From the NCBI GenBank assembly GCA_028278645.1, contig JANQDZ010000020.1:1-40506 (forward strand): DNA of 40,506 bases, read 5' to 3'. A program made the translations under genes and the position numbers. Positions 1 through 40,506 of the stretch are shown here, one piece after another. How positions within the stretch are numbered: position 1 is the stretch's first letter; every line of letters begins with the position of its first letter. This DNA comes from Longimicrobiales bacterium (GTDB lineage: Bacteria; Gemmatimonadota; Gemmatimonadetes; Longimicrobiales; Gaopeijiaceae). The notes beneath the pieces were generated by a model that searched no databases, was not told the DNA's origin, and saw only the letters and a list, made by a program, of their open reading frames with translations.

Positions 1-2
1 AC

Positions 3-95
3 GCCCTCAAAGAGACGGGGATCAGCGGAGCGGCTCTGAAAAAGATCGCCCACGGAAACTGGCTCAGGGTCCTGAAGAAGACCTGGAAGAGGTAG
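3..95 (+). CDS. C-terminal end of an M19 membrane dipeptidase (partial)
   Basis: Only the last 30 codons are in the window, and the gene runs off the left edge. The tail contains KKIAHGNWLRVLKKTW, which resembles the conserved C-terminal helix of renal/membrane dipeptidases (peptidase M19, GGN-[FW]-LRVL). These are binuclear zinc enzymes that cleave dipeptides. The stop is TAG at 93-95, and the DNA glycosylase gene starts 12 bp downstream on the same strand, so the two are probably co-transcribed. The family call rests on this short motif only; the catalytic metal ligands lie outside the window. Confidence 0.55.
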   Translation, partial: ALKETGISGAALKKIAHGNWLRVLKKTWKR

Positions 96-107
96 ACGGA
101 GGAAAGT

Positions 108-734
108 ATGAAACCGACCAAAGCTCAGCTCTCGGCTTTATCTCGAAGGGATCCGGTCCTCGGGAAGGCCATGAAAAGCCTCCCGCCGTTCCCCGATCTG
201 CCGGTGAAACCGAGGCTCCCGTACTTCCACACCCTGGCCCGGATCATCATCTACCAGCAATTGGCCACTGGAGCCGCTCGCACCATCCACAATCGGGTGA
301 AGGCCCTCAGCCCCAACCCCCGCCGGTTTCCGACGGCAAAGGAGATACTGGGACTCCCTGAGGAATCGTTGAGGGGCGCGGGGCTTTCCAGGAGCAAGCT
401 GAAGGCCATCCGGAGCCTGGCTGAGCGAACCGAATCCGGCAATCTCCGCCTCCGTAGTCTCTCCGCTTTGCCCGACCAGGAGGTCGTGGAACAGTTGACG
501 GCGGTATGGGGGATAGGCGAGTGGAGCGCCCAGATGTTCCTTCTTTTCCACCTCGGCCGCCTGGACGTTTTTGCGCCGGGGGACCTGGGGCTACTCGAGG
601 GTATGCGGATCCTGGACGGCCTGGATGAGCGGCCGACCCAGGCTGAAGCCCTGGAGCGCGCAGAGGTCTGGGCACCATTGCGGAGCGTAGCCTCCTGGTT
701 CCTCTGGAGGCTCAAAGACGGCGGAGAGATTTAG
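108..734 (+). CDS. DNA-3-methyladenine glycosylase II-like (AlkA/HhH-GPD family)
   Basis: A base-excision repair glycosylase that removes alkylated purines, 208 residues long. The HhH-GPD core is clear: an early helical segment (PYFHTLARIIIYQQLATGAA, about residues 38-57), then the helix-hairpin-helix LTAVWGIGEWSAQMFLLF (about 130-147), followed by DVFAPGDLGL with the presumed catalytic Asp at residue 159. The protein is shorter than E. coli AlkA (about 280 aa) and lacks its N-terminal beta domain, as do many compact bacterial AlkA proteins. The ATG at 108 lies just after a GGAGGAAAG ribosome site. It follows the M19 peptidase tail closely and converges on the M14 peptidase gene. It has no evident link to the aromatic pathway. 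Confidence 0.85.
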   Translation: MKPTKAQLSALSRRDPVLGKAMKSLPPFPDLPVKPRLPYFHTLARIIIYQQLATGAARTIHNRVKALSPNPRRFPTAKEILGLPEESLRGAGLSRSKLKAIRSLAERTESGNLRLRSLSALPDQEVVEQLTAVWGIGEWSAQMFLLFHLGRLDVFAPGDLGLLEGMRILDGLDERPTQAEALERAEVWAPLRSVASWFLWRLKDGGEI

Positions 735-771
735 GCGCCCCGCTCAGGTCCGGCCTCCAAATTGACCTCTC

Positions 772-2427
772 TCATCTGACTACCCGTTCCGTGACCAACG
801 TGGCTGGTTGATTCAGCTTAAAGACCGGATAGACCTGGGCCGCCGAGCTCCATTGAGCCGCCAGGTATCTATCGAAGAAATTCCAGTAGACCATTCCGTC
901 GTCGCTCTCCGGCTCGAGAAGTGAGGCGGCTAGTGCGCCCAAAGCCTGAGCGGTAGTGACGAAGAGGGTGCCCGCCGGAAAGTCCCGCTGAAGGGTGGCG
1001 TACTCCCCCGTTATCCGGGTGTTGTAGTGGCCCTGGTTCAACCGGGACGATCCAGTGGCTTCCGATACGCTGAACTGTTCCACGGTCAAAGTCGCCGGCT
1101 CGGTGAGCCGGTCCACGGCGATCCCGTGTTGCAGAAGTTTTGCCACCACCTCTTTGTCAGGCACGGTGATCAGGTAGCCTCGGGGCCAGGACACGGTTCG
1201 CGTGGGCACCCAGTCCGCCAGGTAGGGCACATCAGGGTACGTCCGGAGTGTTTCGGTGGGGCGTGCCCGAGGACGTCGGCCCTCGGTCTGGACCACCTCC
1301 ATCTCGTACCCCTCGATGGTGATCCGATAATCGATGGCCTGGCTGTCGAACTCGACGGCGAACTCACCAGGCGACAGGCCGAGGCCCCGCTCCACGATCC
1401 TCCGGTCGGCTTCCCGGACGAGGCTCACTACTTCGTCTTTCTTCACGTAGAGGTAGTCGAGGAAGGTGAGGAACAGATCGTAGGCTCCTTGGACCCGGGT
1501 TTCGAAATCCACGTAGGGGTACTGCTCGTTCAGCACGGAGATGCGGTTTCGAAGACCTACGTAGTTGCTCAAGTACCTGGGCTGGGGGCCGAGGGGGACC
1601 CAACCCGCGCCGGGATCGGCCGAGTTGATAAAGTCGCCGTGAGGAATGGTGAGGAGCCCGTAGTCGGCCTCGGTCCGGCGGGTGATTTCGGGTAGCACCA
1701 CGTCGGCCATATAGGAGAGAATCTCTCGGTCACCGTTGGAATTCAGCCCCCACGTCCAGGTGACAGGCTCCTGGTGGTAGGACCCGTTGTGGGTGTGACT
1801 GTCCAGAAAAAACACCGGATCCCAACGCAGGAGGACGTTCCTCACCAAGCCGGCGACCTCGGGGCTCTCCAGCTTCATACCATCCCGGTTGAGGTCGAGG
1901 TTCTGGCCGTTGTACCGTATCCCTACCCCCCCCTCAGGACCAACCTGGTTCGTCCGATTCCGGATACTGATTTTTTCGTTCCCGTCGGGGTTGAAGTTGG
2001 GGGAAATGAGAATGACCAACCGGTCCAGGTAATCCCGGGTTTTGCCCTGGAGAATGTCCCGGGCCAACATCAGAGCGGCTTCTTTCCCCTCCACCTCCCC
2101 GGCATGGATGTTGGCTTGGAAGTAGACCACCGCCCGGTCGTCGTAGGCGAGGTCCGACGGTGACGCCGGCACGGGATCGCCGAGGATTAGGAGGGGAAGC
2201 GGCCGTCCCTCGGTGCTGGTGGCCATGGTCTCAACCCGAATCAGGGGACTCATGGCCTGAAGGTCCGACACGAAGTCCAGCACGTCGGAGTGGAGGGAGG
2301 TGCGGGTGAACCCACTGGACTCCGCAACGGTCGTAGGGGCCGGCCGCTCTACCTGGCCCACCAGACATTGAGGCGTCAGGAGCGCTGCAACGAGCAGGAC
2401 ACCGGTAGGAACGTATCGATGGATCAT
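772..2427 (-). CDS. Secreted M14-family zinc carboxypeptidase
   Basis: A 551-residue exported metallopeptidase. The reading frame is open further upstream, but the likely start is the ATG at 2427. It overlaps the stop of the upstream M14 gene (ATGA) and begins a good signal peptide (MIHRYVPTGVLLVAALL, ending near CLVGQ). Zinc ligands of the M14 HxxE...H pattern are visible: His108 and Glu111 in NIHAGEVEGKEA, and His211 in FFLDSHTHNG. The intervening SPNFNPDGNE and NLDLNRD segments are typical of M14 substrate pockets. The general-base Glu is probably in the NEQYPY region, but I am less sure of it. It forms a translationally coupled pair with the larger M14 gene and probably degrades peptides in the periplasm or outside the cell. 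Substrate unknown. Confidence 0.85.
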   Translation of the reverse strand: MIHRYVPTGVLLVAALLTPQCLVGQVERPAPTTVAESSGFTRTSLHSDVLDFVSDLQAMSPLIRVETMATSTEGRPLPLLILGDPVPASPSDLAYDDRAVVYFQANIHAGEVEGKEAALMLARDILQGKTRDYLDRLVILISPNFNPDGNEKISIRNRTNQVGPEGGVGIRYNGQNLDLNRDGMKLESPEVAGLVRNVLLRWDPVFFLDSHTHNGSYHQEPVTWTWGLNSNGDREILSYMADVVLPEITRRTEADYGLLTIPHGDFINSADPGAGWVPLGPQPRYLSNYVGLRNRISVLNEQYPYVDFETRVQGAYDLFLTFLDYLYVKKDEVVSLVREADRRIVERGLGLSPGEFAVEFDSQAIDYRITIEGYEMEVVQTEGRRPRARPTETLRTYPDVPYLADWVPTRTVSWPRGYLITVPDKEVVAKLLQHGIAVDRLTEPATLTVEQFSVSEATGSSRLNQGHYNTRITGEYATLQRDFPAGTLFVTTAQALGALAASLLEPESDDGMVYWNFFDRYLAAQWSSAAQVYPVFKLNQPATLVTERVVR

Positions 2428-5400
2428 TTCCCAACTTCCTCTTTTTCGTCTTTTTCGTCGTCGTCTTTTGGCGGTAGCACCGGTTTCACCCTGAAGATCT
2501 TCCGAACCACGGCTTGGTCGAAGGCTTCCGCCTCCCGTTCGACCTCGAACTCCCCGGTTGCCAGATAGCGGAGGGTGGACGTGGTGTGAGCAAGCCCCAC
2601 CTGCCCCATGAGGTCCATCCATCCTCCTCTTGCCGTCTCGTCCGGCGCTTCTGTAGTGACGGAGAAATAGGTGATGCGCGGACTGTTCAGTCCGTTCCCG
2701 ATGCTTTCGGTGCCACGGAGACGCATGCTCACGACCATTCCGTTGTGGAAGTACTCCGTGAATCCGTCCCGGTCCTGCTCACCGTACTTCTTGTATCGGG
2801 CGTAAAGGCGCTGGTTCATGTCGTGGACGGCTTCATTGCCGGTTACGGCCGCCGCCATGGTGTCAAGGATCGCAAATTGGGCGGTTTGGTAGTCCGGGTT
2901 CTCCTCATCCTCCACCCAGGAAAATCCGGGAATGAACCAACCCCTCGGGACCCACCATGTCCGGGGCCCCACTCGCCTCCCTCGAGCCCATGCGCTGTAC
3001 CCGGCGAAGTACTGAACCCACTCGTGGCTCGGATAGCCATGGGGGTTGATATAGATGTCGGGGAGCCAAGCCTCTCGGATCATCCGGCGGGCCTGACTCT
3101 CCGGATAGACCGGATCGGAAGAGCTTCCACCACTGGTGGCGTCCGTCCCGAGGGCCCCTGGCCGTCCCGCATGGAGCATATGGTCGGGATTCACCAGCTG
3201 CCTTTCGTAGGCCACCGAAACTCCGTCCGGGTTGGTTACCGGGTGCAGGACCACATTCACCTTCTTGAGCATCTCCTGGTATGCGGAGTCCGTTACCAGG
3301 AGCTCCCCGAGGCGGAGGATGTGGTTGGTGCTTGAGACTTCGTTCGCGTGCTCACGCCCGCTGACGAACAGGGTGGGTTTCAGGGCGTTGAGTTTGGCCT
3401 GGGAGATGAAGGTCCCGGTCTGGGGCGGGAGGAAGTCTGCTGCCCATACACGATTCCCCAGGAACGACTCTGTCAAGAAATAGGCGTCCACTCCCGGGAA
3501 GGACCCTAGCTTCGCCAGAACGTCCTCGCTCTCAGCGAGAGACATGGGGGAGTCCCACTGGGCCAGGCGCTCACCCTCGTACTCCCAATCGCCTGAGGTG
3601 AGACGGGGGTTTTGGGTTGGTTTTGGGTTACGACTCCTCGGAAGAACCACGCTCTTCTGATACGTGCTGTCCTTCTCCAACCGGAAATCCAGAGCCAGGG
3701 CCTCGACTCTGTCCCAAGACAGGACGTCTTCCATCATCCCGGCGTCGTGAAGGCGAATCAGCGACTCGAGCATCTTCTCCAGGAGCTCCACGCTCAGGAA
3801 TTGCCTGTCGATCCCTGACTCGCTGCTCCGGACCGCAAACTCCTCGTAGCGGTCCACCGAATCCGGGACCGTCACCCGGACCCGAACCTGCGCCAACCCC
3901 TCCTCCCCTTCGCCGACTACCACACCACTCAGCGATGGGGCTGGGGTCGGGAGCGGGTTGAGTTCGTATCGCTGGAGCAATGGCTCGGATTCCCCCGAAG
4001 CCCAGGTCCGGACCAGGAGCTCCGGATTCCCTCGCTCCTTCCCGGTCAGTGTCAGCCGGGCCTTTCCTGGCATCCCGGCCCCGGAAGGATCAACAAACGG
4101 CAGAACTCGTCCAGGGTTGGACAGGCTGGTCTGGTAGCGGCCCCCAATCAGGCTGAAGAGGGTGTGGGTTTCGAAATAGAGATCCTCATGCAGGGCCTCC
4201 AAGGAGCTGACGATCTCCTCGTCCACTCCGATCCGGTAATCCGGCTCGCTCAATCGGAGATCTACCCTGAACTCGTCAAAGAACGGCGCGTTGTCCCCCG
4301 CCGGATTCCCGTCCTGGATGTCCATCACGTACGCAATCAACTCACCGTACGTCTCGGTCTGGAGACGGTCCCAGAAGCGCTCGGGATCGGTGACAATCCG
4401 CTGGTCCACCAAGACCTGGTCCCCGGCGGTGGCGGTGACCCAACCCGTCGTCACCCTCACCTGTTCGTACTCCGGGAAGAGGTCGAAAAACGGCCGGACC
4501 ACATAGCGGGGATCGAATGTGTCCGAAAGGATCACCGAGCCGCTGGAATCCCGAGCCTCGAAGGTATAGATGGGATCCTTTTCCCTGGTCGGGTGGAAGG
4601 CCACGACCGAATCGCCGATTCCCAGCTCTCGGGCCAGGACGGCATCGATGGGATAGACCTCCTGGAGCCATCGGGTCTCCGCAGCGATGGTCTGCCACCT
4701 GACCTCCTCGGACTCCTCGAGGGTGTGGTAGGTGAGGTCGATGGAGGCTACCTGCTTCCCCCGGAGCTGGGGCAGGAGGACGTCGTTAATCCATGAATAC
4801 CCCTGTTTGTATGCGCTGAGCACGTGGACCATCGCGGCCGTGGCTCCGCGGTCGGCGAGAGCCTCTCGGATCTCTTCCTCCAGCTCCGCGCGAATCTCCG
4901 GAGGCTCGCTGACCCTCACTTCCACCGAGGCGGGCTGGCCGGTTCGAATCCGAGGATAGACGTCCTCCTCAAGGAGCTCCCGGACCTCGTCCAGCTCCCA
5001 GGGAAGATCCCACTCCTGGACAAAGATCGTGTCCCCGACTCCGAAGCCCGTCGGCCAGCTGTCGACGGAAACCTGTGCGTTAGGGAAGTGATCCCCCACC
5101 ACCGCAGCAACCATGTCATTCAATCCCGCCGGCGCTTCTTCCGCGGCGATTTCCACCTCGATCCGCTGGGGAGGATCGTTCTCCAACCGTTCCATCCACA
5201 TATTCAACTTGGTGAGGGCCAGGGCGAGCTGTCCCGAGGCCCTCCTGCCCTGCAGGAACCTCCGGACATCGGTCTGGGCATCCGATAGGTGATATTCGCC
5301 TTTGCCATAGGTCCAGAGGTAGGGAGCCTGGTGGGCCATCCAACGGGCGACTGCCGACAAACCCGCCTCGTCCTCCGCGCCCACCGCCAGTGCGTTTCGG

Positions 5401-6773
5401 TCCCCAAAAGCGTTCTCCACGAACTGGACGAAACCCTGGCCGGGTCCCACTTCGGTTCCGGGCAGCTTGTCTTCTTCCTGAAGCCGGCGGATTTGGTAAT
5501 GATCCGTGCCGAAAAGAAGGGGGAAGCCAGCCTGGGTAGGATCATTCTCCCCGGCCCCCACCTCCACTAACGGCAACCGGGCACCAGCCGTCTCCAGCCC
5601 AATGCGGGTCGCGAGGTCGATGACCTCATCAGAAGCCTCTGGACCGCCCAAAGAGATAAACCCAGCGGTCTCGTCGGGGACCAGATCCCGGTTTGTATCT
5701 CGGTACAAACCCCCGACACGGTAGATGTCAGGAAGGGCAAAAGTGGCGTCCCCACCCCTCCTGAAGGCCGGCGGATCTCGGAGGTCCCAGGGATCTTCGG
5801 GCCGGAGGGTGATGGTCCGCACCGCTCCGTGGGCCTGGATTCTCACATCGAGGCGATGGAGTCCTCTGAACTCAAGGTCAGTGAGTTCGAGGCGTTGTTC
5901 CCCCCTCCCCTCTTCGACCGGGTCCATCTCCCCCGGATCAACCTCAGTCACCGGGACCTCTTCCCCTGGTTCCTCCTCCCCAACCGATACGGTGTCCTCC
6001 CCCAGGAAGGCTGCCACCGCCGCGTCGAAGTCAGGCCCCGGGCCATCGATGCCGGACACCTCTACCTGAGCCCGGGCTATCCCGTGAAGCCCCTCCTCAA
6101 CCACGATCTCGTCCAGGACGACCCGGAAGTTCTCGAACCCCCTGCCCTGGAGGAACTCATCCACCTTCTCTTTCAGATCCCTCCAGGTGACCCCTTCCGG
6201 GTCCCAAACCCCGGGATATCGGCCGGACAAATACCCGGACGCAGCCAGGAGGCCGGTGGCGTCGTAGCCCACCACGACCAAACCACCTCGGGTACGTGTC
6301 CTGGTCCGCAGGACGCGGCTCAAGATGCCCTGGCCTGGTGCCAGGTCGGCCAGAAGTTCGGCGGACCCGCCGCCTCCAATACCCGCCGCGTCCAAGGCCC
6401 TGGCCCCCACCAGGATCACCGGAGTTTCTGGTGTCTCTCCGGGGCCGGTCGGCCCAGCCAAGCCCAGGTCGGTGCCCGACGTCTCGAAGCCGAACCTGGC
6501 CGCCAGATTCGCGGCCGCTGCCACCTCCGCCTCGGTCGGATTTGGAGCGAGGAGGAGTCGCAGGGCCAACCCGTCCACGACCCCATCATCGTTCTGGTCC
6601 TGGAGGACCACACCCGTGTCCAGAACCGCTGCGAGGTCCGAAAGGACCGATGGTCCATCGGGTGGGACTAGTTCCTGACCGGCCAGGGGAACCGGGGATC
6701 CGAGCAGGAGCAGTGGAACCATCCACGGGAGCCTGCGGAGGATTCCGGGTCCGTAGGAGTTGGACTTGATCAT
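2424..6773 (-). CDS. Large secreted M14-family zinc carboxypeptidase (1449 aa)
   Basis: The protein begins with a basic N-terminus and a hydrophobic signal (MVPLLLLGSPVPLAGQE), so it is exported. The first roughly 1050 residues are a long region I do not recognise. It has acidic, calcium-binding-like loops (DQNDDGVVDG near the N-terminus, DTNRDLVPDE later) and a run rich in Glu/Pro. The M14 catalytic domain is C-terminal: His1142 and Glu1145 in GREHANEVSSTNH, His1245 in YINPHGYPSHEW, and a probable catalytic Glu1375 in TTEAPDETARGGW. The tail is very charged (DDDEKDEKEE). It is the first gene of a two-gene operon, overlapping the next M14 gene by 4 bp. It is far longer than ordinary carboxypeptidases (300-600 aa). 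Substrate unknown. Confidence 0.8.
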   Translation of the reverse strand: MIKSNSYGPGILRRLPWMVPLLLLGSPVPLAGQELVPPDGPSVLSDLAAVLDTGVVLQDQNDDGVVDGLALRLLLAPNPTEAEVAAAANLAARFGFETSGTDLGLAGPTGPGETPETPVILVGARALDAAGIGGGGSAELLADLAPGQGILSRVLRTRTRTRGGLVVVGYDATGLLAASGYLSGRYPGVWDPEGVTWRDLKEKVDEFLQGRGFENFRVVLDEIVVEEGLHGIARAQVEVSGIDGPGPDFDAAVAAFLGEDTVSVGEEEPGEEVPVTEVDPGEMDPVEEGRGEQRLELTDLEFRGLHRLDVRIQAHGAVRTITLRPEDPWDLRDPPAFRRGGDATFALPDIYRVGGLYRDTNRDLVPDETAGFISLGGPEASDEVIDLATRIGLETAGARLPLVEVGAGENDPTQAGFPLLFGTDHYQIRRLQEEDKLPGTEVGPGQGFVQFVENAFGDRNALAVGAEDEAGLSAVARWMAHQAPYLWTYGKGEYHLSDAQTDVRRFLQGRRASGQLALALTKLNMWMERLENDPPQRIEVEIAAEEAPAGLNDMVAAVVGDHFPNAQVSVDSWPTGFGVGDTIFVQEWDLPWELDEVRELLEEDVYPRIRTGQPASVEVRVSEPPEIRAELEEEIREALADRGATAAMVHVLSAYKQGYSWINDVLLPQLRGKQVASIDLTYHTLEESEEVRWQTIAAETRWLQEVYPIDAVLARELGIGDSVVAFHPTREKDPIYTFEARDSSGSVILSDTFDPRYVVRPFFDLFPEYEQVRVTTGWVTATAGDQVLVDQRIVTDPERFWDRLQTETYGELIAYVMDIQDGNPAGDNAPFFDEFRVDLRLSEPDYRIGVDEEIVSSLEALHEDLYFETHTLFSLIGGRYQTSLSNPGRVLPFVDPSGAGMPGKARLTLTGKERGNPELLVRTWASGESEPLLQRYELNPLPTPAPSLSGVVVGEGEEGLAQVRVRVTVPDSVDRYEEFAVRSSESGIDRQFLSVELLEKMLESLIRLHDAGMMEDVLSWDRVEALALDFRLEKDSTYQKSVVLPRSRNPKPTQNPRLTSGDWEYEGERLAQWDSPMSLAESEDVLAKLGSFPGVDAYFLTESFLGNRVWAADFLPPQTGTFISQAKLNALKPTLFVSGREHANEVSSTNHILRLGELLVTDSAYQEMLKKVNVVLHPVTNPDGVSVAYERQLVNPDHMLHAGRPGALGTDATSGGSSSDPVYPESQARRMIREAWLPDIYINPHGYPSHEWVQYFAGYSAWARGRRVGPRTWWVPRGWFIPGFSWVEDEENPDYQTAQFAILDTMAAAVTGNEAVHDMNQRLYARYKKYGEQDRDGFTEYFHNGMVVSMRLRGTESIGNGLNSPRITYFSVTTEAPDETARGGWMDLMGQVGLAHTTSTLRYLATGEFEVEREAEAFDQAVVRKIFRVKPVLPPKDDDEKDEKEEVGK

Positions 6774-6886
6774 GGTCGTCGCGTGTCGGTGGAAGACAAC
6801 TCTGCTACCGAGCAGCCGTGAAGGTACGACGCCCCTCCCGGCCTCGCAGCCTCCGGCCCTTCATCCACGACCTCGATCGCGTTTGG

Positions 6887-6914
6887 TTGCGTCCCACAGG
6901 AAGCTCGCTAAGAT
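6887..6914 (+). promoter_or_regulatory. Possible promoter of the aminotransferase gene, near-leaderless
   Basis: TTGCGT (6887-6892), a 16-bp spacer, then TAAGAT (6909-6914). The -10-like box ends only 5 bp before the ATG at 6920, so the transcript could be leaderless; no Shine-Dalgarno sequence is visible there. The match to consensus is weak, especially at -35. Confidence 0.3.
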
Positions 6915-6919
6915 CCCCC

Positions 6920-8113
6920 ATGCCCATTGATACCCTTCGCCTGAGTAGGGAAGGAACCAACCTGCAGCGATCGGTGATGCGGGAGCTCCTTCGCTTCGCG
7001 GTAGACCCGAATGTCATCTCGCTGGCGGGAGGGCTTCCGGCCAGCGAACACCTCCCCCTGGAAGGCCTTCGGGAGTCCATCGATCGAGTTCTGAGCCGGG
7101 ACGGGCCCCGAGCACTCCAATACAGCCCCCAACTTCCGGAGCTTCGGGAGTGGATTGCCGAGTACATGGTATCCAGAGGCGTACGGTGCACGGAGGAGGA
7201 GATCTTCATCACCAACGGGAATCAGCACGGGCTTGCCATCCTTTCCCGTCTGTTCCTGGATCCCGGAGAACCGTCGGTAATCGAGGGGATCACCTTCACA
7301 GGGATCCACCAGGTCACGGTGGGCAGGGATTCGGAGGTCAGGCCACTTCCCACCGACCTTGATACGGGGGTGTGTGTAGAGAGCTTCGAAGAGGCCTTGA
7401 AGGCTTCCCCAACCCCGAGGGTCGCAGCCCTTATCACCGACTTCCACAATCCCCTGGGCGTTTCCATCGCGGAGGACAAGAGGGCTGACCTGGCCGAAAT
7501 CGCAGCCCGATATGGTGTGCCATTGATCGAAGATGATCCCTATGCCCCGCTCCGTTTTCGGGGAGAGGGCATCCCACCTATCAAAGCCCATGACGAAGCC
7601 GGAATGGTATTCTACCTGGGATCTTTCTCAAAAATGCTGGCCCCGGCCCTGCGCCTCGGATGGATCGTGGCCCCAGCCGACCTCATGCAACGGATCACGA
7701 CCCTCAGAGAGTCCTTCGACCTGGAGTCCTCCACTCTTATCCAACGGGCGGTGACCGACTTTCTGGTCCGAGGGATGCTGGAGCCCCACCTGGAAGCCAT
7801 CACGGCGACCCACGGAAAACGGTGTGACACCATGCTGGCCGCGCTGGAAAGACACCTCTCGGGGCTCGCCCGCTGGAGCAAGCCGGAGGGCGGAGTGTTT
7901 GTCTGGGTTTCCCTTCCAGACGAGTTGGAAACCACGGAGATGTTCCACAAGTCCATCGAGGAGAAGGTCGCATACATCCCGGGCGGAGTGTTCTCGGTGG
8001 ATGGGAGCACCAAGAACGCCCTCCGCTTGAACTTCAGCAACGTGACGCCCGAGGCCATTGAAGAGGGGGTGGGCCGCCTGGCGACCGTTATCCGGTCTGC
8101 CCTCGGAGAATGA
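6920..8113 (+). CDS. PLP-dependent aminotransferase, class I/II (LysN/2-aminoadipate aminotransferase-like)
   Basis: A fold-type I aminotransferase of 397 residues. Visible landmarks are the N-terminal SLAGGLPA motif, the NPLG and IEDDPYAPLRF segments that hold the cofactor ring, and the Schiff-base lysine Lys238 in LGSFSKMLAPALRLGW. The conserved RLNFS near the C-terminus binds the substrate carboxylate. The frame is open from 6818, but I chose the ATG at 6920 because family members begin shortly before the LQRSVMREL helix. Relatives act on 2-aminoadipate, aromatic and branched amino acids. With IorAB about 3 kb away, transamination of aromatic amino acids to arylpyruvates is an attractive role, but this is inferred from context. 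It is divergent from the M14 operon. Confidence 0.85.
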   Translation: MPIDTLRLSREGTNLQRSVMRELLRFAVDPNVISLAGGLPASEHLPLEGLRESIDRVLSRDGPRALQYSPQLPELREWIAEYMVSRGVRCTEEEIFITNGNQHGLAILSRLFLDPGEPSVIEGITFTGIHQVTVGRDSEVRPLPTDLDTGVCVESFEEALKASPTPRVAALITDFHNPLGVSIAEDKRADLAEIAARYGVPLIEDDPYAPLRFRGEGIPPIKAHDEAGMVFYLGSFSKMLAPALRLGWIVAPADLMQRITTLRESFDLESSTLIQRAVTDFLVRGMLEPHLEAITATHGKRCDTMLAALERHLSGLARWSKPEGGVFVWVSLPDELETTEMFHKSIEEKVAYIPGGVFSVDGSTKNALRLNFSNVTPEAIEEGVGRLATVIRSALGE

Positions 8114-8193
8114 TCCCGTCGAAGGACCGCCTTCGCTGGGGACCCAAGAGTAGACGGCAACGACTCAGAAAAACCTGAAACCGGAGACCCCAG

Positions 8194-9333
8194 GTGATCG
8201 ACTTCACCCTTACCGAAGAGCAGGAAGCTCTGCGGGACCTGGTTCGTGATTTTGCGGCAAGGGAGATCGCTCCCCTCGCCCCGACATTGGACGAGGAGCA
8301 GCGACACGGCGGTGAGATCGTCGAAAAGTACTTCGACATCGGGTTCCTTCACTACGCTGTCCCGGAGGAGTTCGGGGGTGCCGGATTGGGGACCCTGGAG
8401 GGGTGCCTGTTCAACGAAGAGGTCGCTGCAGCCTGCGGTGGCGTCGCGTGCACCCTGGGCGGGAACACCCTGGGACTTACCCCTTTGTTCATCGCCGGGA
8501 GCAACGAGTTAAAAAAGGAGCTCCTTACTCCTCACACCGAAGGCCCCAACCTGGCGGCCTTCTGTCTCACCGAGGCCGGAGCGGGATCCGACGCCGGGGC
8601 CATGCGCACCACCGCCCGGCTGGAGGGGGATGAGTATGTAATCGACGGAACAAAAGGGTTTATCACCAACGGGAGCGTCGCGAGCCTCTATTCCGTCTTT
8701 GCCATGGAGAATCCTGAAGCCGGAAACAAAGGGTTCTCGGCCTTTATGGTCCCCGCCGATACCCCGGGCATAAAGATCGGGAAGAAAGAAGACAAGATGG
8801 GGCAACGGACTTCCGACACGCGGGAAGTCAGTTTCGAAGATGTGCGGATTCCGGCCCGCTATCGACTGGGAGAAGGACTGGACGGCTTTAAGATCGCCAT
8901 GATGACCCTGGACGAGTCACGTGCGACCGTGGGCGCAGCGGCGGTGGGGATTGCGAGGGCCGCCCTGGAGGTGGCGACCAAGTACGCCAAGGAGAGGGTC
9001 CAGTTCGGTAAACCCATCGCGGGCCACCAGGCCATCCAGTTCATGCTGGCTGACATGGCGACCAAAGTGAACGCAGGCCGGCTTATGTGCTGGCACGCAG
9101 CGTGGCTCTGTGACACCGGCCAGAGGAATACCATGGAATCGGCCATGGCCAAGTGCTTCTCTGGCGATATGGCCATGGAAGTCACAACCAATGCGGTTCA
9201 GATCCTGGGCGGATACGGCTATATGAAGGACTATCCGGTGGAGAAGTACATGAGGGACGCCAAGCTCCACCAGATCTACGAGGGGACCAACGAGATCCAG
9301 CGGTTGGTGATTGCAAGGGGCCTCTTGGGCTAG
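8194..9333 (+). CDS. Acyl-CoA dehydrogenase
   Basis: A 379-residue FAD enzyme that oxidises an acyl-CoA to the 2-enoyl-CoA and passes electrons to ETF. It shows the family order: an N-terminal helical domain (FTLTEEQEALRDLVRDFA), the FAD/substrate segment FCLTEAGAGSDAGA, and the C-terminal QILGGYGYMKDYPVEKYMRD. The catalytic base Glu363 lies in YEGTNEIQR. That motif fits short/medium-chain enzymes rather than decarboxylating glutaryl-CoA dehydrogenases, which usually have a GTYDIHALILGR-like end. The start is GTG at 8194 after a GGAG site. It lies 80 bp downstream of the aminotransferase on the same strand and converges on the LeuB-like gene with a 3-bp gap. The natural substrate is uncertain. 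Confidence 0.9.
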   Translation: MIDFTLTEEQEALRDLVRDFAAREIAPLAPTLDEEQRHGGEIVEKYFDIGFLHYAVPEEFGGAGLGTLEGCLFNEEVAAACGGVACTLGGNTLGLTPLFIAGSNELKKELLTPHTEGPNLAAFCLTEAGAGSDAGAMRTTARLEGDEYVIDGTKGFITNGSVASLYSVFAMENPEAGNKGFSAFMVPADTPGIKIGKKEDKMGQRTSDTREVSFEDVRIPARYRLGEGLDGFKIAMMTLDESRATVGAAAVGIARAALEVATKYAKERVQFGKPIAGHQAIQFMLADMATKVNAGRLMCWHAAWLCDTGQRNTMESAMAKCFSGDMAMEVTTNAVQILGGYGYMKDYPVEKYMRDAKLHQIYEGTNEIQRLVIARGLLG

Positions 9334-9336
9334 AAG

Positions 9337-10416
9337 CTAGTCCGGTCGGAGTCTCTCGACGACCATGTCGCCCATTTCTGAAGTCCCGATCCCGCTTCGA
9401 GCATCCGCCGACGGAATGTCTCCGCTTCCCAAAAGGTCGGCCATGGCCGTTTCCACCCTCGCCGCCGCAGAGGTCTCCCCCAGGAAGTCCAGCATCATCT
9501 GAACGGAAGAGACCATCCCAAGAGGGCAGGCCACGTTCTTCCCAGCATGTTTGGGGGCCGAGCCATGGATCGGCTCGAACATGGACGTCCGGCCCGGATG
9601 AATATTCCCGGAGGCGGCGATCCCCATACCCCCTTGGAGCATGGCCGCCAGGTCGGTGACGATGTCCCCGAAAAGGTTTGTCGTGACAATTACGTCGAAC
9701 CATTCGGGGTTCTTGATCATCCACATGCACGCGGCGTCAACGTAGGCATGATCCGTGGCGATGTCGGGGAAGTCCTTGGCCACCGACGCAAACGCCCGAG
9801 TCCAGATGTCCTGAGGCCGGACGGCGTTGGCTTTGTCCACCAGGGTGACCTGGGGCTTATGGTCACCTCCCCGGTCAGCAGCTCGTTTCTGAGCCAGCTC
9901 GAAAGCATACCGAGAGGCCCGTTCGCAACCCTTCCAGGTGTAGACGCCGTTGACGATGGCGACTTCGTCAGGGGTTCCCTTCTTCAGGTGTCCACCGATC
10001 TGAGAGTACATGCCCTCGGTGTTCTCCCGAACCACGGTGAAATCGACGTCGGCGGGTCCTTTCCCCTTCAAAGGACAAAGGTGTTCGGCGTACAACTTGA
10101 TCGGCCTGAGGTTTATATAGAGGTCCAAGCCGAACCGAAGGCCCAGGATCACGGACCGCTCCACCAGCCCTGGCTCCACGTCGGGATGACCGATTGCCCC
10201 CAGAAGGAACGCATCCAGGGTCCGCCACTCGTCGATGACGGAATCCGGGACCAGCTCCTTCGTCTTGATGTAGTGCTCGCTGTCGTAGGGATACTCGATG
10301 AGGTCGTAGGAGAAGTCTTCAACGTCGGCCACAGCCTTCAGAACCTTCAACCCCTCCCGCATCACCTCGGGACCGATCCCGTCTCCCCCCAGAATACCAA
10401 TGTTGTAGGACGCCAT
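9337..10416 (-). CDS. Isocitrate/isopropylmalate dehydrogenase family protein (LeuB-like)
   Basis: A 359-residue NAD(P)-dependent beta-hydroxyacid oxidative decarboxylase. It begins with the Rossmann-like IGILGGDGIGPEVM. It carries the family substrate loop VRENTEGMYSQIGG, the metal-binding NLFGDIVTDLAA, and the C-terminal cofactor motif FEPIHGSAPKHAGK. The substrate loop reads ENTEGMYS rather than the RELTGG of canonical LeuB. It is therefore closer to the 3-isopropylmalate/tartrate/isocitrate-type outgroup, and substrate cannot be read from sequence. The ATG at 10416 is preceded by AAAGGAG. It lies 176 bp downstream of the transglutaminase-like gene in the same direction. No leuC or leuD is present here, so leucine synthesis is not supported. 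Confidence 0.8.
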   Translation of the reverse strand: MASYNIGILGGDGIGPEVMREGLKVLKAVADVEDFSYDLIEYPYDSEHYIKTKELVPDSVIDEWRTLDAFLLGAIGHPDVEPGLVERSVILGLRFGLDLYINLRPIKLYAEHLCPLKGKGPADVDFTVVRENTEGMYSQIGGHLKKGTPDEVAIVNGVYTWKGCERASRYAFELAQKRAADRGGDHKPQVTLVDKANAVRPQDIWTRAFASVAKDFPDIATDHAYVDAACMWMIKNPEWFDVIVTTNLFGDIVTDLAAMLQGGMGIAASGNIHPGRTSMFEPIHGSAPKHAGKNVACPLGMVSSVQMMLDFLGETSAAARVETAMADLLGSGDIPSADARSGIGTSEMGDMVVERLRPD

Positions 10417-10592
10417 TCCCACTCCTTTGGCGGAGTTCGATGTGGACAGCCGGTTTTGTCCGGCCAAGCGGAGGGGAAGCTACGGCCTCAGGCGCCAAAC
10501 CGCGATGGGATCACCCCTCATGTGTGCGGGATCAAACCAATTGTCTGGGGATCGCCCGATTTCTGCGCGCGACCTCCGCCTCCTCCCCCGAA

Positions 10593-11345
10593 TCAGGCCT
10601 TCCGGTTCCTCAGACGTCGGGCTTTGAGGCGCTCCATTCGGTCGGTATACCCGTCCTCATCGAATCGACCTGCGAGGTCGCACACCCCGTCGGACATCAG
10701 GGTGGGATAGGCGTCCTCGAACGCCTGCCGGATGTCCTTCAAAGGAAGGTCAGGATAAACTCCCCGGTCCTTCAAGTACTCCATGTAGCGTTTCCCGTCG
10801 GCATCGAACGGCTGGAAAACGGAGTCGTGTATACCATCGAATTCCAGTGTCTCGACGCCGAAACGTTCGCAAAGAGCCTTGTTGAAGGCCGGTGTGGCCT
10901 TGACCCACTCGCCATCGATGAGGAGGTCGGCGTACCCGTGGAAGACAAACACGTCGGTGCCCATGGACTTCCGCAGCCGTTCAGTCGTCAGGTGGTTTTT
11001 CACATCAGCAAACCCAAGGCGGGCCGGGATACCCTGGACTCGAGCGGCCGCGGCCAGGAGCACGGCCTTTGCGATGCAGAATCCCCAGCCTCGCTCCAAG
11101 AGGGCGCTGGCCCTCATGGCCCTTTCGTTCAGGTCGATGTGGTACGGCTCGTATCGAAAATCATCCCTAACCGCGTAATAGAGGGCGATGGCCTTTTCTC
11201 GGGCGCCGTCTGCCCGTCCCTCCTGCGAGAAGGCCAGAGGTTGCCCTGCAACCCGGTGTGAAAACCGGACCACCTCCGGGTGGTGGGAATCAATGAAGTT
11301 CCCAGGCTCGAGGTAGTCTTCCACCCTGCCGCTTTCTGAATACAC
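10593..11345 (-). CDS. Transglutaminase-like domain protein
   Basis: About 250 residues. The frame is open upstream to 11654, but that stretch is antisense to iorA. The likely start is the GTG at 11345, which has AAAGGG just upstream. The transglutaminase-like cysteine is Cys90 in ERGWGFCIAKAVLLAAAAR, and the partner histidine is His136 in FVFHGYADLLIDGEWVKATP. The usual third residue (Asp) is not obvious, because the position after GEWV reads KATPAFN. Soluble bacterial members of this superfamily are cysteine peptidases or amidases of mostly unknown substrate. The gene is divergent from iorA with an 81-bp gap and may share regulation. No signal peptide is seen. Confidence 0.7.
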   Translation of the reverse strand: MYSESGRVEDYLEPGNFIDSHHPEVVRFSHRVAGQPLAFSQEGRADGAREKAIALYYAVRDDFRYEPYHIDLNERAMRASALLERGWGFCIAKAVLLAAAARVQGIPARLGFADVKNHLTTERLRKSMGTDVFVFHGYADLLIDGEWVKATPAFNKALCERFGVETLEFDGIHDSVFQPFDADGKRYMEYLKDRGVYPDLPLKDIRQAFEDAYPTLMSDGVCDLAGRFDEDGYTDRMERLKARRLRNRKA

Positions 11346-11354
11346 GGATACCCT

Positions 11355-11383
11355 TTGTCGTTTTGCCGAGACAGCAGTAGAGT
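11355..11383 (+). promoter_or_regulatory. Possible promoter of iorAB
   Basis: TTGTCG (11355-11360), a 17-bp spacer, then TAGAGT (11378-11383), placed 43 bp before the GTG start of iorA and inside the gap divergent from the transglutaminase-like gene. The matches are partial, so this is a suggestion only. Confidence 0.3.
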
Positions 11384-11426
11384 GTCCCAATGTACTGAGC
11401 CCGTATCTCTTGAACAGGAGCGTGGC

Positions 11427-13187
11427 GTGGCGAGGAAGCTGATGTCTGGGAACGAAGCCATCGCGCAGGGTGCCTGGGAAGCGGGAGTGACCTTCGCCGC
11501 GGGTTATCCGGGCACTCCCAGCACAGAGGTGCTCGAGAGCCTGGCCGGTTACGAAGGGGTGGATGCTCAGTGGTCCACCAACGAGAAGGTGGCTTTCGAC
11601 GAGGGCATGGGGGCGGCCCTTGGCGGTATCAGGACCCTGGTGACCATGAAGCATGTCGGGCTCAATGTCGCCGCCGACCCTTTTATGGTGTTCCCATACG
11701 CCGGCACAAACGGCGGGTTCGTGGTCTTGGTCGCGGACGACCCGGGCATGTACTCGTCCCAGAACGAACAGGACAGCCGTTACTTCGCGAAGATGGGGAA
11801 GGTCCCCCTCCTGGAGCCCAGCGACACCGATGAGGCCAGGACGATGATTCGGGAGGCCTATGAGCTCAGCGAGCGGTTCGCCTCACCCGTCATGTTCCGC
11901 ACCACTACTCGCCTGGCCCACACCCGAGGAATCGTTGAACCCGGAGCGCGGACCGACGTGCCCAGGCGGGATTTTTCCCCGGATTCAACTCGATATGCGA
12001 TCCCCGTCTATGCCCGTTTCCGGCGACCAGAGTTGGAAGAGAAGTTGGAGAGCCTAGGGGCGTTCGCAGAGGAATATGGCGGGAACGTCGTCGAAGAGGG
12101 CGATCCAGCTGTTGGGATCGTGACTCACGGAGTCCCGTACCAGTACGTAAAAGAGGTGGCGCCTGATGCCACGGTGCTTCGCCTGGGAATGCTCTACCCT
12201 CTCCCCGAACAGAAGCTCAAGGAATTCTGTGCTCGATTCGATAAGGTTTTTGTGGTGGAAGAGAGCGAGGGCTTCATTCAACAAGAGATGGCGAGCCTCG
12301 GGATCCAGAACGTGGTGGGCAAAGAGAGGTTCACGAACATTGGGGAACTCAGCGCGGACCTGGTGGCCGCCGGGCTGACTGGGGCACCGGTGCAAGAGGA
12401 CTTCTCCAAGGAGGTGGCCGTCCTTCCCCGACCTCCGAAGATGTGCGCTGGCTGCCCCCATTCCGGAACTTTCTCGGCCCTGAGGAAGCTCAAAGTGCTG
12501 GTCACGGGAGACATCGGCTGCTACACCCTGGGATGCCTCCCGCCCCTGAACGCCATCGACACGACATTTTGCATGGGTGCCAGCATCGGCAACGCTTCAG
12601 GATTCAGCAAGGCGGGCGAGGAAAAAGTGGTGGCTGTCATTGGGGATTCCACATTCCTCCACAGTGGCCTCCCAAGCCTCATGAGCGCTGTCTACAATCA
12701 GATCCCCACCACCATGATCCTCCTGGATAACAGCACCACGGGTATGACCGGCCACCAGGAGCACCCGGGGACGGGGCACACGCTTCAAGAGGCCCCCGCG
12801 CCTTCCGTCGACTTTGAGGCGTTGGTGAGATCTATCGGGGTGGAGCACGTGACGGTCATGGACCCATGGGAGTTGAAGGATATGCGACGGGCCGTGAAGG
12901 ATGCCCTTGCCCATCCGGGGCCAGCGGTGGTCATCGCCCGAAGGGCCTGCGTCCTCCTGCCGGAGGAGAAAGCGAGGGAGAGAATCCCTTACCGGGTGGA
13001 CGAGGAAGCCTGTATCCAGTGTGACTACTGCTACGAATCTGGCTGTCCGGCCCTGATTCGGGGAGCCGAATACCCCTGGATCCGGGAATGGGAATGCATC
13101 GGGTGCGACATATGCGCCCAACTCTGCCCGGTGGATGCGATCCTACCGGTGGAAGCCGGGACCCCCGCGGGATCCAAGGAGGGTTGA
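11427..13187 (+). CDS. iorA: Indolepyruvate:ferredoxin oxidoreductase, alpha subunit
   Basis: The thiamine-diphosphate subunit of an oxygen-sensitive 2-oxoacid oxidoreductase that converts arylpyruvates plus CoA to arylacyl-CoA, CO2 and reduced ferredoxin. The 586-residue protein starts MSGNEAIAQGAWEAG (or VARKL before it) and has AAGYPGTPSTE of the pyrimidine-binding domain. The TPP/Mg site is the GDSTFLHSGLPS...LLDNSTTGMTGHQ segment. Two C-terminal [4Fe-4S] motifs follow: CIQCDYCYESGCP and CIGCDICAQLCP. The start is taken as GTG at 11427, six bases after AGGAG; ATG at 11442 is the alternative. iorB follows after 3 bp. In the context of benzoyl-CoA enzymes it may supply arylacetyl-CoA and low-potential ferredoxin. 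Confidence 0.95.
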   Translation: MARKLMSGNEAIAQGAWEAGVTFAAGYPGTPSTEVLESLAGYEGVDAQWSTNEKVAFDEGMGAALGGIRTLVTMKHVGLNVAADPFMVFPYAGTNGGFVVLVADDPGMYSSQNEQDSRYFAKMGKVPLLEPSDTDEARTMIREAYELSERFASPVMFRTTTRLAHTRGIVEPGARTDVPRRDFSPDSTRYAIPVYARFRRPELEEKLESLGAFAEEYGGNVVEEGDPAVGIVTHGVPYQYVKEVAPDATVLRLGMLYPLPEQKLKEFCARFDKVFVVEESEGFIQQEMASLGIQNVVGKERFTNIGELSADLVAAGLTGAPVQEDFSKEVAVLPRPPKMCAGCPHSGTFSALRKLKVLVTGDIGCYTLGCLPPLNAIDTTFCMGASIGNASGFSKAGEEKVVAVIGDSTFLHSGLPSLMSAVYNQIPTTMILLDNSTTGMTGHQEHPGTGHTLQEAPAPSVDFEALVRSIGVEHVTVMDPWELKDMRRAVKDALAHPGPAVVIARRACVLLPEEKARERIPYRVDEEACIQCDYCYESGCPALIRGAEYPWIREWECIGCDICAQLCPVDAILPVEAGTPAGSKEG

Positions 13188-13190
13188 CCC

Positions 13191-13781
13191 ATGGCCGTCA
13201 CGAACGTGTTGATCGCAGGCGTAGGCGGACAGGGTGTCATCCTCTCGAGCGAAGTCTTGGCTTTGGCCGCGTTGGCGGATGGACGAGACGTGAAGCAAGG
13301 GGAATTCCACGGAGTGGCGCAGCGGGGAGGAGCCGTGTTCAGCCACGTTCGCTTCGGAGACCGGGTACACTCGCCCATGACTCCGAAAGGTCAGGTTGAC
13401 TATCTCCTGGCGCTAGAAAGGCTGGAAGCCCTTCGCTACGGCCACTTCGTGAAGCCAGGCGGCACGGTCATCGTGAACGACCACAAGGTAGAGCCGGTCC
13501 GGATGGCGGACGTCCGCTCCTACCCCGACGATGGAAACGACTTCCTCACTGAGAAGGGCTTCGAAGTCGTGGTGGTTCCGGCCACAGCCACTGCGGTGGA
13601 GATCGGTAATCACAGAGCCGCGAACGTGATTCTCCTCGGAGCTCTCGCGGCCCATCTCGACATCCCCGGCGAGGTGTGGGATAAAACCCTGGAGGAGCGG
13701 ATCCCTCCGCGCCTTTTGGCGTTGAATCAGAAGGCTTTTGCTGCGGGGCGGGAGATGGTGGTGGCTGGAAAGCCCGGTTAG
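13191..13781 (+). CDS. iorB: Indolepyruvate:ferredoxin oxidoreductase, beta subunit
   Basis: The 196-residue gamma-domain partner of IorA. It begins NVLIAGVGGQGVILSSEVLA, the standard glycine-rich start of the 2-oxoacid oxidoreductase gamma/beta domain. It continues with VKQGEFHGVAQRGGAVFSHVRFG, which is diagnostic for IorB. The ATG at 13191 lies 3 bp after the iorA stop, behind a GGAGG site in the end of iorA. The 3' end overlaps the converging DUF35 gene by 4 bp, so there is no room for a terminator between the two operons. Confidence 0.95.
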   Translation: MAVTNVLIAGVGGQGVILSSEVLALAALADGRDVKQGEFHGVAQRGGAVFSHVRFGDRVHSPMTPKGQVDYLLALERLEALRYGHFVKPGGTVIVNDHKVEPVRMADVRSYPDDGNDFLTEKGFEVVVVPATATAVEIGNHRAANVILLGALAAHLDIPGEVWDKTLEERIPPRLLALNQKAFAAGREMVVAGKPG

Positions 13782-14227
13782 GTCCCGGGCGCCTTGTGCC
13801 AGGTAGTTCCGCGTTTCTCTACGGTATAGTGGACCCGAATGTCGGGGGTGTCCTCGAAGATCTGGGGAACGACCTGGACTTCCATATCGATCTCGACCTC
13901 GTCATCGGGGAGAGTGTCCCCAGACCAGGCCAGCAGGCGGCCACCCTCCTCCAATTCCACCACCACACAGGTGTAAGGCACCTCAGACTCGAAGCCGGTT
14001 GGTGCTGCTTCGATCCGCGTATGAGTCCAGACAGTTCCCTTCCCTGAATACTCCACGAATTCGTAGTCGCCGCTCAGGCACTCGGGGCAGTCCGCCCGGG
14101 GTGGGAAAGTCTGGAAGCCACAGGCCCTGCACTTGGTGCCCATGAGGTGCCCGTTCCGTAAGTGAACAGCGAAGTCCTGCACCTTCGAGAACGGAACAAA
14201 ACTGACCCGGCCGAACCAACCGAACAC
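13778..14227 (-). CDS. Zn-ribbon/OB-fold protein, thiolase partner (DUF35 family)
   Basis: A 149-residue protein with a rubredoxin-like zinc ribbon (Cys33, Cys36, Cys47, Cys50: CRACG...CPEC) followed by an OB-fold (GTVWTHTRI, PYTCVVVELEEGGRLLAWS). DUF35 proteins bind acyl-CoA and form obligate complexes with SCP2/nonspecific-lipid-transfer type thiolases, as in BbsAB of benzylsuccinate oxidation and in archaeal HMG-CoA synthesis. The adjacent upstream gene (29-bp gap) is such a thiolase, so the two should form one enzyme. The start is GTG at 14227, about 10 bases after GGAGG. It is the last gene of the minus-strand CoA operon. Confidence 0.85.
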   Translation of the reverse strand: MFGWFGRVSFVPFSKVQDFAVHLRNGHLMGTKCRACGFQTFPPRADCPECLSGDYEFVEYSGKGTVWTHTRIEAAPTGFESEVPYTCVVVELEEGGRLLAWSGDTLPDDEVEIDMEVQVVPQIFEDTPDIRVHYTVEKRGTTWHKAPGT

Positions 14228-14256
14228 TAGGCCTCACCCTCCTCTCCCATCAGGCT

Positions 14257-15417
14257 TCAACGGTTCTTGAAGACATGGACGAAACAGTACTGGCCAATCC
14301 CCCCCACGTTGTGGGTCAGCCCGATGTCTGCACCGGGAACCTGACGCTCCCCGCAGTCTCCCCGGAGTTGTCGGCAAATCTCATAAGCCATGGACACCCC
14401 GGTGGCGCCGATGGGGTGCCCCTTCGCTTTTAGGCCTCCGTCCACGTTCACGGCTACCCCACCACCTCCCACGTAAGGGCGCCTCTCTTCGATGTACAGC
14501 CCCCCCTGTCCCTTCTCACAGAACCCCAGGTCCTCGTACGCCATGAGCTCGGCGATGGTAAAACAGTCGTGCACCTCGGCCACTTTTATCTCATCCGGCC
14601 CCACGCCGGCCTGGGCATATGCTTGTGCGGCGGCTTCGGAGGCTGAAGGGAGCCCAGTCAGATCCGGGCGCCTCAGCACCGACATGCTGGCCGAAGCACA
14701 GCCGACTCCATCGAGCCAAACCACCCGATCGCCCGCGATTTCCCTGGCTTTGTCCTCCTTGGCCAAGATCACACAGGCCGCACCGTCTGCGTTGGCACAA
14801 CAGTCATAAACACAGAAGGGTGAAGCCACGGGATCGGAAGCCCGGGCCTTCTCGATGGTGATCTCTTTCTGGAAGAGGGCGTTCGGATTCTGAGCCCCGT
14901 AGTGGTGGTTCTTCACGGCCACCTGGAGGAGATGATCGTGGGACGTACCGAAGTCGTGCATGTGCCGGGTGGCGAAGAGGGCGTAGTACCCCGGGAACGT
15001 CGTTCCGAAGACGCTCTCCCACTGGACCTCGCCCACACGACCCATGAGGGCCAGGATGTCCGCCGTTTCCAGCTCGGTCATCTTCTGACACCCTACCACG
15101 GCTACCACATCGTGCAGCCCGGATTGGATGGCCATCCAGGCCGTCCGGATCGCCGCGCTCCCGGACGCGCAGGCTACCTCGGTGAGCCAAGTGGGGAGGG
15201 GGTTGAGATTGAGGTATTCCTGGACCACTCCAGCGATGGAGCGCTGTTTGTGGTATTCAGGGACAGCGGCGATTACAGAAGCGTCCAGGTTTTTTCGGTC
15301 GAGTCCGGAATCCTCCATGGCGTCTCGGAAGGCTTCGAAAGCCAGTTCCTGGACGGTGGCGTCCGACCTCCGGCCGAACCTGCCATGGCCGATTCCTACA
15401 ACTCCGACTCGTGACAT
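14257..15417 (-). CDS. Thiolase, SCP-x/lipid-transfer type
   Basis: A 386-residue CoA-acyltransferase that cleaves a 3-oxoacyl-CoA with CoA, or condenses in reverse. The nucleophile is Cys83 in TEVACASGSAAIR. Further active-site elements are VAEVHDCFTIAEL and KAKGHPIGATGVSMAYE with the catalytic His, followed by the C-terminal LTHNVGGIGQYCFVHVF. The VHDCFT and HNVGG features mark the SCP-x-like subgroup that works with DUF35 proteins, and such a gene lies directly downstream. It sits 18 bp after the SDR stop. Plausible substrates are 3-oxopimelyl-CoA or an aryl-3-oxoacyl-CoA such as benzoylacetyl-CoA; sequence alone cannot decide. Confidence 0.9.
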   Translation of the reverse strand: MSRVGVVGIGHGRFGRRSDATVQELAFEAFRDAMEDSGLDRKNLDASVIAAVPEYHKQRSIAGVVQEYLNLNPLPTWLTEVACASGSAAIRTAWMAIQSGLHDVVAVVGCQKMTELETADILALMGRVGEVQWESVFGTTFPGYYALFATRHMHDFGTSHDHLLQVAVKNHHYGAQNPNALFQKEITIEKARASDPVASPFCVYDCCANADGAACVILAKEDKAREIAGDRVVWLDGVGCASASMSVLRRPDLTGLPSASEAAAQAYAQAGVGPDEIKVAEVHDCFTIAELMAYEDLGFCEKGQGGLYIEERRPYVGGGGVAVNVDGGLKAKGHPIGATGVSMAYEICRQLRGDCGERQVPGADIGLTHNVGGIGQYCFVHVFKNR

Positions 15418-15435
15418 GCGGGTCTCCCCTAACCC

Positions 15436-16185
15436 CTAGATGTACTGACCGCCATCGACCTTGATGATCTCCCCGGTGATATGCTTCGATTGGTCGGAAC
15501 AGAGGAAGGCCACCAGGCCGGCGCAATCTTCGGGAGTAGCGAATCGGCCGAGGACCGTTTCTGCCAGTGCCGATGCTTTGAACTCGGGGGCCAAACCCTC
15601 CATCATCTCGGTGAGCACCATCCCCGGGGCCACCACATTCACGTTGACGTTGTACCGCCCGAGTTCCTTGGCCAGGGTCTTGGACATAGCCACCACGCCG
15701 CCTTTGCTGGCGGTGTAGTTGGCCTGGGCAAACTTCCCACGCAACCCATTGATGGAGGAGATGTTCACGATCTTCCCGTACTTCATCTCCTTGAAGTGGA
15801 GCGCGGCGACTTTGTTGTAGTTGAAGTAGCCCTTCAGGTTGACGCCTATGACCCGGTCCCACTGCTCCTCGGACATCTTCCAGATAACGCCGTCCCAGGT
15901 GATACCTGCGTTACAGACCATGATCTCGACGCTGCCGAAAGCCTCCACGACACTCTCGAAGCCGGCCAGGGCGTCTGAATAGACGGAGACATCGGCCTCA
16001 ACGGCCATCCCCTTCACACCACAGGCCTGGATGTCCCCCACGACAGCGGCCGTGTCGTCGCCGGATCGCCGGTCGACGATGGCGAGGTTACAACCTTCGG
16101 CGGCCAGACATCGAGCGATGGCAGCGCCAATGCCCTGGGCACCGCCGGTCACGATGGCGCCTTTTCCTCCGAGTCCGAGATCCAC
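15436..16185 (-). CDS. SDR-family 3-hydroxyacyl-CoA/3-oxoacyl reductase (FabG-like)
   Basis: A classical short-chain dehydrogenase of 249 residues. The cofactor motif is TGGAQGIG (residues 13-20) with IVDRR after strand 2, which suggests NAD(H). CNAGIT is at 91-96. The catalytic residues are Ser143/144, Tyr157 and Lys161 in ISSINGLRG...NYTASKGG. The C-terminus GEIIKVDGGQYI is standard. The start is GTG at 16185, only 2 bp after the stop of the fusion gene. In this operon it most likely oxidises a 3-hydroxyacyl-CoA for the adjacent thiolase, for example 3-hydroxypimelyl-CoA after ring opening. BbsD and similar SDRs do the same job in toluene degradation. Confidence 0.9.
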   Translation of the reverse strand: MDLGLGGKGAIVTGGAQGIGAAIARCLAAEGCNLAIVDRRSGDDTAAVVGDIQACGVKGMAVEADVSVYSDALAGFESVVEAFGSVEIMVCNAGITWDGVIWKMSEEQWDRVIGVNLKGYFNYNKVAALHFKEMKYGKIVNISSINGLRGKFAQANYTASKGGVVAMSKTLAKELGRYNVNVNVVAPGMVLTEMMEGLAPEFKASALAETVLGRFATPEDCAGLVAFLCSDQSKHITGEIIKVDGGQYI

Positions 16186-16187
16186 TC

Positions 16188-18278
16188 TTAAACCGCCATG
16201 GTTCGGGTGTACTGGGCTCCGATTTCACCCTTCTTGCACGCCGTGGAAGTCATGAATGCACCTGAGTGACGGGCCTGCAACTCCAGAGCTTCGGATAGGC
16301 CGGCTCCACAAGCTCCCTGAATGCAGTCGACCATTGCGGTTCGAGCCGCGCGGCCCATCACTCCGTCGGCTTCCGGCAGGCCTGGGACGTCCGTGGGCAC
16401 GCCCTCGAGGCCAGCTCCTTCCACCGACCTGCGTGGTAGGCTTCCATCCCCTCCGGTAGCCAAAATCCAGGCCATCCCCAGGGTTTCTTCGAGGGTGCCG
16501 GCGTAGTCGATAAGCCAGCCCGTGGCCTCGGAAGCTTTCACCGGGCGTCCGCCCAGCAGGAGGGTCAGGACCTTCCCCCAATCCTCCCGGTCGGCCTTCC
16601 GGAACGGCCAATGACACCCTTCCATCCCGGGGATAACCGGTAGGGTGATCTCAGGCATACCGAGCTGGGCCCCATCGACAGCCACCAGGTAGTGACAATG
16701 CATGAGGAGCTCCAGCATCCCGCCCAGGCAGCGTTTTCCGTTCACAACACCCACGGATATCTGGAAATCCTCGTCCAGGCGGCGAGCCGTCCGGGACCAA
16801 CCTGAAGAGATCCGGAAGCCTTCTTCCTCTTCCTCCACCGCAGGGAAAAACTCGCTGATGTCGGCGCCGATCATCTGTGTCGAAAGATGGAAATCGCCGG
16901 TGAGAATCACCCGGTCGATCCCAACCCCCTTGAGCCAGTCCATAGCCCGGTTCAGCTCGGCGTCCACCTCTCCGCAATAGCTCTCCCGGCTGAGAGTGAT
17001 GACCCCCACCTCGCCGTCGTGCTCGGCATTCACGTAGAGTTGCTGCCACTCGTGGGAGTCCATGTCCTGGAAAGCCTCGGGGTGCCATCCATTCTCCGCC
17101 GCAGTCGGGTGGAGAGAATGGTAAGCACCGACCGTCTCGATGACCGAGTCGGCCCCGGATTCACGGGCCATGGCGAGGATGCCCTTCCGGAACTGGGCGC
17201 ACAGTTCCCCGATGGCGTTCAGGTTGGCAAAATGTCCACGGCCTTCATGGACCAACAGGCTGGCCATCTGGAACAGGGGACCCAGAATCCAGGTCCTGAA
17301 TACTTCGTCCTCGCCGTCGCTGAGCTTCCAATCCACCAGCGGGCGGAAATGGTTCGGGGGATACCAGGTTTGGCCGGTCTCTTTCCTCACCACCAGTTCC
17401 TCGGCCGGCTTGAACACGTCCCCGTAGGTACCGCTCAGGTGATGTAGGCAGGACCACGTGAGGAAGTTGGCACCCTGGGCTCCGATGACATCATGTGCCC
17501 GGAACGGGTTCGGCCCCACCAGCTTCCGGACCAGCTTATCGATCTTCCAGAAGGGCATGTTGCTGGCTTCGTGATACCGGAGGCCGGCCAGCGTCACACC
17601 ACAGAAGAGGACGTCGAGGACAAACGACCAGTGGTCGCTCACCGGGACAGGGATCAGGCCCAGCGCCCAAAGAAGCTGGGTAACGGCGGAGGGTTCCGGT
17701 TCCACCACTTCCCACATCTTGTTGATCTCATGAGGGAAAGCCGGGTGGGCAATCCCCACACCGAGCTCGGAGCTCGGGAATCCTGAGGTCACTGAACGAA
17801 TGGCGATATCCGGGAAGCTGTCCCGAAAAACCTTGTAGTGGGCTTTCTTGATATCCAGGATCTCCGGGATGGCCTCGAGAAGGAAACTGGGCCGGAGTTC
17901 CTTCAACTCATCCGGTAGGCTCTTCCCGTCATAGCTCATACGGATGATGCTGGCCATCACCGCATCGGCGCCCTCTTTCCCGAACGCCTGGACAAGGCCC
18001 GGGTATTGGGCCCCCAGCCCGTCTGGAGCCCCCGGGAGGTCCAGAGCGACAACGGGAACACCGTAAGGATGGAGCCTCGAGCCCAACTGCATGGTCTTCC
18101 CCGCCCCGACTATTCCGCTGGCTCCTGAGATCACCAGCGAACCCCGCTTTTCGCCGCTTCCAAAAACTTCATCCACCAGCCCGGCTGGATTGGCAGGAAG
18201 CCGCCCGGCCTTGAAGATGTCCAGAACCGCACCCAGGCCCAGGGTATCGAGGGTCGGCTGTCTCATGGTCTGGGTCAT
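16188..18278 (-). CDS. Divergent 3-hydroxyacyl-CoA dehydrogenase/enoyl-CoA hydratase fusion
   Basis: A 696-residue protein. The N-terminal half has a Rossmann start (LVISGASGIVGAGKTMQLG) and a segment IAHPAFPHEINKMWEVVEPEP that lines up with the HFFNPxxxMxLVEVV region of 3-hydroxyacyl-CoA dehydrogenases, but with unusual residues. The C-terminal half (from about residue 425) is a crotonase: MIGADISEF for the oxyanion hole, KRCLGGMLELLMHCHYLVA, and LGMPEITLPVIPGMEG, with both catalytic glutamates kept. Bifunctional FadB/PimF proteins carry the domains in the reverse order (hydratase first), so this arrangement is like FadN/YusL or a lineage of its own. GGGGAGGAGG precedes the ATG. It is the second gene of the operon, between a thiolase and the SDR, and probably acts on dicarboxylic or aryl acyl-CoA intermediates. 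Confidence 0.75.
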   Translation of the reverse strand: MTQTMRQPTLDTLGLGAVLDIFKAGRLPANPAGLVDEVFGSGEKRGSLVISGASGIVGAGKTMQLGSRLHPYGVPVVALDLPGAPDGLGAQYPGLVQAFGKEGADAVMASIIRMSYDGKSLPDELKELRPSFLLEAIPEILDIKKAHYKVFRDSFPDIAIRSVTSGFPSSELGVGIAHPAFPHEINKMWEVVEPEPSAVTQLLWALGLIPVPVSDHWSFVLDVLFCGVTLAGLRYHEASNMPFWKIDKLVRKLVGPNPFRAHDVIGAQGANFLTWSCLHHLSGTYGDVFKPAEELVVRKETGQTWYPPNHFRPLVDWKLSDGEDEVFRTWILGPLFQMASLLVHEGRGHFANLNAIGELCAQFRKGILAMARESGADSVIETVGAYHSLHPTAAENGWHPEAFQDMDSHEWQQLYVNAEHDGEVGVITLSRESYCGEVDAELNRAMDWLKGVGIDRVILTGDFHLSTQMIGADISEFFPAVEEEEEGFRISSGWSRTARRLDEDFQISVGVVNGKRCLGGMLELLMHCHYLVAVDGAQLGMPEITLPVIPGMEGCHWPFRKADREDWGKVLTLLLGGRPVKASEATGWLIDYAGTLEETLGMAWILATGGDGSLPRRSVEGAGLEGVPTDVPGLPEADGVMGRAARTAMVDCIQGACGAGLSEALELQARHSGAFMTSTACKKGEIGAQYTRTMAV

Positions 18279-18292
18279 GGTGCCTCCTCCCC

Positions 18293-19471
18293 TCAGTTGA
18301 CTTTAAAGATGGATGCGATGCCGACGTCTCCGGCGGCACAGCCAAAGACGAGGACGTGCCCTCCTCCCAGGTCCACCGCCTCCTCCAGTGCTTCGATGAT
18401 GACCCGAGTCAGGGTCGGCCCTTGAGGGTGGCCCCAAACCAGGGGGCACCCGGTGTTGTTCATATCCCGCCAGTCGTAGTCCAAGAGTTCTGCGAAGATG
18501 ACGTCGTTCACAGCGAACGGATTGTGGTTTTTCACCACGGCCATGTCTGCCATGGTGAGGCCGGTCCGGTCGAGGAGCTTCTGGACCGCAAAAGCCGGCG
18601 CTTCCGGCATGAGACTCGGGTGGGTCCTCATCTCGGTCTTGGCCACGAACTGGATGTCGATCTCAGGCTTGGGGCTCAGTTCTCTGGCCCTCTCCTCCGT
18701 GGCGACAAGGAGGCCTGACATCCCGTCGGAGGCATGTGTTTGGGTGCCCCCAGTGACGCAGGTATCCAACTCCCTCATGGCCCTCAAGCCGTCCAGGGTG
18801 ATCTCCCGAACACCGTAGTCGTCATCCACACGCCCCAGGGGACGCCCGGCCACATTCAGGACCTCCAGGGGAACCATGACCCGATCCAGGAATCCCGAGT
18901 CTTTCGCCTCGAAATACTGCTGATACCGGTGGTAAGCGACGTCGTCCACCTCCCGTCGATCAGTCTTGTATTTCCTGGCCGTAATCCCCGCGGCCGTGAT
19001 CATGGCGTTTCCCGTGGCTGGATCGAACCCGAAGTTGTCCCACACGTCGGCGATGGCCTGGGTCCGTTCGTGGGCCCGGCGTTCCGGGAAAACGCCCACC
19101 GGCGAGTCGCTCGTCCGATCGAACGTCACCACCCCCACCACATCCGATCCACCGTTGTCCACCTCTGCAGCGCCCAGGAGGACGGCTTGGAGACCTGTCG
19201 CACATGCCTGCTCTACGTGATACCCGGGAATGCGATGTCCCATGCAGCTCGATACCAAAGGCGCGGTCCAGAACTTCCAGTGCCAGGGAATTGTGGATCC
19301 GATGACCATGTAGTCCAACTCGGTCTTCTTCACCCCCCTCAAACTGAGGATCCGGGCCATGGATTCCCCGGCGAACTGGCCAATGTTCACCTCAGCTAAT
19401 GCGGAGGTCTGCCAGGCCGGGAAATAACTGCTGCCCCAGGTTCCGTAGGGGATTCTCGCTCTGGAAAGCAT
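18293..19471 (-). CDS. Thiolase-family acyltransferase (acetyl-CoA acetyltransferase-like)
   Basis: A 392-residue thiolase and the first gene of the minus-strand CoA operon. The nucleophilic cysteine is Cys90 in YHVEQACATGLQAV. A probable acid/base His is in VKNHNPFAVND, the GHP motif reads VWGHPQGPTLTR, and the second catalytic Cys is in VFGCAAGDVG. These are the four classical thiolase elements, although GHPxGATG is altered to GHPQGPT. The open frame extends to 19678, but the ATG at 19471 follows GGGGGAGAAACTG and starts at the usual family N-terminus. Its place before the HCDH/crotonase fusion suggests thiolysis of 3-oxopimelyl-CoA (cf. BamN), which is an inference. Confidence 0.85.
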   Translation of the reverse strand: MLSRARIPYGTWGSSYFPAWQTSALAEVNIGQFAGESMARILSLRGVKKTELDYMVIGSTIPWHWKFWTAPLVSSCMGHRIPGYHVEQACATGLQAVLLGAAEVDNGGSDVVGVVTFDRTSDSPVGVFPERRAHERTQAIADVWDNFGFDPATGNAMITAAGITARKYKTDRREVDDVAYHRYQQYFEAKDSGFLDRVMVPLEVLNVAGRPLGRVDDDYGVREITLDGLRAMRELDTCVTGGTQTHASDGMSGLLVATEERARELSPKPEIDIQFVAKTEMRTHPSLMPEAPAFAVQKLLDRTGLTMADMAVVKNHNPFAVNDVIFAELLDYDWRDMNNTGCPLVWGHPQGPTLTRVIIEALEEAVDLGGGHVLVFGCAAGDVGIASIFKVN

Positions 19472-19656
19472 CAGTTTCTCCCCCTTCTCGGGTTCTTCCA
19501 GGATCAAGGATGTGGACGTCCATTGGGATGCCGACCTCGTGCCGGAGGACGTGAGGCAATCTGGACCGCAAGCCGCGAGTTGGAAAGACAACCTGGTTGT
19601 GAATCTGGTGGGAGAGCAGGAAACACCGTGCTGGTCACCTGCTGGTGCTGACGGCA

Positions 19657-19676
19657 GGGGCAAACCATATTGCCCC
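19657..19676. promoter_or_regulatory. 20-bp inverted repeat in the divergent promoter region
   Basis: GGGGCAA, a 6-bp spacer (ACCATA), and TTGCCCC form perfect 7-bp arms. The repeat lies in the 250-bp gap between the minus-strand thiolase operon and the plus-strand had-oah-dch operon, 46 bp before the plus-strand ATG. A -10-like TATGGT for the minus strand lies inside it. This is a good candidate operator for joint control of both arms. It differs from the TetR palindrome at 32151, so a different regulator is implied. Confidence 0.45.
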
Positions 19677-19721
19677 AAAATCAGCTAAGTGGCACACCGT
19701 GGTCCAGATTCGAGGAGAAAG

Positions 19722-20972
19722 ATGAAGACTCCTTCTGAAGACCGGCTGGTGTACGATTGGTCGCGCAGAAGACCCCGCGCGGCTGAAGAGGGCCCCCTCG
19801 CCATGTTGGATGACGAGACTCTACGAGATGGCCTCCAGAGTCCTTCCGTCCAGGATCCCCCCATCGAAGCGAAAATCAAGATTCTCCATCTGATGGATCA
19901 GATGGGGATCGAGACGGCTGACGTGGGTCTTCCGGGGTCGGGGCCCCGACAACGGGAATCCGTCGAGCTTCTCTGCAGGGAAATCGCCAACTCGAAGCTC
20001 AAGATCGAGGCGAACTGCGCGGCTCGGACACTTCAAGAGGACATCAGGCCCATCGCCGAAGTCGTGCAGGCCACCGGGGTCCCCATCGAAGCATGCGTGT
20101 TCATCGGCAGCAGCCCGATCCGGCAGTTCGCGGAGGAGTGGGAGTTCGACTTCGTCCGGCGTCTGAGTGAGGAGGCCGTCAGGTTCGCCGTTGGGGAGGG
20201 CCTCAAGGTGATGTATGTCACCGAAGACACCATCCGGGCCCGTCCCGAGCACCTCAAGATCCTCTTCGAAGCCGCGGTCGAGGCCGGCGCGAGCCGTCTA
20301 TGCCTCTGTGACACCGTGGGGTCCGCCACCCCCAGCGGAACCAGGAACCTGGTGGAATGGGTGGTGGACCTTTTGAACGGAATCGGAGTCGGGGGCCAGG
20401 TGGGGATCGACTGGCACGGCCACCGGGACCGGGGACTGGACGTGGCGAACACCCTCTCGGCCATCGAAGCGGGGGCGACGCGTGTTCACGGTACCGCCCT
20501 TGGGGTAGGCGAGCGGGTGGGCAACACCCCCATGGAGCAAATCCTGGTGAACATGCGCCTTTTGGGTTGGAGACAGGACGATCTCTCCTGCCTCCAGACC
20601 TACGTCGAGACGGTTTCGGAAGCCGTTGGTGTGCCGATCCCTGTGAACCAACCCATCGTAGGGCAAGACGCCTTCAGAACTGCCACCGGCGTCCACGCCG
20701 CGGCGGTGATCAAGGCCCAGTGTAAGGGCGACACCTGGTTGGCCGACCGGGTCTACTCCGGAGTGCCAGCCAGCATCATCGGCCGGGCCCAGGAGATCGA
20801 GGTGGGACACCTCTCCGGTGCGTCCAACGTCCATTTCTTCCTCTCGAACAGGGGACTGGACGATCAGGACACCGTGTGCGAGGCCATCCTCGATGCGGCC
20901 AAGAAGTCCGAGCGCTTACTCACTGAAGAAGAAGTCCTGGAGATCTTCCGGGAGTACACTGCGAACAACTGA
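19722..20972 (+). CDS. DRE-TIM metallolyase (2-isopropylmalate/homocitrate synthase-like)
   Basis: A 416-residue Claisen-condensation enzyme of the LeuA/homocitrate synthase/HMG-CoA lyase superfamily. The first strand carries DDETLRDGLQSPSV (the DRE-type metal/substrate motif reads LRDG). The two metal-binding histidines are in GIDWHGHRDRGLDVAN, and HGTALGVGERVGNTPMEQ closes the barrel. The chain stops soon after the barrel and its short accessory helices, so the LeuA regulatory domain is missing. The ATG at 19722 has GAGGAG just upstream. It is the first gene of the operon with had, oah and dch. Its acceptor is unknown: 2-isopropylmalate, homocitrate, citramalate or Re-citrate synthase activity are all possible. 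Confidence 0.75.
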   Translation: MKTPSEDRLVYDWSRRRPRAAEEGPLAMLDDETLRDGLQSPSVQDPPIEAKIKILHLMDQMGIETADVGLPGSGPRQRESVELLCREIANSKLKIEANCAARTLQEDIRPIAEVVQATGVPIEACVFIGSSPIRQFAEEWEFDFVRRLSEEAVRFAVGEGLKVMYVTEDTIRARPEHLKILFEAAVEAGASRLCLCDTVGSATPSGTRNLVEWVVDLLNGIGVGGQVGIDWHGHRDRGLDVANTLSAIEAGATRVHGTALGVGERVGNTPMEQILVNMRLLGWRQDDLSCLQTYVETVSEAVGVPIPVNQPIVGQDAFRTATGVHAAAVIKAQCKGDTWLADRVYSGVPASIIGRAQEIEVGHLSGASNVHFFLSNRGLDDQDTVCEAILDAAKKSERLLTEEEVLEIFREYTANN

Positions 20973-20992
20973 TCCTGCCGCGGCCCAGTACC

Positions 20993-21041
20993 GGACCTTC
21001 GATCCCTTCGAGGGTCCAGTGCCACGCCGACTGCGGCGTTT
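20993..21041 (+). terminator. Tandem hairpins between the LeuA-like gene and had
   Basis: Hairpin 1 has a 10-bp stem (20993-21002 with 21008-21017, one G-U pair) and a 5-nt loop. Hairpin 2 has a 5-bp GC stem CGCCG/CGGCG (21025-21029 with 21034-21038) and is followed by only TTT. The U-tract is too short for a convincing intrinsic terminator. The pair could act as an attenuator or as a processing/stability element separating the LeuA-like gene from had. Confidence 0.4.
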
Positions 21042-21064
21042 GATCTCAAGTCCGAGGAAAATTC

Positions 21065-22138
21065 ATGAAAGTCTCAGCATGGACGGTTCACACGGGCGGA
21101 GAGCCCATGGTCCTGGAAGAGCGCGATGAGGATCCGGGTCCAGATGAGGCTCTGGTCGAGGTAGCCGGATGCGGGGTGTGCCACACGGATCTGGGGTTCT
21201 ACTACGACGGAATCCCCACCCGACATGGTTTCCCCCTCACACTTGGCCACGAGGTAAGCGGTACCGTAGTGGAGGCCGGCCCAGGGGCGGAAGAGTGGAT
21301 CGGTAAGGAAGTGGTGGTTCCGGCAGTCACACCCTGCGGGAAGTGCGACGCCTGTTTGAGCGGGCACGGCCGGGTTTGTCCCAAGCAGATCTTCCCTGGA
21401 AGCGATGTCCATGGGGGTTTCGCCAGCCACTTGAGAATCCCGGCGGTCGGCCTTTGTCCCGTTCCGGACCTGAGCGACCCCACCGTGAACCCCCAGGGGG
21501 TCACCCTCCCCTGCCTTTCGGTCCTGGCGGACGCCGTTTCCACGTCTTACCAGGCCATCGTGAGAAGCGGGCTGCAGGCCGGAGACCTGGCGGTATTCAT
21601 CGGAGCCGGAGGCCTGGGTTCCTTTGGAGTCCAGATCGCGTCTGCCATGGGGGCGAAGGTGGTGGCCGTGGACGTGAGCGAGGACCGCCTGGCCATGACC
21701 GCCGACCACGGCGCGGACCTCACGCTGAGAGCCGACGAGCTCGGTTTCAAGGACCTCAGGGGAGCGATCAAAGGACTGGCCAAGGAGAACGGCATCCCAA
21801 CGTATCGCCAAAAGATCTTTGAAACCTCAGGAACCGACGCGGGACAGGCCACGGCGTTCGGGCTTGTGGGCCACGGAGGTTACCTCTCCGTCGTCGGATT
21901 CACCGCGAAGAAGATCGAGATCCGGCTTTCGAACCTCATGGCCTTCGACGCCACCGCCGAGGGGGTCTGGGGATGCCTCCCTGAACACTATCCAGCCCTG
22001 GTGGACCTGGTCCTGGCCGGGAAAGTGGTTCTGGAGCCGTTCATCGAGCATCGCCCCATGTCCACCATCAATGACGTATTCGAAGATCTCCACGCCGGGA
22101 AAATTGCCCGACGCGTGATTCTCACTCCGGAGGGTTAG
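21065..22138 (+). CDS. had: 6-hydroxycyclohex-1-ene-1-carbonyl-CoA dehydrogenase
   Basis: A zinc-containing, NAD-dependent alcohol dehydrogenase of the MDR family (357 aa). It oxidises the hydroxyl formed by the dienoyl-CoA hydratase to 6-oxocyclohex-1-ene-1-carbonyl-CoA. The catalytic zinc site is in GCGVCHTDLGFYYDG (Cys39) with LGHEVSG. The structural zinc cysteines are in CGKCDACLSGHGRVCP, and the NAD site is FIGAGGLGSFGVQ. Generic alcohol dehydrogenases share these motifs. The specific call rests on the overall resemblance to Had/BamQ (for example QIFPGSDVHGGFASH and the LSVLADAVSTSYQAI stretch) and on the neighbouring oah and dch. The oah gene starts 3 bp after its stop. The ATG has GAGGA upstream. 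Confidence 0.92.
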   Translation: MKVSAWTVHTGGEPMVLEERDEDPGPDEALVEVAGCGVCHTDLGFYYDGIPTRHGFPLTLGHEVSGTVVEAGPGAEEWIGKEVVVPAVTPCGKCDACLSGHGRVCPKQIFPGSDVHGGFASHLRIPAVGLCPVPDLSDPTVNPQGVTLPCLSVLADAVSTSYQAIVRSGLQAGDLAVFIGAGGLGSFGVQIASAMGAKVVAVDVSEDRLAMTADHGADLTLRADELGFKDLRGAIKGLAKENGIPTYRQKIFETSGTDAGQATAFGLVGHGGYLSVVGFTAKKIEIRLSNLMAFDATAEGVWGCLPEHYPALVDLVLAGKVVLEPFIEHRPMSTINDVFEDLHAGKIARRVILTPEG

Positions 22139-22141
22139 GCC

Positions 22142-23257
22142 ATGTCCTTCTTTGACCACAACATCGACTCAGCTTTCGACTACGAGGGCGTCCTTTTCGA
22201 AGAGCGTCCCATCTACGACAAGGCGGGAGGGGTCATTGATGGCCTTCACGCAATCCAGGTCACGCTGAACAACCCAGCCCAGTACAACTCCTACACGACG
22301 GACATGGTGAAGGGTGTGATCATGGGCATGCGCCGGGCGTCAAACGACCGGGCCTGTGTGGCGGTGGTCTTCACGGGAGCCGGGGACAAAGCCTTCTGCA
22401 CCGGCGGGAATACCAAAGAGTACGCCGAGTACTACGCGGGCCAGCCAGAGGAGTACCGGCAGTACATGCGCCTCTTCAACGACATGGTCACGGCCATTCT
22501 CCACTGCGACAAGCCGGTGATCTGCCGCGTGAACGGGATGCGCATCGCCGGGGGTCAGGAGATCGGCATGGCGTGCGACTTCACCGTGGCCCAGGATCTG
22601 GCCCTCTTCGGCCAAGCCGGCCCCATGCACGGGTCCGCGCCAGACGGCGGCAGCACGGATTTCCTCCCTCTCTTCATCGGGGCCGAGGCGGCCATGGAGA
22701 GCTGCACCCTCTGTGAGCACTGGACTGCTCATAAAGCCTATCGCATGGGACTCATAACCAAGCTCGCACCGGCACTGAAGGTGGACGGGGAGTTCGTGCC
22801 GAACCCCATGGCCATCACCGACCGGTGGATCGACGACATGGGCCAGATCGTGTACGGAGAGCGCGTCGGTGGAGAGGATAAAACCAAAGCGAAGGAGATG
22901 CTGAAGTCTGGGGAAATAGACCTCTCTCTCCTGGACAAGGCCGTTGACTCCCTCATCACCTCCATGGTCATGACCATGCCCGGCTGCCTTGCCAAAACCG
23001 TGGAAAGCGTGAGGAAGCACAAGCTTTCCCATTGGGACAAGAACCGGGAGACCAACCGAGCCTGGCTGGGCTTGAACATGATGACCGAAGCCCGCGCAGG
23101 CTTCCGAGCGTTCAACGAGGGATCGAGGGAATGCCGGGAGGTCGACTTCATCCACATGAGAAAACGGTTGGCTCAGGGTGCCAAGTGGAACGCCGAGTTC
23201 ACCGAGGAGATCCTCTGGCGGGCTCACGGGAAAGACGGCCCGGACACCGGATCCTGA
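22142..23257 (+). CDS. oah/bamA: 6-oxocyclohex-1-ene-1-carbonyl-CoA hydrolase (ring-opening)
   Basis: The signature enzyme of anaerobic benzoyl-CoA degradation. It adds water and hydrolytically opens the alicyclic ring, giving 3-hydroxypimelyl-CoA. It is a crotonase-fold protein of 371 residues, the usual BamA length. The diagnostic stretches match my memory of BamA proteins closely: GNTKEYAEYYAGQPEEYRQY, MRLFNDMVTAILHCDKPVI, CRVNGMRIAGGQEIGMACDF and FGQAGPMHGSAPDGGSTDFL. These BamA-specific insertions distinguish it from ordinary enoyl-CoA hydratases. It lies between had and dch in one operon. The start at 22142 follows GGAGG in the end of had. BamA is the standard marker gene for this pathway. 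Confidence 0.97.
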   Translation: MSFFDHNIDSAFDYEGVLFEERPIYDKAGGVIDGLHAIQVTLNNPAQYNSYTTDMVKGVIMGMRRASNDRACVAVVFTGAGDKAFCTGGNTKEYAEYYAGQPEEYRQYMRLFNDMVTAILHCDKPVICRVNGMRIAGGQEIGMACDFTVAQDLALFGQAGPMHGSAPDGGSTDFLPLFIGAEAAMESCTLCEHWTAHKAYRMGLITKLAPALKVDGEFVPNPMAITDRWIDDMGQIVYGERVGGEDKTKAKEMLKSGEIDLSLLDKAVDSLITSMVMTMPGCLAKTVESVRKHKLSHWDKNRETNRAWLGLNMMTEARAGFRAFNEGSRECREVDFIHMRKRLAQGAKWNAEFTEEILWRAHGKDGPDTGS

Positions 23258-23260
23258 GGC

Positions 23261-23293
23261 CGACGGCCGGGTTCTCCTGAACGCCGGCCGTCG
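23261..23293 (+). other. Strong intercistronic hairpin between oah and dch
   Basis: CGACGGCCGG (23261-23270) pairs perfectly with CCGGCCGTCG (23284-23293). Inside, GTTC (23271-23274) pairs with GAAC (23279-23282), leaving a TCCT loop and one bulged G, so about 14 bp in all. It begins 4 bp after the oah stop and ends 15 bp before the dch start, ahead of the GGGAGGG ribosome site. There is no U-tract, so it is unlikely to be an intrinsic terminator; mRNA stabilisation or processing is more likely. Confidence 0.55.
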
Positions 23294-23308
23294 TGCAGGG
23301 AGGGAAAA

Positions 23309-24100
23309 ATGGAAGCGACCCCTGAGATTCTGAGGGACGGGCCTGTCCGTTTGGAGGCTCTGGACGGTGGAGCCATCTGGAGGGCGACCCTGGCAACGCC
23401 GAAGGCGAACATCCTCGATATGGAGAAGTGTGAGATCCTTTCTGGAATCTTCAAGGAGGCGAGATCGGCCGAGGCCCTCAAGGCGGTGATTATAGACGCC
23501 GATGGCCCCCATTTCTCCTTCGGAGCCAGTGTCCAGGAGCATCTTCCCGACCAGATCGAGGCGATGCTGGGAGGTTTCCACCAGCTCTTTTATGACATCC
23601 TCGACGCAAGGGTACCGACCCTGGCCGCGGTCCGGGGTCAGTGCCTCGGCGGGGCCATGGAGCTGGCCATTTTCTGTAACCGCCTTTTTGCGGCACCTGA
23701 CGCGTTCCTTGGCCAGCCTGAGATCGTCCTGGGCGTGTTGGCTCCGGTCGCCTCGGTGATGCTGCCGGATCGGGTTGGCCGTGGCAGGGCAGAGAATCTA
23801 CTCCTTTCCGGGATGTCCATGTCGGCGGCGGAAGGCCTGGCAATCGGGTTGGTCGACGAACTCGCGGGGGATCCAGGCCAGGCGGCCATGGAGTACGCGA
23901 GGGAACAACTGCTTCCCAAGTCGGCCTCGAGCCTGCGGTATGCCGTTGCGGCGGCCCGGGGTGGCTTCGAGGAACGTTTCCGCAAGGAGTTGGCAGAGGT
24001 GGAGCGGCTATTCCTCGAAGAGCTGATTAAGACGCCGGACGCTCTCGAGGGCTTGAACGCCTTCCTGGAGAAGCGGAGTCCTGATTGGGAGGACGGGTGA
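23309..24100 (+). CDS. dch/bamR: Cyclohexa-1,5-diene-1-carbonyl-CoA hydratase
   Basis: A crotonase-family enzyme of 263 residues. It adds water to the product of benzoyl-CoA reductase, giving 6-hydroxycyclohex-1-ene-1-carbonyl-CoA for Had. The key stretch GPHFSFGASVQEHLP (oxyanion hole), followed by VRGQCLGGAMELAIFCNRLFA and LGQPEIVLGVLAPVASVMLP, is characteristic of Dch/BamR rather than ordinary enoyl-CoA hydratases. It is the last gene of the LeuA-like/had/oah/dch operon. The ATG is preceded by GGGAGGGAAAA. It converges on the cytochrome gene with a 3-bp gap, so no terminator fits between them. Confidence 0.93.
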   Translation: MEATPEILRDGPVRLEALDGGAIWRATLATPKANILDMEKCEILSGIFKEARSAEALKAVIIDADGPHFSFGASVQEHLPDQIEAMLGGFHQLFYDILDARVPTLAAVRGQCLGGAMELAIFCNRLFAAPDAFLGQPEIVLGVLAPVASVMLPDRVGRGRAENLLLSGMSMSAAEGLAIGLVDELAGDPGQAAMEYAREQLLPKSASSLRYAVAAARGGFEERFRKELAEVERLFLEELIKTPDALEGLNAFLEKRSPDWEDG

Positions 24101-24103
24101 GCC

Positions 24104-25369
24104 TTACCCCACACCGTGGCCGTAGATGACGAGCTCCCCAGCTTCCAGGAGGGCCCACCCGCGGCCTATGTAGTCGAATTCCTCTTTCCCGGCCGGCACC
24201 GGGTCTATCCTTATGGCGATCACCCCTCTCACCATGGCACCGGCGTTGTGATCGGCATCGGGATTGAAGTCAAATCCGTCTCCGCACCCGGAAGGAGAAT
24301 ACCTCTGCCCTCGATCCGGCGGCCCCGGCGCAGCTTGGGGCACCACGAGGCGTAACGGCCCTTCCCCGTTTGCACGACCTCGCTCGGCATCAAATCCAAA
24401 GGGATCCAGGGGTTCCCCATTCCTCTCGAACGCCAACATCAACCGGGGTTTGCCCTGTATAAGCCGGCCGGCGGCTATCTGATCCGCTTCCCCAACCGGT
24501 GACCGCCCCTCGCCTTCGGCACCGGCATCAAACAGGTAGTCCGGAAGAGCCTCCTGGTACCGGACAAATCCACACTCCTCCCCCAGGGCATCAGTGCTCA
24601 AGCCTGGTAAGAAGATGGGTTGGGGGAATTCCCGCACGACCGTTTGGATCGGCAACGACTTCAGGTACCCGTCGGGAGAAATCACCGTGATTCCTGTCGC
24701 GCCATCCAGGTCTACCCCGCCGAGGACCAGGACTTCCTCCAACGTGTAGCCCGAATAGGTGACGTAGTCGTCAAATTGCTGCTGGGTGTTGTTGGCAAGC
24801 AAAAGCTGGGTGGTCGGGGGGATAGTGCTCAGCTCCTCCAGAAGGAGGGTTCGGTACTCAGCGGTGGATTGGCCTGGGCGGCTCAGACTGCTCCCAGGAA
24901 ACCGTAGCGCCAACAGTTCTTCTTCGTTGGAGTATCCGTCCCCATCGGAGTCCCTGTGCCGAATCTCTCCTAGGGCTCGGAGACTCCGGCCAGCTTCCAG
25001 GTAGTCGCGTCCGAAAGGATTCAGGGTCGCGAAGGCCGCCGTGGCGGAATCCTGGAGAAGGAGCTGGTGGCAGTGGTCACAAGAGCTCTCCACCAACAGC
25101 CCGCCTTCAACTCTTCCAGAGTGACACGTCTGGCAATCGTCCACCCTGGTGCCAACCACAGCGGGTAACGTCGCGACGAGGAGGTCTGCGTCGATCTCTT
25201 CGGCATGGCCGGCATATGACCGCGAGAGATGAGGAGCCTCGTTCATGGCATCGTCTTGGATCGGGGCGCCATCCCGGGAGCAGCCGAGAACTATTGTTGC
25301 GGGTAGCAGAACCGCGAACCTGACCCGGGAGACAACGGCGGCGGAAAAACTCCAGATCCGGGAGGTCAT
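24104..25369 (-). CDS. Lipoprotein di-heme cytochrome c with sulfite-oxidase-like region
   Basis: A 421-residue exported electron carrier. The lipobox is PATIVLGC (Cys30). Two heme c motifs follow, CQTCH (79-83) and CDHCH (97-101), then a calcium-binding loop DSDGDGYSNEEE. The rest contains YTLEEVLVLGG, GATGITVISPDGY and GEGPLRLVVPQ, which resemble the sulfite-oxidase-type fold; no Moco cysteine is evident. The ATG overlaps the stop of the upstream membrane-protein gene (ATGA). It is encoded with two MoeA genes and next to the benzoyl-CoA operons, so a respiratory link is possible but unproven. I do not know a named family for the full protein. Confidence 0.75.
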   Translation of the reverse strand: MTSRIWSFSAAVVSRVRFAVLLPATIVLGCSRDGAPIQDDAMNEAPHLSRSYAGHAEEIDADLLVATLPAVVGTRVDDCQTCHSGRVEGGLLVESSCDHCHQLLLQDSATAAFATLNPFGRDYLEAGRSLRALGEIRHRDSDGDGYSNEEELLALRFPGSSLSRPGQSTAEYRTLLLEELSTIPPTTQLLLANNTQQQFDDYVTYSGYTLEEVLVLGGVDLDGATGITVISPDGYLKSLPIQTVVREFPQPIFLPGLSTDALGEECGFVRYQEALPDYLFDAGAEGEGRSPVGEADQIAAGRLIQGKPRLMLAFERNGEPLDPFGFDAERGRANGEGPLRLVVPQAAPGPPDRGQRYSPSGCGDGFDFNPDADHNAGAMVRGVIAIRIDPVPAGKEEFDYIGRGWALLEAGELVIYGHGVG

Positions 25370-25776
25370 CCTCCCTGGCCCTCCGCGTCAGGGGGTTTTC
25401 CCCCTCCTCCCCCCGGCCCCGATCCATACGCGATCACCCGGCGATGAAGAACCGAGTAGTACCGGAAACGGCGGGACATGTGGGATCCAACGGATGCGAT
25501 GACGATCACGGTGAGGAGGATGGGCAGGCGATAGTCCCAGACGAAGGCTACCGAGCAGATGAGAGCCAGCTTCACCAAGGTCATGACCCCACGCAGCTGG
25601 TGGAACCACAGGAGCCGACCGCCTGTCTCCACGGCCGCCAACGCCAGCCCTGTCCCCACGGTCAGCCAGAGCGCCGGCTTCAGAGCATCGGGAGCCACGT
25701 CGAAGGCGTGCCCCCCCACCAGGACAGACATGGCCCCGATATGGAAGGTTCTTAACGCGATGTTCAGGGCTCGCAT
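25366..25776 (-). CDS. Small integral membrane protein, 4 predicted TM segments
   Basis: About 136 residues from the ATG at 25776. Hydrophobic segments lie at roughly 5-25, 36-53, 63-80 and 82-98, followed by HMSRRFRYYSVLHRR and a Gly/Pro-rich tail. Internal histidines (TFHIGAMSVLVGGHAF, WFHQLRG) could ligate heme b, but this is speculative. The upstream MoeA-PBP stop is 7 bp away, and the downstream cytochrome gene overlaps by 4 bp. The protein is therefore probably the membrane partner of that cytochrome. The frame is open to 25854, but that would overlap the end of the MoeA gene. Confidence 0.65.
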   Translation of the reverse strand: MRALNIALRTFHIGAMSVLVGGHAFDVAPDALKPALWLTVGTGLALAAVETGGRLLWFHQLRGVMTLVKLALICSVAFVWDYRLPILLTVIVIASVGSHMSRRFRYYSVLHRRVIAYGSGPGGGGGKPPDAEGQGG

Positions 25777-25783
25777 CAGGTTG

Positions 25784-27769
25784 TTACTCCCATTCACCGG
25801 TCCGTGGGTCTGTAGCGAATCCCGGCAAGGCCTCCAGCGCTTCTTTGAAACCACTCGACCGGAGCACCTCCAGGAAGGCCTTCACGGGCTCACGGTCCAG
25901 CCGATCCCGGAGGGTGAGGAAATCGTATTCTTCGTCCCGGAGGGGAAAGAACCCCAGGTCATAGGCATCGGCCACGGCTTCGATCCCGAGACCCCAATCC
26001 GCTCTTCCCGACGCCACCGCGGCGGCCACGGCATTGTGGGACCTGGTCTCCGCATCGTATCCCGGTATCCCGGCCCGGAGGTCAGCACCCGATATGCCCC
26101 TGCCCTCCGCGATTCCATCGAGGAGGAGATCCAGGAGGACCCGTGTCCCGGCCCCCCGGTTGCGATTGAGCATCCGCAGCTCCGAGCGGTTGGAGAGGGA
26201 CTCGAGGGTAGGTGGTTCGGTTGGGAAATCATCGGCTCGGAAGTAGATCCCCTGCCGCCTTACGTATCCTCTGACCAGCACTCCGTCGGGGCCCACCCGC
26301 TCCAAAGTGTGGGCGTTGTATTCCCCCGAGGTGGGATCCAGGAGATGGACACCCGCCAGGTCGGTTTCTCCCCGTTTGCAGGCTTCGACGCCGGCCGAAG
26401 ATCCGACGTGGATCACCTTCGCCGTGATTCTGCGATCCTTCCTGAGGATTCCCAGAGCAAGATCCACACCCCGGCAATGGCTCCCGATGAGGGTCAGATC
26501 GGCCATTTTCAGGGACCTGGCCAAGGGCGCCACCTGCACCTTCTCCCCTTCCCGGACGACAGAACAGTCGGCCGGCACCTCCATGGTTCCGTCAGCTTGG
26601 GAGAAGGCGTGGATGGAGCCAGACGCTCCTGCGATGGGATAGGCGGCGGGACCTTCGGGCCCCCGGCGCACCAGGTTCACCAAGACCCGCTCATGCCTGC
26701 CATCGGACGAGTGGTACCTCACGGCCAGTCGTGCCTCCACCTGCTCAGGATCGGAGTCCTCCGGGAGGTTGGCCAACCGACGGATGACGGGAGCCACAAA
26801 AAGGTCAAAAGTGATGATCGCAGAGGTGGGGAAACCGGGTAGAACCACCACCGGTCGACCCTCCCAGGCGGCCAACACGATAGGCTTTCCCGGCTTGATC
26901 CCAACGCCGTGGACCAGGATCCCGGGATTGGCGGTGCTGTCGATGGTACCGAAGGTCAGGTCCCCCGCCCCCTTCGAGGTGCCTCCCGACAAGATCACGA
27001 CGTCGAACTCGTCCCTTGCCCTCGCGCAAACCGCCCTGAGCGCTTCTTCGTCATCAGGGATCACCCCGAGGAATTCCGGCGCGCCTCCGTTATCCCTCAC
27101 CGCCGCTGCAACGGTGGTGGCGTTGGAATCGAAGATCTTCCCCGGCGGGAGGGTCTGGCCGGGTGAAACCAGCTCGTCCCCCGTGGAGATGATTGCTACT
27201 CGGGGCCGCCTCGAGACCTCCACAGCTTCGAGCCCCATTGCCGCCAGGACACCCAGCTCCCGGGTGGTGAGGATCTGGCCCGACCTGAGCACGGTCTCCC
27301 CGACCCGCATATCCGCCCCTGCACCCTGGATATGAGCCCCGGGCGCGACCGACTTGTAGAGCCGGAGCTTCCGCCCCTCGACCTCGCTGTGCTCGACCAT
27401 TTGCACGGCGTCCGCGCCCCGCGGAATGATCCCACCGGTGGCCACCTCCAAGGCATCCCCCCGGGTCACCTCGGTTTCTGGGACATAACCCGCAGGTGCA
27501 GCTTCACGGGCCAGATCGAGGGTCACCGGGGCATCCTCTTCTGCGGCGAAAGTGTCGGCGGCCTGTACCGCGTACCCGTCCACCAAGGATCGGTCGAATG
27601 GCGGCACATCGATGGGCACAAGGACGTCCTCATGGACCACCCTTCCCTGGGCCTCATCGAGAGGTACCACCTCCCCCAAGGTTGGGCCAAAGCGCAGAGC
27701 GTCGTGCCAAACCCGCTCTGCCTCGGCCTTACTCACCGTCTTGAGGAAATGGATGCCTTTGCGTGCCAT
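25784..27769 (-). CDS. MoeA-like molybdopterin molybdenumtransferase fused to a PBP-like domain
   Basis: A 661-residue fusion. Residues 1 to about 415 are MoeA: PFDRSLVDGYAV, ATGGIIPRGADAVQMVE, ISTGDELVSPG, ILSGGTSKGAGD, HGVGIKPGKPI and VVLPGFPTSAIITFDLF. From about residue 425 a periplasmic-binding-protein-like domain follows (LTLIGSHCRGVDLALGIL, AGVHLLDPTSGEYN, NRNRGAGTRVLLDLLL, SHNAVAAAVASGRADWGLGI), as in archaeal and anaerobe MoeA-PBP proteins. MoeA inserts molybdate or tungstate into adenylylated pterin. The PBP part is suspected of oxyanion or substrate sensing but is not characterised as far as I know. The ATG follows GGAGG. With the tungsten enzyme BamB nearby, tungsten-cofactor assembly is a reasonable role. 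Confidence 0.9.
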   Translation of the reverse strand: MARKGIHFLKTVSKAEAERVWHDALRFGPTLGEVVPLDEAQGRVVHEDVLVPIDVPPFDRSLVDGYAVQAADTFAAEEDAPVTLDLAREAAPAGYVPETEVTRGDALEVATGGIIPRGADAVQMVEHSEVEGRKLRLYKSVAPGAHIQGAGADMRVGETVLRSGQILTTRELGVLAAMGLEAVEVSRRPRVAIISTGDELVSPGQTLPPGKIFDSNATTVAAAVRDNGGAPEFLGVIPDDEEALRAVCARARDEFDVVILSGGTSKGAGDLTFGTIDSTANPGILVHGVGIKPGKPIVLAAWEGRPVVVLPGFPTSAIITFDLFVAPVIRRLANLPEDSDPEQVEARLAVRYHSSDGRHERVLVNLVRRGPEGPAAYPIAGASGSIHAFSQADGTMEVPADCSVVREGEKVQVAPLARSLKMADLTLIGSHCRGVDLALGILRKDRRITAKVIHVGSSAGVEACKRGETDLAGVHLLDPTSGEYNAHTLERVGPDGVLVRGYVRRQGIYFRADDFPTEPPTLESLSNRSELRMLNRNRGAGTRVLLDLLLDGIAEGRGISGADLRAGIPGYDAETRSHNAVAAAVASGRADWGLGIEAVADAYDLGFFPLRDEEYDFLTLRDRLDREPVKAFLEVLRSSGFKEALEALPGFATDPRTGEWE

Positions 27770-27795
27770 CGGTTTCCTCCGATCTCGTGGGGCCG

Positions 27796-30621
27796 TTACC
27801 TCTGGGCCAGATTCCCCTCTCGATCCAGAACCATGGGTTCTCCCAGCCCTAGGGACCTGAGGCGATCGAGCTGGGTCCGGGCATCTCCCACGACCAACCA
27901 GACCATCCGGTTCACATCGAGATAATCCTCAGCGAGGCGTTGGATCTCCGTGACGTCCATGTTTCGGACGATCTCCTCTCGCCGAAGGACATAGTCAGAA
28001 GGGAAACCGTACGCGCTCATGTCCTGAAGTACATTCAGCTTCGCTCCCAGAGTTTCGAAGGCCCCACCGTTGGCCCGGAGGAGGAAACTCTTGGTGGCCT
28101 CCAGGTCGGTCTCGTCGAACCCCGGGCCGTGGTTTTCCACGATCCCCTTGATGAGCGCGAGGGCCTCCAGCGTGATGTTGGATCGGACCGAGGACCCGAT
28201 GGCAAAGGGACCCGGAAGGTCCGAGCCACTGAAGCCGGAGCCGACTCCATAGGTGTAGCCCTTCTCCTCCCTCAGGACCTGGAGGAGCTCCGAAGCGAAC
28301 CCTCCCCCGCCCAGTCGGAAGTTCATGACAGTGGCGGGGTAGAAGTCGGGGTCCGGCTCGGCAAGACTCAGGTTCCCTATGTTCAAGACGGACTGGGCCG
28401 AACCAGGAATGTCCACGAAGTAGAGGCCCGCACGATCATCCGACCAGGACGGCGCCTCGGGGAACTCGGGCAGGTCTCCTTCCCACCGTTGTGCGATCCC
28501 TCCCAAGGCGGCCATTACCTCCGACCTCGATACCGCCCCCGCCACGTGGAAGGCCGCGGCCGCCGGAACCAGGGCACGCCCGTAGTACTCCTTCAGATCG
28601 TCGATCTGAATGGACTCCACCGATTCCACCGTCCCCATTGGATTCCTGCCAAGAATGTGGTCTCCATAAAGAAGGCCACTGAACACGTCGGTCCCGACGG
28701 CTCCCGGGACGGTGGACATCTGTCGGAGCATGTTCCGGGCACGGGTGCGGGAAAGCTCGAATTCGTCGGCATCAAAACGGGGATCGAGGAGTATTTCCTC
28801 CACCAGGGCCATGGTTTCGGGAAAGGTTCGAGCCAGTGTACTCCCGGAAATCACAAAACTCTCCCGTCCTGCGGAGACTCCGATGTTTGCGCCCAGGAGG
28901 TCGATGGCCTGTTCCAACTCCTCCGGAGTTCGATTTGCCGTGCCGGCCGTCATGGACGCGGCAAGAAGGTTCGCCACCCCGACCCGGTCAGGGGTGTCCA
29001 AAAGGAGCCCGCCCTTTAAGCGGAGAGCGAACTGGACCAAGGGCGACTCCCTATCCTCGATTCCCAACACCGGCAGGCCATTCTCCAACTCACCTTGCCA
29101 GACCGTGGGAGCTTTGAGCGTTGGCGGATCTCCATAAGGAGGTTCCACCGAGCGGTCGAAGGACCCACCGGGAGTCCGCTCTTCCCCTCGCTGGACCACG
29201 AATTCCGCCTCGGCCCCCTGGACGATGGGCTCCACCACCACCTCGGCCATCTCGGATCCCTCCAGCATCAGGTCCAACTGGCCCCTTGGGACGAAGCTGG
29301 TGGCTACGAAGGGTTTTTCCTTCAGGTAGGTCTCGTAAACTCGAAACACGTCCTCGGCGGTGACGCCGAGAGTTCTCTCCAGATCTTCCGATACAAAAGC
29401 TGGGGATCCGGCGAAGATGGCATACTCTGCAAGTTGGAATCCTTTTCCGAGTACGCTCGAAAGGCCTCGGTAGAAACTGGTTTCCGTTCCGGCTTTCACC
29501 CGGTCGAGTTCCTCGGCCGGGACTCCATTCGTTTCGAACCGCTCAAAAGCCCGTTCCACCGAAGCGAACACGTCATCCAGGTCCGTGCCGGCAAAGGCCC
29601 TCACCTGGAGGGTAAAACGACCCGCCAGTTCCTGGGATGCGTTCGAAAGGGATGCACCCGGTGCCACCTGGTCTTCCTTTACCAGTACCTCGTAGAAAGG
29701 GGTGGTTTTGCCGTCGGCCAGAACTCGGGCCAGAACATCCAGAGCGTACGAGTCCTGATGGTACATGGGCACGGTGGGCCAGGCCAGAGTGAGTTGGGGG
29801 AGGCGCGCGAAGTTGTCCTCGTGGAAAAGGAGCTTGCTCTCCGTCAGGTTGACCGCGGACGGCGTAGGCACCTCCGGCAGGGGGCGGGCCGGTATCTCGG
29901 AGAAATACCTCTCGATCCAGGCCGTGGTCTGAGCGACGTCGATATCCCCGGCCACGACGAGCGTCGCGTTGTTGGGACCGTACCACCGTGAGTGGAACTC
30001 CTGGGCATCGGCCAGTGTGGCGCTCTCGAGGTCCTCCAAAGATCCGATCACCTGCCAGGAGTAAGGGTGTCCTTCCGGGTAGAGGGCCCTGTCCAGGACA
30101 AAACTGGTGTGGCCGTAGGGGTTGTTGTCGACTCCCTGGCGCTTCTCGTTCTTCACCACCTGCTTCTCCTTCGCCACCACCGACTCGCTTACGGTGTTGA
30201 TGAAGAAGCCCAGTTTATCGGCTTCGGCCCATAGGGTTTTCTCGAGCCCGTCCACTGGGACCACCTCGAAGTAGTTTGTCCGGTCCCGGCTGGTGGATCC
30301 GTTCGTGGAACTCCCCACCCGGGTCATGAGCCGGTCCAAGCCTCCGGGGCCCAAGTTTTCCGAGTCCAGGAAGAACAGGTGTTCGAAGAGATGAGCGAAG
30401 CCCGTCTTCCCGGGGACCTCTCGGGCCGATCCGACGTGGAAGGTCATCGCCACCGCAGCTATGGGATCCGAACGATCCACGTGGAGGATGACATCGAGCC
30501 CGTTCTCGAGCTGGAATCGTTCGAAATCAATGGAAAAGCCATGGGCGGCAGGATCACCACCGGGCTGACACGCCACGAATAGGGCAACCAAGACCGGTAG
30601 TATCCGGAGGATGGCACGCAT
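27796..30621 (-). CDS. M16-family zinc metalloprotease, lipoprotein
   Basis: A two-lobed M16 (insulinase/PqqL-like) peptidase of 941 residues. The signal peptide ends in a lipobox LVALFVAC (Cys18), so it is anchored in a membrane. The inverted zinc motif HLFEH spans residues 77-81 (His77, Glu80, His81), with a downstream Glu in the EKRQGVDNNPYGH region. The second half repeats the M16 fold without the zinc motif, as expected. The ATG at 30621 is preferred over an upstream start at 30699 because it begins the signal peptide. It sits between two MoeA genes on the same strand, with no obvious functional connection to them. Confidence 0.9.
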   Translation of the reverse strand: MRAILRILPVLVALFVACQPGGDPAAHGFSIDFERFQLENGLDVILHVDRSDPIAAVAMTFHVGSAREVPGKTGFAHLFEHLFFLDSENLGPGGLDRLMTRVGSSTNGSTSRDRTNYFEVVPVDGLEKTLWAEADKLGFFINTVSESVVAKEKQVVKNEKRQGVDNNPYGHTSFVLDRALYPEGHPYSWQVIGSLEDLESATLADAQEFHSRWYGPNNATLVVAGDIDVAQTTAWIERYFSEIPARPLPEVPTPSAVNLTESKLLFHEDNFARLPQLTLAWPTVPMYHQDSYALDVLARVLADGKTTPFYEVLVKEDQVAPGASLSNASQELAGRFTLQVRAFAGTDLDDVFASVERAFERFETNGVPAEELDRVKAGTETSFYRGLSSVLGKGFQLAEYAIFAGSPAFVSEDLERTLGVTAEDVFRVYETYLKEKPFVATSFVPRGQLDLMLEGSEMAEVVVEPIVQGAEAEFVVQRGEERTPGGSFDRSVEPPYGDPPTLKAPTVWQGELENGLPVLGIEDRESPLVQFALRLKGGLLLDTPDRVGVANLLAASMTAGTANRTPEELEQAIDLLGANIGVSAGRESFVISGSTLARTFPETMALVEEILLDPRFDADEFELSRTRARNMLRQMSTVPGAVGTDVFSGLLYGDHILGRNPMGTVESVESIQIDDLKEYYGRALVPAAAAFHVAGAVSRSEVMAALGGIAQRWEGDLPEFPEAPSWSDDRAGLYFVDIPGSAQSVLNIGNLSLAEPDPDFYPATVMNFRLGGGGFASELLQVLREEKGYTYGVGSGFSGSDLPGPFAIGSSVRSNITLEALALIKGIVENHGPGFDETDLEATKSFLLRANGGAFETLGAKLNVLQDMSAYGFPSDYVLRREEIVRNMDVTEIQRLAEDYLDVNRMVWLVVGDARTQLDRLRSLGLGEPMVLDREGNLAQR

Positions 30622-30745
30622 GAGAGACCCTCGCTGAGTTTGGGCGGTTTCTGGCGAGTCTGGATGATAGGCCGTGAACCCGGGTTGAGCTACGGTCATG
30701 CCAAAGGACGACCGCCGTGTCCGGATCCAACTCGCTCCGAGCGCC

Positions 30746-31978
30746 TCAGTAGAGGAAAACCTCCACCTTTGTCCCGGCCTCGAATCCTTCTTCGTCCCGG
30801 GGCACGATGACGAAGCCGTCTGCGTCAGTCACCGAGGTGAGAATCCCCGCCCCGCTCGACCGTAGGGGCTCAACCTCATCCTCCCCGACCAGACGGACCC
30901 GGACGAAATCAGTACGGTTGAGGGCCGAAGCGAGTTTTCGGCGCAATCGACCTCGGACCCGCGGGTTCCATCGGCCTTCCCGCTGGCCCAGTTGGATCTG
31001 GATCGCGGGGCGGACAAAAACGTCGAACCCCACCATCGCAGCTACCGGGTTACCGGGGAGCAGTACGGCAAGAACCTCCTCCAACTTCCCGAAAGCCAAA
31101 GGTGAAGCCGGGCGGATGTTCACACCGTGAACCAGGAGTTCACCGATCTCGGCCAGGATCACGGGAAGAAAGTCCTCTTTTCCGGTCGAAGTGGCACCTG
31201 TGGTGAGAAGGACATCTCCTTCGAATGCTTCCAAGGCCGCCCTAAGAAGCTCCTTATCGTCCGGCACCGTGCCCAGCCACCGAGGACTGGCCCCGTAGCG
31301 AGTCACCAGGCCCTGAAGCATGTACCTGCATGAGTTCACTACGCGGCCAGGTTTTCCAGCGTCTGGAGAATCCGGTTCCACCACCTCGTTGCCTGCGGAA
31401 AGGATGCCCACCACCGGCCGCCGGACCACGTCCACCTTCGCCCGTTGAATCGAGGCGAGGACACCCAGATCCTGGGGCTTGAGAATGCGCCCTTGGGTCA
31501 GAACCTTGTCGCCCGTTTGGATGTCTTCCCCCGCCATGGCCAGGTTCTTCCCCGGGGTCACCGGGGCGTTGGCCAGAACCACCTCTCCCTGGTCGGTGGC
31601 GAACTCAGCCATCAGGACCGCGTCGGCTCCCTCAGGGAACGCCCCACCGGTCATGATTCGCACGGCCTCCCTTGGTCCGACCCGCATCTCTCCGACCTCA
31701 CCGGGGAGGACCTCCCCCACGACCTTGAAGGAGGCGGGATCCGTGGGGGTCGCGCCGAACGTTTCGGAGGCCCTCAGGGCGAAGCCGTCCATGGCGCTCT
31801 TGTCGAAGGCTGGAACGGCACAGGACGCGACAACGTCCTGTGCAAGAGTCCTGCCCAGGGCGGCTTCCAGGCCAACCGTCTCGGTACCCAGTCGTCCTAC
31901 TGCGGACAGGAGGCGCTCCAGTGCCACATCCAGATCCGTCTTCGCGGAAAACCCCCTCATTCTTACATCGTCCGACAT
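30746..31978 (-). CDS. moeA: Molybdopterin molybdenumtransferase MoeA
   Basis: A 410-residue stand-alone MoeA. The order of motifs is complete: AFDKSAMDGFAL, MTGGAFPEGADAVLMAE, ILSAGNEVVEPD, LLTTGATSTGKEDF, HGVNIRPASPLAFG, and LLPGNPVAAMVGFDVFV, followed by the C-terminal beta domain. It catalyses metal insertion into MPT-AMP. Two MoeA-type genes within 6 kb (the other is the PBP fusion) suggest specialisation for molybdenum and tungsten, as proposed for organisms with W-dependent AOR-family enzymes. It is divergent from the TetR-bam operon (202-bp gap) and heads the minus-strand group. No clear Shine-Dalgarno site is seen at the ATG; a second ATG lies 18 bp inside. Confidence 0.92.
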   Translation of the reverse strand: MSDDVRMRGFSAKTDLDVALERLLSAVGRLGTETVGLEAALGRTLAQDVVASCAVPAFDKSAMDGFALRASETFGATPTDPASFKVVGEVLPGEVGEMRVGPREAVRIMTGGAFPEGADAVLMAEFATDQGEVVLANAPVTPGKNLAMAGEDIQTGDKVLTQGRILKPQDLGVLASIQRAKVDVVRRPVVGILSAGNEVVEPDSPDAGKPGRVVNSCRYMLQGLVTRYGASPRWLGTVPDDKELLRAALEAFEGDVLLTTGATSTGKEDFLPVILAEIGELLVHGVNIRPASPLAFGKLEEVLAVLLPGNPVAAMVGFDVFVRPAIQIQLGQREGRWNPRVRGRLRRKLASALNRTDFVRVRLVGEDEVEPLRSSGAGILTSVTDADGFVIVPRDEEGFEAGTKVEVFLY

Positions 31979-32107
31979 GGACCACCGTGGGTGAGGGCAA
32001 ACGCCTCGCCTCGACGCTCGAGGCCAAACTTGGAGGATTCCCGTGTAGTGTAGTACAGCACTCCGGCGGGCAACATAACCTCACTGTTTCACCAGGTTTG
32101 TTTCTTC

Positions 32108-32136
32108 TTGCTAACCCACCGCCGGACCCGTATGAT
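32108..32136 (+). promoter_or_regulatory. Promoter of the TetR-bam operon
   Basis: TTGCTA (32108-32113), a 17-bp spacer, and TATGAT (32131-32136) form a good sigma-70-type promoter. The expected transcription start is near 32143, just ahead of the palindromic operator and 38 bp before the tetR start codon. Confidence 0.6.
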
Positions 32137-32150
32137 TCCCTTAGGAGAGA

Positions 32151-32168
32151 TACGAACGAACGTTCGTA
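32151..32168. promoter_or_regulatory. Palindromic operator, probable TetR-family binding site
   Basis: TACGAACG-AA-CGTTCGTA has perfect 8-bp arms around 2 bp. It lies between the predicted transcription start and the tetR start codon, where a bound repressor would block elongation or initiation. Size and symmetry fit TetR-family operators. Autoregulation with co-control of bamBCDEF, relieved by an aromatic acyl-CoA such as benzoyl-CoA, is the simplest reading; the ligand is an inference. Confidence 0.7.
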
Positions 32169-32180
32169 CGTGCCAGGTCG

Positions 32181-32819
32181 ATGCTAAAACTCAGTACGAC
32201 CCAAAACCGGACTCCCGGCTTCGACGGGAAACGGCTCCACCTCCTGGAGTCGGCTGCCAGGGTCTTTTCCCAAGTCGGCTACGATGGGGCTTCCATGAGG
32301 CGCATCGCCGCAGAGGCTCAGGTCAGTCCAGCCGGCATTTACAACTACGTGACCGGCAAGGAAGAGCTCCTCTACTGGATCCAGTACCACACCTTCGATT
32401 CCCTTCTCAAAGGCCTGGAGCACAGCCTATCAGGAGTCGTGGACCCCCAGGAACGCCTGGCCACGGCGGTCCGGAATCACGTTCGTCACTTCGGTGAGAA
32501 CATGCATGAGCTGAAGGTCTGCGCCCGGGAGTTGGAAACCCTGGAGGGCGAGGCTTACGACGCAGTCCACGAATGCCGCCGCACCTACTTCGAAGCCGTC
32601 CATCAACTGGTGAAAGAACTCGAACCGACGGGAGGGTCCCGGCTGGATTCCTGGATAGCAACCGCCAACCTCTTCGGAATGATCAACTGGTTCTACCAGT
32701 GGTATGACGCCGGGCGAACCCAGGTCAGCCTCGACGACCTGGCCGCGCAACAAACCGCCCTCTTCCTGGACGGGTATTTCGCCTCCACATCCAACGGGGA
32801 CGACGGAGCCGACAAATGA
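32181..32819 (+). CDS. TetR/AcrR-family transcriptional regulator
   Basis: A 212-residue repressor-type protein. The N-terminal DNA-binding domain spans about residues 18-66, with the helix-turn-helix in ASMRRIAAEAQVSPAGIYNYV followed by GKEELLYWI. The C-terminal part is helical and resembles the TetR_C domain of acyl-CoA-responsive regulators such as FadR/PaaR types (WIATANLFGMINWFYQWY). It overlaps bamB by 4 bp (ATGA), so the regulator and the reductase are translationally coupled. That is an uncommon arrangement that ties repressor level to operon output. Its promoter and operator lie directly upstream. No strong ribosome site is visible before the ATG. Confidence 0.92.
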   Translation: MLKLSTTQNRTPGFDGKRLHLLESAARVFSQVGYDGASMRRIAAEAQVSPAGIYNYVTGKEELLYWIQYHTFDSLLKGLEHSLSGVVDPQERLATAVRNHVRHFGENMHELKVCARELETLEGEAYDAVHECRRTYFEAVHQLVKELEPTGGSRLDSWIATANLFGMINWFYQWYDAGRTQVSLDDLAAQQTALFLDGYFASTSNGDDGADK

Positions 32820-34825
32820 GGTATGCTGAGACGGGCTTCAACCTCGAGCTCGATTTGGCCAGAGGGAACATCGAGCGGGTGCCCACCGATGCCCATCTCT
32901 CCGAGCTACACCTCGGAGGACTTGGAACGAACGCCAGGCTCATGTGGGACAGAGTGGGCCCGGAGGTTGACGCTTTCGACGACGAGAACCTCCTGGTCTT
33001 CGGCACTGGGCTCCTGGCCGGGACTCCTGCGCCAGGTTGCAACCGGACCATCGTGTCCACCATCTCCCCTCAAACGAAGCTGATGGCTTTTTCCATGATG
33101 GGAGGTTTCTGGGGCCCAGAGCTGAAGCATGCAGGCTACGACAAGGTGGTCATCAAAGGAAAGTCCCCGGAATGGGTCTACATCTACATCAATGACGACA
33201 CCGTAGAGATCCGGGACGCAAAAAGGTTCGTGGGCCTTGGGACGCTGGAATCCGCCGAACTCATCCGGCAGGAGCTGGGTGAACCGAACGTCCAGATCTC
33301 GTCCATCGGCCTGGCCGGCGAGAACCGGGTCTGGTTCGCGTCGATTGAACAGGGGCGAGCCAGCGCCAGTCGCCTGGGCGTGGGCGCGGTCATGGGGGAC
33401 AAGAAAGTAAAAGCGATCGCCGTAAAAGGATCGAAAGACATCCAGATCGCAAAACCCCTGGATTTCATTCAACACTGCAACGACGCACTGAAGTACATCG
33501 AGAAGCGGGATAAAAATCCGATCCCGAACGTGATGCCCATCCTGGCCGGGCTCGGTTCCCCCCAGGAAATGGCCATTCACGACGAGAAATGGCACACAGA
33601 GAACTTCATGTGGGGGAATGCCCGGGAGCGAAGAAAGGAGTTCTGGACCGAGGAGATCCAGGAGGTTTGGACGGAGACCATGGAGACCATGCGGACCCGC
33701 CTCCTGAGCTGCCACAACTGTCCAATGAAATGCGGTGCATCCATCGCCGTGGACAAGCGCTTCTGCTCCTACATGATGAAGTGTTTCTCCAAGCTCACCT
33801 ACACCATGGGAGCTTATTCCGACCTGGACTTCGGGCTGCGGATCGCCCAGAAAGCCACGGAGCACGGGATCGACGCCTTCTCGGGCCCACAAACCATGGC
33901 TTTCGCGGTCGAGCTCTATGAGGCAGGAATCCTCACCGACAAGGAGATGCCCGACTTTCCGGCCGACAACGAGGGTCGGTTCTACTGGCTCCTGGACAGG
34001 ATCGTGCGGCGGGAAGGGATTGGTGACGTGCTTGCCGACGGCACCTACTGGGCTGCTGAAACCATCGGGAACGGTGCGGAGGAGTACGCTCACAACAACA
34101 TCAGAAAAACCGAGCAGCTCCCGCTGAAGCTCGGCATGCTGAATCCCATCTATTTCCTGATGTACTGCACCGGCGAGAAGGCCAACATCACCCAGATCGA
34201 AGGGAACTTCCCTCAAGCCCCCTTCTTCACCAGGGAAGAGAACGAAGCCTTCATCGAAGACTGGCCCCACGTCCCCCACGAGAAATTCAAGGAGTGGTTC
34301 GTGGAGTGGGAGCTGCGGGGTGAGAAATCCATACCGAACTATCCGCCCATTGATGCCACCTGCGAAATCGTGGACTGGCAGGAGAGGATGCACTACATCG
34401 ACGACAGCACCGGGATGTGCGCCGGTCTATCGTCCTTCCCCCTTAAGCCGCCCTTCCACATCCACAACCTTCCGGGACTGATCTCGGCGGGCACTGGGTT
34501 CGACCTGGACGAGGAAGGGCTGGTCCACCTTACCAAAAGAAACCGAAACCTCGTCCGGGCCAACAACCTCCGCCGGGGCCTGACCCGGGCGGACGAAAAG
34601 CCCCCCGAAGACCACTGGAAGAGGCGGTTCCCGGAGCTCGAGAAGAGGCTCCTGGACGAGTACTACACATATAAAGGGTGGAACCAGGAAGGGGTTCCAA
34701 CACGAGAAACCCTCGAGGACCTGGACCTCGGCTACGTATACGAAGAGTTCGTTCAGCGGGGGATTCTGAAGGAGGAGGAAAAGGCTACCGCAGGATCGGC
34801 CGCCCAGGAAGGCGGTGGGCCCTGA
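32816..34825 (+). CDS. bamB: Class II benzoyl-CoA reductase, tungsten active-site subunit
   Basis: An aldehyde:ferredoxin oxidoreductase-family protein of 669 residues. It carries the tungsten bis-pterin site that dearomatises benzoyl-CoA to the 1,5-dienoyl-CoA. The N-terminus (MRYAETGFNLELDLARGNIE, LHLGGLGTNARLMWDR, GCNRTIVSTISPQT) and long internal stretches (ILAGLGSPQEMAIHDEKWHT, YCTGEKANITQIEGNFPQAP, GLSSFPLKPPFHIHN) match BamB as I remember it, not general AORs. The cluster cysteines are in SCHNCPMKCGA (Cys299, Cys302, Cys306). Cys323 in YMMKCF is at the position of the W-ligating cysteine (Cys322) of Geobacter BamB. It overlaps tetR by 4 bp and bamC by 1 bp. Confidence 0.97.
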   Translation: MRYAETGFNLELDLARGNIERVPTDAHLSELHLGGLGTNARLMWDRVGPEVDAFDDENLLVFGTGLLAGTPAPGCNRTIVSTISPQTKLMAFSMMGGFWGPELKHAGYDKVVIKGKSPEWVYIYINDDTVEIRDAKRFVGLGTLESAELIRQELGEPNVQISSIGLAGENRVWFASIEQGRASASRLGVGAVMGDKKVKAIAVKGSKDIQIAKPLDFIQHCNDALKYIEKRDKNPIPNVMPILAGLGSPQEMAIHDEKWHTENFMWGNARERRKEFWTEEIQEVWTETMETMRTRLLSCHNCPMKCGASIAVDKRFCSYMMKCFSKLTYTMGAYSDLDFGLRIAQKATEHGIDAFSGPQTMAFAVELYEAGILTDKEMPDFPADNEGRFYWLLDRIVRREGIGDVLADGTYWAAETIGNGAEEYAHNNIRKTEQLPLKLGMLNPIYFLMYCTGEKANITQIEGNFPQAPFFTREENEAFIEDWPHVPHEKFKEWFVEWELRGEKSIPNYPPIDATCEIVDWQERMHYIDDSTGMCAGLSSFPLKPPFHIHNLPGLISAGTGFDLDEEGLVHLTKRNRNLVRANNLRRGLTRADEKPPEDHWKRRFPELEKRLLDEYYTYKGWNQEGVPTRETLEDLDLGYVYEEFVQRGILKEEEKATAGSAAQEGGGP

Positions 34826-35367
34826 TGGCTAAGAACGACAAGAGAATCATTAAGAACATCAGGATCGATGTCGACAAGTGTAATGGCTGCCGAGCGTGCG
34901 AGGTCATCTGCGCAGCTCACCACGCCCAGCCGAGGTTCAGCAGCACAAACCCGGCCCGTGCCCGGGTCAGGGTGATCCGGGAACCGCTGTCCGACATCTA
35001 CGTCCCCGTTTTCGCCGGTGAGTATACGGCCGCGGAGTGCGCAGGTCGGGACAAATACATTATCGACGGGAAGGAGTACGAAGAGTGCGCCTTCTGCCGT
35101 GCCTCATGTCCGTCCCGGGACATCTTCAAGGAACCGGATTCCGACCTCCCGCTGAAATGTGACATGTGTGAGTCCGACCCCACGCTGGAAGAGCCCCTTT
35201 GCGTCACTTGGTGCCTGGCCGATGCCCTCGTCTACGAAGAGCGGGAGGAAGACGCGGCTCCGGAGGCGAGGCCCGAGGAGGTCGACGAGGGCCTGGAGGC
35301 TTTGGCCAAGCGGCACGGTTGGGACAAGGTGATGGACGCCGTGAACAGAATGGGCAGCAAGGACTGA
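34825..35367 (+). CDS. bamC: Benzoyl-CoA reductase iron-sulfur subunit
   Basis: A 180-residue ferredoxin-like protein that feeds electrons to BamB. Twelve cysteines can build three [4Fe-4S] clusters: Cys19/22/25/29 (CNGCRACEVIC), then Cys72, Cys88/91/95 (CAFCRASC), Cys112/115 (CDMC), Cys126 and Cys130 (CVTWC). This matches the three-cluster BamC of the known BamBC heterotetramer. The open frame extends upstream to 34678, but the ATG at 34825 is right because it overlaps the bamB stop (TGATG) and starts the conserved region. The C-terminus is an acidic helix (EEREEDAAPEARPEEVDE). The bamD gene follows after 9 bp. Confidence 0.95.
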   Translation: MAKNDKRIIKNIRIDVDKCNGCRACEVICAAHHAQPRFSSTNPARARVRVIREPLSDIYVPVFAGEYTAAECAGRDKYIIDGKEYEECAFCRASCPSRDIFKEPDSDLPLKCDMCESDPTLEEPLCVTWCLADALVYEEREEDAAPEARPEEVDEGLEALAKRHGWDKVMDAVNRMGSKD

Positions 35368-35376
35368 GGGAGGAGC

Positions 35377-36618
35377 GTGAGCGCCGTGGAGACCGTCACC
35401 CCATTCGCCGAGATCATCGAAGAGATCAAAGAGGCGGGTGGTGATGCCTTCAAGTACTGCTACCAGTGCGGGAAGTGTGACGTGGTCTGTCCATGGAATA
35501 GGGTTCGGCCTTTCAGCATTCGGAAGATCGTCTGGCAAGCGGCGTTGGGCCTACCCGAAATCGAGCTGGACGAAATCTGGCGCTGCACAACCTGCGGGCG
35601 ATGCCCCTCCCACTGCCCAAGGGGCGTGGAACAAATCGAGGTCGGAGTCGCGATCCGGAGGATCGCCACGGCCTACGATGTCTTCCCCGCATCTGTGGGT
35701 GGAATCAGCACCGCCGGGTCCAGCCTCGCCACGGACGGGAACCCCCTGGGAGAAGACCGGGAAAACCGGGCCCAGTGGGCCAACGGCCTTTCGGTCAAGC
35801 CGTTCAAGGAGGGCATGGAGGTCCTTTTCTTTGTGGGTTGCTACTACGCCTACGACCCGAGGCTGAGGAAGGTCGCGGTCGCCACCGCCGACCTCCTGGA
35901 CAGGGCCGGAGTGGCTTTCGGCACCCTGGGCAGCAAAGAGAGCTGTTGCGGTGAGAGCATCCGGAAGACGGGGAACGAAGAGGTCTTCAAGAGCCTTGCC
36001 CGGGAAAACATCAAGGCCTTCATCGACCATGGCGTGAAAAGGGTCCTGGTGGCCTCCCCCCACTGCTACCACACGTTCAAGAACGAGTACCCGGAATTTA
36101 TGGTCCACCTGGACGTGGTCCACATCTCCCAGTACCTGATGGAGCTCGTGGAGGCCGGGCGATTGGAGGTGGACGGGGAGCTCCCCAAGAGAGTCACCTT
36201 CCACGACCCCTGCTACCTGGGGCGCCACAACGGCGTCTTCGAGGAACCCAGGGAGATCCTCGAAAAGCTGGAGGGCCTGGAACTGGTGGAGATGCCGGAC
36301 ACCCGGCAGGACAGCCTGTGCTGCGGAGGCGGGGGAGGCCGGATCTGGGCCGAAACTCCGAAAGGGGAGCGGTTCTCCGACCTGAGGGTGGAACAGGCTG
36401 TTGAGGTGGGAGCTCAGGTGTTGGCCACGGCCTGTCCCTACTGCATCAGCAACTTCGAGGAGAGCAGGCTGGCTCTGGGGGACCAGGCCCCAGAGATCAA
36501 GGACATCACGGAGGTCGTCCTGGAAGCGTTGCAGGGGAACGGAGGCCAGTCAGAGGGTGGCCAGGAGGGACCCGGCGAGACGGCCGAAAGGCCTTCAGGG
36601 AACGGGGGCCGGCCATGA
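35377..36618 (+). CDS. bamD: Heterodisulfide-reductase-like subunit (HdrC-HdrB type) of the Bam complex
   Basis: A 413-residue HdrD-like protein that fuses an HdrC-like ferredoxin region to HdrB-like CCG domains. Two [4Fe-4S] motifs are at Cys28/31/34/38 (CYQCGKCDVVCP) and Cys70/73/76/80 (CTTCGRCPSHCP). The two CCG modules are visible as GCYYAYDPR...ESCCGES...ASPHCYH and HDPCYLGRHNG...LCCGGGGG...ACPYC. Such domains ligate the non-cubane clusters of heterodisulfide reductase. The start is GTG at 35377, directly after GGGAGGAGC. It overlaps bamE by 4 bp. The last 30 residues are low-complexity Gly/Glu. In the Bam complex it is expected to pass electrons between BamE and BamBC. Confidence 0.92.
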   Translation: MSAVETVTPFAEIIEEIKEAGGDAFKYCYQCGKCDVVCPWNRVRPFSIRKIVWQAALGLPEIELDEIWRCTTCGRCPSHCPRGVEQIEVGVAIRRIATAYDVFPASVGGISTAGSSLATDGNPLGEDRENRAQWANGLSVKPFKEGMEVLFFVGCYYAYDPRLRKVAVATADLLDRAGVAFGTLGSKESCCGESIRKTGNEEVFKSLARENIKAFIDHGVKRVLVASPHCYHTFKNEYPEFMVHLDVVHISQYLMELVEAGRLEVDGELPKRVTFHDPCYLGRHNGVFEEPREILEKLEGLELVEMPDTRQDSLCCGGGGGRIWAETPKGERFSDLRVEQAVEVGAQVLATACPYCISNFEESRLALGDQAPEIKDITEVVLEALQGNGGQSEGGQEGPGETAERPSGNGGRP

Positions 36619-39600
36619 CCGGCCCCAACGGCGCCCCCAGGACCGGCGACGAGAAGGTCCTGCCGGGCACCCCCAGAGACGACTTCGGGGACGTTATGGT
36701 CGTGGGCGGAGGTATGAGCGGCATCCAGGCCTCCCTGGATCTGGCCTCGTCGGGGTTTAAGGTCTACCTGGTGGAAAAAGACCCCACCATCGGCGGGAAG
36801 ATGGCCCAGCTGGACAAGACCTTCCCCACCAACGACTGCTCGATGTGCATCGAATCCCCGAAGTTCATCGAGTGTGACCGGCATCCCAACATCGAGATCC
36901 TCACCTACACCGAAGTCGAAACGGTCGAGGGCGAGGCCGGAGATTTCGAGGTCACCCTCAACCGGAAACCCCGCTACGTCAACGAAGACCTCTGTACGGG
37001 GTGCACGGTCTGTGTCGAATACTGCCCCATCCATATCCCGGATCCGTTCAACCAGGAGCTGTCGGACAACAAGGCGACACACATCTATTTCTCCCAAGCA
37101 GTCCCCCTGGTCCCTTACATCGATGAACGGTGCGCGTATCTCCTGGACGGCCGCTGTTCGATCTGCGAGGGAGTCTGCCAGAACAAGGCCATCGATCTTC
37201 GGCAAAAGGCCGAGAAGAAGACCGTGAAGGTGGGGGCCATCGTCCTGGCACCAGGATACGGGGTATTCGACCCCCGGCTTCGGGGAGACTATGGATACGG
37301 GAAGCTGAAGAATGTGGTCACGAGCCTCGACTTCGAACGGCTGCTCTGTTCCACCGGGCCCCACGAAGGTGAGATCCTCCGCCCCTCAGACCAGAAGCAC
37401 CCCCACAAGATCGCGTGGATTCACTGTGTCGGGAGCAGGCAGATCCTGGAGGGAGGCCACAGCTACTGCTCTTCGGTCTGTTGTTCCTACATCCAGAAGC
37501 AAGTGATCCTGGCCAAAGACCACGACGCGGACACGGAAGCGGTCATCTTCCACAACGACATCCGGTCTTTCGGGAAGGACTTCGAGCGGTTCTACAACCG
37601 GGCTGCGAACCTCCCTGGTGTGGAGTTCATCCGAAGCTACGTCGAAATCGGCCGGGAGATTCCCGAGACAAAAAACGTCACCATCCGATACGCCACCGAC
37701 CAGGACGGCGTGAAGGAAGAGGAGTTCGACCTGGTGGTCCTGGGCGTAGGGCTCGGTCCTCCAGCTCAGGTTCACCACCTGGCCGAGCAGTTCGGCATCG
37801 AGCTCAACGAACACGGATTCTGCAAGACCAACCAGGTGAACCCCATCGAGACCAGCCGCCCGGGGGTTTTTGTCAGTGGCGCCTTCCAGGGGCCAATGGA
37901 CATCCCGGAATCGGTCATGAGCGCCAGCGGAACCAACGCCCTGGCGGGCGCACTTCTCAACGCCAGACGGGGCAAGCTGGACACGGAGAGGGTTTACCCG
38001 GAGGAGCGGGACGTCACCGAGGAGGAAATCAAGGTCGGGGTATTCACCTGCCACTGCGGTGCGAACATCGGCCGCGTGGTGGATATCCCGGACGTCACCG
38101 AGTACTCGAAGACACTACCCAACGTCGCCCACGCCGAAGAAGGCCTCTTCATCTGCTCCACCGACGCTGCGGCCCAGATCGCCGACACGATCCGTGAGAA
38201 GGGGCTGAACCGGGTTGTGGTGGCTGCTTGTACGCCCCGGACCCATGAGCCCCTCTTCCGAGACACCCTCCGGGAGGGTGGCATCAACCAATACTTCTTC
38301 GACATGGCGAATATCCGGGAGCACTGCTCCTGGGTCCATTCGAAGGAGAAGGAAAAGGCCACCGCGAAGGCCAAGGACATCATTCGGATGTCCGTAGCCA
38401 GGACCACCGGCCTGGAGCCCCTCCAGGAGTACGAACTCCCCGTCAACAAAGCGGCCCTGGTGGTAGGCGGAGGTGTGGCCGGGTTGAACAGCGCCCTTGG
38501 CTTGGCCAACCAGGGGTTCGAAGTCCACCTGGTGGAGAAGGAGGATGAGCTGGGCGGGATGGCACGGCGCATACAAAACACCCTGGAAGGGGTGGACGTC
38601 CAGGCCTACTTGAAGAACCTCATTCGCCAGGTCTATCAACACCGGCTAATCCACGTCCTTCACGGCGCCACCATCGTAGACGCCTCGGGATACGTGGGGA
38701 ACTTCATCACGACCGTAGAGGCCGAGGGGCGAACCAAAGAGATCCAGCACGGAGTCACCATCCTCGCCACCGGTGCGGAGGAGCACACGCCGACCGAGTA
38801 CCTGTACGGAGAGGACGAACGGATTTGCACACAGCTCCAATTGGAGGAACGGCTGGCGGCTGGCAAGGCGGATCCGGAGGAGAGCCTGACGACGCTCGGG
38901 CCAGAGTTGGAGGACGTCGACCGTGTGGTGATGATCCAGTGTGTCGGATGCAGGCAGGAGGGCCGGGATTACTGCGCCCGGATCTGCTGCAGCCAGGCCA
39001 TCAAGAACGCCCTGAGCCTGAAGGCCCGAAAACCCGACATGGACATCTCGATCTTGTATCGGGACATGCGGACCTACGGCTTCAAAGAAGACTACTACCT
39101 GGAAGCCGCCGAGAAGGGCGTTCGGTTTGTGCGTTGGGAACCGGATAATCGACCCGAGGTGGAGCCCGGAAAGGACGAAGCCGGCCAGCCCGTTCTTCAG
39201 GTCACCGTCCCCGATGTGATCCTCGGGCAGCGGCTGGCTCTAGACGCCGATCTCCTCGTCCTCTCTGCGGCGGCGGTTCCTTCGGCAGGCAACCCCGAGG
39301 TATCCCGCCTCTTCAAGGTGCCGGTGAATCCCGACGGGTTCTTCCAGGAGGCTCACGTAAAACTCCGGCCGGTGGACTTCGGCGCCGACGGTGTCTTCAT
39401 GTGCGGGGCGAATCACTATCCGAAGCACCTCTCGGAGGCGGTGAGTCAGGCCTATGGGGCAGCCGGTCGAGCCGTGACACTCCTCTCTCATGAGACGGTT
39501 ACGGCCTCGGGTTCTGTTTGTGAGGTGGAAGAATCGGCCTGCATCGCCTGCGGGGCGTGTCTGGATGCATGCACGTACGACGCCATCCACTGGACCGGGA

Positions 39601-39761
39601 GGAAAGCATCCCAGAAAGCCGCCGTGAACCCGGCCCTCTGCAAGGGCGACGGCCTTTGCTGTTCCTTCTGTCCCACCGATGCCATCACCCTCCGGCATTT
39701 CACCAACGAGGAGGTTTTCAACCAGATCGACGCGGCTCTGTCCGAATCGTGGAGCGGGTGA
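36615..39761 (+). CDS. bamE: HdrA-like flavin/iron-sulfur subunit of the Bam complex
   Basis: A 1048-residue protein with two HdrA-like halves. The first has an FAD Rossmann motif VMVVGGGMSGIQASLDLA (from about residue 27), then NDCSMCIESPKF, a ferredoxin motif CTGCTVCVEYCP, and CSICEGVCQ. The second FAD motif, ALVVGGGVAGLNSALGLA, starts near 613. The C-terminus (about 975-1026) has CIACGACLDACTYDAI and CKGDGLCCSFCPTDAI, a two-cluster ferredoxin. The double-HdrA arrangement is like that of BamE and of other large HdrA proteins proposed to carry out flavin-based electron bifurcation. It overlaps bamD by 4 bp (ATGA). A 114-bp gap separates it from bamF. It is expected to be cytoplasmic. Confidence 0.93.
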   Translation: MTGPNGAPRTGDEKVLPGTPRDDFGDVMVVGGGMSGIQASLDLASSGFKVYLVEKDPTIGGKMAQLDKTFPTNDCSMCIESPKFIECDRHPNIEILTYTEVETVEGEAGDFEVTLNRKPRYVNEDLCTGCTVCVEYCPIHIPDPFNQELSDNKATHIYFSQAVPLVPYIDERCAYLLDGRCSICEGVCQNKAIDLRQKAEKKTVKVGAIVLAPGYGVFDPRLRGDYGYGKLKNVVTSLDFERLLCSTGPHEGEILRPSDQKHPHKIAWIHCVGSRQILEGGHSYCSSVCCSYIQKQVILAKDHDADTEAVIFHNDIRSFGKDFERFYNRAANLPGVEFIRSYVEIGREIPETKNVTIRYATDQDGVKEEEFDLVVLGVGLGPPAQVHHLAEQFGIELNEHGFCKTNQVNPIETSRPGVFVSGAFQGPMDIPESVMSASGTNALAGALLNARRGKLDTERVYPEERDVTEEEIKVGVFTCHCGANIGRVVDIPDVTEYSKTLPNVAHAEEGLFICSTDAAAQIADTIREKGLNRVVVAACTPRTHEPLFRDTLREGGINQYFFDMANIREHCSWVHSKEKEKATAKAKDIIRMSVARTTGLEPLQEYELPVNKAALVVGGGVAGLNSALGLANQGFEVHLVEKEDELGGMARRIQNTLEGVDVQAYLKNLIRQVYQHRLIHVLHGATIVDASGYVGNFITTVEAEGRTKEIQHGVTILATGAEEHTPTEYLYGEDERICTQLQLEERLAAGKADPEESLTTLGPELEDVDRVVMIQCVGCRQEGRDYCARICCSQAIKNALSLKARKPDMDISILYRDMRTYGFKEDYYLEAAEKGVRFVRWEPDNRPEVEPGKDEAGQPVLQVTVPDVILGQRLALDADLLVLSAAAVPSAGNPEVSRLFKVPVNPDGFFQEAHVKLRPVDFGADGVFMCGANHYPKHLSEAVSQAYGAAGRAVTLLSHETVTASGSVCEVEESACIACGACLDACTYDAIHWTGRKASQKAAVNPALCKGDGLCCSFCPTDAITLRHFTNEEVFNQIDAALSESWSG

Positions 39762-39763
39762 AG

Positions 39764-39871
39764 ATGTCCGCGCCCCGGACTTCCGCGGACGCAGGTCCCG
39801 TCGAACGCCGGCCGGCACAGACGGCCAGCAGCACGGGGCACTCCCATCCCTTCGGTGAGGAAAGGAGGTAA
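39764..39871 (+). CDS. Possible 35-codon ORF between bamE and bamF (doubtful)
   Basis: ATG at 39764 follows the bamE stop by 2 bp, and the frame ends at TAA 39869-39871, overlapping the bamF ribosome site. The product would be basic and Pro/Ser/Thr-rich (starting MSAPRTSADAGPVERR), and I recognise no family. Translation through it could unfold or couple to the bamF start. It may equally be chance, because the same frame is open far upstream inside bamE. Confidence 0.2.
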   Translation: MSAPRTSADAGPVERRPAQTASSTGHSHPFGEERR

Positions 39872-39875
39872 GGAT

Positions 39876-40506
39876 ATGGCGGGTCAAGGACACACGCCGA
39901 GGATCGTCGCTTTCCTCTGTAACTGGTGAGCTTATTCCGCTGCGGATCTCTCTGGCGTGACCAGACAAAGTTATGCACCGGAAATTCGAATCATACGGCT
40001 CATGTGCACCGGCCGGATCGACCTCGCTTTCGTCCTCCGAGCCTTCCAGAAGGGAGCGGACGGGGTGATCATCGGAGGCTGTTGGCTCGGCGAGTGCCAC
40101 TACGTCACCGAAGGGAATTACTACGCCCTGAACATGATGCACCTCTGCAAGAGGTTGCTCGAGCGAACGGGGATGGACCCCGGGCGTCTCCGACTGGAGT
40201 GGATCTCGGCCTCCGAGGGGACACGATTCGCGGAGGTCATGAACGACTTCGCCGGCCAGCTTCGGGAGCTAGGACCGTTGGGAGAGGGAGAAGGGGTGGA
40301 CCAGGCGGAGCTCCAAGGCAAGCTGGAGGAGACCCGGGAGCTGATTCCCTACATCAAGATCCAGAAGAAGGAAAAGCTGGCCCTCCGTCTCGACACCCAA
40401 GAGGAGTACGACGAGCTGTATTCCAGGGACGAAGTGGACCAGATCTTCTCCGAAGTTGTGTCCTACTGGGTGGATCCTGAGAAGTGCCAAGCCTGCATGA
40501 TCTGTG
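39876..40506 (+). CDS. bamF: MvhD-like selenoprotein subunit of the Bam complex (UGA = Sec18; partial)
   Basis: The ATG at 39876 follows a strong AAAGGAGG site by 7 bases. Reading through the TGA at 39927-39929 as selenocysteine gives a continuous 210-codon frame to the window edge. The N-terminus RIVAFLCNWU (Cys15, Sec18), then IRIIRLMCTGRID, GADGVIIGGCWLGECHY and LEWISASEGTRFAEV, are the conserved MvhD/VhuD elements, whose CNWC site holds a [2Fe-2S] cluster or redox pair. Near the right edge CQACMIC starts a ferredoxin domain. MvhD-type proteins link HdrA to a hydrogenase or NADH module, so here BamE to BamGHI. Stopping at TGA would leave 17 residues, while conservation continues unbroken in the same frame, so neither pseudogene nor frameshift fits. 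The gene runs off the right edge. Confidence 0.9.
39920..39974 (+). promoter_or_regulatory. Putative bacterial SECIS element of bamF
   Basis: A hairpin downstream of the UGA (39927-39929) has stem UCUGG (39951-39955) with CCAGA (39961-39965) and loop CGUGA. The loop starts 26 nt after the UGA and has G at its second position, as in the published bSECIS consensus as I recall it. A second helix UAACU (39920-39924) with AGUUA (39969-39973) would enclose the UGA, with a G-U extension. Folding was done by eye only. Confidence 0.6.

Follow-up and report, generated by a model that had tools for sequence, protein, structure and literature searches.

The bam gene cluster and its genomic setting

The window (the whole 40,506-nucleotide stretch of DNA that was analysed) is the entire contig C45 of a Gemmatimonadota genome, and carries five genes on the forward strand in the order bamB-C-D-E-F. 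The cluster begins with bamB (32816–34825; AFOR_N and AFOR_C domains), for the tungsten-type catalytic subunit, which is preceded directly upstream by a TetR-type regulator (32181–32819, forward strand; TetR_N and TetR_C_24). The iron-sulfur subunit gene bamC (34822–35367; Fer4) lies in an open reading frame that is open from 34678, with homology from near 34822; its product aligns to the BamC places of relatives, in three of them from about residue 49. It is followed by bamD (35377–36618), for an HdrB/HdrC-like subunit with CCG and Fer4 domains whose place is conserved in relatives, and by bamE (36615–39761), for an HdrA-like flavin and iron-sulfur subunit in its Cys form (HdrA2 family, 935.6 bits). 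The first 210 of the 278 codons of bamF, with an in-frame TGA read as selenocysteine (Sec), occupy 39876–40506; the remaining codons lie on contig C16.

BamB scores 1082.9 bits against the class II benzoyl-CoA reductase of Geobacter metallireducens (PDB:4z3w) versus 210.2 bits against the next AOR, and it is the sole close copy in the genome; a reading of the DNA made from sequence only had thus named the enzyme correctly. The same contig holds the pathway genes had, oah and dch, approximately 9 kb from the cluster and all above curated cut-offs, the forward-strand features there being a TIGR03201 match (21065–22138; 451 bits, cut-off 338.65), a TIGR03200 match (22142–23257; 569 bits, cut-off 464.45) and dch itself, for cyclohexa-1,5-dienecarbonyl-CoA hydratase (23309–24100; TIGR03189, 295.8 bits, cut-off 292.5). 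A GEGP-motif diheme protein is encoded next to dch on the reverse strand (24104–25369; NF041762, 377.5 bits, cut-off 300). An indolepyruvate ferredoxin oxidoreductase alpha subunit is encoded at 11355–13187 on the forward strand (TIGR03336, 659 bits, cut-off 650.9) and is a possible source of reduced ferredoxin.

The cluster might instead encode a selenoprotein-containing AOR/Hdr-type complex acting on another substrate. Several bamB homologues occur in Geotalea daltonii (PMC13119186), which leaves room for paralogues with a different role; furthermore, bamG, bamH and bamI do not adjoin the cluster, and the most BamH-like gene in the genome sits in a formate dehydrogenase cluster. Nonetheless, the score of BamB against a solved benzoyl-CoA reductase compared with that against the next AOR, its presence as the only close copy, and the nearby had, oah and dch genes make an assignment to another substrate unlikely.

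An in-frame UGA at the second redox cysteine of BamF

The ATG of bamF at 39876 is preceded by GAAAGGAGGTAAGGAT, a strong ribosome binding site (AGGAGGT, 39863–39869). With TGA translated as U, the product begins MAGQGHTPRIVAFLCNWUAYSAADLSG..., and the frame stays free of stops as far as the window runs, for 210 codons, of which 192 lie downstream of the TGA. The UGA (39927–39929) corresponds to residue 18, the second position of the CxxC pair (CNWU in this protein), and family homology flanks it on both sides: residues 10–133 match the full Pfam FlpD profile (PF02662, positions 1–123 of 123) with 166.5 bits against a cut-off of 22.3. The best solved MvhD/VhuD relatives (7bkb, 5odc, 8rvu) have CNWC at this site. 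The sequence-only reading had placed the TGA at the second redox cysteine of the MvhD motif FLCNWC, followed by more than 190 codons of family conservation in frame and preceded by a strong ribosome site, and had proposed aligning homologues to look for Cys at this column; the frame, the profile match and the solved relatives agree with it on each of these points.

The start of contig C16 (C16:1-99) is an exact copy of the final 99 bases of the window, an overlap of the kind that assembly-graph breaks leave. The bamF frame runs on there. The joined product has 278 residues with no second stop, and ends in a 2[4Fe-4S] ferredoxin domain, as identified by Pfam in a congener's gene of 90% identity. 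The assembly of a related genome (G330) likewise breaks within bamF (L132, L136), and its two contig ends at the break also share sequence. Scanning the whole source genome with PF02662 revealed the bamF copy with its one internal TGA and, elsewhere, two stop-free copies within large fusion frames.

Under the standard code the only in-frame bamF ORF starts at GTG 39957 and comprises 183 codons, so that a gene caller would lose the N-terminus together with the redox motif, much as had been anticipated from the sequence. The same GTG offers a reading in which the UGA is a real stop, bamF being either a pseudogene or restarted at 39957 to give a shorter protein without the CxxC. This is very unlikely, given the ribosome site ahead of ATG 39876, the conservation of the N-terminal motif, before as well as behind the UGA, in every relative, the absence of any other stop through 278 residues, and the Sec apparatus of the genome (see below).

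Conservation of the UGA among BamF relatives

In a tree of 120 FlpD domains the ten BamF genes form one clade with 100/100 support, and all are of the Sec type, whilst most of the non-BamF rows are Cys. The clade comprises members from Gemmatimonadota, Rokubacteria, two Planctomycetota, three Geomonas, NaphS2 and one more of the Thermodesulfobacteriota. TGA stands at the Sec18 codon in all ten orthologues (10/10), which come from independent assemblies of several phyla, Geomonas isolates included; this is more than chance would give. Of the BamF genes in the named genome collection, the nearest are those of a Gemmatimonadetes MAG (89% identity), a Rokubacteria genome (67%) and three Geomonas species (60–61%), and two Planctomycetota genes show 59% and 72% identity over shorter stretches. 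The Gemmatimonadetes MAG is congeneric with the source genome (G001:C522:3495-4124, a locus also recorded as G410:C522:3495-4124, under which it is assigned to the same genus). The TGA also occurs in bamF of another genus of the host's family; among 395 genomes sampled from the phylum, a TGA-type match was found in two, the source genome and this one. As the closest tree rows include Rokubacteria and Planctomycetota, horizontal transfer of bamF is likely.

Across the FlpD family as a whole, the starred branches of the tree force at least three changes between Sec and Cys at this column. Many FlpD paralogues of these anaerobes (L142, L143, L146, L148-L151, L153-L155) have Sec at a second site, of the UHPGDC or UHLGEC type, and two of them (L143 and L153) carry both Sec sites within one protein. 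In one planctomycete MAG (L025:3844-4455) the BamF linker behind the FlpD domain has some 50–60 extra residues, which resemble an inserted repeat.

The sequence-only reading had named TGC or TGT reads at 39927–39929 as an outcome that would count against it. An ordinary Cys protein with a sequencing or assembly error for TGC/TGT could be imagined here, as the contig ends at an assembly break 577 bases past the TGA; however, the same codon is TGA in the congeneric MAG, the other genus of the family, Rokubacteria, two Planctomycetota, three Geomonas isolates, NaphS2 and another member of the Thermodesulfobacteriota, and we regard an error as scarcely credible.

A putative SECIS hairpin behind the UGA

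A putative SECIS apical hairpin, UCUGG-CGUGA-CCAGA, lies at 39951–39965 on the forward strand, with its loop 27–31 nt behind the UGA and a G at the second loop position. The stem pairs 26–29/35–38 are invariant in the ten BamF (TGA) genes. Among distinct genes, the motif CUGG-N4-6-CCAG is present in 11 of 12 with Sec versus 6 of 90 with Cys, and the Arg codon on the 3′ side of the hairpin is AGA or AGG in 11/12 versus 24/90; the corresponding Fisher p values (8e-10 for the motif and 2e-5 for the codon) overstate independence, since the compared genes are related. The core pairs never vary among the ten TGA genes, so that there is no covariation, and covariation cannot prove the pairing. Folded singly, 64 nt around the UGA did no better than shuffles, and at gathering scores Rfam gave no match in the window. 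Overall synonymous conservation behind the bamF UGA is 0.59 versus 0.52, a rise too slight to be the main evidence. These data make a good case for probable constraint at the RNA level behind the UGA, and a moderate one for the exact SECIS structure predicted here.

Selenocysteine apparatus of the source genome

A search for selA, selB, selD and a tRNA-Sec gene had been suggested as a check on the selenoprotein reading, and all four are present in the source genome, which is 95.6% complete: selA scores 532.7 bits, selD 377 bits, and both selB and tRNA-Sec lie above their cut-offs. The lack of selB and tRNA-Sec, which the sequence-only reading had named as an outcome against it, is therefore not what the genome shows. 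The selD gene (C84:26928-27851, L100) has a TGA of its own in GSGUACK and is, by its sequence, predicted to be a selenoprotein gene itself. UGA can hence be decoded as selenocysteine in this organism, and the apparatus, together with the TGA in relatives, supports the selenoprotein reading of bamF. As selA is found in 92 of the 121 genomes of the host's family, the Sec trait is not special to this strain.

Layout without adjacent bamGHI

The genes for the NADH-dehydrogenase-like module, bamG, bamH and bamI, do not adjoin the cluster, and no convincing candidate was found elsewhere in the genome. With the genome 95.6% complete, their absence is unproved; with none found, a complete reductase complex is not established. 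Downstream of bamF, an M16 peptidase gene lies on the opposite strand in the source genome (C16), and argR and arginine genes follow in the congener. The best BamH-like candidate in the source genome (55% identity, C27) lies among NuoE and formate dehydrogenase alpha genes; we did not take it to be BamH.

Clusters of the Gemmatimonadota, Rokubacteria and NaphS2 type consist of bamBCDEF, with no bamGHI found adjoining, and in these BamF ends in the ferredoxin domain, which aligns to the C-terminal ferredoxin domain of BamH at approximately 50% identity. Conversely, in Geomonas and in one planctomycete (L024) bamG, H and I follow directly after bamF, and BamF is without the ferredoxin end. Tentatively, and with rather less than even odds, the class II reductase of the former type may be a bamBCDEF-only enzyme, in which the fusion of a Sec-MvhD domain to a BamH-like ferredoxin domain would take electrons straight from ferredoxin and replace the NADH-linked BamGHI, the high-potential side of the bifurcation having another partner.

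Proposed function of Sec-BamF

Computation shows for bamF an open frame, a UGA shared by all ten orthologues and the hairpin motif, and around it the operon, the pathway genes and the Sec apparatus of the genome. These are best explained if bamF codes for a BamF with selenocysteine, as a subunit of a class II (tungsten-type, ATP-independent) benzoyl-CoA reductase, a reading to which we assign a probability of roughly 0.93. SelB and Sec-tRNA would decode the UGA at 39927, aided by the SECIS hairpin just behind it. The product would comprise an MvhD-type domain, with CxxU in place of the CxxC of the [2Fe-2S] family, and a C-terminal 2[4Fe-4S] ferredoxin domain.

For class II benzoyl-CoA reductases flavin-based electron bifurcation has been proposed (PMC11971306), and in MvhD electrons pass from a [2Fe-2S] cluster to the HdrA flavin (PMC6019823). 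Sec-BamF most likely receives electrons from ferredoxin or a different donor and hands them to BamE, the HdrA-like flavin subunit, where bifurcation would supply the low-potential electrons that BamB uses for ring reduction; Sec-BamF feeding BamE is the simplest mechanism. Sec18 may tune the cluster or speed electron exchange. From the above we infer that Sec is actually inserted, that Sec18 has a role in the cluster or in redox chemistry, and that electrons take this route; growth on benzoate would presumably depend on selenium.

If so, a Gemmatimonadota lineage, in a family widely endowed with the selenocysteine synthase gene selA, has a ring-reducing enzyme that probably depends on selenium and tungsten and that standard annotation would cut short. 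As BamF is of the Sec type in every orthologue seen, the supply of selenium may be a more general limit on anaerobic benzoate degradation of the ATP-independent kind. The bamGHI-free layout, moreover, provides a handle on which donor and acceptor a bifurcating class II enzyme uses.

Comparison with known systems

Both W and Se have been described in class II enzymes, and selenocysteine in the megadalton Bam complex. Selenocysteine-containing proteins in the benzoate metabolism of Desulfococcus multivorans were reported in 2004, going by a title cited in PMC13119186, and the CxxU of the MvhD/FlpD family is listed as an experimentally verified Sec motif (PMC13188914). Since selenium in the benzoate metabolism of strict anaerobes and Sec at this motif were already known, novelty is limited: of the earlier suggestion that a Sec-BamF in this lineage is noteworthy, the part concerning the host stands, whilst selenium is no novelty in class II benzoyl-CoA reductase systems. 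What is new is the host phylum Gemmatimonadota, where Sec-BamF was not expected (37 representative FCB-superphylum genomes, Gemmatimonadota among them, had neither bcr nor bam genes; PMC10936416), and the layout common to the window, Rokubacteria and NaphS2, namely bamBCDEF without adjacent bamGHI and with a ferredoxin domain fused to BamF.

The Sec MvhD/VhuD/FrhD proteins of methanogens and Deltaproteobacteria have PF02662 and the CxxU position in common with the BamF of the window. They serve hydrogenase, formate dehydrogenase and heterodisulfide reductase complexes, whereas the gene for this BamF belongs to a benzoyl-CoA reductase operon, and its product carries a ferredoxin domain in addition.

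The Geobacter metallireducens BamBCDEFGHI and Geomonas clusters resemble the window in their bamB-C-D-E-F order and BamB family, and the three Geomonas genomes carry TGA at the same BamF codon. In Geomonas, however, bamF is succeeded by bamG, H and I, whereas in the window it is the last gene and has the ferredoxin end. The annotation of Geobacter BamF gives it an HTH end (PMC1924859); G. metallireducens has one FrhD selenoprotein listed (PMC1794560), which we take to be BamF.

Desulfococcus multivorans is likewise a class II benzoyl-CoA reductase organism with selenium; it has five Sec genes, MvhD and BamE among them, so that the Sec bam subunit listed is BamE, BamF not being in the list (PMC5109826). 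In layout the window resembles NaphS2 and the other member of the Thermodesulfobacteriota (L129, L131), which have bamBCDEF and a Sec-BamF with the ferredoxin end, with no bamGHI in the stretch examined. Their BamE has an in-frame TGA (NDCSMU; L129:6355-9387, L131:5130-8156), which fits the Sec BamE reported for D. multivorans, whereas the BamE of the window (36615–39761) has no in-frame TGA and reads CSMC where NaphS2 has CSMU, as the other relatives also lack a TGA there.
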